From: Candidatus Altimarinota bacterium
GTDB lineage: Bacteria > Patescibacteriota > Gracilibacteria > UBA4473
NCBI GenBank assembly: GCA_021736215.1
Contig: JAIPGI010000009.1
Coordinates: forward strand, 1-45,842
Length of the DNA: 45,842 nucleotides
Direction of reading: 5' to 3'
Shown here: positions 1 to 45,842 of the stretch, in pieces
How positions within the stretch are numbered: position 1 is the stretch's first letter
Layout of the letters: the number at the start of each line of letters is the position of its first letter
The notes under the pieces: generated by a model
The model's database searches: none
The model's input: the letters and a program-made list of their open reading frames with translations, nothing else
Told to the model about the DNA's origin: nothing
Program-made: the position numbers and the translations under genes

Positions 1-1660
1 ACTGGTTGGGAGAGAGAGAAAAAGGAGCCCAAGAAACACTCCCAGTGGAACTGCTGTAAGAACCTCCATTGGAAGCAGATCCAGGTATATATTGGAGACC
101 TTCTAGAATAGGATCGGAAACGATGACATAGTCGAGGCTTTGAGTACCAGTATTCTGAATAGTTAGAGTATAGGAGATCGTATCTCCGACATTGACTGTA
201 GAATTGGGAAGAGGATTAGAAGTTTTGGAAATAGAAAGTCCTGGCTGAGGGGGAATGTTCACATTATGACAAATCTCTTGTGACTGAGGATTAGGAGAAA
301 TGCTTGAGTGATTGGTAAAAGCAGCATTGCAGACTTTCCCGTTTGCAGGACGAGAAATTACTTTGGCAAAGAAAGATCGGGTTATAGAGGTCCCTTTCGT
401 GATGGAAAGGTTTGTAAACGTTAGGGTATTCGTAGAGGCATTGTATGTGCCTCCAGCAGGATTTGAAACATATTGCAATCCTGCTTGGATAATATCAGAA
501 ACACTCACTCCGGTGAGATCAACATTCCCAGTATTGGAAATGGTAAGAATATAGGTGATTGTATCATCAATATTTACATTGGAATTTGGAAGTGGAGTAG
601 AGCTTTTTGTAATAGAAAGTCCTGGCTGAGGGGGGATGTTCACATTATGACAAACCTGCCCAGAAACAGCTGAAACAACTGGATTTGTATTTGATACAGA
701 AGCACTATTACAAACTTTACCATTTCCAGGGCGAGTGATAACTTTGAGCTTAAAACTTCGTGTAACAGACGCATTTGCGCTAAGTGAAAAAGAAGGAAAT
801 GAAATTATACCATTAGAGACAGTCCCTCCATTTGATGCGGAATTGGGGACATATTCTAGACCTGTTTGAATTGAATCTGTAACGATGATGGAAGGAAGTG
901 TTACATTCCCAGTGTTTTTGATCGTAAGGGTATAAAGGATTTCATTGCCAATGTTCACTGTCGAATCAGACACTGGATTTGCTGTTTTGGTGATTTGTAT
1001 AGCTGGTAAAGCTGGTTGTATGACTTCAAAGTTCACAATTAAATCTCCAGCAAAAGCATACGATCCAGCAACATTTCCAATGGGAATAATAGTGCTAGTA
1101 GTGTTTGGATCTCCTGGAAGTCGGAGTTTTAGTCCGGGTTGAGAGAGTCCGATGTCCACAAAATCAGAAATGGGATTCGGACCACTGATATTATCGGCAG
1201 ATATAGTAGCTAAAACCCCGTTGCCACTAGACCAATCGAGTGTGATAGTTGTGTTTTGAGCTTGATATCCGGCATCCTGTTGCGCGTTATTATGGAAATA
1301 AACATGGACACTTGCCTTATCACCTGCCTGAAGACCAGTAATACTATGAGAAAAAGGTTGTCCATTTGTAGCACAGGAGGCTACGGTGCTACGACACTCC
1401 CCCTTGGCTGCTGCAACAAAGTCCCGTTCATCTTTGTAATTTTCTTTATCAGTACCAAAAAGTCCACGTCTTTTATTGGCGAGAGAACTATCATCCGTAA
1501 AAAGATTAAATTCATTATGATTGAGTCCGTTTGGATATTGCGAAGAGGTTATCCCAGGACGCGAAGGATAAAAATCTCCTTGCCCAGCAAGAACATTTAT
1601 AAGTGGGCATACAGTCAGTATTGTACACAGAAGCCAGAAGCGAGAGAAAAAGTATTTCAT
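1..1660 (-). CDS. DUF11-repeat secreted surface protein, 3' end outside window
   Basis: The reading frame is open from an ATG at 1660 to the left edge, so only the first 553 codons are present. The N-terminus (MKYFFSRFWLLCTILTVCPL) is a signal peptide. After a unique region of about 200 residues come DUF11 (conserved repeat domain) modules of about 127 residues, each with the pattern TVNxGDTIxYTLTIxNTG and joined by the linker VNIPPQPGLSI; the linker DNA recurs at 229-273 and 610-654, 381 bp apart. DUF11 modules are Ig-like stalk or adhesion domains of secreted bacterial proteins; the specific ligand cannot be inferred. The start lies 7 nt beyond the stop of the small membrane protein upstream, so the two probably form an operon. 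The C-terminus and any anchor are not visible. Confidence 0.85.
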   Translation of the reverse strand, partial: MKYFFSRFWLLCTILTVCPLINVLAGQGDFYPSRPGITSSQYPNGLNHNEFNLFTDDSSLANKRRGLFGTDKENYKDERDFVAAAKGECRSTVASCATNGQPFSHSITGLQAGDKASVHVYFHNNAQQDAGYQAQNTTITLDWSSGNGVLATISADNISGPNPISDFVDIGLSQPGLKLRLPGDPNTTSTIIPIGNVAGSYAFAGDLIVNFEVIQPALPAIQITKTANPVSDSTVNIGNEILYTLTIKNTGNVTLPSIIVTDSIQTGLEYVPNSASNGGTVSNGIISFPSFSLSANASVTRSFKLKVITRPGNGKVCNSASVSNTNPVVSAVSGQVCHNVNIPPQPGLSITKSSTPLPNSNVNIDDTITYILTISNTGNVDLTGVSVSDIIQAGLQYVSNPAGGTYNASTNTLTFTNLSITKGTSITRSFFAKVISRPANGKVCNAAFTNHSSISPNPQSQEICHNVNIPPQPGLSISKTSNPLPNSTVNVGDTISYTLTIQNTGTQSLDYVIVSDPILEGLQYIPGSASNGGSYSSSTGSVSWAPFSLSPNQ

Positions 1661-1667
1661 AGAGAGA

Positions 1668-1940
1668 TTAGTACACAAAAGTGCGTTCTTCTGGAGGAGT
1701 AAGGCTGTCAGCATTTTCTGGAACAGAGAGCACTCGACCCTCGGCATCTTTTTGAAGTGGACGAGCTTCAAAGTTCTGAACAGGAGCGATATCACTTAAT
1801 TTTTGTGGAGTTATGGTGATGGTTTCTAGATGGGGCTTCGAAAAAGAAAATGTGGGAATTTGTCTTTTTATAAGGAAAAGCATCCCAACAGAAAGAACAA
1901 GTAAAACCAGAATGCCCAAATTTATCAAAAATTTTTTCAT
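1668..1940 (-). CDS. Small single-pass membrane protein, unknown
   Basis: A 90-residue protein with one N-terminal membrane helix (about residues 4-24) followed by a polar, proline-rich tail of about 65 residues predicted to lie outside the membrane. I do not recognise a family. It is the first gene of a probable operon with the DUF11-repeat surface protein, separated by 7 nt, so a role in export, anchoring or processing of that protein is possible but only inferred from position. A promoter-like pair lies about 25 nt upstream. ATG 1940 is the only sensible start because the helix begins immediately after it. Confidence 0.7.
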   Translation of the reverse strand: MKKFLINLGILVLLVLSVGMLFLIKRQIPTFSFSKPHLETITITPQKLSDIAPVQNFEARPLQKDAEGRVLSVPENADSLTPPEERTFVY

Positions 1941-1965
1941 TTCTTATATTCAAAAATCTCCCTGA

Positions 1966-1993
1966 ATTGTACCTCGTGCTTCAATTGCTTCAA
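1966..1993 (-). promoter_or_regulatory. Promoter for the 90-aa/DUF11 operon
   Basis: On the minus strand TTGAAG (1988-1993), 16 nt, TACAAT (1966-1971) resembles a sigma-70 promoter. The transcript would have a leader of roughly 18 nt before ATG 1940. Confidence 0.5.
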
Positions 1994-2021
1994 AATTTTT
2001 TTGAAGAAAAAAGAAGGAGTC

Positions 2022-2048
2022 TTAGCACTCCATTGACTTTTCTGCTAA
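2022..2048 (+). promoter_or_regulatory. CIRCE-like HrcA operator upstream of dnaJ
   Basis: TTAGCACTC, 9 nt, TTCTGCTAA. The CIRCE consensus is TTAGCACTC-N9-GAGTGCTAA; the left half matches 9/9 and the right half 6/9, with exactly the canonical spacer. It overlaps the -35 box of the dnaJ promoter, where a repressor would block polymerase. This predicts HrcA-type heat-shock control of dnaJ; hrcA itself is not in the window. Confidence 0.75.
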
Positions 2049-2061
2049 AGAATCTTAGAAT
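2033..2061 (+). promoter_or_regulatory. dnaJ promoter, leaderless layout
   Basis: TTGACT (2033-2038), 17 nt, TAGAAT (2056-2061). The -10 box ends 7 nt before ATG 2069, so transcription should begin at or within a base or two of the start codon. The AGGAG at 2064-2068 abuts the ATG with no spacing and cannot work as a normal Shine-Dalgarno. Confidence 0.75.
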
Positions 2062-2068
2062 TTAGGAG

Positions 2069-3118
2069 ATGTCCGACAATTACTACAAGGCTCTAGGGGT
2101 TTCAAAAAACGCCTCTCAAGCAGAGATAAAAAAAGCGTATCGCGAACTTGCTAAAAAACACCATCCCGACAAAGGAGGTGATGAAAAAGAATTTAAAAAA
2201 ATCCAAGAAGCATATGACACCCTTTCCGATGACCAAAAACGATCTCAATATGATCGATTTGGTGCCTCCGGAGAGAGAAGTAGTTCGTCTGGATTTGGAC
2301 AAGGGGGATTCTCGGCTCAAGGTTTTGGAGATTTTTCTTCAGGATTTGGGGGATTTGAAGATATATTCTCAAGTTTTTTTGGTGGAGGAGGTGGGCGCAC
2401 ATCGCAGAAAACTCGTGGATCTGATTTACAGGTCGAAGTGGAATTAGAATTTAATGAAGCAATTCGAGGAATAGAAAAACATTTTTCTTCGAAGCAACAT
2501 GTTGCATGTGATGTTTGCGCAGGAAAAGGGGGAAGTGGGAAAGTATCCTGTTCGAAATGTCATGGGACGGGAAGTGTTACACAACAATTTCAAACTCCTT
2601 TTGGTTCAGTAGCACAAAGAGTAACGTGTCCAGATTGCGGAGGAGAAGGCGTCAAATTCGAACACGTTTGTTCGCATTGTCACGGAGAAGGTCGACGCGA
2701 AGAAAAAATAAAAATTGATATCCGTATTCCGGCGGGAGTTGATGATGGGGCTACGTTAAAATTCTCAGGAAAAGGGGAGGCGGGAATGAGGGGAGCTGGA
2801 AATGGAGATTTATATGTATATGTACATATTCATCCTTCTAAAAAATTCCAAAGGGATGGAATGAATTTAATTTCCATCCTTCGTATTCCTGTTTTCGATG
2901 CTATTTTGGGAGGAAAATTCGATGTAGAAACATTTTGGGGAAAAGGATCAGTTACTATTCCGGAAAACGCGAGAGATGGTCAAATGCTTCGTATTAAAGG
3001 GAAGGGCGTAAAAACCGATGGACGGATAGGCGATCATATTGTTCGTATTGAATACGAAATGCCCCGAAAAATTTCAGGCAAGATGAAAGAGATGCTAGAA
3101 CAAATAAAGAAGTTATAG
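2069..3118 (+). CDS. dnaJ: Molecular chaperone DnaJ (Hsp40)
   Basis: A 349-residue co-chaperone that delivers unfolded proteins to DnaK and stimulates its ATPase. Visible domains in order: J domain (about 3-67) with the HPD motif at 32-34; a Gly/Phe-rich linker (about 70-112); a zinc-binding region with four CxxCxGxG repeats (Cys pairs at 147/150, 161/164, 187/190, 201/204); and the C-terminal substrate-binding domains. Length is slightly short but complete for a type I DnaJ. The gene stands alone here, without dnaK, grpE or hrcA. A CIRCE-like operator and a strong promoter immediately upstream indicate heat-shock regulation, probably from a leaderless mRNA. Confidence 0.97.
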
Positions 3119-3143
3119 AAAGTACTTACAGAGCGAAAAATCT

Positions 3144-3287
3144 TTAGCAATTGAGTCCCAATGCTCGGTTTTCTGTTCGTCGAACACGCGCTTTATCTTT
3201 ATTACTGCGTTTAGAAAGGGTTGACTTTTTGCGTCGCTCACAAATTTGGTGTCCTCCATGTCGTTTAGCGCTTGATCGGTTGGTCAT
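3144..3287 (-). CDS. Very basic 47-residue protein, unknown
   Basis: A short ORF beginning MTNRSSAKRHGGHQICERRK and ending NRALGLNC. Roughly a third of its residues are Lys or Arg, plus two His and two Cys. Size and charge resemble small ribosomal or other RNA-binding proteins, but I see no signature of bL34, bL36, bTHX or bS21 and do not assign a function. Support that it is real: a near-consensus promoter (TTGACA, 16 nt, TATGCT at 3320-3347) points at it, an AGAAGG lies about 13 nt before the ATG, and nothing else occupies this gap between dnaJ and the amidase gene. The alternative is a non-coding transcript from the same promoter. Confidence 0.6.
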   Translation of the reverse strand: MTNRSSAKRHGGHQICERRKKSTLSKRSNKDKARVRRTENRALGLNC

Positions 3288-3319
3288 TATTTAACTATTA
3301 GCCTTCTGAAATCGGGCAA

Positions 3320-3347
3320 AGCATAGCGAGCGAAGGAAAACTGTCAA
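3320..3347 (-). promoter_or_regulatory. Strong promoter for the 47-aa ORF
   Basis: Minus strand TTGACA (3342-3347), 16 nt, TATGCT (3320-3325), with a perfect -35 box. The predicted leader is about 26 nt. Confidence 0.65.
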
Positions 3348-3396
3348 GAAAATTATTGAACAAAAAATGTATTCAACAATGATATCGCTTTTATAA

Positions 3397-5970
3397 TCAA
3401 TATACTTTTTCTACTTTTACTCCATCAAAAAAGTAATCGATGATTTCATTGTAATTTTTCCCTTGCTTTGCAAGTTCTCGAGCAGAGTTTCCAGAAAGAC
3501 CAACTCCGTGTCCACGCTGTTCTAATCCTTCGTCAAAAGGTAACGCTCGAACTTTAGCCCAGGGGTAGGCCTTTTGCCATTTATCGGAACTTTGTCCAGA
3601 ACTCTGTGTAAAATACGGTCCAATTACTGGTTGTCCAGTATAGGTAAGAACTCGTCCTTCTGTCGCTTGAATAAGTTCTTTTTGTTTTACATGATATTGT
3701 TCCCAATCGTATCCCAAATAAAATTGAGAGCTTGCGGGATCGTCCTCTAAATCATAGAGCTGGGTATTGAATTTTCGCTTCGCGCCGGAATACACATAGG
3801 CATAGCTTCGCGCCAGTATATGAATAGATTCTTTCTTTGCATCGGGTTCAGTATCGGGCTCTTCGGCCAACCCCCACAAATATTCTTCAATCGGCAGTTC
3901 GTTCACAATTAATAAGCTATTTCCGCTTTCGGGATAGACACTTAACTGTCGTCGGAAACGATTGTAAGGAAGTTTCCCCAATTTACGGTCGTAATTCTTA
4001 ATCTGCAACACTCCGTCAGTTTCTATTTGGAGAGAACCAACAATCCAACTTTTATCTCCACTGGAGACACGTAGAAATTTCTTTTTTTGTTGGAGATCTG
4101 CATCAGGAATAATCTTGATTATGGTCGAAGCATCAATGAGTGCCAATTTATTATCATTCTCCCTCAAAAGAACTTTTTGATTCCCCTCGATGGTTGCATA
4201 TTTTCCATCAAAAAAAGCAAGTTTTACTTTTATGTTTCTTTGTTTCGTGCTCTCGGGAGCAGAAGATTTAAACATAGTTGCGGAAAGTTTTTTGAGAAAT
4301 TCTGGTTTTGCATCTTCTTCCTTTGCCGAAGGCAGAGGATTGGAGGAGGCTTGCATAATTCTATCGCCAGAAACCTGTATCAACAGTTCAAAATAGGGAA
4401 ATTCTTGATCTCGAAAAATTTTATCTTTGATAAATTCAGGATAGAGATGAATTTTGTAAACCCCATTGGGGGCATTATTTACAACAACACGTCCACGAAA
4501 AGTTCCTTTGTGTCCCGGTTTGATAGTTTCTATTGCGCGGAAGGGGGTAACGGTCATTCCTTCTGGAATATTTTGGGGAATGAATTGAGAAGTCTGCCCA
4601 AGCCAAACATCAAAAGATCCATTAGAAAATTCCAAATCAATAGTTATCCGATCATTTCGTTGCACGATGTTTTTTTTCATCAGCTGTGTGGAACTGACAA
4701 GAGGTTCCTTTTCGGGACGTTCAAATCGGTCAGGTTCTTTGGAGAACTGTGGAGCAACGTCACTTTTTTGTAAAAAATCACGGGCCATGAGACTTTCCGA
4801 TTTCTCTTGTCTATAGAGCACATCCATAAGGTAGGATACTTCTTTTCGGATTTCAGGAAGAAGTGATTCCAAATTTTTTCCAGGACACGATGTGCCATGT
4901 CCACGTCGGGCAACATCTTTGTGTCCAGAAATATTCCATGAGTTGGTGCCTAAGTAAAAGTCTCGACTATTTGGATTTACATCAAACCGACGGGCGTGAT
5001 CTGCCAAGAGGAGTTTAAGCACTTCAATCTGCCGATCAGTTGGAACCTCGTATTCGAAATTTCCCATCAGAGAAATCCCGATTGTTCCAATATTGTGATA
5101 AGCGGTGTGAGCGCCAACAGCGCGTGGACCACCAGCACGTCCTTCATATATATTCCCCTGTTTATCAATGACATAGTTATATCCGATATCACCCCATCCG
5201 CGCGTTAGTGTGTGAAAAGCATAAATTGCACGCATAATTTCCATTGGGTCGCGTCCGTTTTCAACGTACTCACCGGTATGATGAATAACAAATTTTCGGA
5301 TGATAGGACTTTCCGCAATGGGCCAACGAAGAGGATTCCCATCCTTATCTTGAGTAGCAATAACTTTGGGGCGGTATTGTGGGTCTACGAGATCTTCTTC
5401 AGTTTTAAACCATGTTTGAAAAAATCTCTGTTTGGATGGATTCCATGCTCGCAAACTTTCATCAGCATCCCATCCAGCACGGGAAATATATTCAGGTCGT
5501 TTTACCTGACGAGGAAGTCCCGTTTCTGGATCATCAAGAGTATCATCATCGAGTGGAGAAAAATCATTTTCTTTTTCTCTTACAGCGGTATCGGAATCTA
5601 ATTCCGCTACTAATCTTTCTCCAGGAATATGCGTGTTATAAAAATGTGCGACAACATCAACTGGCTCTTCGGATTTAATTTGGAGAGTATGTGTCCCGTC
5701 CTGAGCGAGAAGTAACTCCAAAAGACTCGGATTTTCGGTTTCAGTCTCATCTTCTGCTACGGGCCAAGGACGGAAATCTCCTTCAGTATTTCGATACCAT
5801 ACCTTGGGAAGAGGGGATCCGTCTTTGGTAAAAAGAGTAATTGCATTCCATTCCATATCCGAGGACAACTCAAATGTCCCTTGTGGAATATGTGTTTCAC
5901 TTTCATAAAAGGTCATTCCCCGGCTAGAACTAAGGAGTGCGGCAATACCGAGAACGAGACCTTCGAACAT
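3397..5970 (-). CDS. Secreted N-acetylmuramoyl-L-alanine amidase fused to a SpoIID-type domain
   Basis: An 857-residue cell-wall protein. The N-terminus is weakly signal-like. Residues about 160-380 form an Amidase_2/PGRP domain that would cut the bond between MurNAc and L-Ala of peptidoglycan; zinc ligands are visible as His in VIHHT (230/231), His350 in SGHKDV and Cys362 in TSCPG, and YNYVIDKQGNIYEGR is typical of the fold. A middle region (about 440-660) looks like beta-rich linker domains. The C-terminus (about 670-857) is SpoIID/LytB-like (LPIEEYLWGL, ARSYA, FTQSSGQSSDKWQ, RGHGVGLSG), a family that includes the SpoIID transglycosylase acting on denuded glycan. Both steps may therefore be in one chain. 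It has its own promoter at 6002-6030. Confidence 0.92.
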   Translation of the reverse strand: MFEGLVLGIAALLSSSRGMTFYESETHIPQGTFELSSDMEWNAITLFTKDGSPLPKVWYRNTEGDFRPWPVAEDETETENPSLLELLLAQDGTHTLQIKSEEPVDVVAHFYNTHIPGERLVAELDSDTAVREKENDFSPLDDDTLDDPETGLPRQVKRPEYISRAGWDADESLRAWNPSKQRFFQTWFKTEEDLVDPQYRPKVIATQDKDGNPLRWPIAESPIIRKFVIHHTGEYVENGRDPMEIMRAIYAFHTLTRGWGDIGYNYVIDKQGNIYEGRAGGPRAVGAHTAYHNIGTIGISLMGNFEYEVPTDRQIEVLKLLLADHARRFDVNPNSRDFYLGTNSWNISGHKDVARRGHGTSCPGKNLESLLPEIRKEVSYLMDVLYRQEKSESLMARDFLQKSDVAPQFSKEPDRFERPEKEPLVSSTQLMKKNIVQRNDRITIDLEFSNGSFDVWLGQTSQFIPQNIPEGMTVTPFRAIETIKPGHKGTFRGRVVVNNAPNGVYKIHLYPEFIKDKIFRDQEFPYFELLIQVSGDRIMQASSNPLPSAKEEDAKPEFLKKLSATMFKSSAPESTKQRNIKVKLAFFDGKYATIEGNQKVLLRENDNKLALIDASTIIKIIPDADLQQKKKFLRVSSGDKSWIVGSLQIETDGVLQIKNYDRKLGKLPYNRFRRQLSVYPESGNSLLIVNELPIEEYLWGLAEEPDTEPDAKKESIHILARSYAYVYSGAKRKFNTQLYDLEDDPASSQFYLGYDWEQYHVKQKELIQATEGRVLTYTGQPVIGPYFTQSSGQSSDKWQKAYPWAKVRALPFDEGLEQRGHGVGLSGNSARELAKQGKNYNEIIDYFFDGVKVEKVY

Positions 5971-6001
5971 ACTTGTGAGTGTGTTTTAGATTTTCCCCGC
6001 T

Positions 6002-6030
6002 ATTGTATGGATGAATTTTTGTTTGGTCAA
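6002..6030 (-). promoter_or_regulatory. Promoter of the amidase-SpoIID gene
   Basis: Minus strand TTGACC (6025-6030), 17 nt, TACAAT (6002-6007), leader about 25 nt without a good Shine-Dalgarno. The -35 context (AACTTTGACCAA) is the same as at the S41 protease promoter (8063-8091), hinting at shared control. Confidence 0.7.
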
Positions 6031-6099
6031 AGTTTTTGTTCATGAGTAAAAAAAGTATTTAAAATATATTAAAATTAAAGAAACCGACCAAACCTCGAA

Positions 6100-6123
6100 A
6101 GGCGAGATCTTGGGATCTCGCCT
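6100..6123 (-). terminator. Stem-loop after the S41 protease gene
   Basis: A 10-bp perfect stem (AGGCGAGATC / GATCTCGCCT) with a 4-nt loop, 53 nt past the stop of the protease gene. In the minus-strand transcript it is followed by a short, imperfect T-rich stretch, so it may be a weak intrinsic terminator. Confidence 0.5.
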
Positions 6124-6176
6124 CGCAATTATTAGAATGGTCTCATCTTCTTTTGTATCAGCTCGTAAATTTTTTC

Positions 6177-8033
6177 CTAGTGGTTTAGTACATACTGTAC
6201 AGCAGTATCTAATTGCAAATCTTCGGTCGCCTTAATTTGTTCTGGAGTTGGATCATCAATTTTGATATCAGGAATAACTCCGTGTTCGTTTCCAGTTTGT
6301 ATCCAACGGTGATCAGGAGTCAACCAACGGGCAACAGTAAGTTTCAAAATCCCTCCATTTCCGTAATTAACAATCTCCTGAACGGTTCCCTTTCCGACAG
6401 AAGTCGTTCCAATAATAATGCCTTTTTTGTGTTCTTGGACCATGGCAGAAAAAATTTCCGAAGCAGAAGCAGTCCCTTTGTTTTGAAGAACAACAATGTT
6501 TTTCTGATCGAACAGTTCTCCTTTTCGAGAGGAAATATAGTCTTGCTTACTCGTCTTGTAGTCAACAGAAAAAATCAAATCTCCCTTATCCAATAAAAAT
6601 TCACCCATTTCTACCGCAGAAGTGAGAAATCCTCCAGGATTATTTCGTAAATCAAGAATGATCCCTCGAGGGTGACGAGGAATAACTTCTTCATTGAGGA
6701 TTTTAGCGAAATCATCCTTTGTGCTTTTGGTGAATTTATGAATACCAATAACAGGAATTGATTTTTCCCATTTAATAGTAATAGCAGGAATATTTATTTT
6801 TCCGCGAGTAACTGTAATTTCTTTCTCCTCGCTTCCTCTGAGAATACGGAGCAAGACATTACTTCCTTGTGGCCCTTTTATCATATTAATAACTACATTG
6901 ACTGAAAGATTTGCAACAGGTTCCCCATCAATATGAGTGACAATATCTCCCGCAAGAATGCCGGCGGCTTCAGAAGGAGAACCCTTAATAGGGGCTGTAA
7001 TGGTGAATTTCCCTTCAATCATTTCCACATAAGCACCAATACCCTCAAATTCTCCATCCAAGCTATCACGAAAATTTTGGGATTTGTCAGGTTCTATATA
7101 GACCGAATATTTATCACCTAGTTTCTCTACCATAGCAGTGATAGCGGCTTCAATCATCTCTTCTTTCTTTGCATTGGTGAGATCTTCAGAAAATCGATAT
7201 TTATCACTAATCTGTTGGAAGACTCCCTCAAAAATTTTTCCATTTGGGATGAGTAGACCATCACCACTTTTCCGAACATCTACTAATTCACCATTATTCA
7301 GTGGTTCTATACGAATAACATTCGTCGTTGTCTTTTTCTCTTCAGTTGGAGACACCTGTTCTTCTAACGTTCTCGTACGACTTCGGAGTGGAGCAAGACT
7401 CGGTTTTGCAATACCAGGATTGATGGATGATTTTTTTTCTCCGTGATCGTGAAAACGATACAGCCAAGTAATAAAATCTTTTCGCTTGAGAAGTCCTCGG
7501 GGATCAAGTGGTCGGACATCAGAGTCTTCTAGAATTTTGGAGGCATAGGCAGCTTCTACTGCTCCCAAATATTCTGGCTCCTGAGAGGGAATCCCTGTGA
7601 CCCGAGTCTGAAATGCTTTGGAAACACGTTTTGTAACTAAAATACCTTTTGTTTTTACAATAGTTTGAATGGCTTCAATTCGAGAAATGTATCGTTCCTC
7701 ATCAAATTTTTCATCAGCTTTGATGAAACCACGACGAATAGCTTCCCTCAAAAACTGCGCTAAGGGAGAATCCTCTTTCACATTGGGGGGGAGTGGCGTA
7801 TCGAATGTTGCTGATTTTGGGTCAAATCCAGCATCTCGCAAAAGGACTTCCCAAAACATTTTTGCAGGGACATATTCTTCTGGACGAAAGAATGTACCAT
7901 CTTCTAGAATGCCTCGTTGGATGGCATCTTGAACTGCTGGATAAACTTTCCCATACTCGGGAATGTCTCGAAATGCCCAAACATTTGGAATAATAATGCT
8001 GAGGACGGTCAGTATCGAAAGAAATCGTTTCAT
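6177..8033 (-). CDS. S41 family C-terminal processing protease with SLH-like N-terminus
   Basis: A 618-residue exported serine protease of the CtpA/Prc family. Order: signal peptide (1-20); about 170 residues of SLH-like repeats (FRDIPEYGKVYPAVQDAIQR and later similar segments) that could tether it to the cell envelope; a linker; a PDZ domain (about 330-410) with the GIGAY and GSPSEAAGILAGDIV motifs; and the S41 catalytic domain with the likely Ser523 (GTASASE) and Lys548 (GKGTVQ) dyad. DLRNNPGG is also typical. S41 proteases trim C-termini of envelope proteins or activate cell-wall hydrolases; the adjacent amidase-SpoIID gene is a plausible partner, but that is inference. ATG 8033 fits the signal peptide. 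Confidence 0.93.
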   Translation of the reverse strand: MKRFLSILTVLSIIIPNVWAFRDIPEYGKVYPAVQDAIQRGILEDGTFFRPEEYVPAKMFWEVLLRDAGFDPKSATFDTPLPPNVKEDSPLAQFLREAIRRGFIKADEKFDEERYISRIEAIQTIVKTKGILVTKRVSKAFQTRVTGIPSQEPEYLGAVEAAYASKILEDSDVRPLDPRGLLKRKDFITWLYRFHDHGEKKSSINPGIAKPSLAPLRSRTRTLEEQVSPTEEKKTTTNVIRIEPLNNGELVDVRKSGDGLLIPNGKIFEGVFQQISDKYRFSEDLTNAKKEEMIEAAITAMVEKLGDKYSVYIEPDKSQNFRDSLDGEFEGIGAYVEMIEGKFTITAPIKGSPSEAAGILAGDIVTHIDGEPVANLSVNVVINMIKGPQGSNVLLRILRGSEEKEITVTRGKINIPAITIKWEKSIPVIGIHKFTKSTKDDFAKILNEEVIPRHPRGIILDLRNNPGGFLTSAVEMGEFLLDKGDLIFSVDYKTSKQDYISSRKGELFDQKNIVVLQNKGTASASEIFSAMVQEHKKGIIIGTTSVGKGTVQEIVNYGNGGILKLTVARWLTPDHRWIQTGNEHGVIPDIKIDDPTPEQIKATEDLQLDTAVQYVLNH

Positions 8034-8062
8034 GAAAATGAGAACTAAAAATTGTCAGACAA

Positions 8063-8091
8063 ACTTTAAAGGGAAGTAGGGGATTGGTCAA
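8063..8091 (-). promoter_or_regulatory. Promoter of the S41 protease gene
   Basis: Minus strand TTGACC (8086-8091), 17 nt, TAAAGT (8063-8068); leader about 24 nt. Confidence 0.6.
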
Positions 8092-8111
8092 AGTTTCATT
8101 GTTAAATTATT

Positions 8112-8148
8112 CAATCCCGGGTTCTAGGGTTTTTTGAACCCGGGATTG
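8112..8148. repeat. Palindromic element, 13-bp stem with 11-nt loop
   Basis: CAATCCCGGGTTC (8112-8124), 11-nt loop, GAACCCGGGATTG (8136-8148). Same architecture and core as two copies inside rsmA (44268-44300, 44451-44489). It lies between the S41 promoter and the sugar-transferase gene; with no T-run on either side it is not an obvious terminator. Confidence 0.8.
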
Positions 8149-8262
8149 GAAAATAGTAATCTATCGGTAAAAAAGTAATGAAGAAATGAAGTATCGAAGC
8201 ACCGAAGACAAAAAAGAAAAAAAACTTTAGTTTCTCTTATCTTTTTGCTTCAATACGGGATT

Positions 8263-9687
8263 TTAGCACACATTTTTCCTTTTAAGCACCACCCAAATAC
8301 TCTTGAAAAAAATCATTGTGTCGAGTCGTAAACTCCAGTTTTTGAGATAAAAAAGCTCATAGTTCATTTCTTCTTCAAAACTCAAACTGGATCGACCATT
8401 CACTTGGGCAAATCCCGTTAGTCCAGGCTTAATCCAAAAGACCAACAGATCGTCCTTGGCATATTTTTTGACTTCCTCGGGGAGATGCGGGCGTGGCCCA
8501 ATAAGACTCATGTCACCCTTGAGGATGTTGAGCAATTGAGGGATTTCGTCAAGAGACCATTTTCGAAGCACTTTCCCGAGCTTCGTAATACGAGGATCGT
8601 TTTCAATTTTAAAAAGAACACCGCCCTTACGTTCATTTTTTTCAAGAAGAGCTTTCTTTTTTTCATCTGCATCGGGAACCATGGTGCGGAACTTTAAACA
8701 ATAAAATTCTTTTCCATTGCGTCCCACTCGAAGAGATTTGTAAAAAATAGGAGCAGAAGGATTCTCTCTCCAAATTTTGTAGGCAATTACAGAAAAAACA
8801 GGACTCAAAGCTAAAAGAGTAAGGAGAGACAAAGAGTAATCCACAACTGATTTGAGGACATATCCCCATCGTCCCAGTTTAGTGCTCTGAAGTGTAATGA
8901 GTGGCATGTGCCCGAGTGTAGAAACAGTTACTGCCGCTAAATCAAGACCCAGTTCATCTGGAAGAAATCGGAATTTTACATGGTGAATATGTGCAATACG
9001 AACAAGTTGCGATGTGATTTTCTCACTCGATTTGTCACTGGCGACAAGAATTTCATCGGGTTCGCAGGTTTCCAAAATATTTTCGAAGTCTTTGAAACTC
9101 CCAAGAATTTGAATTTTCTCAAATTTTTTCTCGAATGTTTTTTTTTCACTCAAAAGACCGACAATTTCGAATTTTGGATTTTTGATAAGAACGGCAATGG
9201 CTTTTTGGGCAATACTTCCTGTCCCGAGAATAAGTATTTTTACTTTGCCATATCCCATTTGATGGAGTTTTTCGGATAGTTTGCGAAGAAGTAATCGTCC
9301 ACCGATTAAAAGTACGAGACCGGCCAACCACGAAACTCCAAAAATAAACCGAGAGAAAAAAGTAAATTGTGAAAAGAAAAATCCCACCAAAATTAAAGCC
9401 ATTCCCGCAGAATAGGTCCAAAAAACATTCACGATTTCGTCCCAAACTTTTTCATCAGTATAAAATTTGTATCGTCCATTAAGAGCCATAATAACGAGCA
9501 AAATCAAGGTAATTTTGAAAGCAAATGCATAAAATAAATCGAGTGGAAAGAGTGTCGTGGGAGAACTGAGCTGAAACACCCCAAACCATCGCATTCGCAA
9601 GAAATATGCAAATAAAAGTCCTAAAAAAATAGTTACTCCGTCATTGAGTATACGTCCAAAGGTAAAAAGAAATTCAGATTTTTTCAT
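8263..9687 (-). CDS. Polyprenyl-phosphate sugar-1-phosphate transferase (WbaP/WcaJ-like)
   Basis: An integral membrane enzyme that moves a hexose-1-phosphate from a UDP-sugar to undecaprenyl phosphate, the first step of exopolysaccharide or surface-glycan synthesis. The N-terminal half has about four membrane helices and a CoA-binding-like domain (ILILGTGSIAQKAI); after another helix comes the bacterial sugar transferase domain with LKFRTM, DPRITKLGKVLRKWSLDEIPQL, LKGDMSLIGPRP and IKPGLTGFAQVNGRSSL. I start at ATG 9687 (474 residues) rather than the TTG at 9705, because that TTG sits directly against the -10 box at 9706-9711 and could not be in the mRNA with any leader. No other glycan genes are adjacent. 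Confidence 0.93.
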   Translation of the reverse strand: MKKSEFLFTFGRILNDGVTIFLGLLFAYFLRMRWFGVFQLSSPTTLFPLDLFYAFAFKITLILLVIMALNGRYKFYTDEKVWDEIVNVFWTYSAGMALILVGFFFSQFTFFSRFIFGVSWLAGLVLLIGGRLLLRKLSEKLHQMGYGKVKILILGTGSIAQKAIAVLIKNPKFEIVGLLSEKKTFEKKFEKIQILGSFKDFENILETCEPDEILVASDKSSEKITSQLVRIAHIHHVKFRFLPDELGLDLAAVTVSTLGHMPLITLQSTKLGRWGYVLKSVVDYSLSLLTLLALSPVFSVIAYKIWRENPSAPIFYKSLRVGRNGKEFYCLKFRTMVPDADEKKKALLEKNERKGGVLFKIENDPRITKLGKVLRKWSLDEIPQLLNILKGDMSLIGPRPHLPEEVKKYAKDDLLVFWIKPGLTGFAQVNGRSSLSFEEEMNYELFYLKNWSLRLDTMIFFKSIWVVLKRKNVC

Positions 9688-9705
9688 GGGGGACTTTCGA
9701 AGCAA

Positions 9706-9733
9706 ATTGTACGGAATGAGGGAATTTTGTCAT
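9706..9733 (-). promoter_or_regulatory. Promoter of the sugar transferase gene
   Basis: Minus strand ATGACA (9728-9733), 16 nt, TACAAT (9706-9711). It places the start of the mRNA near 9699 and therefore decides for ATG 9687. Confidence 0.6.
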
Positions 9734-9749
9734 CTTTTCTTTAAAAGAG

Positions 9750-9779
9750 TTGCATAGATTGTCTTTGGTGTGGTACAAT
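9750..9779 (+). promoter_or_regulatory. Promoter of the 86-aa unknown gene
   Basis: TTGCAT (9750-9755), 18 nt, TACAAT (9774-9779); leader about 12 nt to ATG 9798, with AAGAGAAAG as the only purine-rich stretch. Confidence 0.5.
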
Positions 9780-9797
9780 TAAGAGAAAGAACAAAAA

Positions 9798-10058
9798 ATG
9801 AAAATATCGGAAAATCCTGAAGATGCTATAATACTTCAAAGAAAAGTGCTTAATTCCCTGGGGGTACACACATCGAAACTTCCTAAAGAGCAAAGTTCTG
9901 CAGTAGGGGATATCGTTTTGGGAGTGTGTTCAAACATGAGAAATGTTATTAACAAACATAAAGGTGAGGAGATAGATGAAGCAGGTCTCCTTAAATATTT
10001 AAAAGACGAGGAACATATTGATTTCCCGACTTTAATAAATTCCGTATTGAACTCATAA
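9798..10058 (+). CDS. Small soluble protein, unknown
   Basis: An 86-residue protein (MKISENPEDAIILQRKVLNS...) with predicted helices, no membrane segment and no signal peptide. I do not recognise a family. It has its own promoter, is divergent from the sugar-transferase gene and convergent with infB, which ends 51 nt downstream on the other strand. Codon use resembles the neighbours, so it is probably a native gene. Confidence 0.65.
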   Translation: MKISENPEDAIILQRKVLNSLGVHTSKLPKEQSSAVGDIVLGVCSNMRNVINKHKGEEIDEAGLLKYLKDEEHIDFPTLINSVLNS

Positions 10059-10108
10059 AAAACTCTTCAGATTACAGACTTACATACTTGTAGAGTTGAT
10101 TGTCATTC

Positions 10109-12217
10109 CTATTTTTTTGCCACAAACAACTCCAAAGTGTCTCCCTTTTGAAATACCAATCCATTGTGATCAATTTTTGCTCCACATTCGGCTCCCTCAT
10201 TAACCTCATTCGTTTCTTTTTGCCCGAGTTGTACGGAAGCAACTTTCGCCTCTCCAATAACCATTTTTTCGCTTTCCCCCGTGGTTTCATTTTTCTGCTC
10301 TCGAAGTAATCGAAATTTACAGAGTTTTCTTAATTTCCCCGTTACAACATCTCCACCGATAACGGCCATTTTCTTGTTTGAGGCAAAAATAGCCTTAATG
10401 TGAAATATCCCCACAATTGTTTCTCCTTCATTTTCCTCCATTTTTCCGAGAAGGATATCGTTTAACTTTTCAGTTAGATGATAAATTACATCAAAAGTGA
10501 AAATTCGAACCCCTTCCTTTTCAGCGAGCTTATCAATTCGTCCCGGAGTTTCAACATTAAAACCAACAACGACTGATTCTCCAGCACTCGCTAACATAAC
10601 ATCAGATTCACTAATTTCGCCGACTCCAGAATGAATGACCTTGCAGAAGCTTTCATCAGTTTTGATTTTTTCAATCTCGCTGACAACTGCCTCCAAAGTT
10701 CCCTTACTATCAGCCTTTGCAATGACCTTGAGTTGTTGTAATTTTCCTTCGGCAAGTTTCGCCTTCATGGTAGCAAGAGAAAACTTTTTGCGTTTTGTAA
10801 GTTCGTCTTCGTGGGAAAGAGAAGCGACTTCTTCAGACTTGCGACGAGCCAATTTCTCATTTTCCATAATTTGCATCAAATCTCCCACCTGAGGAAGCTT
10901 CTCAAGTCCTGTTACTTGTACAGGAGTTGATGGTGGAGCAAGACGAATGTCTTTTCCATTAAAATCTTTCATGGTTCGGATTTTTCCGTATTGGTCATAA
11001 ATAACAAAAGCATCTCCTTGTTTGAGCGTCCCCGTGTTTACCAAAACCGTTGCGGTTACACCCGTTCCAGAATGAACGGATGCTTCAATAACAGTACAAA
11101 TGGCATTTCGGTTTGGATTCGCTTTCAGCTCTTGTAACTCGGCAATAATCTTGATGGTATCTAGTAGTTTATCAATTCCTAGTCCTGTTTTGGCAGAAAC
11201 GGGAATACACGGAGTGTCTCCCCCCCAATCCTCTGGATTGAGATTGTGTTCTGCTAGTTGTCCTTTGACCATCTCAGGATTTGCTCCAGCCATATCCATC
11301 TTATTGATAGCAACAATAACAGGAATTCCTGCTTCTCGAGCATGATTTATAGCCTCCAAAGATTGAGGCTTGAGTCCTTCTGTGGCGGCAACAACAAGAA
11401 TTGCCAAATCTGTTGCACGTGCTCCTCGGGCTCGCATAACAGTAAAGGCTTCGTGTCCAGGGGTATCAAGAAATGTTATTTTTTCTCCTTTGACATCAAC
11501 CTGATAAGCTCCAATGCGTTGAGTAATACCTCCGGCTTCGCCTTCGACAACCTTACTCTTTCGAATGTAATCGAGAATAGAAGTTTTTCCATGGTCAACG
11601 TGACCCATAATAGAAACAACTGGTGGGCGAGGTTGAATTAATTCGGGATCTTCATCTGCCAAGAGTTGTGAAATATCGGCACGAAATAAATCTTCGCCAC
11701 TGAGTTCTACAGCTTCCTTTTTTACCTTAATCCCTAATTCATCGGCGATAACGGCGGCTGTTTCATAGTCAATATCTTGTGCAAGGTTTGCAATAATTCC
11801 ATTTTGTTTGAGTTTCACCAAAACAATAGGGATTGGTTTTCCAATTTTTATGGCAAGTTCTCGAACAGTTAAATTCTCTGGAAGAATAATAATTCCATCA
11901 TCGGTTTTTTGGATAACGACCACTTCTTCTTTTGGTTCTTCTGGTTTTTTTTCGATTTTCTTTTTTCGAGTGGTTTTCTTTTGTCCAGCAGTTTTTTTCT
12001 GTTGTTCTTCAACAATTTCTCGATCAAGTTCTTCCTCTATTTTGTGGTCAACTTGCTTGATTTCATCTCCTAATTCTATTTTTTTAATCTCAGCAACAAT
12101 TTCATCTGGGATCATCTCATCTTCACCAATTTCGAAATCCAAATCCATAGCATGGAGCTGTACAGCTTCTGGAGCGATATCAAGTTGCTTGGCGAGATCG
12201 GCGACGGAAATCGGCAT
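10109..12217 (-). CDS. infB: Translation initiation factor IF-2
   Basis: A GTPase that brings fMet-tRNA to the 30S subunit and promotes subunit joining. Counted from GTG 12229, visible parts are an IF2_N segment (about 5-55), a Lys/Glu-rich linker (60-105), a second IF2_N domain (about 113-165), and the G domain with GHVDHGKT (209-216), DTPGH, NKMD and SAKTG, then domains II-IV. Length is normal. I start at ATG 12217 (702 residues): the GTG at 12229 lies inside a promoter -10 box (TGGACA, 17 nt, TAGAGT), whereas ATG 12217 is 10 nt past it, giving a nearly leaderless mRNA. In many bacteria infB follows nusA; here nusA is 12 kb away. Confidence 0.97.
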
Positions 12218-12227
12218 TTGCCGCGCC

Positions 12228-12256
12228 ACTCTAATGGGGAGACTGTGATTTGTCCA
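12228..12256 (-). promoter_or_regulatory. infB promoter, near-leaderless layout
   Basis: Minus strand TGGACA (12251-12256), 17 nt, TAGAGT (12228-12233). Ten nt separate the -10 box from ATG 12217; there is no Shine-Dalgarno. Confidence 0.55.
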
Positions 12257-12315
12257 GTGATTTTGGTGATGTTTTTTATTTATAAGGATAGGTTCCGTTT
12301 GAGTTCAGACTCCAG

Positions 12316-12343
12316 TTGCCCCTATGAAAATTTTGCCTACACT
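12316..12343 (+). promoter_or_regulatory. Promoter of the U32 gene, near-leaderless layout
   Basis: TTGCCC (12316-12321), 16 nt, TACACT (12338-12343), then 11 nt to ATG 12355. The sequence before the ATG (GACCAAACA) has no Shine-Dalgarno. Confidence 0.5.
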
Positions 12344-12354
12344 GCGACCAAACA

Positions 12355-13662
12355 ATGCAAAAAATCGAACTTCTCGCTCCTGTAGGCTCATATGAGGCCT
12401 TGCACTCTGCTATCAAAGCTGGGGCAGATGCTATTTACTTTGGAGTAACGCATCTCAATATGCGTTACGGTTGTGCAAAAGAGTTCGATTTAGATGATCT
12501 CAAAAAAATAATAGATATTTGTCATCAGTCAAATATTCGAGCGTATCTTGTTGTTAATACCATTGTGTATAACACGGAGATTGAACTCATGCATCAAATT
12601 GTTGATGCGGCCAAGAAAAATAAAGTAGACGCCATTATCGCATCGGATGTGTCAGTCCTTCAGTATTGTCATGATATCAAGCAAGAGGTACACGCCTCTA
12701 CACAATTATCTATTTCTAATATTGAAGCGGTAAGGTTCTATTCACAATTCTGTGATCGGGTGGTTCTGGCGCGAGAGCTAGATTTGGGACAAATAAAAGA
12801 AATATCGAACAAAATTTGTGTTCAAAAAATAAAGGGTCCAAAAGGAAATTTAATAGAATTGGAAGGGTTCTGCCATGGAGCGATGTGTATTTCGGTGAGT
12901 GGAAGATGTTTTATGTCGACGTTTGAACATGGATTTTCTGCCAATAGGGGACTCTGTCGACAGGTGTGTCGTCGTCCATACAAAATTATCGACGAAGAAA
13001 CAGGGGATGCACTCAAAGTAGAAAGTCAGTATGTCATGAGTCCCGAAGATATGTGTACTATTGATTTTTTGGATAAGCTCATTGATGCAGGCATTGTAAG
13101 TCTCAAAATTGAAGGGCGTGGACGATCTCCAGAATATGTTTATACCGTTATTACTGCGTATAGAAAGGCATTAGATGCTTTGGGAAAAGGCGAATATACC
13201 GAAAAACTCGTGGAAGAACTATTTGCTGATTTGAAATCAGTTTACAATCGGGGATTTTCGAAAGGATTTTTCTATGGACGACCGATTGGGGCATGGAGTA
13301 ATTCTTATGGAAGCAAGGCCACCACAAGAAAAATCTTTTTGGGAAAAGTTACTCATTTTTTTCCGCAGCCTTCTGTTGCCGAAGTATCTATTCAATCGGG
13401 GGATATTCATGTGGGGGATGAGATATATATCATTGGAGAGACTACTGGAACTGTCAAAATGAAAATAGACGAACTTCGAAACGAATCGGAAACTTCTATT
13501 AAATCTGCTCAAAAGGGAGAAATTATTACTTTTAAAACATCTGAGAAAGTTCGTATCAATGATGATGTTTATATCGTGGAAAGCCTTTCAGAAAACCAGA
13601 AAAAAAACGAAAAAAATCCAAGACTTCGCAATCGAGTGCAAAATTATGGAGATAATTTGTGA
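12355..13662 (+). CDS. U32 family protein (TrhP/YegQ-like tRNA hydroxylation)
   Basis: A 435-residue member of the family historically called peptidase U32. It starts with ELLAPVGSYEALHSAIKAGADAIYFG, typical of the TIM-barrel, and carries the conserved Cys cluster (GFCHGAMCISVSGRC and RGLCRQVCRRPY) expected to hold an iron-sulfur cluster. SLKIEGRGRSPEYV is also a family signature. Characterised relatives (TrhP, RlhA) make 5-hydroxyuridine or 5-hydroxycytidine in tRNA or rRNA using prephenate-derived material. The prominent C-terminal beta domain favours the TrhP-like group. The gene is divergent from infB, and its stop overlaps the -35 box of the next gene's promoter. Confidence 0.88.
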   Translation: MQKIELLAPVGSYEALHSAIKAGADAIYFGVTHLNMRYGCAKEFDLDDLKKIIDICHQSNIRAYLVVNTIVYNTEIELMHQIVDAAKKNKVDAIIASDVSVLQYCHDIKQEVHASTQLSISNIEAVRFYSQFCDRVVLARELDLGQIKEISNKICVQKIKGPKGNLIELEGFCHGAMCISVSGRCFMSTFEHGFSANRGLCRQVCRRPYKIIDEETGDALKVESQYVMSPEDMCTIDFLDKLIDAGIVSLKIEGRGRSPEYVYTVITAYRKALDALGKGEYTEKLVEELFADLKSVYNRGFSKGFFYGRPIGAWSNSYGSKATTRKIFLGKVTHFFPQPSVAEVSIQSGDIHVGDEIYIIGETTGTVKMKIDELRNESETSIKSAQKGEIITFKTSEKVRINDDVYIVESLSENQKKNEKNPRLRNRVQNYGDNL

Positions 13663-13685
13663 TTTTTATCTCAAAATGGTATAAT
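13657..13685 (+). promoter_or_regulatory. Promoter of the AI-2E family gene
   Basis: TTGTGA (13657-13662, overlapping the U32 stop codon), 17 nt, TATAAT (13680-13685), then 11 nt to ATG 13697. Confidence 0.65.
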
Positions 13686-13696
13686 GTAAAGACGGC

Positions 13697-14791
13697 ATGA
13701 AAACCAGTAATCACGTTATTCCGAAACTTCAAAAGTATTTTTTACTCGGAATGCTCCTTGTTCTTTTGGTAAGTTTGTTACTTTTTGCGTCACCTTTTTT
13801 GACAACACTTTTTGTAGCGGGGATTATCGTCACAGCTATCCATCCGATACATGTTTTTATCAATAAAAAATTAAAAGTTACAGAAAGTCTGTCAGCACTT
13901 CTCGTGCTCTTAATCATTACCGCATTAATTTTGGGACCAGCAACAATTATATTCTTTGCAATTGCAGGACAGGCTTCGGACGCTTATATCGCAATCAATA
14001 GGCATATTCAGGATCTTATTGCCTCCAATTATAATATTCTTTCCTTGTTTGATACTTCTCCCGTACTTCAATCATGGGTCGAAAAACTTTTGACATATAA
14101 TCCTATTTCTCCAGATCAAATATTGTCCATAACACGTGGACTTGTAGGGAATATAAGCAAATTAATTCTCTCAAATGCAACTGGAATTTTCAGAAATCTA
14201 ACAATTTGGGCATTACATGCAGTCGTATTTTTGGGAGCCCTCTTTTTCTTTGTGAGAGATGGAGATCGGTTGGTCGAATATATCCGTTCACTTCTCCCGC
14301 TCAAAGAAAAGCATCGCAAAGAAGTTATCGCGGGTATGTATAGGTTTACACAGTCTATTATGTATGGGATTTTTGGAGCGGCAATTGCTCAGGGATTACT
14401 CCTCTGGGTAGGATTAGCTTTTTTTGGAATCAAACACGCGATTTTTTGGTCCGCAGTAGGAGCAGTCCTAGCGCTTCTTCCAGCGGGAATAACCCTTATT
14501 TGGATACCTGTAGCATTGGCTCTCTTTTTTAACCATCAAATTACGCAGGCGATTGTTTTCACCCTTTGGTGTGTAGGAGTGGTCTCCTTGGCAGATAATT
14601 TCGTAAAACCATATGTTATCGGTGTGAAATCTATGCTCAATCCCTTTGCAGTGGTGGTTATGATTTTAGGAGGATTCTTTATGTTTGGTTTTGCAGGAGT
14701 TATCTTTGGTCCATTTATTTTTATGCTTACGATGACATTTCTCAAGATATACAAAGAGGAATACCAAGACCTTTTGAACGAGGATAAATAA
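13697..14791 (+). CDS. AI-2E family (PerM/YdiK-like) membrane protein
   Basis: A 364-residue polytopic membrane protein of the AI-2E transporter family (DUF20). Seven to eight hydrophobic segments are visible: two near the N-terminus, two between about 65 and 95 and about 165 and 190, and a C-terminal block starting at about 215 with FGAAIAQGLLLWVGLAFFGI. DNFVKPYVIGVKSMLNPFAVVV is the family signature. Members have been linked to autoinducer-2 export, Na+/H+ antiport or permease functions; substrate cannot be deduced here. It is transcribed from its own promoter. Confidence 0.88.
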   Translation: MKTSNHVIPKLQKYFLLGMLLVLLVSLLLFASPFLTTLFVAGIIVTAIHPIHVFINKKLKVTESLSALLVLLIITALILGPATIIFFAIAGQASDAYIAINRHIQDLIASNYNILSLFDTSPVLQSWVEKLLTYNPISPDQILSITRGLVGNISKLILSNATGIFRNLTIWALHAVVFLGALFFFVRDGDRLVEYIRSLLPLKEKHRKEVIAGMYRFTQSIMYGIFGAAIAQGLLLWVGLAFFGIKHAIFWSAVGAVLALLPAGITLIWIPVALALFFNHQITQAIVFTLWCVGVVSLADNFVKPYVIGVKSMLNPFAVVVMILGGFFMFGFAGVIFGPFIFMLTMTFLKIYKEEYQDLLNEDK

Positions 14792-14841
14792 AGTAGACGG
14801 AGGTTCCTTTTTATGGTATAATCTTAAGATAAATATACACT

Positions 14842-15621
14842 ATGAAATTTATTTTTCGTTTTCCAAAACAAGATCGTGTAGAAACAGTTGTTGTGTTAAG
14901 GAACTCAGAATTACTCGATTCGACTCCAATTGAAAAGCAAGAAAAACAAAAAGAAATTGTTGAAAAATTTGAAAGTCTGCTTAAGAAATACGATGACGTT
15001 TTTAAAGAATTTCCGCCAACACAACCTATTTCTTTGGGAGATGTGAAATTTGAAAGTTGGGAAAAGGGGAAAAAATATGTTGAAGAGTTTAAAGATGTTG
15101 AGGTGCAGTATTCTAGGGCCTACAAAAGGATGATTTTATCTGGGGGGAAAAATACAGAACAAGGATTGGAGTATTTTTTAGTCCGCTACAAAAATGAAGA
15201 AGGGGAAATCATGAAGCATGAACTTGATTTGGACAAATCCGAAAAAGAATATAAGGATGCTTATTTTAAAAAATATGGGAAGAAATTTAATTATCAAGAA
15301 TTAGAGAAGAGAAATAGGCTTATCGGAGCAGAAGAGGTTATTTTTGATGGAGTAAGAAATATTCGTCAAAAAAGAAGAAACCTTTCTTATTGGAATCGAG
15401 CTGCGAAGAACAAGTACGAGACATCATACAGGGATGTGGAATTTGAATCTTTGCGTGATCAAAAACCCCAAAGTGGTATTTCTGGAAAAAAAATAGAAAA
15501 ACAAAGAGATTTAAATTTTCTTGAAAAATTTTTAAAACCAACAGAACAACTTTTGGAAAAAAAGAATACAGGGAATGATTTAGGGAATTTAAAGGGAGAA
15601 ATAACAGGAACTCACAGTTGA
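14842..15621 (+). CDS. Charged soluble protein, unknown
   Basis: A 259-residue protein very rich in Lys and Glu, with no signal peptide or membrane helix. Residues about 30-50 and 200-245 look helical and perhaps coiled coil. I do not recognise a family. A TATAAT at 14817-14822 with a weak TAGACG 17 nt upstream gives a leader of about 12 nt. The gene is more AT-rich and Lys-rich than its neighbours and stands directly before the tRNA-Pro/GIY-YIG locus, so it may belong to acquired DNA; that is only suggestive. Confidence 0.65.
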   Translation: MKFIFRFPKQDRVETVVVLRNSELLDSTPIEKQEKQKEIVEKFESLLKKYDDVFKEFPPTQPISLGDVKFESWEKGKKYVEEFKDVEVQYSRAYKRMILSGGKNTEQGLEYFLVRYKNEEGEIMKHELDLDKSEKEYKDAYFKKYGKKFNYQELEKRNRLIGAEEVIFDGVRNIRQKRRNLSYWNRAAKNKYETSYRDVEFESLRDQKPQSGISGKKIEKQRDLNFLEKFLKPTEQLLEKKNTGNDLGNLKGEITGTHS

Positions 15622-15730
15622 TTAAAAATCCTACTTGAGTTTTTTTGGGAAATGATTATCGTCCACAAGCTTTTTAGCAAATCGTTGAGATATAGCTTCG
15701 GTTGTTTCGTTTGAAGCCAAGAGAAGCTAA

Positions 15731-15757
15731 TTTATCGTCGGGGTGTAGCTCAGTTGG
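15731..15757 (+). repeat. Left copy of a 27-bp direct repeat (tRNA-Pro 5' end)
   Basis: TTTATCGTCGGGGTGTAGCT and the following CAGTTGG recur at 16041-16067 with one mismatch, exactly 310 bp away. The repeats bracket the GIY-YIG ORF and include the first 19 nt of the tRNA plus 8 nt of 5' flank, so the duplicated unit began outside the tRNA itself. Confidence 0.9.
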
Positions 15758-15786
15758 TCCGCCTGAGGCGGATACATGATTTGGGA
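15739..15786 (+). pseudogene. Truncated tRNA-Pro copy with a palindromic insert
   Basis: CGGGGTGTAGCTCAGTTGG matches the 5' end of the intact tRNA-Pro at 16049. The D-arm is then interrupted by a small palindrome, TCCGCC-TGA-GGCGGA (15758-15772), after which TACATGATTTGGGA matches the anticodon arm including the TGG anticodon with one mismatch. Everything 3' of the anticodon loop is unrelated, so no cloverleaf can form. It looks like the left-hand relic of a duplication. Confidence 0.8.
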
Positions 15787-15816
15787 GGAATGAGTTATAC
15801 TTACCCAAGATAAAAT

Positions 15817-16071
15817 ATGTATAGCGTTTATGTTATTTCAAATCCCAAAGGTATTCTCTACAAGGGGAGCACATCTCATCTAGAACAGAGGATGGGGGAA
15901 CATCAAGATGGACTGAGTCCGTGGACCAAAGGGAAAGGTCCGTGGACACTGGTTTATCATGAAGAGTTCAAAACCCGTTCTGATGCGACGAAAAGAGAAA
16001 AGTTCCTAAAATCAGGGAAAGGGAGAGAATTCCTCAAAAATTTATTGTCGGGGTGTAGCTCAGTTGGCTAG
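15817..16071 (+). CDS. Single-domain GIY-YIG endonuclease-like protein
   Basis: An 84-residue protein of the small GIY-YIG (URI/YhbQ-like) type: VYV and YKG stand for the GIY and YIG motifs, followed by the conserved Arg in HLEQRMGEHQ and the Glu in KREKFLKSGKGREFLKNL. The usual domain ends at about residue 76; the last nine residues (LLSGCSSVG) and stop are read from the 5' end of the intact tRNA-Pro gene, overlapping it by 23 nt. A TATACT lies 15 nt upstream of the ATG. Sitting between a tRNA half-copy and the intact tRNA, it looks like a mobile endonuclease ORF that inserted at the tRNA while rebuilding it; activity is inferred from motifs only. Confidence 0.85.
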   Translation: MYSVYVISNPKGILYKGSTSHLEQRMGEHQDGLSPWTKGKGPWTLVYHEEFKTRSDATKREKFLKSGKGREFLKNLLSGCSSVG

Positions 16072-16125
16072 AGTACATGGTTTGGGACCATGGGGTCGGA
16101 GGTTCGAGTCCTCTCACCCCGACCA
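16049..16125 (+). tRNA. tRNA-Pro (anticodon UGG)
   Basis: A complete cloverleaf: acceptor CGGGGTG with CACCCCG, D stem GCTC with GAGT, anticodon stem CATGG with CCATG around the loop TTTGGGA (anticodon TGG), T arm GGAGG-TTCGAGT-CCTCT, discriminator A and an encoded CCA. It is followed directly by an intrinsic terminator. Confidence 0.97.
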
Positions 16126-16126
16126 G

Positions 16127-16165
16127 AAAAAAGCGAGTGTGTCTAAAGGGCATAGTCGCTTTTTT
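16127..16165 (+). terminator. Intrinsic terminator after tRNA-Pro
   Basis: AAAAAAGCGA (16127-16136) pairs with TCGCTTTTTT (16156-16165), leaving a 19-nt loop; the T-run ends the hairpin, as in a Rho-independent terminator. Confidence 0.7.
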
Positions 16166-16226
16166 CACATGTGCAGAGGGAGAAAATATTCTCCTGCCTA
16201 GGGGAAAGGAGGAACTCAAACAAAAC

Positions 16227-16255
16227 TTGATTTTTTGTATTCAATTCACCACAAT
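16227..16255 (+). promoter_or_regulatory. Promoter of the DUF3352-like gene, leaderless layout
   Basis: TTGATT (16227-16232), 17 nt, CACAAT (16250-16255), then 8 nt to ATG 16264 with no Shine-Dalgarno. Confidence 0.5.
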
Positions 16256-16263
16256 CCTCGCCG

Positions 16264-17937
16264 ATGAAGACTCAAACAAAAGTGCTCAAAAAATGGGATT
16301 TAGTAAGAAAGAATCCGATCTTTTGGATTGGCTTAGTAATTTTTTGTGTTGGACTTTTTGGGATTGGAACATTCGTTCGCAAGGCTCTAGTGGGAGAACT
16401 CGACAAGTTCTTTACCAAAGATGCCATTATGACCGCGGAAATGCGTTTAAATGAACCAACTTTGCAAAGACTCCAACAATTGTTTCCAACAACGGATCTT
16501 GGAACTCTTTTTTCCAACATTACTCAAGATAAATTTGGCTTAGATTGGGACGAGGATATTCAGCCATGGATTGGGTCAAATATAGGATTTGCTCTTTTTG
16601 ATAAAGGGGATTTCATTCTTGCGGCAAAGTACAGAAGTCGCGCAAAAGCTGAAAAATTTCTTGATAGATTTCGATTGCCCGACGAAACTTTTGAAATTCG
16701 AAGTGTTGGAGGAGGGGAATTGTGGATACCAGCTTATTCCTCAAATATTGCACTCGGTTTTTATAAAGGATATGTACTTTTTTCTACTTCAGAAAAAATC
16801 TTATCAGAAAATTTTTTAGATTCAGAAAAGATTGCTGATACTGAAAAATATCAGGCTATTCAACGAGATATTCCAAGTCAGTGGGCATTTAATTTTTTTA
16901 TAGATACCGAAAAATTTGCACAACACTTTTTTAATACGGGGCAGTATGCAGTTCAAAAACCAGTATTTCAAGCTATCACACAAGCTCTTCCAGCGGCAGG
17001 ACTTGCTGTTAAATTGGATCAAGAAGCCTTTACAGTTCACTCGAAATTCTTGACTACAGAAGGAGTCTTTGCGGAACGAGAAATCCCTCATGATGCTAAT
17101 CAGACTATGCCAGAATTAGCACAATTTGCTCCACAAAATGTGCTCTTTTTTATGAATGGAGCAGATCTATATCAGAAGTATGTACATACAAAACAATTCC
17201 TAGAAGGGTTTGATCCACAATTTTCTGTCATTTTTGATGGAGTGTTGCGTGGGATTTCCCGTCAATATTTTGGTGAAAAATTTGATTTCGAAAAAGATTT
17301 GCTGTCCCGTTTCCACGGGCAATATGCTATTCTCCTAGATTTCGAAGACGTGTTGTCTCCTTTTGTGAATTTTACGCTTATTACGGGGTTTGGGGGACCA
17401 GATATGGAACAAAACCTTTCTGAATTGCACGATGTTATTCATTTTGCTCAAACGCAGTTTCTGACCGAGAAAAAAGAAGTAAAACTTCCTGACGGAAGTA
17501 TGCGCGAAGAGCTCGTAGCTGTCGATGAAGCGACTATCCCCATCCAAAAGAAAGAGTTTGATGGCGTAACATACTATACTGCAGAAAATGCTGGACAAGG
17601 AAAACAATTTTCTTATACATTTGTAGAAGGATACTTTTTGTTTTCTACATACGAACAAGGAATTCGTTCAATGGTTTCGGCTTATCAGGGGAAGACAGGA
17701 AACCTAGCTCAAAATGAAGATTTTCGGGAAAGTGTGCTTTTCCGATATTCTCCATCAGAAAGTTATGGATTTTTCAATGTCGAAAAACTCGCTTCAGCTC
17801 TTGAGTTGTTATCAACAACTGAAAATCCAGATAATCCGTGGATATCCGCATTCCGAGCGGGAATAAGAAACTTTACATTTGCAAGGAAAGTATTTCCAGA
17901 AGCTGTTTTTTGGACGGGTACATTGTTTTTGAGATAA
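16264..17937 (+). CDS. Membrane-anchored DUF3352-like protein
   Basis: A 557-residue protein with a basic N-terminus, one membrane helix (about residues 19-40) and a long extracytoplasmic domain. Features such as WIGSNIGFALFDKGDFILAAKYRSRAKAEKFLDRF and later FEGVTYYTAENAGQG-like segments (here FDGVTYYTAENAGQG) fit the DUF3352 family, whose function is unknown. Two similar halves seem present: a WIGSNIGFAL-type module near 100 and a FHGQYAILLDFED-type module near 350. It starts a run of envelope genes reaching to 23470. Confidence 0.7.
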   Translation: MKTQTKVLKKWDLVRKNPIFWIGLVIFCVGLFGIGTFVRKALVGELDKFFTKDAIMTAEMRLNEPTLQRLQQLFPTTDLGTLFSNITQDKFGLDWDEDIQPWIGSNIGFALFDKGDFILAAKYRSRAKAEKFLDRFRLPDETFEIRSVGGGELWIPAYSSNIALGFYKGYVLFSTSEKILSENFLDSEKIADTEKYQAIQRDIPSQWAFNFFIDTEKFAQHFFNTGQYAVQKPVFQAITQALPAAGLAVKLDQEAFTVHSKFLTTEGVFAEREIPHDANQTMPELAQFAPQNVLFFMNGADLYQKYVHTKQFLEGFDPQFSVIFDGVLRGISRQYFGEKFDFEKDLLSRFHGQYAILLDFEDVLSPFVNFTLITGFGGPDMEQNLSELHDVIHFAQTQFLTEKKEVKLPDGSMREELVAVDEATIPIQKKEFDGVTYYTAENAGQGKQFSYTFVEGYFLFSTYEQGIRSMVSAYQGKTGNLAQNEDFRESVLFRYSPSESYGFFNVEKLASALELLSTTENPDNPWISAFRAGIRNFTFARKVFPEAVFWTGTLFLR

Positions 17938-18029
17938 GGGTTCTTTTCAAGAGATTGAATAATTGTGGAATAAAATTTTCAACAAATAAAAAAAGGTTGT
18001 ACAATTACATGTGCCTTTCATAAAAATAA

Positions 18030-18593
18030 ATGCAAACAAACACTCCTGCGCAAAGTTCTTCTCTCACCACGTTTACAAAGTTAATTATAATTTTCTTTTT
18101 CTTGGCTGTTTCTGGCTTCGTTATTCATTTGCTTCGGCTAGAAATACGGCAAACACTTCCAATGGAACAAGATAATCCATTTGGGACACCGACAGTGTTC
18201 TTGGGAACATTCACACATCCAGACCCATCGTTTTCTTTTCGTTATCCAACGGATTTTGACATAGATATTTTTCCTGATGGGAAGAGGGGAAAAGCGGTTC
18301 TTTTCCAAAATAAACGGACTGGGGAAGGATTCCAAGTTTATCTTACCCCGTTCGAAGAGCAGATTATTTTGACTCCTGATCGGATTCGTCAGGATATACC
18401 AGATGTTGTGTTAGACCATTTCCAAGAAATTCGTATATCGGGGGTATTAACACTTTTTTTTGCAAGTCAAGATGAAGTATTCGGTGATACGTACGAGGTG
18501 TGGTTTGTTCATCAAGGGACACTTTTTCAGATTACAGCTCCTTCCACTAGTGTAAACCTCTTAAAACAAATTCTTGTGACTTTTACGTTTTAG
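18030..18593 (+). CDS. Small membrane-anchored protein with PsbP-like extracellular part
   Basis: A 187-residue protein with a polar N-terminus, one helix (about residues 17-38) and an extracytoplasmic domain with FSFRYPTDFDIDIFPDGKRGKAVLF, the pattern seen in PsbP-like or DUF-type beta domains of many Patescibacteria. No catalytic motif is visible, and the specific function is unknown. A TACAAT at 18000-18005 lies 24 nt before the ATG. It precedes the LamG gene in the same direction. Confidence 0.65.
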   Translation: MQTNTPAQSSSLTTFTKLIIIFFFLAVSGFVIHLLRLEIRQTLPMEQDNPFGTPTVFLGTFTHPDPSFSFRYPTDFDIDIFPDGKRGKAVLFQNKRTGEGFQVYLTPFEEQIILTPDRIRQDIPDVVLDHFQEIRISGVLTLFFASQDEVFGDTYEVWFVHQGTLFQITAPSTSVNLLKQILVTFTF

Positions 18594-18691
18594 AAATGAA
18601 CCTTTTTTTTGTTATCGGGAATAATGTCTTTCGAGACCGGTCTTGGGGGATTATCGTAATGAACAACGAATAATGAACAATGAACAATTTA

Positions 18692-18818
18692 AAATCTCCC
18701 TCTCTTCGAGTCCGAGCGAAGCTCGCCTCAGAGTCGAGGATCAACTCCCTCTTTGGCAAAGAGGGAGGGGGTTCTTTACCCCCTTTGGAAAAGGGGGAAT
18801 GAAAAGGGGGATTTTGCT
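18692..18818 (+). repeat. Repeat copy A supplying the start of the LamG gene
   Basis: Starts AAATCTCCCTCTCTTCGAGT and contains a hairpin CTCCCTCTTT-GGC-AAAGAGGGAG (18745-18767) and then CCCCTTT...AAGGGGGAATGAAAAGGGGG. A second copy lies at 22662-22784; the first ~75 nt differ at only a few positions. The ATG near the 3' end (18799) is the probable LamG start. Both copies follow tracts of AATGAACAAT type. Confidence 0.85.
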
Positions 18819-21800
18819 TCTTTCTTCTCTCTTTATTTTCTCTTCCTCTGCTCAGGCGGCGACGATCATGCGTCCACCAAATCATTTGGGACTCGTGGGG
18901 CATTGGGAACTGACGAGTGGGAGTTTAAAAAATGGGAAAGCCCAAGACACGGCTTCCAGCATCAATGATGGGACGATTTCTGGGACTGTGGATATGCGAA
19001 ATCATGGATACAAGTTTGATGGAGTAGATGATTATATAAAAATCGGAGATAAATCAGAATTAGAATCAATGGGTGTATTGAGTGTTTCAGCGTGGATTAA
19101 AACAACAACTACTGCGACAAATAAAGGAATTGTAGCGAAATGGTATACAGGGACCGTTTCCTATTCACTAAGAACAAGTGTTAATTCTCCTGGGAAAATA
19201 GATTTTCATACTCAGACATCTGCAACAACCACTTCTACATCTACTAGCTCAATAAATGATGGAAGTTGGCATCATTTAGTAGGCATTTACGATGGCACGA
19301 CGCAGAAACTTTATATTGATGGAATAGAAGAAGACAGTGACTCCCAAACAGGTACTATTAAAGATAGTGAAGAAGAATTTTGTATCGGTACTTTTTGTAA
19401 TGGAACCACTACGGATGGATTTTTCGACGGCAACATCGCCGATGTTCGTGTATACAATTACGCTCTCAGTACCGCAGAAATATTGGATTTAAACAATAAT
19501 AAAAATGCAGGGATCTCCGTCGGACATTGGCCACTTAATCGTAATACACAGGACGTTTCGGGGAATGGAAATCATGGAACGCCACTTCCCGATAATAAAG
19601 GTCCGTATTATACGACAGGGCCACAATCTCAAGCTAACGGAGCTATGGTTTTTGATGGATCAGATGATTATGTGCAAACCACAAATCCACTTTTTTCTGG
19701 AAATGATAACTTTACCTTTAGTGGATGGGTGAAGTTGGGGAATCTTACCAATGTTCATAGATTTTTCTCTCAAGGGAATGAAAGTGCTAACTCTCATTTT
19801 TGGGTAGGGGCGGATGCTACTACGGGGTACTTTCAGTGGGGATTTTGGGCGAATGATAAGACTACAACGACAGCACTCAGTGCTGATACATGGTATCACA
19901 TTGTCGTTGTGAAAGATGGAGCAACTTCCTATGGTTATGTAAATGGAACCCAAATCGATAGTCTCGCTAGTGGAACACTTACTATTGGAAATAATGCTGC
20001 GTATTTGGGAGCCATCTCTGCTAGTCATCCTCATAGATTGGCTGGAAACCTAGCCGATGTTCGGATATACAATAGCGCTCTTACATCTACCGACATTACC
20101 AACTTGTATAATGGACAAAGTGTTGGCACGCCAGTAGGACATTGGTTATTGAATGGAAACATTCAAGATTCTTCAAGTAATGCAAACCATGGAATCGTGA
20201 ATGCAATGAAATTCTATGATGGTCCACTATCAATAGGTGATTCTGCCTACTTCAATGGAGCAAGTTCCATAAGTATTAACAGCAATAGCAGTGCCAAACC
20301 AACAGGATCTCAAACTTTTTCTTTTTGGTATAACACAGATACTCATTTTCCAGTGAATTGGATGCAGATTTTCGGAGGAGTATCATTTTCAGGTAGTGCC
20401 AATGTGGGACATGCTTTTGGAATTACACGACAAGATCTCGGGGGGGCAATAGTCTCAGATCTACATAACGCTGCCACAACTGGTGAAAAACGAAGTATGG
20501 GATGGATTGGATATCCGGGAGAGGGTTGGCATTTTGTAACAAGTATTTATGATAGATCTGCTCCACGGCACATTGTTTACATTGATGGGGTCAAGGTAAT
20601 CGATAAATATCCAGGGAATGCGACGAATTGGGATTCGGGGTACTTGGATGTCAGTTGGGGTAGTACACCATTAAGAATCGGATCAAATTCTGCAGGGACG
20701 GGATGGTTTTATTCAGGGTATTTGAGGGACTTCAAAATTTACAACCGTACGTTGAGTCAAGCGGAAATTTTACGTATGTATACGGCATCGGAAACGACAG
20801 GGAGTGCTAGTACAGTTAAACCTCCATCTCGTACGGGACTTGTAGGAAATTGGAAATTGAGCCAATCAGGGCAGGAAGGGGGGGCAGAATTAAACGTCAA
20901 TTGGGACATGGAAACAGGAGTTACCTCTACATGGAGTTGGGATCCCAAAGCAAACGGGATCCGTTCAGAATACACAGTAGATAAGTATAGAGGAAGTAAA
21001 TCAGCCAAACTCACAAATGCAACAGATAGTTCAATTGCCTTCTGGCAGCAGAGAACTGGTGTAACGGTAGGGACTTATTTTCGTGTTGGCGTATGGGCAA
21101 AAAACGTCGATTGTCCCACCACGCCTTATTGGGGGAATACTGGGGCGACGCTTGTTTCCAGTAATACTGGATCCGCGTCTTTTACGGGGATTTCTACGAC
21201 TGAGTGGAAATATTATACGGCTTTGTTTAAAGCGACTGCTAGTACTGTAGATATTCATGTCCGAACCGCTAATAATGCGACTCAAGGATCTTTTTTGATT
21301 GATGATTTTACCTTCAAAGTTGTTCAAGAAGGCGATGCGAGTGGGAATGGAAATAATGGAATAATTTATAATGGAGTAGTCTATGCGACTGGGCCTCATG
21401 GAGAAAGTGGAGGAGCTATGGATTTTGACGGAACGGATGACGCAGTTTCCATAACTAATATCCCTGCTTCAGAGATTGTATCATCAACGGGGACCTATTC
21501 TTATTGGCTTAAACTTGATACTACAAATTCTCATCATGGACCTTTTCATTGGTATGATAGTGGAGGGGTTGGAACAGCAGATTATATTCGTAATTATATA
21601 AGTGCAGCCAATAACCAAATCGATTTAATTATAGAAGATGAAGATGTTGTAAAAGTAAGTTTAGCTTACGATCTAGATAATTTAGGTTCCTATGTCGGGC
21701 AGTGGCACCATTTCGTTTGGAGACAGGATGGAGGAGCTGATGGAGACGGAATAGATCTTTTTATTGATGGACAAGAAAAAACACTATCTGGAACAAATTC

Positions 21801-22623
21801 TACTGATTGGTGGACATCGCACCTAATAGAAGGAACAAATGTAATTCGTATGGGTCTTTCTTGGTATTATCTTGACGGGAAAATGTCGGATGTGCGTATT
21901 TATAATCGTCCTCTTTCTGGTTCAGAAATAGCAGGGCTCTATCGGAGTTCTAAACCCGCCACAATTAATTCCTCCCAAAACGATAAAGTAACGTCTGGAC
22001 TCGTAGGATTGTGGTCATTTAATGGTCCAGATGTGAATGGAACAGTTGCCTATGATCAATCGGGGAACGGAAATAACGGGACCATTACTGGAGCAGTACC
22101 TGCTATTGGGAAGGTAGGGCAAGGAATGAGTTTTGATGGAAATGATGTTGTTAGTTGCGGTACGGATGTGACATATGCTTTTGGTAGTGGTGATCATTCA
22201 TTTGCTGCGTGGGTAAATCCAAGTGCCTTAGAAACGAGCTCGGTCTATAATTATATTGTGGCAGTAGGAAATGGTTCTGCAGGTCAACAATCTGGGTTTG
22301 GAGTGAAGAATACAGCTAGTGGAGGGAATTTTTTCCATTCAGCTTATTCATCACCATTAATTACTTTTAGTGATACTATCCCTTTGGACGAGTGGTCTCA
22401 TGTGGCACTTGTGCACCAATCGGGGACTAGTAAGCTGTATATAAATGGAGTATGGAAAGAAGATAAAGCTATCACTATGAATGTTCAAACGGGAAAGTGT
22501 TATATTGGTACGCATACTGGAGGATCTTCTTATTTTGATGAAGGAGTTTTGGATGAGGTTCGTATCTATAATCGAGCATTATCGGCAACAGAAATCACAC
22601 AGCTTTATAATTTGGGACGATAA
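18799..22623 (+). CDS. Secreted multi-LamG (concanavalin A-like) surface protein
   Basis: About 1274 residues from ATG 18799, which opens a good signal peptide (MKRGILLLSSLFIFSSSAQA); the frame is open 52 codons farther upstream but that part is translated repeat. Five LamG/LamGL domains are visible, each starting GLVGHWxLx or VGHWxLN, with DxSGNGNHG and FDGxDDYV and ending YNRALSxxEIxxLY. The fourth is split: after GLVGNWKLS about 150 residues resembling a CBM4/9 jelly-roll (NVNWDMETG to FLIDDFTFKV) are inserted before DASGNGNNG. LamG domains bind sugars or proteins, so this is probably an adhesin or glycan-binding protein. No cell-wall anchor is seen. No function beyond binding can be claimed. 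Confidence 0.9.
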   Translation: MKRGILLLSSLFIFSSSAQAATIMRPPNHLGLVGHWELTSGSLKNGKAQDTASSINDGTISGTVDMRNHGYKFDGVDDYIKIGDKSELESMGVLSVSAWIKTTTTATNKGIVAKWYTGTVSYSLRTSVNSPGKIDFHTQTSATTTSTSTSSINDGSWHHLVGIYDGTTQKLYIDGIEEDSDSQTGTIKDSEEEFCIGTFCNGTTTDGFFDGNIADVRVYNYALSTAEILDLNNNKNAGISVGHWPLNRNTQDVSGNGNHGTPLPDNKGPYYTTGPQSQANGAMVFDGSDDYVQTTNPLFSGNDNFTFSGWVKLGNLTNVHRFFSQGNESANSHFWVGADATTGYFQWGFWANDKTTTTALSADTWYHIVVVKDGATSYGYVNGTQIDSLASGTLTIGNNAAYLGAISASHPHRLAGNLADVRIYNSALTSTDITNLYNGQSVGTPVGHWLLNGNIQDSSSNANHGIVNAMKFYDGPLSIGDSAYFNGASSISINSNSSAKPTGSQTFSFWYNTDTHFPVNWMQIFGGVSFSGSANVGHAFGITRQDLGGAIVSDLHNAATTGEKRSMGWIGYPGEGWHFVTSIYDRSAPRHIVYIDGVKVIDKYPGNATNWDSGYLDVSWGSTPLRIGSNSAGTGWFYSGYLRDFKIYNRTLSQAEILRMYTASETTGSASTVKPPSRTGLVGNWKLSQSGQEGGAELNVNWDMETGVTSTWSWDPKANGIRSEYTVDKYRGSKSAKLTNATDSSIAFWQQRTGVTVGTYFRVGVWAKNVDCPTTPYWGNTGATLVSSNTGSASFTGISTTEWKYYTALFKATASTVDIHVRTANNATQGSFLIDDFTFKVVQEGDASGNGNNGIIYNGVVYATGPHGESGGAMDFDGTDDAVSITNIPASEIVSSTGTYSYWLKLDTTNSHHGPFHWYDSGGVGTADYIRNYISAANNQIDLIIEDEDVVKVSLAYDLDNLGSYVGQWHHFVWRQDGGADGDGIDLFIDGQEKTLSGTNSTDWWTSHLIEGTNVIRMGLSWYYLDGKMSDVRIYNRPLSGSEIAGLYRSSKPATINSSQNDKVTSGLVGLWSFNGPDVNGTVAYDQSGNGNNGTITGAVPAIGKVGQGMSFDGNDVVSCGTDVTYAFGSGDHSFAAWVNPSALETSSVYNYIVAVGNGSAGQQSGFGVKNTASGGNFFHSAYSSPLITFSDTIPLDEWSHVALVHQSGTSKLYINGVWKEDKAITMNVQTGKCYIGTHTGGSSYFDEGVLDEVRIYNRALSATEITQLYNLGR

Positions 22624-22661
22624 ACACAATGAGCAATTAAGAATGAAGAATGAACAATTAG

Positions 22662-22784
22662 AAATCTCCCTCTCTTCGAGTCCGAGCGAAGCTCGCCTCA
22701 GAGTTGAGGACCAACTCCCTCTTTTCCAAAGAGGGAGAGTTTCCCCCTTTGGGAAAGGGGGAATGAAAAGGGGGATTTTTCTTC
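22662..22784 (+). repeat. Repeat copy B supplying the start of the TSP3-type gene
   Basis: Second copy of the element at 18692-18818, with hairpin CTCCCTCTTT-TCC-AAAGAGGGAG (22715-22737) and the segment GGGGGAATGAAAAGGGGGAT, whose ATG (22763) starts the next gene. It begins 38 nt after the LamG stop, after an AATGAAGAATGAACAATT tract. Confidence 0.85.
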
Positions 22785-23470
22785 TCGTAATGATAATGAT
22801 ATCTGGGAATGCTTTTGCTCAGAGCACCATGCTCACTCCTGTGCAATTCGAAAACCAGCTTTCAACATTCTTTTGCCAGCCATATAAACTTTCAAAAGAA
22901 ACGACAGAGCTTCGAAAATCTGATGTGGTTCAGGAAGTTGTAAAAATTCTTGAAACAAAAAATATTTCGTTTCCGGCTGACTGGAAAACGATTCTTTTTA
23001 CTGATTTAGAAGGGGATGAACCGTATTTTCAGTCGGCACAAATTTTGGCATCGTTGAGAGTTATCCCCTTCGAGGAATTTGGAAATCAAGATGCTGTAAA
23101 CCCACTTGTGACGAAATCTCAGGCACAAGAAGTATTGAACAATATTTTTGATCAATCGAAATGCGATTTTGCATTAAACTTGGATTGGGATAGAGACGGA
23201 ATTTATAACTATAATGACCGTTGTCCTCGTGTTCCTGCACGAAATACAGAGAATGGTTGTCCATTGTTTTCTTTTCGCCCGTACTCCAAGATTCAGAAAC
23301 CTCGAATCGTCATTAAGTCCAGACTTAATGATGCCAGAAGTCCGGACTTAGGGTATTATTTTTATGAACAGACACAAATAAAAAAGGGGGATAAAATTCG
23401 CGCAGTTATTTTGAATCCCAAGACCAAAGAAGTGCTGTCGGGGAGCGAATGGATGGAAGTAAAAAATTGA
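22763..23470 (+). CDS. Secreted protein with thrombospondin type 3-like Ca-binding repeat
   Basis: From ATG 22763 a signal peptide (MKRGIFLLVMIMISGNAFA) leads a 235-residue protein; longer forms upstream are translated repeat DNA. Residues about 40-135 are helical and SLH-like. Residues 141-166 (DWDRDGIYNYNDRCPRVPAR and NTENGCP) match a thrombospondin type 3 calcium-binding repeat with two Cys. Residues 184-196 are encoded by a palindromic element (23314-23350), after which the chain continues to a short beta-rich tail. Likely a calcium-stabilised surface or matrix protein; exact role unknown. It lies 139 nt after the LamG gene and is probably functionally grouped with it. Confidence 0.8.
   Translation: MKRGIFLLVMIMISGNAFAQSTMLTPVQFENQLSTFFCQPYKLSKETTELRKSDVVQEVVKILETKNISFPADWKTILFTDLEGDEPYFQSAQILASLRVIPFEEFGNQDAVNPLVTKSQAQEVLNNIFDQSKCDFALNLDWDRDGIYNYNDRCPRVPARNTENGCPLFSFRPYSKIQKPRIVIKSRLNDARSPDLGYYFYEQTQIKKGDKIRAVILNPKTKEVLSGSEWMEVKN
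23314..23350. repeat. In-frame palindromic element inside the TSP3-type gene
   Basis: TAAGTCCAGACTT (23314-23326), 11-nt loop, AAGTCCGGACTTA (23338-23350); 12 of 13 positions pair. The layout (13 + 11 + 13, arms self-palindromic) equals that of the CCCGGG elements at 8112 and in rsmA, but the core is AGTCCGGACT. Confidence 0.7.
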
Positions 23471-23628
23471 TGTGATTATACTTTTCCCTCCCTTGGCGGG
23501 AGGGAATTAAAGGGCGGGGGAATTTACCCTCTCCCGCCGTGCTTCGCCATAGCGGCTACGCCCCGGTGAGTAAAGGGTGAGGAAACCAATCGAATGACAA
23601 AAGAAAAAAAATACATACAATTCTGCAG
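23471..23628. other. Repeat-rich intergenic region
   Basis: Contains a hairpin CCCTCCC-TTGGC-GGGAGGG (23486-23504) and GC-rich degenerate palindromes (CTCTCCCGCCGTGCTTCGCC and following). No gene is seen. The hairpin may serve as a terminator for the TSP3-type gene but lacks a T-run. Confidence 0.55.
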
Positions 23629-24507
23629 ATGAAATTTACTGGTCGAGTTGTCCATGGAGCAAATGTTGGGGAGCATTTTGGCGTTGCGACTGCTAACCTC
23701 GAATTGGATCAAGAAATATCTCTTGATGAGGGCGTTTATTTTGTTAGAACCCGGGTTCTGCAGAACCCGGGTTCAGAGTATAATGCACTTCTTCACTATG
23801 GTCATCGCAAGACTTTTGGCGGGGAATTTTCGATAGAAGTGCATATCTTGGATTTTAAACAAGATTTGTACAATCAAAAATTAGAAGTAGAAGTATTACA
23901 TCGAGAGCGAGATGTCCGGAAATTCGACAATGCAGATGCCTTATTTACTCAAATTGAGCAAGATAAAGTTCGTGCGCAGAAGTTTTTTCTTCGTCGAAAA
24001 ATAGCACAGCACTGGAGAGATATTTCAGATGAAGAGAGAAGAAAACTTGATGAGCAGGCAGTAGAGCTTTTGGAGCAAAACGAGTTTTTCCTTAAAGCAA
24101 CAAGGGTATTTGCCTTTGCTCCAATGAGAGATGAATTGCACTTTGTACAAAAAATGTGTTCAATATTCCCAGACAAAGATTATTTTTGGCCAAAAGTTGA
24201 GCACGATAAAATTCACTTTTTTCTCGATACATTTGAGAATCTAAAGCTTGGCGCTTTTAATATTAGAGAGCCAAAAGTAGCTTTTGAAGCAATTCCTAGA
24301 ACGCAAGATGTTGTTATCGTTCCTGCATTGGCGGCGGATGAATGGGGATATCGGCTCGGACGAGGAAAAGGCTACTATGATCGATTTCTCGCAACGACGA
24401 AATCCCACAGTATTACACTGCTTCCATATTTTGCCATATCTCCCAAAAAAATTCCGACAGAACCTCACGATCAGATGATTGATGAGGTTTTGGTAATAAA
24501 AAAGTAG
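23629..24507 (+). CDS. Fusion: riboflavin kinase + 5-formyltetrahydrofolate cyclo-ligase
   Basis: A 292-residue protein made of two enzymes. Residues about 1-110 match riboflavin kinase: GRVVHGANVGEHFGVATANL (compare GFPTANL), GVYFVRTRV, YGHRKTFGG and VEVHILDF...LYNQKLEVEVLHRERDVRKF; this domain makes FMN from riboflavin and ATP. Residues about 120-292 match 5-formyl-THF cyclo-ligase (MTHFS): FLRRKIAQHWRDISDEERRK, FAFAPMRDELHF, DVVIVPALAADEWGYRLGRG and KGYYDRFL; this domain turns 5-formyl-THF into 5,10-methenyl-THF. Riboflavin kinase is normally fused to FAD synthetase, which is absent here. A palindrome (23747-23774) encodes residues 40-49 in a loop of the kinase domain. The Pro of GFPTAN is Ala. 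Confidence 0.88.
   Translation: MKFTGRVVHGANVGEHFGVATANLELDQEISLDEGVYFVRTRVLQNPGSEYNALLHYGHRKTFGGEFSIEVHILDFKQDLYNQKLEVEVLHRERDVRKFDNADALFTQIEQDKVRAQKFFLRRKIAQHWRDISDEERRKLDEQAVELLEQNEFFLKATRVFAFAPMRDELHFVQKMCSIFPDKDYFWPKVEHDKIHFFLDTFENLKLGAFNIREPKVAFEAIPRTQDVVIVPALAADEWGYRLGRGKGYYDRFLATTKSHSITLLPYFAISPKKIPTEPHDQMIDEVLVIKK
23747..23774. repeat. Perfect 28-bp palindrome inside the riboflavin kinase domain
   Basis: GAACCCGGGTTC, TGCA, GAACCCGGGTTC. Two copies of a 12-bp palindrome around TGCA make the whole 28 bp self-complementary. It shares the CCCGGG core and TTC/GAA edges with the element at 8112-8148, and is read in frame through residues 40-49. Confidence 0.85.
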
Positions 24508-24508
24508 G

Positions 24509-24527
24509 GACGTAGCATTGCTACGTC
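24509..24527. repeat. Small inverted repeat between two convergent genes
   Basis: GACGTAGC-ATT-GCTACGTC, extendable with wobble pairs to 11 bp. It sits 1 nt past the stop of the RibK-MTHFS gene and 14 nt past the nusA stop on the other strand, so it could end both transcripts, though no T-run is present. Confidence 0.55.
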
Positions 24528-24541
24528 TCTACAAATTAAAT

Positions 24542-25834
24542 CTATCTCTTCAGATATTTCCCAACGGCCTTCACAACAGACTCAGCTTGCTCAATAGTAA
24601 TTCCAATTTCTGCTAAGTCTTTTGCCTTTAGACCCTCGAATTGTTTGATTTGAGAAAGACCAAGTTCGGTAAGTGTCGCGATCACCGCTGCATCAACACC
24701 TTCCAATGAAGCAATAGTTACTTTTTCTGAAACTTCTTTCACGGTTTTTTCTTTATTGGAGGATTGGGTAACGGATTCATCTTCCTCAATGGGGCCATCA
24801 AAAGTGATAACATCGACCTGCATATTAATGAGATTTCCTGCCAAACGAACATTTTGTCCACCACGTCCGATGGTAACAGCTCGTTCCTCCTCTCGTACAT
24901 AAATTTTTACACGACTCTCTTTTTGTTCTCCTTTGAAAAATTCAGTTTTAGAAATTTTTGCTGGAGCCAGAGCGGCAACCAACAATTTCTTTGGATCTTC
25001 GTAGTACTGGATGATATCCAATCTTTCATCACCCACTTCTTCCATAACGGTGTTGATACGAGAACCTCTTTGTCCAACAAATGCTCCGACAGGATCAATA
25101 GAGTTATCATCTGAGGCAACGGCTATTTTGCATCGGACACCAGCTTCTCGAGCCATCTTGGCAATATAAACCAGTCCTTCACGCATTTCTGGAATTTCCT
25201 GTTCAAAAAGAGCTTCAATGAATTCATTACTCGTCCGAGTAATTCGTAGTTGTGGTCCTTTGGGAGTGAGTTCTACTTTTTCCAAATAAACCTTGATACG
25301 TTGTCCAGTGAAGTATTTTTCTCCAGGGATTTGATCACGATTCGGGAGCATGGTGGTTACTCCTTCAATTTCAATGAGCGCACAATCACGATCGACTTTT
25401 TGAATTCGTGCGGTGAGAAGCTGTCCTTCTTTGTCCTTGAATTTATGAAAAAGCATTTCTCTTTCGGCTTCTTGCAATTTTTGGTTCATGACATGTTTCG
25501 CTGTTTGAGCAGCAATACGTCCAAATTGTTCTTGAAGTGTTATAGGAACAAATACGGTTTCTCCGATTTTTGCATCAGGACGGATAGCCTTTGCATCCTT
25601 TTCACTGATTTGTACTTCGGTGTCCTCCACTTTTTTGACAACTTCTCGCACTTCGAAGATTCGCATATCAGTAATGTCATCTCCCAAATGGATTTTTATT
25701 TGTTGACCGGCGCTACCAAAATCTTTCTTGTAGGCGATAGCGATAGCGTTTTCAATCGCTTCAACGACCGTTTCGTGGTCAAGATTTTTTTCAGCGCAGA
25801 GCTGATTGATGGCTGCTTGGAGACGACTTTGCAT
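24542..25834 (-). CDS. nusA: Transcription termination/antitermination factor NusA
   Basis: A 430-residue RNA-polymerase-bound factor. The N-terminal polymerase-binding domain (about 1-130) is followed by S1 (about 133-200), KH1 (EAGVRCKIAVASDDNSIDPV and GAFVGQRGSRINTV) and KH2 (GRGGQNVRLAGNLI). A short acidic linker then leads to a helix-hairpin-helix-like C-terminal domain (SLEGVDAAVIATLTELGL and after). This is the full expected domain set, and the C-terminal extension is shorter than in enterobacteria. It is not next to infB or rimP, unlike the usual nusA operon. I found no convincing promoter. Confidence 0.96.
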   Translation of the reverse strand: MQSRLQAAINQLCAEKNLDHETVVEAIENAIAIAYKKDFGSAGQQIKIHLGDDITDMRIFEVREVVKKVEDTEVQISEKDAKAIRPDAKIGETVFVPITLQEQFGRIAAQTAKHVMNQKLQEAEREMLFHKFKDKEGQLLTARIQKVDRDCALIEIEGVTTMLPNRDQIPGEKYFTGQRIKVYLEKVELTPKGPQLRITRTSNEFIEALFEQEIPEMREGLVYIAKMAREAGVRCKIAVASDDNSIDPVGAFVGQRGSRINTVMEEVGDERLDIIQYYEDPKKLLVAALAPAKISKTEFFKGEQKESRVKIYVREEERAVTIGRGGQNVRLAGNLINMQVDVITFDGPIEEDESVTQSSNKEKTVKEVSEKVTIASLEGVDAAVIATLTELGLSQIKQFEGLKAKDLAEIGITIEQAESVVKAVGKYLKR

Positions 25835-25948
25835 GAAGTTGTAAAAAAAAGAATCCCAAAAAATCGACGATTTCAGATTGAAATCATCAATTATTCTGGA
25901 AGTATTGTGGATTTTTGTGAGAAATTGTCAAATCTTTTTTAAATTCTT

Positions 25949-26062
25949 TGTCATCCCGCACTTGTTGCGGGACCTAACTTTTAGTATATATGGACGCTTC
26001 GCTGTGGACAAAAGATAACTTCGGGACGCTAGACCTCGGAATAAATCCGGGGTGACAACAAA
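25949..26062. repeat. MITE-like interspersed repeat
   Basis: Edges CTTTGTCATCCC and GGGGTGACAACAAAG are imperfect inverted repeats. An internal hairpin TCCCGC-ACTTGTT-GCGGGA (25953-25971) follows the left edge. No ORF is present. It lies upstream of both nusA and yhhQ-like genes in a 300-bp gap with no other gene. Confidence 0.6.
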
Positions 26063-26120
26063 GATAAAGGATTGTGAAAATTTTTTTAGAGTTCAAACTT
26101 TGCAAAGTTCAAACTCGCAT

Positions 26121-26126
26121 TATACT
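26121..26126 (+). promoter_or_regulatory. -10 box of the queuosine-precursor transporter, leaderless layout
   Basis: TATACT ends 8 nt before ATG 26135. The -35 is weak (TTTGCA, 16 nt upstream). There is no Shine-Dalgarno. Confidence 0.5.
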
Positions 26127-26134
26127 TCTGACAG

Positions 26135-26824
26135 ATGAATGAAATTATCTTCCTTTCTTTTGCGGTGTTTCTTTTGGCGTTGGGACTTGTCGCTTTCCGT
26201 CTTGGGAAAATGTATGTTTTTATTCTCATTGCTGTGTACAGCATCCTGATGAATATATTTGTCCTCAAACAGATGAATCTTTTTGGATTCGTTGTAACGG
26301 GGGGAAATGCTCTCTATGGGGCTATTTTTCTGATGACAGATATGCTGTCAGAACATTACGGAAAAAAAGATGCTTTGCGTTCAGTGTGGATAGGGTTTGG
26401 CGTGTCGGCAATTTTTGTTATGGCAACACAGGTACTCTTGGCATTTGTTCCTAATGAACTCGATTTTGCACAACCGCATTTACAAGCTCTTTTTTCTATT
26501 ACGCCGAGAATACTTTTTGGATCAATGCTTGCCTATCTGATTGCACAGAGCTTCGATGTGTGGGCATTTTTGCAAATCAAAAAGTGGACCAATTCCAAAT
26601 GGCTCTGGCTACGAAATAATGGTTCAACCATGGTTTCACAACTCATTGATACACTCATCTTCACGTCAGTCGGTCTCACCGCCTTTGAGTGGTTGCCGAT
26701 AGGGGGGATTATTCCCGTGGAGGCGTTCTGGCCCGTTATGTGGGCAACCTATGCCATTAAAGTCGTTGTAGCAATGATCGATACACCGTTCTTGTATTTG
26801 AGTTACTGGGTTAAGAGGGATTGA
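26135..26824 (+). CDS. VUT family queuosine-precursor transporter (YhhQ/QrtT-like)
   Basis: A 229-residue membrane protein with about six helices. The signature lies around NALYGAIFLMTDMLSEHYGKKDA and the later LRNNGSTMVSQLIDTLIFTSVG, both typical of the vitamin uptake transporter (VUT) family, whose members import preQ0 or preQ1 for queuosine tRNA modification. This suggests salvage rather than synthesis of queuine precursors. I see no preQ1 riboswitch upstream, and no tgt or queC nearby. The predicted mRNA is leaderless, so ATG 26135 is well supported. Confidence 0.88.
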   Translation: MNEIIFLSFAVFLLALGLVAFRLGKMYVFILIAVYSILMNIFVLKQMNLFGFVVTGGNALYGAIFLMTDMLSEHYGKKDALRSVWIGFGVSAIFVMATQVLLAFVPNELDFAQPHLQALFSITPRILFGSMLAYLIAQSFDVWAFLQIKKWTNSKWLWLRNNGSTMVSQLIDTLIFTSVGLTAFEWLPIGGIIPVEAFWPVMWATYAIKVVVAMIDTPFLYLSYWVKRD

Positions 26825-26849
26825 CATATTATACAATTTCCGTTAAATA
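26821..26849 (+). promoter_or_regulatory. Promoter of the 237-aa unknown gene
   Basis: TTGACA (26821-26826, overlapping the previous stop), 17 nt, TAAATA (26844-26849). It would give a leader of about 110 nt. Confidence 0.45.
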
Positions 26850-26965
26850 TTTATTCGTAAAAATGCTTTACTATTTTTAATAAATGCTTTTTTGCACGCT
26901 CTTTTCGGTTTCGGAAAAAATTATCAACTTATAAATTAAATTTATCACAAAGGGTAGGAGTTGTT

Positions 26966-27679
26966 ATGTCAAAAAAACTATATTTATTATTTTTTATTAT
27001 TGCAGTTATAGCTTTCTTTTTTTTCTTTGATAGGACGCCAGATTATGTCCGTCCTACAAAAGTAGAAGAGTTTACTCACCATCCTTGGATGAGAGAAACC
27101 TTTGGTCCTATTCAGGTGGATCCCGAACAAAAAGAAAAAAATGGCAGGAAATTTTTTCAGTTTAAACAGTATTTTTTTGTTCCAGGAGACCACAGCAAAT
27201 ACCGAGAGGAATTTGCATTTATTGTATTAGCAGACTCTCTAGACAATATAATAGTGTCATCGATTTATTCAGTAAAACATGAATCTTGGAGTGAAAATAA
27301 TGAATATCCTCCAACTGGAGGGAGAAGTATTATGTTGGGATTTTTAAACAATGTTGGGTGTGTGAATTCAAATACAGTTAATAGTGGAATTTATACACGA
27401 GTTGAATCGTACATTGACAGCACGATTCACAAAAATAAGACAGAAATAAAAGATCCCGTCCTAGGAGACAAAACAGGATATGGATGGACTCCAAAGGAAG
27501 GATATTTTTTGGGCTTCACAAAAGATTCAATTATCCAAAAAATAGCCTGCGAGGTTCCTGATTCTACTAAACCAAAGCAATTGACTTTTTATGTGGATTC
27601 TTACACAGAAAATAGCGCCCAAATATTAAAAGAATATAAATACAAATCCTGTATCGATATCATTGTCGTTTATAAGTAA
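26966..27679 (+). CDS. Membrane-anchored unknown protein with a proper Shine-Dalgarno
   Basis: A 237-residue protein with one N-terminal helix (about 4-22, Phe/Ile-rich) and a soluble, mostly beta extracytoplasmic part of unknown family; three Cys at about 132, 195 and 229. Unlike most genes here it has a classic ribosome-binding site (GGTAGGAG, 5 nt, ATG) and a long AT-rich leader. With its lower GC this suggests recent acquisition. It is followed by a hairpin at 27698-27722. Confidence 0.7.
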   Translation: MSKKLYLLFFIIAVIAFFFFFDRTPDYVRPTKVEEFTHHPWMRETFGPIQVDPEQKEKNGRKFFQFKQYFFVPGDHSKYREEFAFIVLADSLDNIIVSSIYSVKHESWSENNEYPPTGGRSIMLGFLNNVGCVNSNTVNSGIYTRVESYIDSTIHKNKTEIKDPVLGDKTGYGWTPKEGYFLGFTKDSIIQKIACEVPDSTKPKQLTFYVDSYTENSAQILKEYKYKSCIDIIVVYK

Positions 27680-27697
27680 TTTTCCGAAAATAGCTCC

Positions 27698-27722
27698 GGC
27701 AGCCGTATTTCCTACGGCTGCC
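27698..27722. terminator. Bidirectional stem-loop between unknown gene and RAYT relic
   Basis: GGCAGCCGTA-TTTCC-TACGGCTGCC, a perfect 10-bp stem between two convergent genes. It may terminate the plus-strand gene or be a REP-like element of the adjacent RAYT; sequence alone does not decide. Confidence 0.55.
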
Positions 27723-28027
27723 TTATTCCCATATATCGCATAGTTCAGAAAAATGAAGCGATGTGTACTTCCAAGTTTCAGGCAATTCATGTTTGAGATA
27801 ATTGTATGTAGTGTAATTCCAATGATGCTGTAAATCTCGTTCATCGCGAATGGCGTGGTCGTGAAAGGATGATTGCCATTGAAAACGAGGAAAATAACTT
27901 TGATTATATCCATGTTTTTTCACAAAATCATTTCGCCATATTTGAAGGCGAGAATCCATATTCTCCCCGATGAACAGATATTCAGGTTGTATGTAGCGAC
28001 ATTTACGAAATGATGGTACCTCTTTCT

Positions 28028-28055
28028 GAAGGCGGGATTGGCCAATCCCGCCTTC
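28028..28055. repeat. Perfect 28-bp palindrome inside the RAYT relic
   Basis: GAAGGCGGGATTGG followed directly by its complement. It carries the GGGATTGG/CCAATCCC edge seen in the rsmA elements and encodes about ten residues (EGGIGQSRL) without changing frame. Confidence 0.85.
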
Positions 28056-28292
28056 GTTTGAATACCTCATTATAAAATTTGCATTTCGAGCAAAATGTCT
28101 TTTCAAGAATTGCATTATTTGAGAAATATTTGCTTCTTTGCTCGGCTTCAACAATAAATGAAAGTGATTTGGCAATAAACAAAATGCATATAATTCAAAC
28201 TGTTTTAACTGCTTGCATAGCCGCAATTCTTCCATCCATGGAGTAATATTTTTTGAGATTTATTTGTGTAACAAATAAGTCCAAAAAACGAC

Positions 28293-28309
28293 ATCCCGCT
28301 CAGCGGGAT
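28293..28309. repeat. Mini-hairpin ATCCCGC-TCA-GCGGGAT disrupting the RAYT
   Basis: A 7-bp perfect stem with a 3-nt loop, read as TGA on the minus strand, where it provides the in-frame stop. The same plan (stem around TGA) occurs in the tRNA-Pro relic at 15758-15772. Confidence 0.75.
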
Positions 28310-28490
28310 AACTCGCATAATATTTCGTCCTGAAAATATGGAAAACCATCCTTGGTTTTTGCAGTCACAAAATATACAAAATCTTCTTCGTGAATTCGTG
28401 ATTGGGAATTTCTGTGCTTTTGCATATCGCAAATAAAATATCTATTCGCGAGAGAAATGGCACATTCGTATTTTATAAAAATTTAATTTT

Positions 28491-29552
28491 TTATTTCTCC
28501 AAGAAATTTTTCTGTTCTTCCAATGCCAAAGCGTCCACAACCTTATCGAGGTTTCCTTCCATGATATGAGGAAGATTTGAGAAATTTTGTCCAATTCGGT
28601 GATCAGTGACGCGGTCTTGCGGGAAGTTATAGGTTCGAATCTTATCTGACCGATCTCCGGATCCTATAGAAGCCAGACGCTTTTCGCCAAGGGCTTCTTG
28701 ACGTTTTTCTTCTTCAATAGCCGCGAGGCGTGACCTTAATACCGAAAGAGCCTTCGCTTTGTTTTTGTGTTGAGATTTTTCATCCTGACACGTCACCACG
28801 AGTCCCGATGGAAGGTGCGTAATGCGGACCGCGGAATCTGTAGTATTGACACTCTGTCCGCCACATCCCGATGAGCGGAATACGTCAATTCGTAAGTCTG
28901 CATCTTTGATTTCCACATCTTTTTCCTCGGCTTCGGGCATCACAACGACGGATATGGCAGAAGTGTGAATCCGCCCTTGGGCTTCAGTAGTAGGAATGCG
29001 TTGTACACGATGTACACCCCCTTCGAATTTAAGTTTCCCATAAGCGCCAAATCCATTGACTTGAAATATCATTTCTTTGATTCCACCACCTTCGTTGGCC
29101 GCTTCAGAGAGAAGTTCACAAGAAAATTCATGCTTTTCAGCGAAACGCATAATCATTCGAGCAACTTCATCTGCAAAAAGGGATGCTTCATCTCCTCCCA
29201 CTCCAGCTCGAACCTCTACGATAGCATTTTTATTATCATTGGGGTCGGTAGGAATAAGGGCCACCATCAAATCTTCTTCTGTGTGGGGGAGCTCTTTTTT
29301 GGCTTGTTCGAGTTCAAGTTTTGCCATATCTCGCAATTCCTCATCATTCTCATTTTCCAAAATCTCGGTGGCATCCTCTTTCTGTTTCAAAAGTTTCAGG
29401 TATTTTTGGGCGATAACAACCTTTGGCTGTAAGGTTTTTCGTTTTTGTCCAAGACGCGTTGATTTTTCTCGGTCAGCATATACCGAAGGGTCGGAGAGTT
29501 GTGTCTCTACTTCTTGGAATTCTTGAATAAGCGACTGAGCTTTATCCTTCAT
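28491..29552 (-). CDS. prfA: Peptide chain release factor 1
   Basis: A 353-residue release factor that recognises UAA and UAG and triggers hydrolysis of peptidyl-tRNA. The GGQ motif is at 231-233 within SSGCGGQSVNTTDSAVRITH, preceded by GRIHTSAI, which is characteristic of RF1 rather than RF2. Length is normal. ATG 29552 follows a TACAAT by 7 nt, so the mRNA should be leaderless. It is divergent from the DAHP synthase gene with overlapping promoters. Confidence 0.97.
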   Translation of the reverse strand: MKDKAQSLIQEFQEVETQLSDPSVYADREKSTRLGQKRKTLQPKVVIAQKYLKLLKQKEDATEILENENDEELRDMAKLELEQAKKELPHTEEDLMVALIPTDPNDNKNAIVEVRAGVGGDEASLFADEVARMIMRFAEKHEFSCELLSEAANEGGGIKEMIFQVNGFGAYGKLKFEGGVHRVQRIPTTEAQGRIHTSAISVVVMPEAEEKDVEIKDADLRIDVFRSSGCGGQSVNTTDSAVRITHLPSGLVVTCQDEKSQHKNKAKALSVLRSRLAAIEEEKRQEALGEKRLASIGSGDRSDKIRTYNFPQDRVTDHRIGQNFSNLPHIMEGNLDKVVDALALEEQKNFLEK

Positions 29553-29559
29553 CGTGGGG

Positions 29560-29599
29560 ATTGTATTGTTTTTTGCCTAATTCGCAACGATTGTATACT
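29560..29599. promoter_or_regulatory. Overlapping divergent promoters of prfA and the DAHP synthase gene
   Basis: For prfA (minus): TTGCGA (29582-29587), 16 nt, TACAAT (29560-29565). For DAHP synthase (plus): TTGCCT (29573-29578), 15 nt, TATACT (29594-29599). The two share DNA, so polymerase binding should be mutually exclusive. Both leave 7-12 nt to the ATG. Confidence 0.6.
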
Positions 29600-29611
29600 A
29601 TCCGCGCGCTC

Positions 29612-30652
29612 ATGGGTTACGATGTCCAAAAACCTCTTCCATTATTGCAGGATATTCTCCGAGAAATTCCTCTTGTACCCAAATTACTTCAACAGGTGTC
29701 TCAAGATCGTCGGGAAATCAAAAACATCCTTTTGGGAAAAGATTCTCGGAAACTTCTTATCATCGGACCTTGTTCTGCATGGCCGAGTGAAGCGGTACTT
29801 GAGTATGCACGAAAACTGAAATCTCTTTCAGAGAAAGTTTCTTCTCATTTCAAAATAATTATTCGTTCCTATCTCCAAAAATCCCGCACAAGTCTTGGAT
29901 GGTTGGGCCCATTGCACCAACCGAATCCTTTCGCTTCGAGTGATATAGAACAAGGTATTCGAGAAGGGAGGGAAATGTTTTTAGAAATTTTGAAAATAGG
30001 GCTCCCCGTTTCTGATGAAGCGGTATTTTTAGATGTGTATCCATATTTCGAGGATATTCTTTCATGGGTAGCAATTGGAGCTAGGTCTTCCGAAGATCCG
30101 GAACACAGGATTTTTGCTTCAGGATTAGATATCCCAGTTGGAATCAAAAATCCGACATCTGGGTATCTCATTTCTGCAGTAAACGCTGTTCAAGTGGCAC
30201 AGACTCCGCATGATTCTATTATCGGACAATCACAAGTGCATACACACGGAAATAAATATGCACACTTGATTTTGCGAGGGGGTGGAGGGCACGCGAATTA
30301 TGATATAAAAACCATCCAAGAAGTTATAAATATATTGAACAATAAATGTGTTCAAAACAAAGCTATTATTGTGGATGCGAGTCATGAAAACTGTCGTGAT
30401 GAGGATGGAAATAAAGATCCCCATCAACAAATTTCAGTGCTCAGAAAAGTAGCTCAGTCTCTTCGAAAAAACACAGAAATAGCGCCTTTTGTCAAAGGGT
30501 TTATGTTTGAGAGCTTTCTCTCCACGGGAACGCAGGAAATCATTTCTTCGGAAAAAATTCAATACGGAGTATCCATCACCGATCCTTGTTTGGGATGGGA
30601 AGCAACAGAAAAGTGTGTGTTGAATTTGTCGAGAATGTTGACAAAAAAGTAA
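29612..30652 (+). CDS. 3-deoxy-7-phosphoheptulonate (DAHP) synthase, class I
   Basis: Condenses phosphoenolpyruvate and erythrose-4-phosphate to DAHP, the first step of the shikimate pathway. AroF/G/H-type motifs are visible: LLIIGPCSAWP, VGIKNPTSGY, LRGGGGHANYD, IIVDASHENCRDEDGNKDP and SITDPCLGWEATE. I start at ATG 29612 (346 residues); the frame extends to a TTG at 29561, but that lies inside the prfA/aro promoter. No other shikimate gene is in the window. With the family's feedback inhibition normally set by aromatic amino acids, control here is unknown. Confidence 0.93.
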   Translation: MGYDVQKPLPLLQDILREIPLVPKLLQQVSQDRREIKNILLGKDSRKLLIIGPCSAWPSEAVLEYARKLKSLSEKVSSHFKIIIRSYLQKSRTSLGWLGPLHQPNPFASSDIEQGIREGREMFLEILKIGLPVSDEAVFLDVYPYFEDILSWVAIGARSSEDPEHRIFASGLDIPVGIKNPTSGYLISAVNAVQVAQTPHDSIIGQSQVHTHGNKYAHLILRGGGGHANYDIKTIQEVINILNNKCVQNKAIIVDASHENCRDEDGNKDPHQQISVLRKVAQSLRKNTEIAPFVKGFMFESFLSTGTQEIISSEKIQYGVSITDPCLGWEATEKCVLNLSRMLTKK

Positions 30653-30675
30653 AGAAAGTTCAAATAGATTTTGCT

Positions 30676-30996
30676 ATGGAAAATGAAATATTAGAAGCAT
30701 TAAGACAGGTAGGGATTGATACTCAGTATTTAGAAATACAAACAGAGAAAAGCGAAGCTCCAGAAATAAATATACACTGCCGTATAGGATGGTTATCCCA
30801 AAATCCATCAAACACTGAAGCCGATAAAGCAAATATTCTGAAATCACATATAGGAAATACTATTCGAGAGATTCTTAATAAAAACCCGCTCAAAGTGACC
30901 GTTTTGTACACAAAAGATCCTTATCATTGTGAAGAATGTCATTCCTGTGGATCTATGGCGCAATCCTGGGATATTTCTGAGTGGGGAAAAAACTAA
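30676..30996 (+). CDS. Small protein with a CxxC-type cluster, unknown
   Basis: A 106-residue protein starting at ATG 30676, 23 nt after the DAHP synthase stop and probably co-transcribed. The frame is open farther back but would overlap the aro gene. Near the C-terminus is YHCEECHSCGSM, a possible metal-binding cluster. I do not recognise a family. It ends 2 nt before the convergent sigma-factor gene. Confidence 0.65.
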   Translation: MENEILEALRQVGIDTQYLEIQTEKSEAPEINIHCRIGWLSQNPSNTEADKANILKSHIGNTIREILNKNPLKVTVLYTKDPYHCEECHSCGSMAQSWDISEWGKN

Positions 30997-30998
30997 AC

Positions 30999-31565
30999 CT
31001 ATTCTTCCCACATCTTCCGTATTTCTCTCAGTGCTCGGAGTTGTATTACACGAATGTTCCCTTCGTTTTTTCCAGTGATTTCTGAAATTTCGGAGTTACT
31101 CATGTCTTCAAGATATTTCAACTCTAATATTTCTCGTTGAAGGGGGGGGAGTTTTTTGAGTATTTCATACAGTCGTTTATTCGTTAGTATCTGATTGACC
31201 ATTTCATGAGGAAGAGGATTTTCATCGGGAATCTGAATGAAAAAATCTTCACTATCCTCATCTTCGAGTCCCAAGAAGTCCTTTTTTCGACGATAAAAAT
31301 CAATAAGAGTATTGTGAGCAATTCGGAATATCCAAGCATTAAAACCGACCTTTGGACGAGCGTGATAAGAATGTAAACTTTCTACGACTTTTAGAAATAC
31401 ATCAGAAACAATGTCTTCGGATTCTTCCTCTGCAACACGGAAGCTGACATAACGAAAAATTTTATCGAAAAACATCTCAAAAATTTTTTCAAAACTCCCT
31501 TCGTCCCCAGTTTTGGCACGATCAACAAGCTTTTCGATTTGATCCCTAGTTATTTCTCTCGTCAT
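30999..31565 (-). CDS. RNA polymerase sigma factor, ECF-like
   Basis: A 188-residue sigma-70 family protein with region 2 (about 20-95: FRYVSFRVAEEESEDIVSDV, FNAWIFRIAHNTLIDFYRRK) and region 4 (about 130-185: LPPLQREILELKYLEDMSNS and EISEITGKNEGNIRVIQLRA). Regions 1 and 3 are missing, as in ECF factors. It would redirect RNA polymerase to a special promoter set; no anti-sigma gene is adjacent. A TACAAT at 31575-31580 lies 9 nt before the ATG, inside the end of ruvX, so the mRNA should be nearly leaderless and independent of the upstream operon. Confidence 0.92.
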   Translation of the reverse strand: MTREITRDQIEKLVDRAKTGDEGSFEKIFEMFFDKIFRYVSFRVAEEESEDIVSDVFLKVVESLHSYHARPKVGFNAWIFRIAHNTLIDFYRRKKDFLGLEDEDSEDFFIQIPDENPLPHEMVNQILTNKRLYEILKKLPPLQREILELKYLEDMSNSEISEITGKNEGNIRVIQLRALREIRKMWEE

Positions 31566-31585
31566 AGTGCGCGCATTGTATCACA

Positions 31586-32020
31586 TCAGATTTTTGACAG
31601 ATAGAACTCCAAAATTTTAGCGGCAGCAAGATCATCCTGTCGATTTTCCTCTTGGGGAGCAGAAACAAACTTCGAAGAGAATCGTTCATTTATAAATTCT
31701 ACAGGAATGGGCGAATGCAGTTCTTCAACGAATAATCGTATTTGCGCACAAATTTTATTTTCACCGCCATCGGGTTGGAGAGGGAGCCCCCAAATCATCT
31801 TTTGAACACTTTTTTTGTTCAATGTATCTCGTAATTCCTTTTCTAAATTTTTTGTAGCAACAATTGAAAGAGGAAATACACATATCCCATCTGGAGAAAA
31901 GGCAAAACCACAAAATTTTTCTCCATAATCTACCGCGAGGAGCCGACTTTCTTTGGCAGGAGATATATTATTATTGCGGAGCTCGAGATCACGAAGAATA
32001 TGAGGTCTAGGATGCTTCAT
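31586..32020 (-). CDS. ruvX: RuvX/YqgF-type RNase H-like protein
   Basis: A 144-residue protein with the YqgF fold: LLAVDYGEKFCGFAFSPDG holds the first catalytic Asp, MIWGLPLQPDGG the middle strand and INERFSS the Glu region; the last Asp may be in RQDDLAAAKIL. Members act in pre-16S rRNA 5' maturation or as a Holliday junction resolvase. I choose ATG 32020, which overlaps the stop of the preceding gene by 14 nt, rather than the TTG at 32050. Third gene of the secG operon. Confidence 0.85.
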   Translation of the reverse strand: MKHPRPHILRDLELRNNNISPAKESRLLAVDYGEKFCGFAFSPDGICVFPLSIVATKNLEKELRDTLNKKSVQKMIWGLPLQPDGGENKICAQIRLFVEELHSPIPVEFINERFSSKFVSAPQEENRQDDLAAAKILEFYLSKI

Positions 32021-33758
32021 GAGAGGGGGAAGGAATTGTATCGGTACCAAACATCCAACGAATAAATCCCCAAAGTTTGGATTTATTTTCTAACCAATCC
32101 CAGTCGAGTTTTTCAAAGAAATACCAATTTTCGATGCCAGAAAAACGTTCACTATGAGATCGGATTTTTCCAAAATTTTCAGAAAATCCTTTGAGGTCCT
32201 GAGAGACGAGAATATTGTATTGAGGGGTGGCCAAAGTAACCGCTGGTATGATTTCCTCGAGTCGGTCATTGAGAGCAAACAAATCACTTTGGGCACCAGA
32301 AAAACGAACTTCATCGATTAAAAAATCCAGATCATCATGAGTAAGATTCGAGAGATTGAGTCCTCCCGATTGAGAAGAATGCCATGTCGAAAGAGAATCA
32401 AAATTTTTTGAAAAATTTTGCCCAAAGAGAACAACATCATAATCTCGTTTTTTGAGAGCCTCTTGGAAATCTGCACTGTCAAGGATTTCGAGTTGTACTT
32501 TTATATTCAATTCTTTTTCCCAAGTGCGGGCAATGCTTTGTGCAAAACGAGAATAGACTGGTGGAGCTGTTGCCGTGAGGAGGGTGATCACGACAGGAGA
32601 TCCATCACGTCCTTGAGTCCTAGTAGCCAAATTTTCATTATAAGGGAATCCTCCATCACGCAGATCAACTCTAGCCTGTGGAAAGTCCGCTTTATGCCAA
32701 CTATCGATTCCTTCGAAAAAGAAAAATGAATCAATTTGATTCCAACCCTTTTCTTTTTCCAAAATTTTTGCTTTATCGAGAGAATCTTTGAGAGCCGATC
32801 TCATCCCAGGTTTTGAAGTAAAAGGACGATCAAGATTGAAAAACAAAGCGGTAAATCGCGGCAAAATATATTCTCTTTTTTGGTATATTTGAGAAGAAGA
32901 TTGATTTAATTTTTTTTCAAACTGCTCCATGAAGACAAAAGGAATTTTAGAAAACAGGGTTGTATCTCCAGAAGCAGCGTTTAGATGTTGGAAACTCGGA
33001 TATACATAGAAAACCATTTGTTCGATATTTGGCTTTCCTGCGTAATAATATTTATTGGCGGTAAGAAAAATACGAAAAGATCCATCATCTGCTGGGATGA
33101 TATTTTTCAATTTATAGGGTCCAGCGCCTATAGGGTTTTTATTAAAAGGAAAATCCGGATCGGTAACTTCCTCGATAAGCGCATTTTTGAAATATTTGGC
33201 AGGTAAAATGGGAGTGGTAAGAAGAGAAAGAAAAAAGACATTCTGTTCGGGAAGCACAAATGCGATAGTGGATTTATCTACAATTTCTAAAGAAACGTAT
33301 TCAAAGGCATCTTGTAGTACTTTATTAGAAAATGCGGGATTCTGAATAACAGATTCAAAGGTAAAAAGAACGTCATCAACCATAACTGGATCACCACTTT
33401 GGAAGCGGGAAGATTGTTTCAAGGTCAAGAAGTACGTTTTGGAATCTTCCGAAATTCGAAATTCTGCTAGAGCATTTTCAATCTGTCCGGAAGCAGGATT
33501 ATAGCGGAGCAGTCCTTCGTATATCAATTGCGACAAATCTTGATCAAAAAGTGACTGATTGGAGGCAAGGGGATTGAGATTTTTAATAGTACCAATAGTT
33601 GATTCCGTAAAAATACCTCCAGTTGTTGGTACGAGATGGGAATGAGCAATGAAAAATTGGTGGTATAAAACAAGAAATCCAATGATTATCACTCCCAAAA
33701 CCCCTCCCACGACGTGCCACATCCGTGGCGATCGGAATCGAGAGAACGTTCGATGCAT
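32007..33758 (-). CDS. Membrane-anchored peptide ABC-transporter substrate-binding protein (family 5)
   Basis: A 583-residue SBP_bac_5 (OppA/DppA-type) protein. One N-terminal helix (about 13-35) anchors it instead of a lipobox Cys. GGIFTESTIGTIKNLNPLAS, QLIYEGLLRYNP, DVLFTFESV and NPIGAGPYKL are typical of the family. Such proteins capture oligopeptides outside the cell for import, a plausible nutrient route for a host-dependent bacterium. No permease or ATPase gene is adjacent, so its transporter partner must lie elsewhere. It starts 11 nt after secG and overlaps ruvX. Confidence 0.9.
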   Translation of the reverse strand: MHRTFSRFRSPRMWHVVGGVLGVIIIGFLVLYHQFFIAHSHLVPTTGGIFTESTIGTIKNLNPLASNQSLFDQDLSQLIYEGLLRYNPASGQIENALAEFRISEDSKTYFLTLKQSSRFQSGDPVMVDDVLFTFESVIQNPAFSNKVLQDAFEYVSLEIVDKSTIAFVLPEQNVFFLSLLTTPILPAKYFKNALIEEVTDPDFPFNKNPIGAGPYKLKNIIPADDGSFRIFLTANKYYYAGKPNIEQMVFYVYPSFQHLNAASGDTTLFSKIPFVFMEQFEKKLNQSSSQIYQKREYILPRFTALFFNLDRPFTSKPGMRSALKDSLDKAKILEKEKGWNQIDSFFFFEGIDSWHKADFPQARVDLRDGGFPYNENLATRTQGRDGSPVVITLLTATAPPVYSRFAQSIARTWEKELNIKVQLEILDSADFQEALKKRDYDVVLFGQNFSKNFDSLSTWHSSQSGGLNLSNLTHDDLDFLIDEVRFSGAQSDLFALNDRLEEIIPAVTLATPQYNILVSQDLKGFSENFGKIRSHSERFSGIENWYFFEKLDWDWLENKSKLWGFIRWMFGTDTIPSPSHEAS

Positions 33759-33769
33759 AAGAGTGATGT

Positions 33770-33985
33770 TTAAGCAAAAAACATAGCATATATGCCTCCC
33801 CCAATAAACAAAATGGACAAGACAATAGTCGCCTGATGGAGAAATTTATCAGCTCCTCGGCGAGTTTGTATAATATCATCACCCCCATCTCCCCCCATCA
33901 TAGAACCAAGTGTAGCATTTTTTTGTTGGAGAAGGACAACACCGATAAAAAGAATAGTAACGATGACAAAAGCCGTTTGAAACAT
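33770..33985 (-). CDS. secG: Protein translocase subunit SecG
   Basis: A 71-residue protein with two helices (about 4-24 and 50-70) and the conserved FIGVVLLQQKNATLGSMMGG linker. It supports SecYEG in protein export. First gene of an operon with the peptide-binding protein and ruvX, read from TTGAAA (34033-34038), 16 nt, TACAAT (34011-34016), with a leader of about 18 nt. Confidence 0.93.
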   Translation of the reverse strand: MFQTAFVIVTILFIGVVLLQQKNATLGSMMGGDGGDDIIQTRRGADKFLHQATIVLSILFIGGGIYAMFFA

Positions 33986-34107
33986 AGACTGGATTTAATA
34001 AATCGGGTGGATTGTAGAAGTTCAAACAGAATTTTCAAGGTAAAAAACATATTCCCCAGTTCCTTCTCCAAAAATCAACAGAAAGACTATTTTCAAAAAG
34101 AAGGGAT

Positions 34108-34485
34108 TTATTCATGAATAATGTGCAAAAGCCAGTTGAGAAAGGACAAGAAAATTCCAGAAATAACATATGTCTGAAAACCTTGGATATGGAGTGATGT
34201 ATTGAAAAGATCCAAGAGATTTACACTGTATTGTAAGGCCCAGAGTAAGAAAGCGTTTATAATAAGACCAAAAAATCCCAAACTCAAAATACGAAGAGGT
34301 AGGGTAATAAGACTCACTAGGGGACGCAGAAAAATATTGAGAATTCCAAACACGCTCGCAATATACAGATAAGCATGAAGTCCACCTGAAACAATGAGTT
34401 CTCCCGTGAATAATTTTGTATCCAAAACCCAAAAAGCTACAGCATTTACAGCGATAACGAAACAGATTTTGAAAAAGAAACGCAT
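34108..34485 (-). CDS. Phage holin family 4-type (PF04020-like) membrane protein
   Basis: About 125 residues from ATG 34485, with four membrane helices; LRPLVSLITLPLRILSLGFFGLIINAF is diagnostic of the family, which is common in non-phage genomes and of unknown function. I prefer ATG 34485 to the GTG at 34506, because that GTG lies at the predicted transcription start (TTGACT, 18 nt, TAATTC at 34509-34538), with GAGG as a weak ribosome-binding site. Divergent from proB. Confidence 0.8.
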   Translation of the reverse strand: MRFFFKICFVIAVNAVAFWVLDTKLFTGELIVSGGLHAYLYIASVFGILNIFLRPLVSLITLPLRILSLGFFGLIINAFLLWALQYSVNLLDLFNTSLHIQGFQTYVISGIFLSFLNWLLHIIHE

Positions 34486-34508
34486 AGGATTTAAGAGAGG
34501 CCTCACTT

Positions 34509-34551
34509 GAATTATTTCTTCTTTGGCAAAAAAGTCAAAATCTGCTACAAC
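34509..34551. promoter_or_regulatory. Overlapping divergent promoters of the holin-like gene and proB
   Basis: Plus (proB): TTGGCA (34523-34528), 17 nt, TACAAC (34546-34551). Minus: TTGACT (34533-34538), 18 nt, TAATTC (34509-34514). The sites interlock, so the two genes should compete. Confidence 0.6.
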
Positions 34552-34559
34552 AAGATCCG

Positions 34560-35600
34560 ATGAAAAAGGTTCTCGTTCTCAAGGTCGGAACAGCCGCTAT
34601 CACTAATGGCTATGGGGATATCGAAGAGGTTGTCGTTGAAAATATCTGTCAGCAGCTTTCTATTTTGCACAACAAATATAATGTTATTCTCGTATCTTCA
34701 GGGGCAGTAGGGGCTGGAAAAAAATACCTTCAGAACTACGCGGGGAGCATTACCGAAAAAAAAGCTGCTGCAGCTCTTGGAAATCCACGACTTATACAGA
34801 AATATGCCGAATTTTTTCAACACAGCCAAGTGGGGGTAGCACAGGTATTGTGCGAACGACACCATTTTTCTAATAGAAAACAGTTTCTCCAACTTCGTTC
34901 AACATGTGAAGCACTGTGGGAAAATAATATTATACCGATTATTAATGAAAACGATGTTATCTCAGATCATTCCCTGAAATTTTCTGATAATGATGAGATG
35001 GCAACACTTTTGGCGATAGGATTTTCGGCAGAAAAATTGCTTTTTGGGAGTTCGATGCCAGGGTTACTCGATGGAGAAGAGGTAATTCCTCGTATTGAAA
35101 AATTTAGTGCTGAGATTTTTTCTTGTGCCAAACCAGGAACATCAAGAGGAGGACTCGGGGGAATGATTTCAAAACTCTCTTGTACTAGACTTGCAACAAA
35201 TTTCGGAACAACGGTTGTAATTTTTGATGTGCGAAAAGATGGGAATATATTGCGAGCAGAGCAATTCCAAACGGGAACTGTTTGTTCGGCGCAACTTTGT
35301 AATATTTCTGCTCACAAAAAATGGATGGCGACTGGTAGTCTTCCAACGGGAAGAGTTGTGATTGATCTAGGAGCTGCTGAGGCTTTGAAGAAAAGGAAAA
35401 GTCTTCTTTTGGTGGGAGTCAAATCAGTCGAAGGGGATTTTGAAAAAGGAGATATTATAGAAATCTATGTAGATGGTATGGAAGGGGTAGAGGATGTATT
35501 TGCGGTAGCCAGAGCGAAGATATCCTTTAGTGATTTTGAATCGAATAAAAAGCAAAAAAATGTCGAAATTGCCCATGCAAACGAAATTGTCATATTCTAG
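34560..35600 (+). CDS. proB: Glutamate 5-kinase with PUA domain
   Basis: Phosphorylates glutamate in the first step of proline synthesis. A 346-residue protein: amino-acid kinase domain (about 1-255) with VLKVGTAAIT near the start, VSSGAVGAGK, INENDVIS and RGGLGGMISK, then a C-terminal PUA domain (about 260-340, with SLPTGRVVIDLGAAEALKKR). The predicted -10 box ends 8 nt before the ATG, so the mRNA is leaderless. First of three proline genes here, separated from proA by a 320-bp gap with repeats. Confidence 0.94.
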   Translation: MKKVLVLKVGTAAITNGYGDIEEVVVENICQQLSILHNKYNVILVSSGAVGAGKKYLQNYAGSITEKKAAAALGNPRLIQKYAEFFQHSQVGVAQVLCERHHFSNRKQFLQLRSTCEALWENNIIPIINENDVISDHSLKFSDNDEMATLLAIGFSAEKLLFGSSMPGLLDGEEVIPRIEKFSAEIFSCAKPGTSRGGLGGMISKLSCTRLATNFGTTVVIFDVRKDGNILRAEQFQTGTVCSAQLCNISAHKKWMATGSLPTGRVVIDLGAAEALKKRKSLLLVGVKSVEGDFEKGDIIEIYVDGMEGVEDVFAVARAKISFSDFESNKKQKNVEIAHANEIVIF

Positions 35601-35766
35601 TCCAGAGGATTGAGCGAAATATGAAAACTCGCGTAGAACCAGTCTTGTTCTATCCGTAACGAAATTATGTTTTACCGGATTACATTTAATATATCCCTCA
35701 ATATTTTTTAAATATGCTTTTTTCGCAATTGCTTTAGCTTTAAACCTCCCTTAAAAAACGGGATAT

Positions 35767-35782
35767 TTGAGTCCGGACTCAA
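35767..35782. repeat. Perfect 16-bp palindrome TTGAGTCC-GGACTCAA
   Basis: Core AGTCCGGACT is shared with the in-gene element at 23338-23349. It lies just upstream (on the minus strand) of the RAYT remnant. Confidence 0.75.
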
Positions 35783-35885
35783 GAACTCCTAAAAGAATGT
35801 AGAAATGGTTTGGAAAAAGAGAAAAAGTAAGAATCTTTCTACTTGGCATGATTTCAATCATGATTTACATTACAATCGCTTTGTT

Positions 35886-35914
35886 TTGAGGACAAACGAG
35901 GATTTAAATAAAAT
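35886..35914 (+). promoter_or_regulatory. proA promoter, leaderless layout
   Basis: TTGAGG (35886-35891), 17 nt, TAAAAT (35909-35914), then 6 nt to ATG 35921. There is no Shine-Dalgarno. Confidence 0.6.
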
Positions 35915-35920
35915 TTCATC

Positions 35921-37171
35921 ATGCATTCTATTCAACCACTTCTTCAACAAACACATAAAGCATCTCATCAGATTGCTCAGCTTTCCGATGAAAAAAGAAA
36001 ACAGCTTGTCGAGGCTATTGCTGATGCAGTTGAAAATGGGACGAAAGAGATTCTGATTGCCAATCAGAAGGATGCTGCAAAAATGGACGATAATGACCCC
36101 AAAAAAGATCGATTACTTTTGAGCGATGAGCGGATTAAAGGAATCGCTCATGATGCGCGTACTGTTGCGGGGTTACCTGATCCCACAGGCAGAGTTCTCG
36201 TAGAGAGAATGCTTGATAATGGAATACAACTCCAAAAACGAACAGTTTCCTTGGGCGTTGTGGGGGTGATTTATGAATCTCGTCCCAATGTAACCCTTGA
36301 TGTGGCGGTTTTGGCATTGCGATCAGGAAATGCGGTCGTGCTCCGAGGGGGATCTGACGCGGAAAATTCCAATAAAGCAATCGTGAAAATAATTCATAAA
36401 GTGTTGGAACAATTCGCATTGAACACAAATATTGTTCAATTATTGCCCACCGATAGAATCTTTGTCAAAGAGCTCCTCGAAGCGGAAAAATACGTAGACA
36501 TTATCATTCCTCGAGGAAGTGCGAACCTTATTCAATTCGTTCGAGACAACGCAAAAATCCCGACTATTGAAACGGGAGCTGGGGTGTGCCACACATTTGT
36601 GGAGGCTTCAGCAGATTTAAAGAAAGCAAAAGACATTATTCTCAATGCGAAGCTTCAGAGACCCTCTGTCTGCAATGCGTTGGATACAATTCTTGTTCAG
36701 AAAGAAAATTATGCACAATTTTTGCCCATGCTGGTTGAAGAATTTTCAAGAAATTCGGTTGAAATATTTGCTGATGAGCAGTCTTACGAAGTTTTGCACA
36801 AAGCGAAATACCCATATTTACAAAAAGCAAAACAAGAAGATTTTGGACGAGAATTTCTTTCGCTGAAATGTTCCGTAAAAGTGGTGAATAGTTTTGATGA
36901 GGCTCTTGATCATATTGCTCGTTATTCATCAAAACATTCAGAAGCAATTGTTTCTGAAGATAAAAAACAGTGCGAGCGTTTCTTGGCAGAAGTGGATGCG
37001 GCAGCGGTGTACTCTAACGCTTCCACTCGATTTACTGATGGGGCAATTTTTGGTCTGGGGGCAGAGATTGGTATCTCAACTCAGAAACTCCATGCGAGAG
37101 GTCCTTTTGCACTCGAAAAACTTACGACAGAGAAGTGGGTTTTGAGAGGCGATGGACAAGTGAGGCAATAA
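35921..37171 (+). CDS. proA: Glutamate-5-semialdehyde dehydrogenase
   Basis: A 416-residue NADPH-dependent reductase of gamma-glutamyl phosphate, second step of proline synthesis. Characteristic stretches: GVVGVIYESRPNVTLDVAVL, LRSGNAVVLRGGSDA, VDIIIPRGSANLIQFV, a catalytic-Cys region in LNAKLQRPSVCNALDTILV, and YSNASTRFTDGAIFGLGAEI near the end. Length is normal. It has its own promoter, so proB and proA are not a tight operon. Confidence 0.96.
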   Translation: MHSIQPLLQQTHKASHQIAQLSDEKRKQLVEAIADAVENGTKEILIANQKDAAKMDDNDPKKDRLLLSDERIKGIAHDARTVAGLPDPTGRVLVERMLDNGIQLQKRTVSLGVVGVIYESRPNVTLDVAVLALRSGNAVVLRGGSDAENSNKAIVKIIHKVLEQFALNTNIVQLLPTDRIFVKELLEAEKYVDIIIPRGSANLIQFVRDNAKIPTIETGAGVCHTFVEASADLKKAKDIILNAKLQRPSVCNALDTILVQKENYAQFLPMLVEEFSRNSVEIFADEQSYEVLHKAKYPYLQKAKQEDFGREFLSLKCSVKVVNSFDEALDHIARYSSKHSEAIVSEDKKQCERFLAEVDAAAVYSNASTRFTDGAIFGLGAEIGISTQKLHARGPFALEKLTTEKWVLRGDGQVRQ

Positions 37172-37262
37172 ATAATGAATAATGAGCAATGAGGAATGAA
37201 GAATAACAAAATTCTCTCTAAACTATGAACTCTAAACTATGAACTCTAAACTCTAAACTACC
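37172..37262. repeat. AT-rich repeat tract between proA and proC
   Basis: AATAATGAATAATGAGCAAT-type units (37171-37206) are followed by tandem CTCTAAACTATGAA units (about 37215-37260). The first kind recurs at 18660-18690, 22628-22660, 38380-38410 and 40764-40790. Confidence 0.7.
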
Positions 37263-37266
37263 CTCA

Positions 37267-38067
37267 ATGAAACTTGGATTTTTCGGCTGCGGAAATATGG
37301 GAGAAGCATTTCTCAAAAGCATCCTCTCTCAGAAGGTTTTTGAATCTCAAGATATTATCGTTTGTAATCGTGAAGCAGAAAAAAACAACCGTCTTGCCAA
37401 ACAATATAATGTTAAGACAACCCTTGCCCCATCAGGCTTGCAAGATTGTGATATATTGATGGTCGCATTTAAACCGCAAAATTTAGCCGAGATATCTTTT
37501 GTTCCACGAAAAGGAATGGTCGTCGTCTCAATGCTCGCTGGCAAAACCATTGAAAAAGTTCAAGAAAAATTTATGAACACAAAAATTGTTCGTATTATGC
37601 CAAATCTTGGTCAATTTGTTGATTTCGGTGTTACGGGAGTGGTCTTCGACCCTACTACGAACTTTGAAGATGTCGAGAGAGAAATCGTCTTCTTGATTCT
37701 CGAATCAGGTGGGAAAGTCCTTGAGTTAGAAACGGAAACAAGGCTTGATCAATTGTCCACGATTTCCGGTTCGGGTCCAGCGTATTTTTTTCTCTTTGCA
37801 GAAAAGCTTGTCGAAGCCGCACAGAAGTATGGATTTTCTGAAGAGGAAGCAGATTTACTCGTGAGGCAGACTTTTTTGGGATCCGCAGAAATTGCGAAAC
37901 AGAATCCCGATAATACATTTGCTCTCTGGCGAGAAAAAGTGACTTCCCCCAAAGGAACCACCGAGCAAGCGATTCGAGTATTTGAAGAAGCAGATTTGGG
38001 AAAGATTGTTGAGGAGGCAGCTTTCGCCGCACTCAAACGCACCCAAGAACTCTCTCAAGAACAATGA
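37267..38067 (+). CDS. proC: Pyrroline-5-carboxylate reductase
   Basis: A 266-residue NAD(P)H-dependent enzyme for the last step of proline synthesis. The N-terminal nucleotide-binding motif is GFFGCGNMGEAFL (residues about 4-16), followed by VAFKPQNL and VVSMLAGKTIEKV; the C-terminal catalytic/dimer region has ISGSGPAYFFLFAEKLVEAA and TSPKGTTEQAI. Its TGA stop overlaps the ATG of the TfoX-like gene by four nt (ATGA). Confidence 0.95.
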   Translation: MKLGFFGCGNMGEAFLKSILSQKVFESQDIIVCNREAEKNNRLAKQYNVKTTLAPSGLQDCDILMVAFKPQNLAEISFVPRKGMVVVSMLAGKTIEKVQEKFMNTKIVRIMPNLGQFVDFGVTGVVFDPTTNFEDVEREIVFLILESGGKVLELETETRLDQLSTISGSGPAYFFLFAEKLVEAAQKYGFSEEEADLLVRQTFLGSAEIAKQNPDNTFALWREKVTSPKGTTEQAIRVFEEADLGKIVEEAAFAALKRTQELSQEQ

Positions 38068-38342
38068 GTATCAAAGAACTTGAAAGTATCAAAAATATTG
38101 GACCATCTTGTGCTCTCAGGATTCATAGAGCGGGGATTGAGAATTTGGATCAGATGCAACACTTGGGGACGGAAGAAGTATTTTTGCGTGTTTTTGAAGC
38201 CAATGGCAGGGGATCCATTATGTGTACTTGTTTCCTTTATGCCATTGAAGGAGCCATTACCAATACCAAATGGCACGAAATTCCAAACACGCGAAAAGCC
38301 CAGTTGAAAAAATTCATGAAAGATTTTCGGAAAAACTTGTAA
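38064..38342 (+). CDS. TfoX C-terminal domain protein
   Basis: A 92-residue protein matching the TfoX_C domain (ELESIKNIGPSCALRIHRAG, NLDQMQHLG), a helix-hairpin-helix-like fold found in the competence regulator TfoX/Sxy and in stand-alone proteins. The TfoX N-domain is missing, so no competence role can be claimed. It is translationally coupled to proC through an ATGA overlap. Confidence 0.85.
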   Translation: MSIKELESIKNIGPSCALRIHRAGIENLDQMQHLGTEEVFLRVFEANGRGSIMCTCFLYAIEGAITNTKWHEIPNTRKAQLKKFMKDFRKNL

Positions 38343-38745
38343 TATCAACTCCACACTAGTTCCGAAAAAAGAACAACAATGATTAATGAGTAATTAATAA
38401 TGAGTAATGTGGAAAAGTATTCTTCCTCTCCCTTGGGGAGAGGAGTGAGGAAAGGGATTTTTGCTCCTTGCAAGGAAAAAGTTCAAACTCAAAGTATCCC
38501 CGAGTTCGAACTTAAAAAAAATTCCCTTGTAGGAGCGGGTGTTCCGTAGGACACATGGGTTCATGACATTTTCTCCAGAGAAATGTCACCGAACCAGTGG
38601 GATACTCCACACTAGTTCCGACAAAGTTTACAAAACACGAGAAATTGAAGTTTTTTGCACAAGTGAATAAAAATCCTCCTTCTTTTCGCGATGAGAAATT
38701 TCCTCCCCCTTTGCCAAAGGGGGAAGGTAAGGGGAATTTTGTTTC
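38343..38745. other. 403-bp intergenic region with direct repeats and hairpins
   Basis: No gene is visible. It holds an 18-bp direct repeat ACTCCACACTAGTTCCGA at 38348-38365 and 38604-38621. Other features are an AATAATGAGTAAT tract (38378-38410) and hairpins CCTCTCCC-TTG-GGGAGAGG (38425-38443) and CCCCCTTT-GCC-AAAGGGGG (38705-38723). A larger nested hairpin lies at 38558-38595 (GGTTC/GAACC outside, GACATTTTCTC/GAGAAATGTC inside with one bulge). Confidence 0.65.
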
Positions 38746-39084
38746 CTAAATATTGTCTTTTCCCAAGTCTTTAAGCTCTTTACTCAAGAAATAGGTCAGG
38801 ATTATTCGAATAATTACTACAGTAAAAAGTCCTGCCAAATCTAACCAAAATTCATCTTTTTTATCCAAAAGAATTGTGTCGATGATGTCTTTCCCCACCA
38901 AAAAATCTAGTCCGAGGATCAAATGAGACCCCAATGTCGCACGAACGTGTGGATACCTCTTTGTATGATATTCAGCGAAATATTCCCAAGCACCTCGTAA
39001 GGCTCCTATAAGAATAATAGAAATTCCCATAAGGCCAATGCCGAGCGACATCCACCGTACTGATTCCAAAATCATTTCACGCAT
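38746..39084 (-). CDS. DUF1622 membrane protein
   Basis: A 112-residue protein with three helices and the family pattern ILIGALRGAWEYFAEYHTKR plus LGSHLILGLDFLVGKDIIDT. Function is unknown. TTGTTT (39113-39118), 16 nt, TACAAT (39091-39096) ends 6 nt before ATG 39084, placing the transcription start on the ATG. Confidence 0.85.
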   Translation of the reverse strand: MREMILESVRWMSLGIGLMGISIILIGALRGAWEYFAEYHTKRYPHVRATLGSHLILGLDFLVGKDIIDTILLDKKDEFWLDLAGLFTVVIIRIILTYFLSKELKDLGKDNI

Positions 39085-39294
39085 CAGATTATTGTACCAT
39101 AAAATAGATTTAAAACAAAGTCATTCTGGCTTGACCAGAATCCTGAGCGTTTAGCAACTCTTCGCAGAGTCATTAAGAGGAACAAAAAGATAGTTCGTTT
39201 CACTCAGCAAGACATAAAAGCGGACGCTTCTGATCCTCGACACCCTCTACGCCATAGCTACGCAGCGGCGAAAGCGAGAATGACTACTAAAAAA

Positions 39295-39816
39295 TTATTC
39301 ACACTCTTTTTGACACGCTTCGAGCGACGGAAATGGAATTTCAGCGTCACATCCAATAACATTTTTTTGAGCACATTTTTGTCCGTCGAATTCATATCCT
39401 TCGAAAAATGCTTCACAGTTTCCAATACTTGTAACATGAGCTTGGCAGTTTCCAGTGACGGAAGTATCAGGCTTGCAGAATCCAGCGCCTATGATTTCGG
39501 CTCCGTGTCGACGAGCTTCGCACTCATTTAAATATCCATTTTTATTATCTCCCTTGCGTCCACAAACAGGAGCCTGAATGGGCTCACAGATGAGGTTTTT
39601 ATCAATCACAGTTTCGACACATTTTCCACTAGAATCAGGGTATGTACCATCAAATTTACATTCAAGTCCTGCACCACATCGGATATTGGCAATGCCTCCA
39701 CACATCTCTCCAACCCCCACAGTATCTACAGGAGTTCCTTCTACATCCATGTGATCGCCAACATTTGTACATCCACAAAGAACTAACGCGAAAGCAATGA
39801 TATACAATTTTTTCAT
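39295..39816 (-). CDS. Lipoprotein with IGFBP-like, Kazal-like and Kunitz-like modules
   Basis: From ATG 39816 the protein (173 residues) starts MKKLYIIAFALVLCGCTN, a lipoprotein signal with the lipobox LCGC. Three Cys-rich modules follow: CGGIANIRCGAGLECKFDG (IGFBP/antistasin-like); CEPIQAPVCGRKGDNKNGYL continuing NECEARRHGAEIIGAGFC (Kazal-like); and NCQAHVTSIGNCEAFFEGYE through FPSLEACQKEC. The last has Cys spacings 9-13-7-11-3, close to the Kunitz/BPTI pattern 8-15-7-12-3. Kazal and Kunitz modules inhibit serine proteases; an inhibitory role against host or prey proteases is an inference. Confidence 0.8.
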   Translation of the reverse strand: MKKLYIIAFALVLCGCTNVGDHMDVEGTPVDTVGVGEMCGGIANIRCGAGLECKFDGTYPDSSGKCVETVIDKNLICEPIQAPVCGRKGDNKNGYLNECEARRHGAEIIGAGFCKPDTSVTGNCQAHVTSIGNCEAFFEGYEFDGQKCAQKNVIGCDAEIPFPSLEACQKECE

Positions 39817-39855
39817 CGAGAAGAGTCTATTCTGTGCAAAATATAAATCAAACAA

Positions 39856-40269
39856 TTATTGATTAGGACTATATTCTCTTCCCTTGAGTTTTCGAACTTG
39901 TTGTTTGTAGGAAGTTGTGCCGGTTTGCCTATCAGTACTGCGACGGATACTGTTTGTCCCATCAGCCTTTTGATCAAGTCGATTTTGCCCAGAAAGAGTT
40001 GTATCGTTATGTCTATCAATACCAAAACGTACTCTTGCAGGACCATATATTTGAGCATCACTAGGAGCGATTTGAGTTTCTGCCTTCTTTCTTTGAATTT
40101 TGGTATTGTTACTTTTTCCCTGAAAAGCACGAATACCAAATCGTTGTTGTCGATTTTGTCTCACCGTATCTGCTTGTGAAGAACTCATAACATTGTTTTG
40201 TATAGCATTGCTAATGAAGATCGGCACCAGAATCATAAATGCCAGGAAAACGGAAGAAATAATTTTCAT
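39856..40269 (-). CDS. Secreted basic, low-complexity protein, unknown
   Basis: About 137 residues from ATG 40269, with a signal peptide (MKIISSVFLAFMILVPIFIS) and a Gln/Arg/Asn-rich tail without recognisable domain. A TTG start at 40278 would only add three residues. It lies 40 nt upstream of the Kazal/Kunitz-like lipoprotein gene, in the same direction, and may be co-transcribed. Confidence 0.65.
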   Translation of the reverse strand: MKIISSVFLAFMILVPIFISNAIQNNVMSSSQADTVRQNRQQRFGIRAFQGKSNNTKIQRKKAETQIAPSDAQIYGPARVRFGIDRHNDTTLSGQNRLDQKADGTNSIRRSTDRQTGTTSYKQQVRKLKGREYSPNQ

Positions 40270-40396
40270 GGGGAACAAAGAAAGAAATAATGAAAAGCGT
40301 CCTTCACCCTAGAAATCTTGAACAAAGAAGTCAAAATTTTTTATAAGAGAACCTTCCAGATTCTTGGTATAAGTTATTCTTTTCTTTTGTCAAAAA

Positions 40397-40750
40397 TTAT
40401 TGTTTTAATATTTCTTTTCCGAGTTCTTTTGTAATATCTGACTGAATTTTGTACAAATATAATTCGATAATGGGGTCTGATTTTTCAACCATTTTTTCGA
40501 CAAAACTCACTTCACTTAATTGGCGAATACTCGCTGAAAGCAAGAAAGAAACTAGCGATATTGCTATGCCAGTAAGAAGAAGAAGTCCCCACACATAAAG
40601 TACGAGTTTCAGAACCGTCACCAATGCTTGCCAAAAAAGGTTAAATAGAAACCCAATACCTTTCCCTATGCTTTTACAAAGCACATTGAGTCCGTGCCAA
40701 AACTCACCCCAAAAGCTAAATTCTGTTTCTGATACATCTTTTTTTACCAT
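40397..40750 (-). CDS. Small membrane protein, unknown
   Basis: About 117 residues from ATG 40750, with two helices (about 30-75) and a polar helical tail. Family unknown. TTGCTC (40781-40786), 16 nt, TAAAAT (40759-40764) ends 8 nt before the ATG; both boxes are built from an AATGAGCAAT-type repeat tract. Confidence 0.65.
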   Translation of the reverse strand: MVKKDVSETEFSFWGEFWHGLNVLCKSIGKGIGFLFNLFWQALVTVLKLVLYVWGLLLLTGIAISLVSFLLSASIRQLSEVSFVEKMVEKSDPIIELYLYKIQSDITKELGKEILKQ

Positions 40751-40863
40751 CGAGAGGAATTTTAATGAATAATAAATAATGAGCAATGAATATTTTTTTA
40801 AAAAACGAAAGGGTACAATTTCAATTGCCGCTAAATGAGATTATGAGATCTTGCATTTAAAAA

Positions 40864-42324
40864 TTAAAATACCAAATTTCTATCGAGTTTATTTTTGAGT
40901 CGTTTTCCCTGATTTTGTACTTTCCCATGTCCGAGACAAAAATTTTGAAAGTGGACAAGTACTTCACATCCATCACGGAAATCTGCCTCCAACTCCCTCT
41001 TTTCCAAAGAGGGAGAGAATACAATGTCATATCCTTCCATCCAGCGATCTTTTTGTTCATTCGTGAGTTCAAGTACGTTTGTTGTTGCGAAGTGTCCAAA
41101 ATGAATCGCAAAACTAGATGTCATATTTCCATGTTTATCGGCGACTGGAAGACCACATCGACGATGAGGGTGTTTACTAGCGAATGTTCCCGCTTCTGGA
41201 GAAATGAGAAATATCTCTCCATTTTTTTCAATCAAAGATGAATCTTCAAAAATATCTCTATTCAGTCCAAATGTTTTTTGCCATCGAACGAGAATTTCTG
41301 CCGTTTGATTTTTTCTGAGCACAACGGGAGCATTCTTAATTGGCGGGATCATAACCCTGGTTCGATCAAGCGGCTTTGTCTTGGTTATTTTGGCTAAGAA
41401 AAAACATTCAGAATTCCATTTCTTATTTCGTAAATGAGGCCAGATACGTCTGGTATGTTTTGCTATTCTTGAACAAAATTTTTGTTCAAAAAACCGATCT
41501 AATCCCTCTCGCATGGGAATCTCTGAGAAATCTATAGGAAGTAGATCTGCTTCTGGATAAGTATCGAGGAGATGTTGCACGACAGCTTCGTTTTCTTCGG
41601 GTGCTGTTGTACAAGTAGAGTAAATGAGGGTTCCTCCAACTTGTAGCATCTCAAAAGCACTCAAAATAAGTTTTTTTTGAAGTTTTGCAGCTTCAAATAT
41701 ATTTTTCTCCGCCCACATCTTTTGGAAAAAAGAAGAGTCTTTGCGACCGTAACCTTCACTACTACAGGGAGCATCAAGGAGTATCTTGTCAAACTCTTGA
41801 TTAAAAAAATGATAAAGACTTGTGCCGTCATTTTGCATCATTATGGTATTTATAATGCCCATTCGTTCGAGATTTGATGCGAGTTTCGCTGACCGAGAAG
41901 AGCTTGGTTCATTGGCGACGATGACACCAGTATTTTTCATTTTTTGGGCAATGAAGGTCGTTTTGGACCCTGGGGCGGCAGCAACATCGAGAATGATTTC
42001 GTGTGTTTGTGGATTGAGAGCGAGAACGGGAAGCATCGAACTGAGCGACTGTACATAGATTTCTCCCGAAAAGTGTTCCAGAGTTTTCCCGAGCGGGAGC
42101 TCGTGTTGATCGTCTCGTTCTATGAAAAATGCTTCTGGAATGGCAGTAGGGGAGAGATGCCAAGAGGGGGGGCACTTCAACTGCCAATTGTCAATTGCCA
42201 ATTGCGAAAGGCGGATTGTTTTGGGCAGAGGTTCTGTGGCGGACTGAAAAAAATCATCCCACTCATTTTCGGGGAGCAGGGCTTGTATTCGTTCGATAAA
42301 TCGAGAAGGGAATTTGTCTTTCAT
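40864..42324 (-). CDS. RsmB/RsmF-type rRNA (cytosine-5-) methyltransferase
   Basis: A 486-residue SAM-dependent m5C methyltransferase of the NOL1/NOP2/Sun family. The SAM site is ILDVAAAPGSKTTFIAQ; the catalytic Cys motifs are LLDAPCSSEG (PC) and IYSTCTTAPEENE (TC). A PUA-like C-terminal region suggests the RsmF type. Two repeats are read through in frame: CAATTG-type tract at 42178-42206 (residues LAIDNWQL) and the hairpin CTCCCTCTTT-TCC-AAAGAGGGAG at 40993-41015 (SLEKRE). The start overlaps the preceding gene by ATGA. Confidence 0.93.
   Translation of the reverse strand: MKDKFPSRFIERIQALLPENEWDDFFQSATEPLPKTIRLSQLAIDNWQLKCPPSWHLSPTAIPEAFFIERDDQHELPLGKTLEHFSGEIYVQSLSSMLPVLALNPQTHEIILDVAAAPGSKTTFIAQKMKNTGVIVANEPSSSRSAKLASNLERMGIINTIMMQNDGTSLYHFFNQEFDKILLDAPCSSEGYGRKDSSFFQKMWAEKNIFEAAKLQKKLILSAFEMLQVGGTLIYSTCTTAPEENEAVVQHLLDTYPEADLLPIDFSEIPMREGLDRFFEQKFCSRIAKHTRRIWPHLRNKKWNSECFFLAKITKTKPLDRTRVMIPPIKNAPVVLRKNQTAEILVRWQKTFGLNRDIFEDSSLIEKNGEIFLISPEAGTFASKHPHRRCGLPVADKHGNMTSSFAIHFGHFATTNVLELTNEQKDRWMEGYDIVFSPSLEKRELEADFRDGCEVLVHFQNFCLGHGKVQNQGKRLKNKLDRNLVF
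40993..41015. repeat. In-frame hairpin repeat in the methyltransferase gene
   Basis: CTCCCTCTTT-TCC-AAAGAGGGAG, the same hairpin that forms the centre of the repeats at 18692 and 22662. Confidence 0.85.
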
Positions 42325-43922
42325 TTTCTAATGAATCGGTCAGTATGTTCTAATGGGAAGTGAAAAAGTTTTGAAATATCCACATACTTTTCCAGTTCTC
42401 GAGTTTCGAGGGTATTGATAGCCTCAGTCGTGGTATTTTTATGAATTGCTTCCATTATTTGATCTTCGATGTTATCAAGAGGATGTTCGGATGCGTATAA
42501 CTGTAAAACACCTTTCACTCCCTGCACTTTAACGTACGAGAAAACAGATTTTAGAGTGTTATAGAGAATTTTCGTAAATTCAGGTTGATCACTTCGTACA
42601 GACCATAGAGCAAAGATTCCATCTTCCTGAAGTTTTTCCTTCATAATTTGTATATATTCTTGCGTGAAAAGTGGGGAAGATTGAATGATGCCTGGTTCTT
42701 CAACGTCGATAATGATAGCGTCAAATATTTGATCTGTTTGTCGGATAAAATGAGTACCATCCTGATTGAGAAGCGTTACTTTGGGAGAATGAGTAACGTC
42801 TCCATTAAATTCAGCAAAAAATTTTTCTGCTGCCTCAATTACCATAGGATTAACTTCTACAACAGTCAGTGTTTTTACAAAAGGATCTTTTTCGACAGCA
42901 TGAGCAGTAAAACCACACCCCAATCCGATATTGAGAATGTCCCCATTTCCAAGAGAAGGAATATTTTTGACAGTAGTTTCTCCTATATCGAATTCAGCTG
43001 TTGTTAGGAGCGTATTGCACATATCTCGATAATTAATAAAAAGTCCTCGATTTCCTTCCATCCCCCACGCATTATCTCCTACAGTTACAGCGCCAAAAGG
43101 AGATGATTTAGAAAAAATAACGTTTCCGAACCTTCGCTTATCGATTTTATGTCCACCGAGTTCAGGGGCATAAATACTCCCACTCTTTATGGAAACATTG
43201 GGAGCATTAATATGTGGCTGGTCTTTTGAAATAAGTGAATTTTGGGAATAGTTATAATAAGAAAAAAAAAGGAATACCCCTGCTATCAAAATCAGAGCAA
43301 CACGCCAGATGTTTTTTTTCAGAAAAAAGAAAATAACGAGCATATTTGCAAGAACTGGGATGAGGAGAGAATTAGCGAGTCCCATGAATGGAATTAGGAT
43401 AAATCCGGAAATCAGAGCCCCCAGCACCGCTCCCATGGTATCCACGAAATAGACAAAACCAGTATCTTGGGTGCGAGAAGTAAAGTTTTTTTGATACAAT
43501 CCATTAAGGATTGGAAAAGCTCCTCCCAAACAAAATGCAGGTATAAAAAGATAAATCCCAACGAATAAGAATTTTAAAATATTGAGAACATATGCGTTCT
43601 CATTCCAGTTACTTATAGAATCTATAAACAATGGAATAATTTCATGATGTTGAAGGACCCCTATTGCGTAGAGAACAATAAAAATCTGCATCCCCACAAG
43701 TACCTGAATGGAGCGTGATTCTTTGGATTTTACGAAGTGCGCGAATACAAGGCTTGAAAGAGCCAACCCCAAGAGGAAGGCCGATAGCGTGATAGCAGCA
43801 GCATGAGTATTTTCTGCGAAGTACAAAAAAACAACCTTGAGGCTATACATCTCATAAACAAGCGACGTAAATCCAATGAGTGCCGCAGACAGAAGAATGA
43901 CTTTTTTTGTTTTATTTGGCAT
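42321..43922 (-). CDS. Membrane protein with spermidine synthase-like domain
   Basis: A 533-residue protein from ATG 43922 (overlapping rsmA by 11 nt; an upstream start at 44003 is less likely). N-terminal about 230 residues hold seven or more helices (IGFTSLVYEMYSLKVVFLYF, FLLGLALSSLVFAHF, YFVDTMGAVLGALISGF). The C-terminus is a SpeE-like Rossmann methyltransferase-type domain: ILNIGLGCGFTAHAVEK, VEVNPMVIEAAEKFF and IIIDVEEPG. Such membrane-fused SpeE proteins are widespread; polyamine synthesis is not proven. Middle gene of the rsmA operon. Confidence 0.88.
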   Translation of the reverse strand: MPNKTKKVILLSAALIGFTSLVYEMYSLKVVFLYFAENTHAAAITLSAFLLGLALSSLVFAHFVKSKESRSIQVLVGMQIFIVLYAIGVLQHHEIIPLFIDSISNWNENAYVLNILKFLFVGIYLFIPAFCLGGAFPILNGLYQKNFTSRTQDTGFVYFVDTMGAVLGALISGFILIPFMGLANSLLIPVLANMLVIFFFLKKNIWRVALILIAGVFLFFSYYNYSQNSLISKDQPHINAPNVSIKSGSIYAPELGGHKIDKRRFGNVIFSKSSPFGAVTVGDNAWGMEGNRGLFINYRDMCNTLLTTAEFDIGETTVKNIPSLGNGDILNIGLGCGFTAHAVEKDPFVKTLTVVEVNPMVIEAAEKFFAEFNGDVTHSPKVTLLNQDGTHFIRQTDQIFDAIIIDVEEPGIIQSSPLFTQEYIQIMKEKLQEDGIFALWSVRSDQPEFTKILYNTLKSVFSYVKVQGVKGVLQLYASEHPLDNIEDQIMEAIHKNTTTEAINTLETRELEKYVDISKLFHFPLEHTDRFIRK

Positions 43923-44784
43923 GTGCTTGAAAATTGTGAGTGACCTGTTTCCACTCGTCAATAGTAAGTGTTTCGGGGCGTCTATTTCCATCAATAGATC
44001 CAAGGAGAAGTGTCGAATCTGTCCCGAAAAATTTCCCCAAACTATTGCTCAGTTTTTTTCGTTTTTCACTAAATCCAGCGTTTACTACCGTGAAGAAATC
44101 TTTCAGAAGATCTTCGGGGACAAGTGGTTCGGGGCGAATATCGAGTCGGATAACGGCGGAATCTACTTTGGGAGAAGGGGAGAAGCAAATGCGAGGAACT
44201 TGGAAGAGAATTTTGCATTCTGAGAATACCTCCACGGCGATAGACAAAATTGATCTTTTGAATTTCAATCCCGGGATCTGGGGATCTTTGATCCCGGGAT
44301 CTAGGCTGGGAGGAGAAATTTTTTGAGCGACCTCTTTTTGGACCATAAGAATTGCAAATTGGGGTTTATGTTTCGTCTTTTCAAGAATTTTTCGCAAGAT
44401 TGGGGCAGTAATGTTATAGGGGATATTGGCGACTATTGCGTAAGGAAATTCCAATCCCGGGATCTGGGCATCTTTGATCCCGGGATTGGAAAATCTAAGA
44501 GAATCCAAATCCTGATCGAGAATATCTCCTTGAACGAGATGGAAATTTTCCTTGTGTCCGAAGTCTCTTTTTAAGATCTCAACAGCCCTCGGATCAAACT
44601 CTACAGCAGTAAGATTTGCTTTTTTTTCGAGTATTTTGCTCGTGAGAAATCCGAGCCCGGGACCGATTTCGAGGATATTTTTTCCAGTGATATTCCCTGC
44701 TGATGCAATAATTCGATCACGAATTTCCGTGGATTGTAGGAAATTTTGTCCGAGAGATTTTTTGGCAAAACGTTTTTTCATCAT
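43912..44784 (-). CDS. rsmA: 16S rRNA dimethyladenosine transferase RsmA (KsgA) with in-frame palindrome inserts
   Basis: Dimethylates two adjacent adenosines in helix 45 of 16S rRNA. Motifs: FAKKSLGQNFL, SAM site ILEIGPGLGFLTSKIL, and the catalytic VANIPYNITAPIL (NIPY at 120-123). Two insertions with almost the same residues are visible, SNPGIKDAQIPGLE (about 99-112) and SLDPGIKDPQIPGL (about 160-173). They are encoded by palindromic elements at 44451-44489 and 44268-44300, in loops before NIPY and after VQKEVAQKI. The frame is intact and all catalytic parts remain. A GGAAGGAA Shine-Dalgarno and TACAGT (44799-44804) precede the ATG. First gene of the operon. Confidence 0.94.
   Translation of the reverse strand: MMKKRFAKKSLGQNFLQSTEIRDRIIASAGNITGKNILEIGPGLGFLTSKILEKKANLTAVEFDPRAVEILKRDFGHKENFHLVQGDILDQDLDSLRFSNPGIKDAQIPGLEFPYAIVANIPYNITAPILRKILEKTKHKPQFAILMVQKEVAQKISPPSLDPGIKDPQIPGLKFKRSILSIAVEVFSECKILFQVPRICFSPSPKVDSAVIRLDIRPEPLVPEDLLKDFFTVVNAGFSEKRKKLSNSLGKFFGTDSTLLLGSIDGNRRPETLTIDEWKQVTHNFQAHAK
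44268..44300. repeat. Palindromic element in rsmA, copy 2
   Basis: ATCCCGGGATC (44268-44278), 11-nt loop, GATCCCGGGAT (44290-44300). Encodes DPGIKDPQI-type residues. Confidence 0.9.
44451..44489. repeat. Palindromic element in rsmA, copy 1 (39 bp, 13 codons)
   Basis: CCAATCCCGGGATC (44451-44464), 11-nt loop, GATCCCGGGATTGG (44476-44489): a perfect 14-bp stem. The total of 39 bp is a whole number of codons. Confidence 0.92.
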
Positions 44785-44841
44785 TTCCTTCCCACCATAC
44801 TGTATTTCTAAAATGGAGCCAAGGAAGAAGAAAATGGTTTC

Positions 44842-45842
44842 CTAATATTTAATAATATAATTCAAAGTCAAAAATGGTTGCATGACATTGTGAGCAACGC
44901 CACTGCCGTTTGTATTAGTTGCTCCACTAATTGTGGATACTCCTCCGATGAAATCACTAGAAGTACCTTCACGAAAAATAGATTGCATACTTCCACCTGT
45001 CCCTAATACATTATTTCCATAATCTGATTCGTTCGTCTCATCTTGATTGTCAGCCGTATGAACAACAGTACTAATAGTGACCGTTCCATTTGTTAACGTA
45101 TGTGAATGACTGGAAAGCTCTGCAGTACTCAGAGCATGAGATTCTTCTCCGCCCGTTGCTCCCAGTGTCCGATTCGTAAGACCAGATCCCTGTCCTGCTC
45201 CGATCGGGGTACGACCACGTAAATCTGGTACATTAAATGTCGTTGATCCATCTCCCGTCCCGTAGGTCGTGCTGATAGTGGTAAAAAGACTTGCATAAGT
45301 CGTTCGACTTACTGCCGATCCATCGCAGAGGAGCCATCCACTGGGAGCGGATGATCCAGCAAAAGGAAGAACTGTTCCCGTCGGCATGAATCCCGTAATT
45401 CCCGATCCATCTCCGATGAAGGCAGTAGCGGTAACCGTTCCATTGACATCAAGTTTGGTTGCAGGACTTGTTGTTCCGATTCCGACATTGCCATCGTTTT
45501 TCAAAAACAATTGATTTCCACCATCACGGCTACGAAGCAAAAGACCATTACTTGTTCCTTCTGCTGCGATAAGTCCATAAGTAGAACTTCCAGGAGCACT
45601 AATTTGAACCATTCTTCCGGCACTGTCTCTAAAACTACCTAAGGCTGTACCTCCAACAATATCTGTTCCTGAACTGACATCCAATTTGGTTGCAGGCACT
45701 GTGGTTCCGATGCCGACGTTGCTGGAGGAACTGATAGAGATTGAACTATTTTTCTCCCATTTAGAAATGGTTGAGTTGTATGCCAAAATATCACCTCCGG
45801 TAGGTGTCACAATACTTACATCCGATAAGGTAGAGAGGTTTA
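44842..45842 (-). CDS. Tail-collar domain protein with GNVGIGTT repeats, 5' end outside window
   Basis: Open from the right edge to a stop at 44842. At least two repeats of the type SNVGIGTTVPATKLDV and GNVGIGTTSPATKLDV are present, as found in tail-fibre-like surface proteins, then a phage tail collar domain (PF07484: LPFAGSSAPSGWLLCDGSAV and LRGRTPIGAGQGSGL) and a beta-rich tail with HSHTLTNG. Such proteins are common as surface structures outside phages; no other phage gene is adjacent. The start codon lies beyond 45842; a GTG at 45810 is internal. Confidence 0.88.
   Translation of the reverse strand, partial: NLSTLSDVSIVTPTGGDILAYNSTISKWEKNSSISISSSSNVGIGTTVPATKLDVSSGTDIVGGTALGSFRDSAGRMVQISAPGSSTYGLIAAEGTSNGLLLRSRDGGNQLFLKNDGNVGIGTTSPATKLDVNGTVTATAFIGDGSGITGFMPTGTVLPFAGSSAPSGWLLCDGSAVSRTTYASLFTTISTTYGTGDGSTTFNVPDLRGRTPIGAGQGSGLTNRTLGATGGEESHALSTAELSSHSHTLTNGTVTISTVVHTADNQDETNESDYGNNVLGTGGSMQSIFREGTSSDFIGGVSTISGATNTNGSGVAHNVMQPFLTLNYIIKY

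Follow-up and report, generated by a model that had tools for sequence, protein, structure and literature searches.

How does a nuclease gene encoding 84 residues come to lie between a broken and an intact copy of the same tRNA gene? tRNA genes are favourite landing sites of large integrative elements. The unit considered here is only about 0.3 kb long, with a GIY-YIG gene as its sole gene, and lies in a 45,842-nt stretch of the Candidatus Altimarinota genome (we call this entire stretch the window). The initial annotation, made from the DNA letters and their reading frames, interpreted the arrangement as the footprint of a homing-type endonuclease that inserts at a tRNA gene and restores it.

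Architecture of the window locus

The GIY-YIG ORF (15817–16071, forward strand) is framed by a 29-nt repeat with one mismatch (28 of 29 identical), the copies of which lie on the forward strand at 15729–15757 and 16039–16067. Their start-to-start distance of 310 bp agrees with that given in the initial annotation, which had described a slightly shorter repeat. The right copy comprises the end of the ORF and the start of an intact tRNA-Pro(TGG) with an encoded CCA (16049–16125, forward strand; ARAGORN; RF00005, 65.4 bits). The TAG stop codon of the ORF, at 16069–16071, lies in the D-loop of this tRNA, so both the completeness of the right-hand tRNA and the ending of the protein inside it had been read correctly. 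The left copy is the outer part of a relic, consisting of 10 nt of 5′ flank and tRNA-Pro nt 1–19. It is followed by a perfect 15-nt palindrome, TCCGCCTGAGGCGGA (15758–15772), which occupies the D-loop position and substitutes six nucleotides of the tRNA (CTAGAG), and then by an inner part, TACATGATTTGGGA (15773–15786, forward strand), equivalent to tRNA-Pro nt 26–39 with one mismatch. The earlier description of the left copy as a degenerate tRNA extending to the anticodon loop needs amending: the loop is reached, but only when the palindrome is skipped. The palindrome itself was absent from that description, as was the mirror order (intact tRNA, ORF, 3′ relic) found at other loci.

The 84-residue protein scores 54 bits against PF01541 (cut-off 22.6), placing it in the GIY-YIG superfamily, and an alignment of 17 members contains invariant Y5, Y15, G17, R25, H29 and E49, the conserved catalytic residues. 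This 17-sequence alignment lacked a conserved stretch, and relatives of the protein were sought with the conserved block of five closer sequences. The best profile matches among solved structures in the PDB are UPF0213 (1zg2, 1ywl) and the SLX1 nucleases, the latter being distant homologues; the match to these structures suffices to assign the fold. An intron or IStron was rejected because no intron family matched at 15600–16300, where the tRNA alone attains the gathering score.

Among the surroundings, the 259-residue ORF immediately upstream of the element (14842–15621) has no Pfam match, with SLATT_4 appearing only below threshold. A 1326-residue protein at 18643–22623 has five Laminin_G_3 domain matches, and matches to AA_kinase+PUA, aldehyde dehydrogenase and P5C reductase at 34560–38064 resemble a proB-proA-proC proline synthesis cluster. 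That such a cluster shares the window with a tRNA-Pro is probably a coincidence.

Recurrence within the same genome

The genome contains 12 PF01541 matches, among them UvrC and one gene split into two pieces at contig ends (L017/L018). For four small GIY ORFs, the window ORF included, the distance to a tRNA gene is at most 60 bp (P about 2e-5, given the 42 tRNAs in the genome), and two of the three others have palindrome-interrupted relics. At the first (L008), a tRNA-Met 5′ relic interrupted by TACCGCGTACGCGGTA is followed by the ORF and an intact tRNA-Met. The second (L009) has the mirror order, with an intact tRNA-Ile followed by the ORF and a 3′ relic carrying TCCCGCTAAGGCGGGA in place of the anticodon arm. 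The third ORF (L018) is immediately 3′ of tRNA-Lys, and no relic was seen at the contig end. A tRNA-Val 3′ relic holding two palindromes occurs elsewhere with no GIY ORF (L021).

The 1.01-Mb genome contains 11 exact copies of the window palindrome (TCCGCCTNAGGCGGA), or 23 when ≤1 mismatch is allowed, and none of the reversed pattern used as a control. Palindromes of the same classes are also dispersed away from tRNAs and GIY genes. One palindrome, TCCGCCTTAGGCGGA, lies in the apparent 3′ end of a 23S rRNA gene (contig C10, 376–390; L023), and the same palindrome family is therefore found inside an rRNA gene too. At another locus (L012), a 30-nt terminator-like hairpin, present as exact duplicates at 1362–1391 and 1842–1871, flanks a GIY-YIG ORF away from tRNAs, which would fit a terminator as the target.

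GIY-YIG genes of relatives are biased towards tRNA genes

PF01541 was searched in 60 genomes, namely that of the window and 59 relatives, and the loci of the matches listed yielded 133 distinct small GIY ORFs. Of these, 48 have a tRNA gene no more than 270 bp away, where 3.5% (about 5) were expected (P about 1e-35), and 46 of the 48 share the strand of the nearby tRNA. We scored the 49 tRNA-adjacent loci with sufficient flank for a partial tRNA copy; in 29, the flank across the ORF fits the neighbouring tRNA better than all tRNAs of other isotypes, which identifies it as a partial duplicate of the same tRNA. A recognisable relic is missing in about 40% of tRNA-adjacent GIY genes. Adjacency and partial copies, two of the checks suggested in the initial annotation, thus both bear it out. 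Chance is excluded because the pattern recurs, in three more tRNA-near GIY ORFs of the same genome and dozens in relatives.

A wider set was collected by tRNA-type queries and is unfit for frequency estimates; in its phylum sample, 77 of 113 GIY matches have a tRNA close by (same strand in 75), and in its 80 loci of named genomes 75 of 89 do, all 75 on the same strand. The named-genome loci come from Patescibacteria, Bacteroidota, Chloroflexota, Omnitrophota, Ignavibacteriota, Acidobacteriota, Planctomycetota, Margulisiibacteriota and others, and include the isolate Sediminibacterium goheungense DSM 28323. In this cultured species, an intact tRNA-Arg, a GIY ORF, a two-palindrome relic and a second, near-identical GIY copy form a tandem array (L220:1280–2150). 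A tandem pair of GIY ORFs was also found at L179, each followed by a tRNA-Met 3′ relic with the same hairpin. Phage and plasmid relatives comprise one phage record, two plasmids and one IMG/VR contig, and we reject a phage or plasmid origin on account of this scarcity.

Palindromes interrupt the tRNA relics

In both sets combined, 74 of 196 distinct tRNA-adjacent loci have, within a partial copy of their own tRNA, a palindrome whose arms measure 6 or more, compared with 37 of 784 (5%) in the mismatched-isotype control. The left junction of the palindrome clusters at tRNA nt 23–27. The commonest non-zero lesion is a 17-nt loss (16 of the 74 loci), mostly of exactly the anticodon arm; the remaining palindromes substitute part of the D-arm or T-arm, or are inserted without loss, and some relics are near full length with a single arm altered (L195, L216, L232). 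Most cases belong to four palindrome classes: CCGCCnnnGGCGG, TCCCGn..nCGGGA, CCTGCCTGCCGGCAGGCAGG and TCGCCnnnGGCGA. Exact copies of a palindrome number 1–11 per genome. 5′ relics outnumber 3′ relics, 29 of the 74 palindrome-bearing relics are located downstream of their ORF, and solo relics occur with no ORF.

A tree of 130 GIY domains resolves isotype-specific clades that extend across families, comprising Pro(TGG) (100/94), Asn (100/92), Gln (98/91) and Leu (100/97), with further clades for Trp, Gly and Pro(GGG). Many forks in the GIY trees are poorly resolved, the alignments being short. On a tree of the 74 palindrome loci, palindrome class is clustered, requiring 22 changes against a shuffled mean of 39.6 (0 of 200 shuffles were as low). 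Moreover, 5′-relic and 3′-relic members of one lineage have the same palindrome class at a similar site, as in the Gln (L109/L126), Pro-GGG (L212/L234) and Cys (L195/L274) lineages. At the level of sequence, the proposal that tRNA identity and palindrome class track the GIY lineage across phyla is well supported.

A separate GIY clade of 43 members (100/95) has none near a tRNA. GIY ORFs away from tRNAs often lie between inverted or direct palindromic repeats, e.g. TGTCATTCC..GGAATCCA, and 15 of 84 have an inverted score of at least 40, compared with 0.3% in the control. At L013, L044, L053, L092, L095, L123, L134, L142 and others, such ORFs have inverted GTCATTCC..GGAATC-like or GTCATCCTGAA..TTCAGGATC-like flanks, which are REPtron-like.

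Empty sites and copy boundaries

In eight family members, a single tRNA-Pro(TGG) adjoins the orthologue of the gene downstream of the element, with neither GIY ORF nor relic. None has two intact tRNAs, the outcome that the initial annotation had linked to a plain tandem duplication. The empty-site genomes are divergent (32–51% identity in the neighbouring protein), and loss and gain are therefore not separable at the window locus. In a genome of the same genus (G001, L065), the element is present and its block is inverted relative to the downstream gene. An element at a tRNA-Ser has empty tRNA genes in five congeners, and one congener has a solo relic with a palindrome and no ORF. Together, the empty sites and the tRNA bias support homing-type insertion at a tRNA with restoration of the gene, as first proposed, and neither of the two outcomes that the initial annotation named as refuting it was observed.

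Identity between the tRNA copies mostly ends at the tRNA boundary, with ≤2 nt of outer flank shared in 37 of 53 and 21 of 32 loci, which makes it more likely that the restored part was imported than duplicated in place. A target-site duplication by a transposase was rejected, since the duplicated outer flank is ≤2 nt in most loci. The intact tRNA beside the window ORF is not visibly recoded and is almost the same as the tRNA at the empty site of L064; a nuclease simply cutting that sequence would therefore attack its own host.

A proposed route into tRNA genes

We consider it probable that the window locus is one copy of a widespread, minimal tRNA-gene mobile element, made up of a small GIY-YIG gene, a lineage-specific palindrome and a spare tRNA part, with homing-type entry. 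As far as comparative genomics can tell, the mobility of this element and its sequence association are well supported. The model builds on features observed directly, namely the architecture, the tRNA and same-strand biases, the association of lineage, isotype and palindrome, and presence or absence in relatives. The nuclease would promote recombination between element-bearing DNA and an element-free allele of the cognate tRNA gene. Its putative activity would cut either the tRNA gene near the junction of D-stem and anticodon arm, as in homing, or the cognate palindrome, both being presumptive cut sites, and repair would then copy the cassette into the tRNA gene. For the orientation seen in the window, the tRNA's native 5′ part would be left outside, interrupted by the palindrome, while the new 5′ part brought by the cassette would join the native 3′ part to make a working tRNA; in the mirror orientation, the broken copy would be the native 3′ part. 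An alternative route to the same outcome would be a single crossover, 5′ or 3′ of the palindrome, between a circle bearing a palindrome-broken tRNA and the chromosomal tRNA. The donor, circular or linear, and the role of the palindrome are likewise putative. Entry by homing-type recombination or a single crossover, with one functional tRNA remaining, would account for the window and mirror arrangements, for the shared strand of ORF and tRNA, and for the pattern of flank identity, the specificity of lineages and the existence of empty sites.

Alternative explanations

This mechanism leaves two points unexplained: how the intact tRNA would escape cutting, and why palindromes are dispersed, something that homing alone does not call for. 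The dispersed palindromes speak for a REP-like partnership, in which the GIY-YIG protein is the partner enzyme of the palindromic repeats, recognising the palindrome as a hairpin or dimer site and dispersing it; tRNA genes would be favoured as stem-loops and the relics would be by-products. Consistent with this are the tracking of GIY lineage by palindrome class, the copies outside any relic in the window genome (including those in the apparent 23S rRNA gene and other repeats), the frequent replacement of a whole tRNA stem-loop by the palindrome, and the palindromic repeats that often flank GIY ORFs away from tRNAs, the separate clade among them. Genomes with the exact palindrome also have more GIY genes (7.3 vs 3.2 per genome, P=0.0003, in a statistic that ignores phylogeny), and the distant SLX1 homologues are structure-specific nucleases. 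On its own, however, this partnership leaves unexplained the restored intact tRNA beside the ORF, the 98% same-strand rule and the isotype-specific lineages, and palindrome recognition by the protein is only putative. We regard it as rather unlikely to be the main explanation, and the homing and REP-like models are not mutually exclusive.

An improbable reading is that the palindrome-bearing relic is neither scar nor recombination site, and instead acts as a regulatory RNA whose hairpin controls translation of the nuclease gene, as for T4 homing endonucleases. The window relic comes shortly before the ORF and has a stable fold (z −2.8), and hairpins that sequester the RBS occur in the T4 segB and I-TevI mRNAs (PMC2988022); against such a role stand the relics located 3′ of the ORF and the solo relics that have no ORF to regulate. 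It is very unlikely that the locus is the remnant of a classical integrative element, with the tRNA as attB of a tyrosine recombinase and the GIY gene as surviving cargo. An intact tRNA at one end and a partial copy at the other are indeed the usual footprint of a tRNA integrase, but no integrase, transposase or recombinase domain was found among the 18 larger window proteins scanned, the unit is tiny and has one gene, tRNA sequence flanks the palindrome on both sides in the relics, and 5′ relics predominate. Finally, we give almost no credence to a plain tandem tRNA duplication with one decayed copy and a GIY gene between by chance, for although the window repeat includes the 5′ flank and at least 6 nt of flank are identical in 16 of 85 loci, as a general explanation it is refuted by recurrence at many isotypes in many phyla, the strand rule, the palindrome within the decayed copy, flank identity that mostly stops at the tRNA end, and empty sites with one tRNA rather than two.

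A broader reading is possible, though less likely than not: small GIY-YIG nucleases may serve as mobility enzymes for a novel class of mobile DNA in prokaryotes, with a cognate palindrome per lineage. One branch would enter and rebuild tRNA genes and another, with inverted GTCATTCC-type flanks, would spread REP-like palindromes, the two jointly explaining a large share of the short palindromic repeats of Patescibacteria and other phyla. If the tRNA-gene element is real, a nuclease gene, palindrome and spare tRNA part within 0.3 kb would be about the smallest autonomous element of tRNA genes. It would give a role to many 'GIY-YIG nuclease family proteins' annotated without function. It would also account for partial copies of tRNAs in Patescibacteria genomes, along with some of their short palindromic repeats. 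What looks like annotation noise in such genomes, a 'pseudo-tRNA' or a nuclease gene that overlaps a tRNA, may belong to a mobile element. These nucleases would form a natural set, each paired with one tRNA gene, so target recognition would become directly testable.

Comparison with known systems

An element family with this three-part arrangement at many kinds of tRNA in many phyla is apparently undescribed: a search of open-access papers turned up no account of GIY-YIG units nested in tRNA genes, or of their palindromes. Insertions in CPR rRNA genes that are not introns have been noted to carry GIY-YIG ORFs, without a mechanism (PMC11270868), and resemble the present units in placing such ORFs within RNA genes of CPR bacteria. 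The closest structural matches, UPF0213 (1zg2, 1ywl) and SLX1, differ in that they are not known to be mobile, SLX1 being a structure-specific junction nuclease. Elements integrated at tRNAs by tyrosine recombinases likewise end in a restored, intact tRNA on one side and a partial copy on the other; here, however, there is no integrase, the unit is far shorter (~0.3 kb), the partial copy holds a palindrome and the relics are mostly 5′. REP sequences and their RAYT (TnpA-REP) enzymes are similar in tying short dispersed palindromes to one enzyme lineage, whereas the enzyme here is a GIY-YIG protein rather than a Y1/HUH transposase, the palindrome sits inside a tRNA copy, and exact copies are few in each genome.

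The closest precedent comes from T-even phages, whose SegB is a GIY-YIG homing endonuclease that is free-standing and encoded within a tRNA cluster; free-standing homing genes cut alleles that lack the element better than those that carry it (PMC2988022, PMC13096335). By sequence, the present element matches such endonucleases in lying outside any self-splicing intron or intein and in the occurrence of element-free alleles at the same locus. SegB too is an intronless GIY-YIG gene surrounded by tRNA genes; it cuts in the tRNA region and is inherited preferentially. Unlike SegB, a phage gene between intact phage tRNAs, the genes described here are chromosomal with hardly any phage relatives, are associated with one isotype per lineage, and face a palindrome-broken tRNA copy across the ORF.

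Follow-up and report, generated by a model that had tools for sequence, protein, structure and literature searches.

The rsmA (ksgA) gene of a Candidatus Altimarinota bacterium contains two short palindromes in frame, which quite probably represent copies of a non-autonomous, REP-like palindrome of the mobile kind whose mobiliser, judging from sequence comparisons, would be the product of a RAYT gene located on another contig (C13) of the same genome. The window, i.e. the whole stretch of 45,842 nucleotides that was analysed, belongs to a genome of 1.01 Mb distributed over 17 contigs (hereafter G000). The palindromes constitute a dispersed family with a well-delimited unit, are inserted in frame within genes, are absent from most relatives and are associated with a RAYT gene, while their arms differ from species to species at sites that several species share.

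Palindromes within rsmA and the family to which they belong

The rsmA ORF (43912..44784, minus strand, 290 codons) was identified from its translation and a single match to NCBIfam TIGR00755 (ksgA, E 1.1e-59), which extends over residues 7-283 and covers both inserts. As had been predicted, it bears two palindromes in frame and is open through both of them. Insert 1 (44453..44487, minus strand) is a CCCGGG palindrome of 35 bp encoding NPGIKDAQIPGL, whose arm pairing reaches about 16 bp per arm at this copy, and insert 2 (44267..44301, minus strand, 35 bp) encodes DPGIKDPQIPGL. They were placed relative to known RsmA structures by sequence alignment, the pLDDT of a single-sequence model being only 32.6. 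The alignment of RsmA from G000 with that of 23 relatives revealed both inserts in G000 and neither in nearly all the others, as expected of mobile insertions. The exceptions are G001, a sister species of the same genus (assembly about 80% complete), with unrelated inserts at both loops, that of loop 2 belonging to a different palindrome family, and G011, with one insert at loop 2. The original prediction had named residues shared by relatives at these loops as evidence against mobility; G001 does have inserts at both, but their sequence differs. The G011 insert (L097; GEGQPFGVPLRGVAVATQ) is an unrelated segment of about 30 residues in the loop that is occupied in G000 and G001.

Genome-wide, 56 CCCGGG-N10..18-CCCGGG pairs were found in G000 and none with the reversed control pattern, about 0.2 being expected by chance from the 157 single CCCGGG sites. 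A stricter pattern retrieved 33 copies in G000 and 0 in 59 relatives, including the same-genus G001. Unit statistics were derived from 54 of the 56 copies. The arms pair in 51-54 of the 54 copies at positions 1-12, and in 23 of 54 at position -1 (shuffle mean 24.1); the pairing thus stops sharply at the first base outside the arms, which delimits a unit of 34-36 bp, the loop measuring 10, 11 or 12 nt. Each unit is composed of two mutually complementary arms of 12 nt, each with a 6-nt dyad (CCCGGG), on either side of a 10-12 nt loop that is often of the AAAG-N-CCCA type, and each arm alone is near a dyad, with 0-2 mismatched pairs of 6. Covarying arm pairs occur at positions 1, 3, 10 and 12 (p<=0.002 against shuffles), the stem variants AAT/ATT, GAT/ATC, AAA/TTT, GAA/TTC and CAT/ATG changing jointly. 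Among the copies the arms are uniform and the loops variable, which is not what plain copying of a single master would lead one to expect. The oriented flanks display a weak TTC/GAA signal only, and no GTAG or CGTC tag at the ends. The unit had previously been proposed to be 39 bp, a multiple of three, with a loop of 11 nt. The corresponding 39-mer pattern matches perfectly at 44451-44489 (0 in shuffles) and also matches an intergenic copy at 8111-8149, but with 3 mismatches there; 11 nt is among the loops found, in equal numbers with 10 and 12, and the length of 39 bp does not hold. The core of 22 of the 26 genic copies is 34 or 35 bp, hence not itself a multiple of three.

The copies are divided between ORFs, which hold 26 of the 54, all in frame, and intergenic positions (28/54), in agreement with the prediction of a dispersed family that enters genes. 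Among the genic hosts, the RAYT gene contains three copies, and RsmA, UvrD/PcrA, RibD, LigA and an S-layer (SLH) protein two each, while riboflavin kinase, MiaB, MurL, Dxr, an M24 peptidase, an M23 peptidase, a nucleotidyltransferase, ExoIII, TruB, a PurQ-like protein, IleRS, ValRS and CarA have a single one. The rsmA, RAYT, MurL, nucleotidyltransferase and CarA genes escaped the automatic gene picker and were called manually, on the basis of their open frames and of family matches. Protein-family matches were found on either side of the inserts in the host ORFs, and the inserts use all three reading frames. Most copies within genes measure 34 or 35 bp, as against 35 or 36 bp for most of the intergenic ones, and AAT/ATT ends are present in 5 of the 26 genic copies versus 17 of the 28 that are intergenic (Fisher p 0.0025). 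These differences could reflect an older age of the genic copies or a selection of shorter units by the reading frame.

Within the window, the intergenic element predicted at 8112-8148 is a true copy of 35 bp (8113..8147). A further copy, absent from the original prediction, is a short form (GAACCCGGGTTC-TGCA-GAACCCGGGTTC; 23747..23774, plus strand) that encodes RTRVLQNPGS in frame within a riboflavin kinase / 5-formyltetrahydrofolate cyclo-ligase ORF (23629..24507, plus strand; Pfam PF01687 and PF01812, and NCBIfam); the orthologous site in G001 has AAGACCGGTCTT arms. The element predicted at 23314-23350 turned out to be in frame and of the same architecture, but with different arms: it consists of AAGTCCAGACTT-AATGATGCCAG-AAGTCCGGACTT (23315..23349, plus strand) and encodes KSRLNDARSPDL in an ORF of 329 aa (22481..23470, plus strand). 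Its loop AATGATGCCAG is close to the AAAGATGCCCA of the first rsmA copy, which indicates a shared architecture with another arm type.

Two other explanations account less well for these data. Perfect stems and compensatory pairs would also be expected of immobile hairpins kept as RNA structures, such as mRNA processing sites or terminators, a reading that we consider very improbable: a T-run lies near only 1 of the 28 intergenic copies against a background of 21%, so that these copies are not intrinsic terminators, the loops are found in both orientations with respect to the gene (15 vs 8), the sites are empty in most relatives and the MiaB hairpin is eroded in G001. It is still harder to regard the family as DNA uptake sequences in inverted pairs, in spite of the short repeated motif and of the location of some copies between convergent genes. 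Uptake sequences are mostly single and occur in large numbers, whereas about 110 of the 157 CCCGGG sites of G000 fall within the 56 pairs; in-frame hairpins within a transposase gene would moreover be unexpected.

A candidate transposase and its species-specific arms

Five Y1 proteins are encoded in G000, one of which is a plain IS200-type TnpA (contig C3). The other four genes each have their own in-frame palindrome, namely GTAGGGACAATCCTAGGATTGTCCCTAC (C3), GTAGGGACGTTGCATGCAACGTCCCTAC (C7), GAAGGCGGGATTGGCCAATCCCGCCTTC (window 27723-28235) and the CCCGGG array (C13), and the palindrome copy comes after the HUH strand in the C3, C7 and C13 genes. The gene of the window is a second RAYT-like gene on the minus strand, with GAAGGCGGGATTGGCCAATCCCGCCTTC in frame at 28028-28055. 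A sibling of the GAAGGCGGGATTGGCCAATCCCGCCTTC palindrome was observed in frame in tsaD (L075:17315-17344), and two further RAYT genes contain in-frame palindromes of the GTAG type (L075:4653-4680 and 5105-5132; L076:3363-3390 and 3713-3740), one copy of which is likewise inserted without a frameshift in an Elp3-like radical SAM gene (L075:3041-4870).

The C13 gene is the Y1 gene of G000 that adjoins CCCGGG palindromes, with three in-frame copies inside and more on its flanks. Its product keeps the PNHFH motif and the YxxxN tyrosine, both invariant in an alignment of 11 sequences, and matches Pfam Y1_Tnp with 31.5 bits (cut-off 23). The sole NCBIfam match is NF047646 REP_Tyr_transpos (E 8.9e-15), with a score of 54.8 bits that is under the curated cut-off of 80 bits. 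The proximity and the shared arms make this RAYT a probable mover of the palindromes. As an HUH/Y1 tyrosine transposase, it would act on the hairpin in single-stranded form; insertions that preserve the reading frame within tolerant loops would survive as about 11-13 extra residues, presumably neutral, and the remaining ones would persist in intergenic positions. The arms and the RAYT diverge in step, so that the arm sequences are specific to each species, and in related species coding loops are repeatedly occupied at shared positions.

RAYTs closely related to that of C13 were identified in G001, G003, G011, G015, G016, G017 and G019, and matching loci also in named Gracilibacteria records. 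The two-dyad architecture is found beside the RAYT in 8/8 genomes read with a close RAYT relative, with an arm sequence that depends on the species: the core at the RAYT gene is CCCGGG in G003, G011 and G016, ACCGGT in G017, and TTCGAA or TTCGTA in G001, G015 and G019. G001, G017 and G019 share with G000 the in-frame copy behind the HUH strand of the RAYT, and no two-dyad palindrome was found at the second, more diverged RAYT copy of G019 (L224). Moreover, palindromes inside other genes carry the arms of the resident RAYT in G000, G001 and G011, for example in the IleRS of the latter. No such RAYT was found in G012, and inserts are missing there at all sites read; in G009 and G010, both assembled in many contigs, two-dyad palindromes are present within genes and a matching RAYT was not detected. 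A scan for two-dyad elements of any core in a 240-kb sample of each genome retrieved 7 in G001 and 9 in G011. TTCGAA-core two-dyad palindromes were also observed in G000 (L064:4210-4238 and L069:1329), one of them inside an ORF named RecF-like by inspection; these copies suggest older waves of other arm types.

Orthologous sites in related genomes

For 17 genic sites of G000 an orthologue was read in G001, and 13 of these are occupied there. Eleven of the occupied sites have the two-dyad architecture, in 10 cases with arms unlike those of G000. Hairpins of the GGATTCG type, resembling the arms in the RAYT gene of G001, are found at eight sites: RsmA1 and the nucleotidyltransferase (both imperfect), UvrD1, RibD1, RibD2, M23 and the two SLH sites. 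Two sites (riboflavin kinase and M24) have the AAGACCGGTCTT arms, two others (RsmA2 and TruB) contain an unrelated palindrome of the CCCTCTTT/CCCCCTTT type, and MiaB has an eroded, clearly orthologous CCCGGG insert (QSPGSGCAEPGLD vs QIPGSGCLDPGID). This eroded copy argues that the ancestor shared by G000 and G001 would already have possessed CCCGGG arms, and that the hairpin is probably not retained for its own sake. At UvrD2, Dxr and ExoIII the site is empty in G001; the MurL comparison was counted neither as empty nor as occupied. The G001 protein (80% identical) lacks the second UvrD insert, as do those of every other relative read and the sequence of the PcrA structure. The net insert relative to orthologues is about 33 bp for UvrD2 and Dxr and about 27-30 bp for ExoIII, thus not always 36 bp, a variation implying that insertion may be imprecise or that the loops have changed since.

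An overlap of 13 sites out of 17 is not attainable by random insertion and calls either for a strong re-targeting of the same sites or for an in-place rewriting of ancestral inserts. The former, in which permissive or hairpin-prone loops would be hit independently in each lineage by its own element, has in our estimation about an even chance of being right; it is the counterpart of rewriting and is compatible with a REP-like palindrome mobilised by the C13 RAYT. TruB and the second loop of RsmA are occupied by unrelated families in the two species (CCCGGG in G000 vs CCCTCTTT/CCCCCTTT in G001), G011 too has an unrelated insert at this RsmA loop, and the palindromes at UvrD site 1 differ among G000, G001, G009 and G002. 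Conversely, no target motif shared among the sites was found beyond the weak TTC/GAA flank, and so many shared sites would demand a very strong targeting.

The alternative, that inserts of the G000/G001 ancestor have been overwritten in place by gene conversion or hairpin replacement to match the arms of the resident RAYT, appears possible and somewhat doubtful. It would account for the number of G000 sites occupied in G001, eight of them with arms like those of the G001 RAYT, for the left boundary common to UvrD1 in both species and the right boundary common to RibD2, and for the MiaB insert, by which at least one site is ancestral; the change from AAACCCGGGTTC to GGATTCGAATCC also needs transitions only. 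On the other hand, no mechanism is established for the in-place rewriting of a 35-bp element, the loops at orthologous sites are without clear conservation, and RibD site 1 is occupied in G010 (GAGTTCGAACTC) but empty in G012 and G004, whose UvrD gives a better alignment with that of G000. This last distribution favours re-targeting by repeated insertion, for that site at least. The more specific version, in which a shift of the arm preference of the resident RAYT would cause gene-embedded inserts at orthologous codons to be overwritten with the new arms, is marginally more doubtful again. If rewriting were true, peptide segments of housekeeping proteins would switch together, as from LNPGSRVKEPGF (G000) to QDSNPRNLGFES (G001) in RibD.

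Relation to known palindromic elements and other genomic features

The CCCGGG family resembles the REP/RAYT REPtrons (PMC3733652) by its 20-40 bp stem-loops in tens of copies, some of them genic, and by the Y1 transposase flanked by the repeats. The kind of element is already known, from Rickettsia palindromic elements and from REPs described within genes as early as 2013 (PMC3733652): GTAG and CGTC REPs were found inside genes including those of UvrD, TruB, DNA ligase and tRNA synthetases, all of them hosts of the present family too, two palindromic elements of Rickettsia conorii (RPE-4 and RPE-6) were equated with such repeats, and one case of differing REPs at about one site was given for recB of two Xanthomonas (PMC3733652). 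Unlike GTAG/CGTC REPs, which are mostly extragenic, the present family lacks an end tag, has arms that are each near a dyad, is genic in 26 of 54 copies and occurs in frame inside its transposase gene, in a Patescibacteria-like host. The proposal of an undescribed selfish palindrome family was right as to dispersal and presence in genes, but had overlooked the RAYT; the link with the RAYT places the system among REP/RAYT elements rather than among orphan selfish palindromes.

The likeness to Rickettsia palindromic elements (RPEs) that had been pointed out is borne out by in-frame inserts mostly missing from relatives, by residues added to unrelated housekeeping proteins and by the presence of several families per genome. 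RPEs are however about 150 bp and encode a longer peptide (PMC10969869), whereas the CCCGGG unit is 34-36 bp, uses all three frames and has a linked transposase; by this description of RPEs, size and linked transposase set the family apart, and it is not an RPE. TIRtrons/TIRYT (PMC3733652) likewise combine a tyrosine transposase with GTAG-less flanking inverted repeats, some self-complementary, that are repeated in the genome, but these are long terminal repeats and not short two-dyad units also present in frame in genes. The HUH/Y1 transposase and terminal hairpins recall IS200/IS605; the 34-36 bp unit nevertheless holds no gene, and for the C13 protein the match is to the REP-associated model, not to that of IS200. 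What is new here are the tagless ends, the two-dyad arms, the high genic share and the many shared sites with species-matched arms.

No description of such in-frame palindromes in Patescibacteria was found among the papers searched, nor, judging by titles and abstracts, in work on Gracilibacteria or on RAYTs of the candidate phyla radiation. The family represents, in a Patescibacteria-like genome, a counterpart to the coding palindromes of Rickettsia with a candidate transposase at hand, making gene entry directly testable, and the species-by-species match of arms between RAYT gene and housekeeping genes lets the co-evolution of transposase and target be followed as a natural experiment. The family also points to a route by which several proteins of a reduced genome gain new surface segments in parallel.

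Other features of these genomes were observed. A separate palindrome family of the CCC[CT]CTTT...AAAG[AG]GGG type has six copies in the window, including 18745-18798, 22713-22762, 38704-38725 and 40993-41015. It is also present in frame at RibD site 3 (L126, L127), common to G000 and G001, where a further palindrome (CCCTTCGGCTTCGCTCAGGGCAG) is nested in one copy in G001. Finally, the IleRS and ValRS of G000 display an unusual architecture, with an extra histidine-phosphatase domain (PF00300) within the synthetase, and the IleRS of G011 seems, by eye, to carry this domain too (loci for these observations: L233:3-2699 and L234:1327-3999, minus strand; L240:17755-19998, plus strand).
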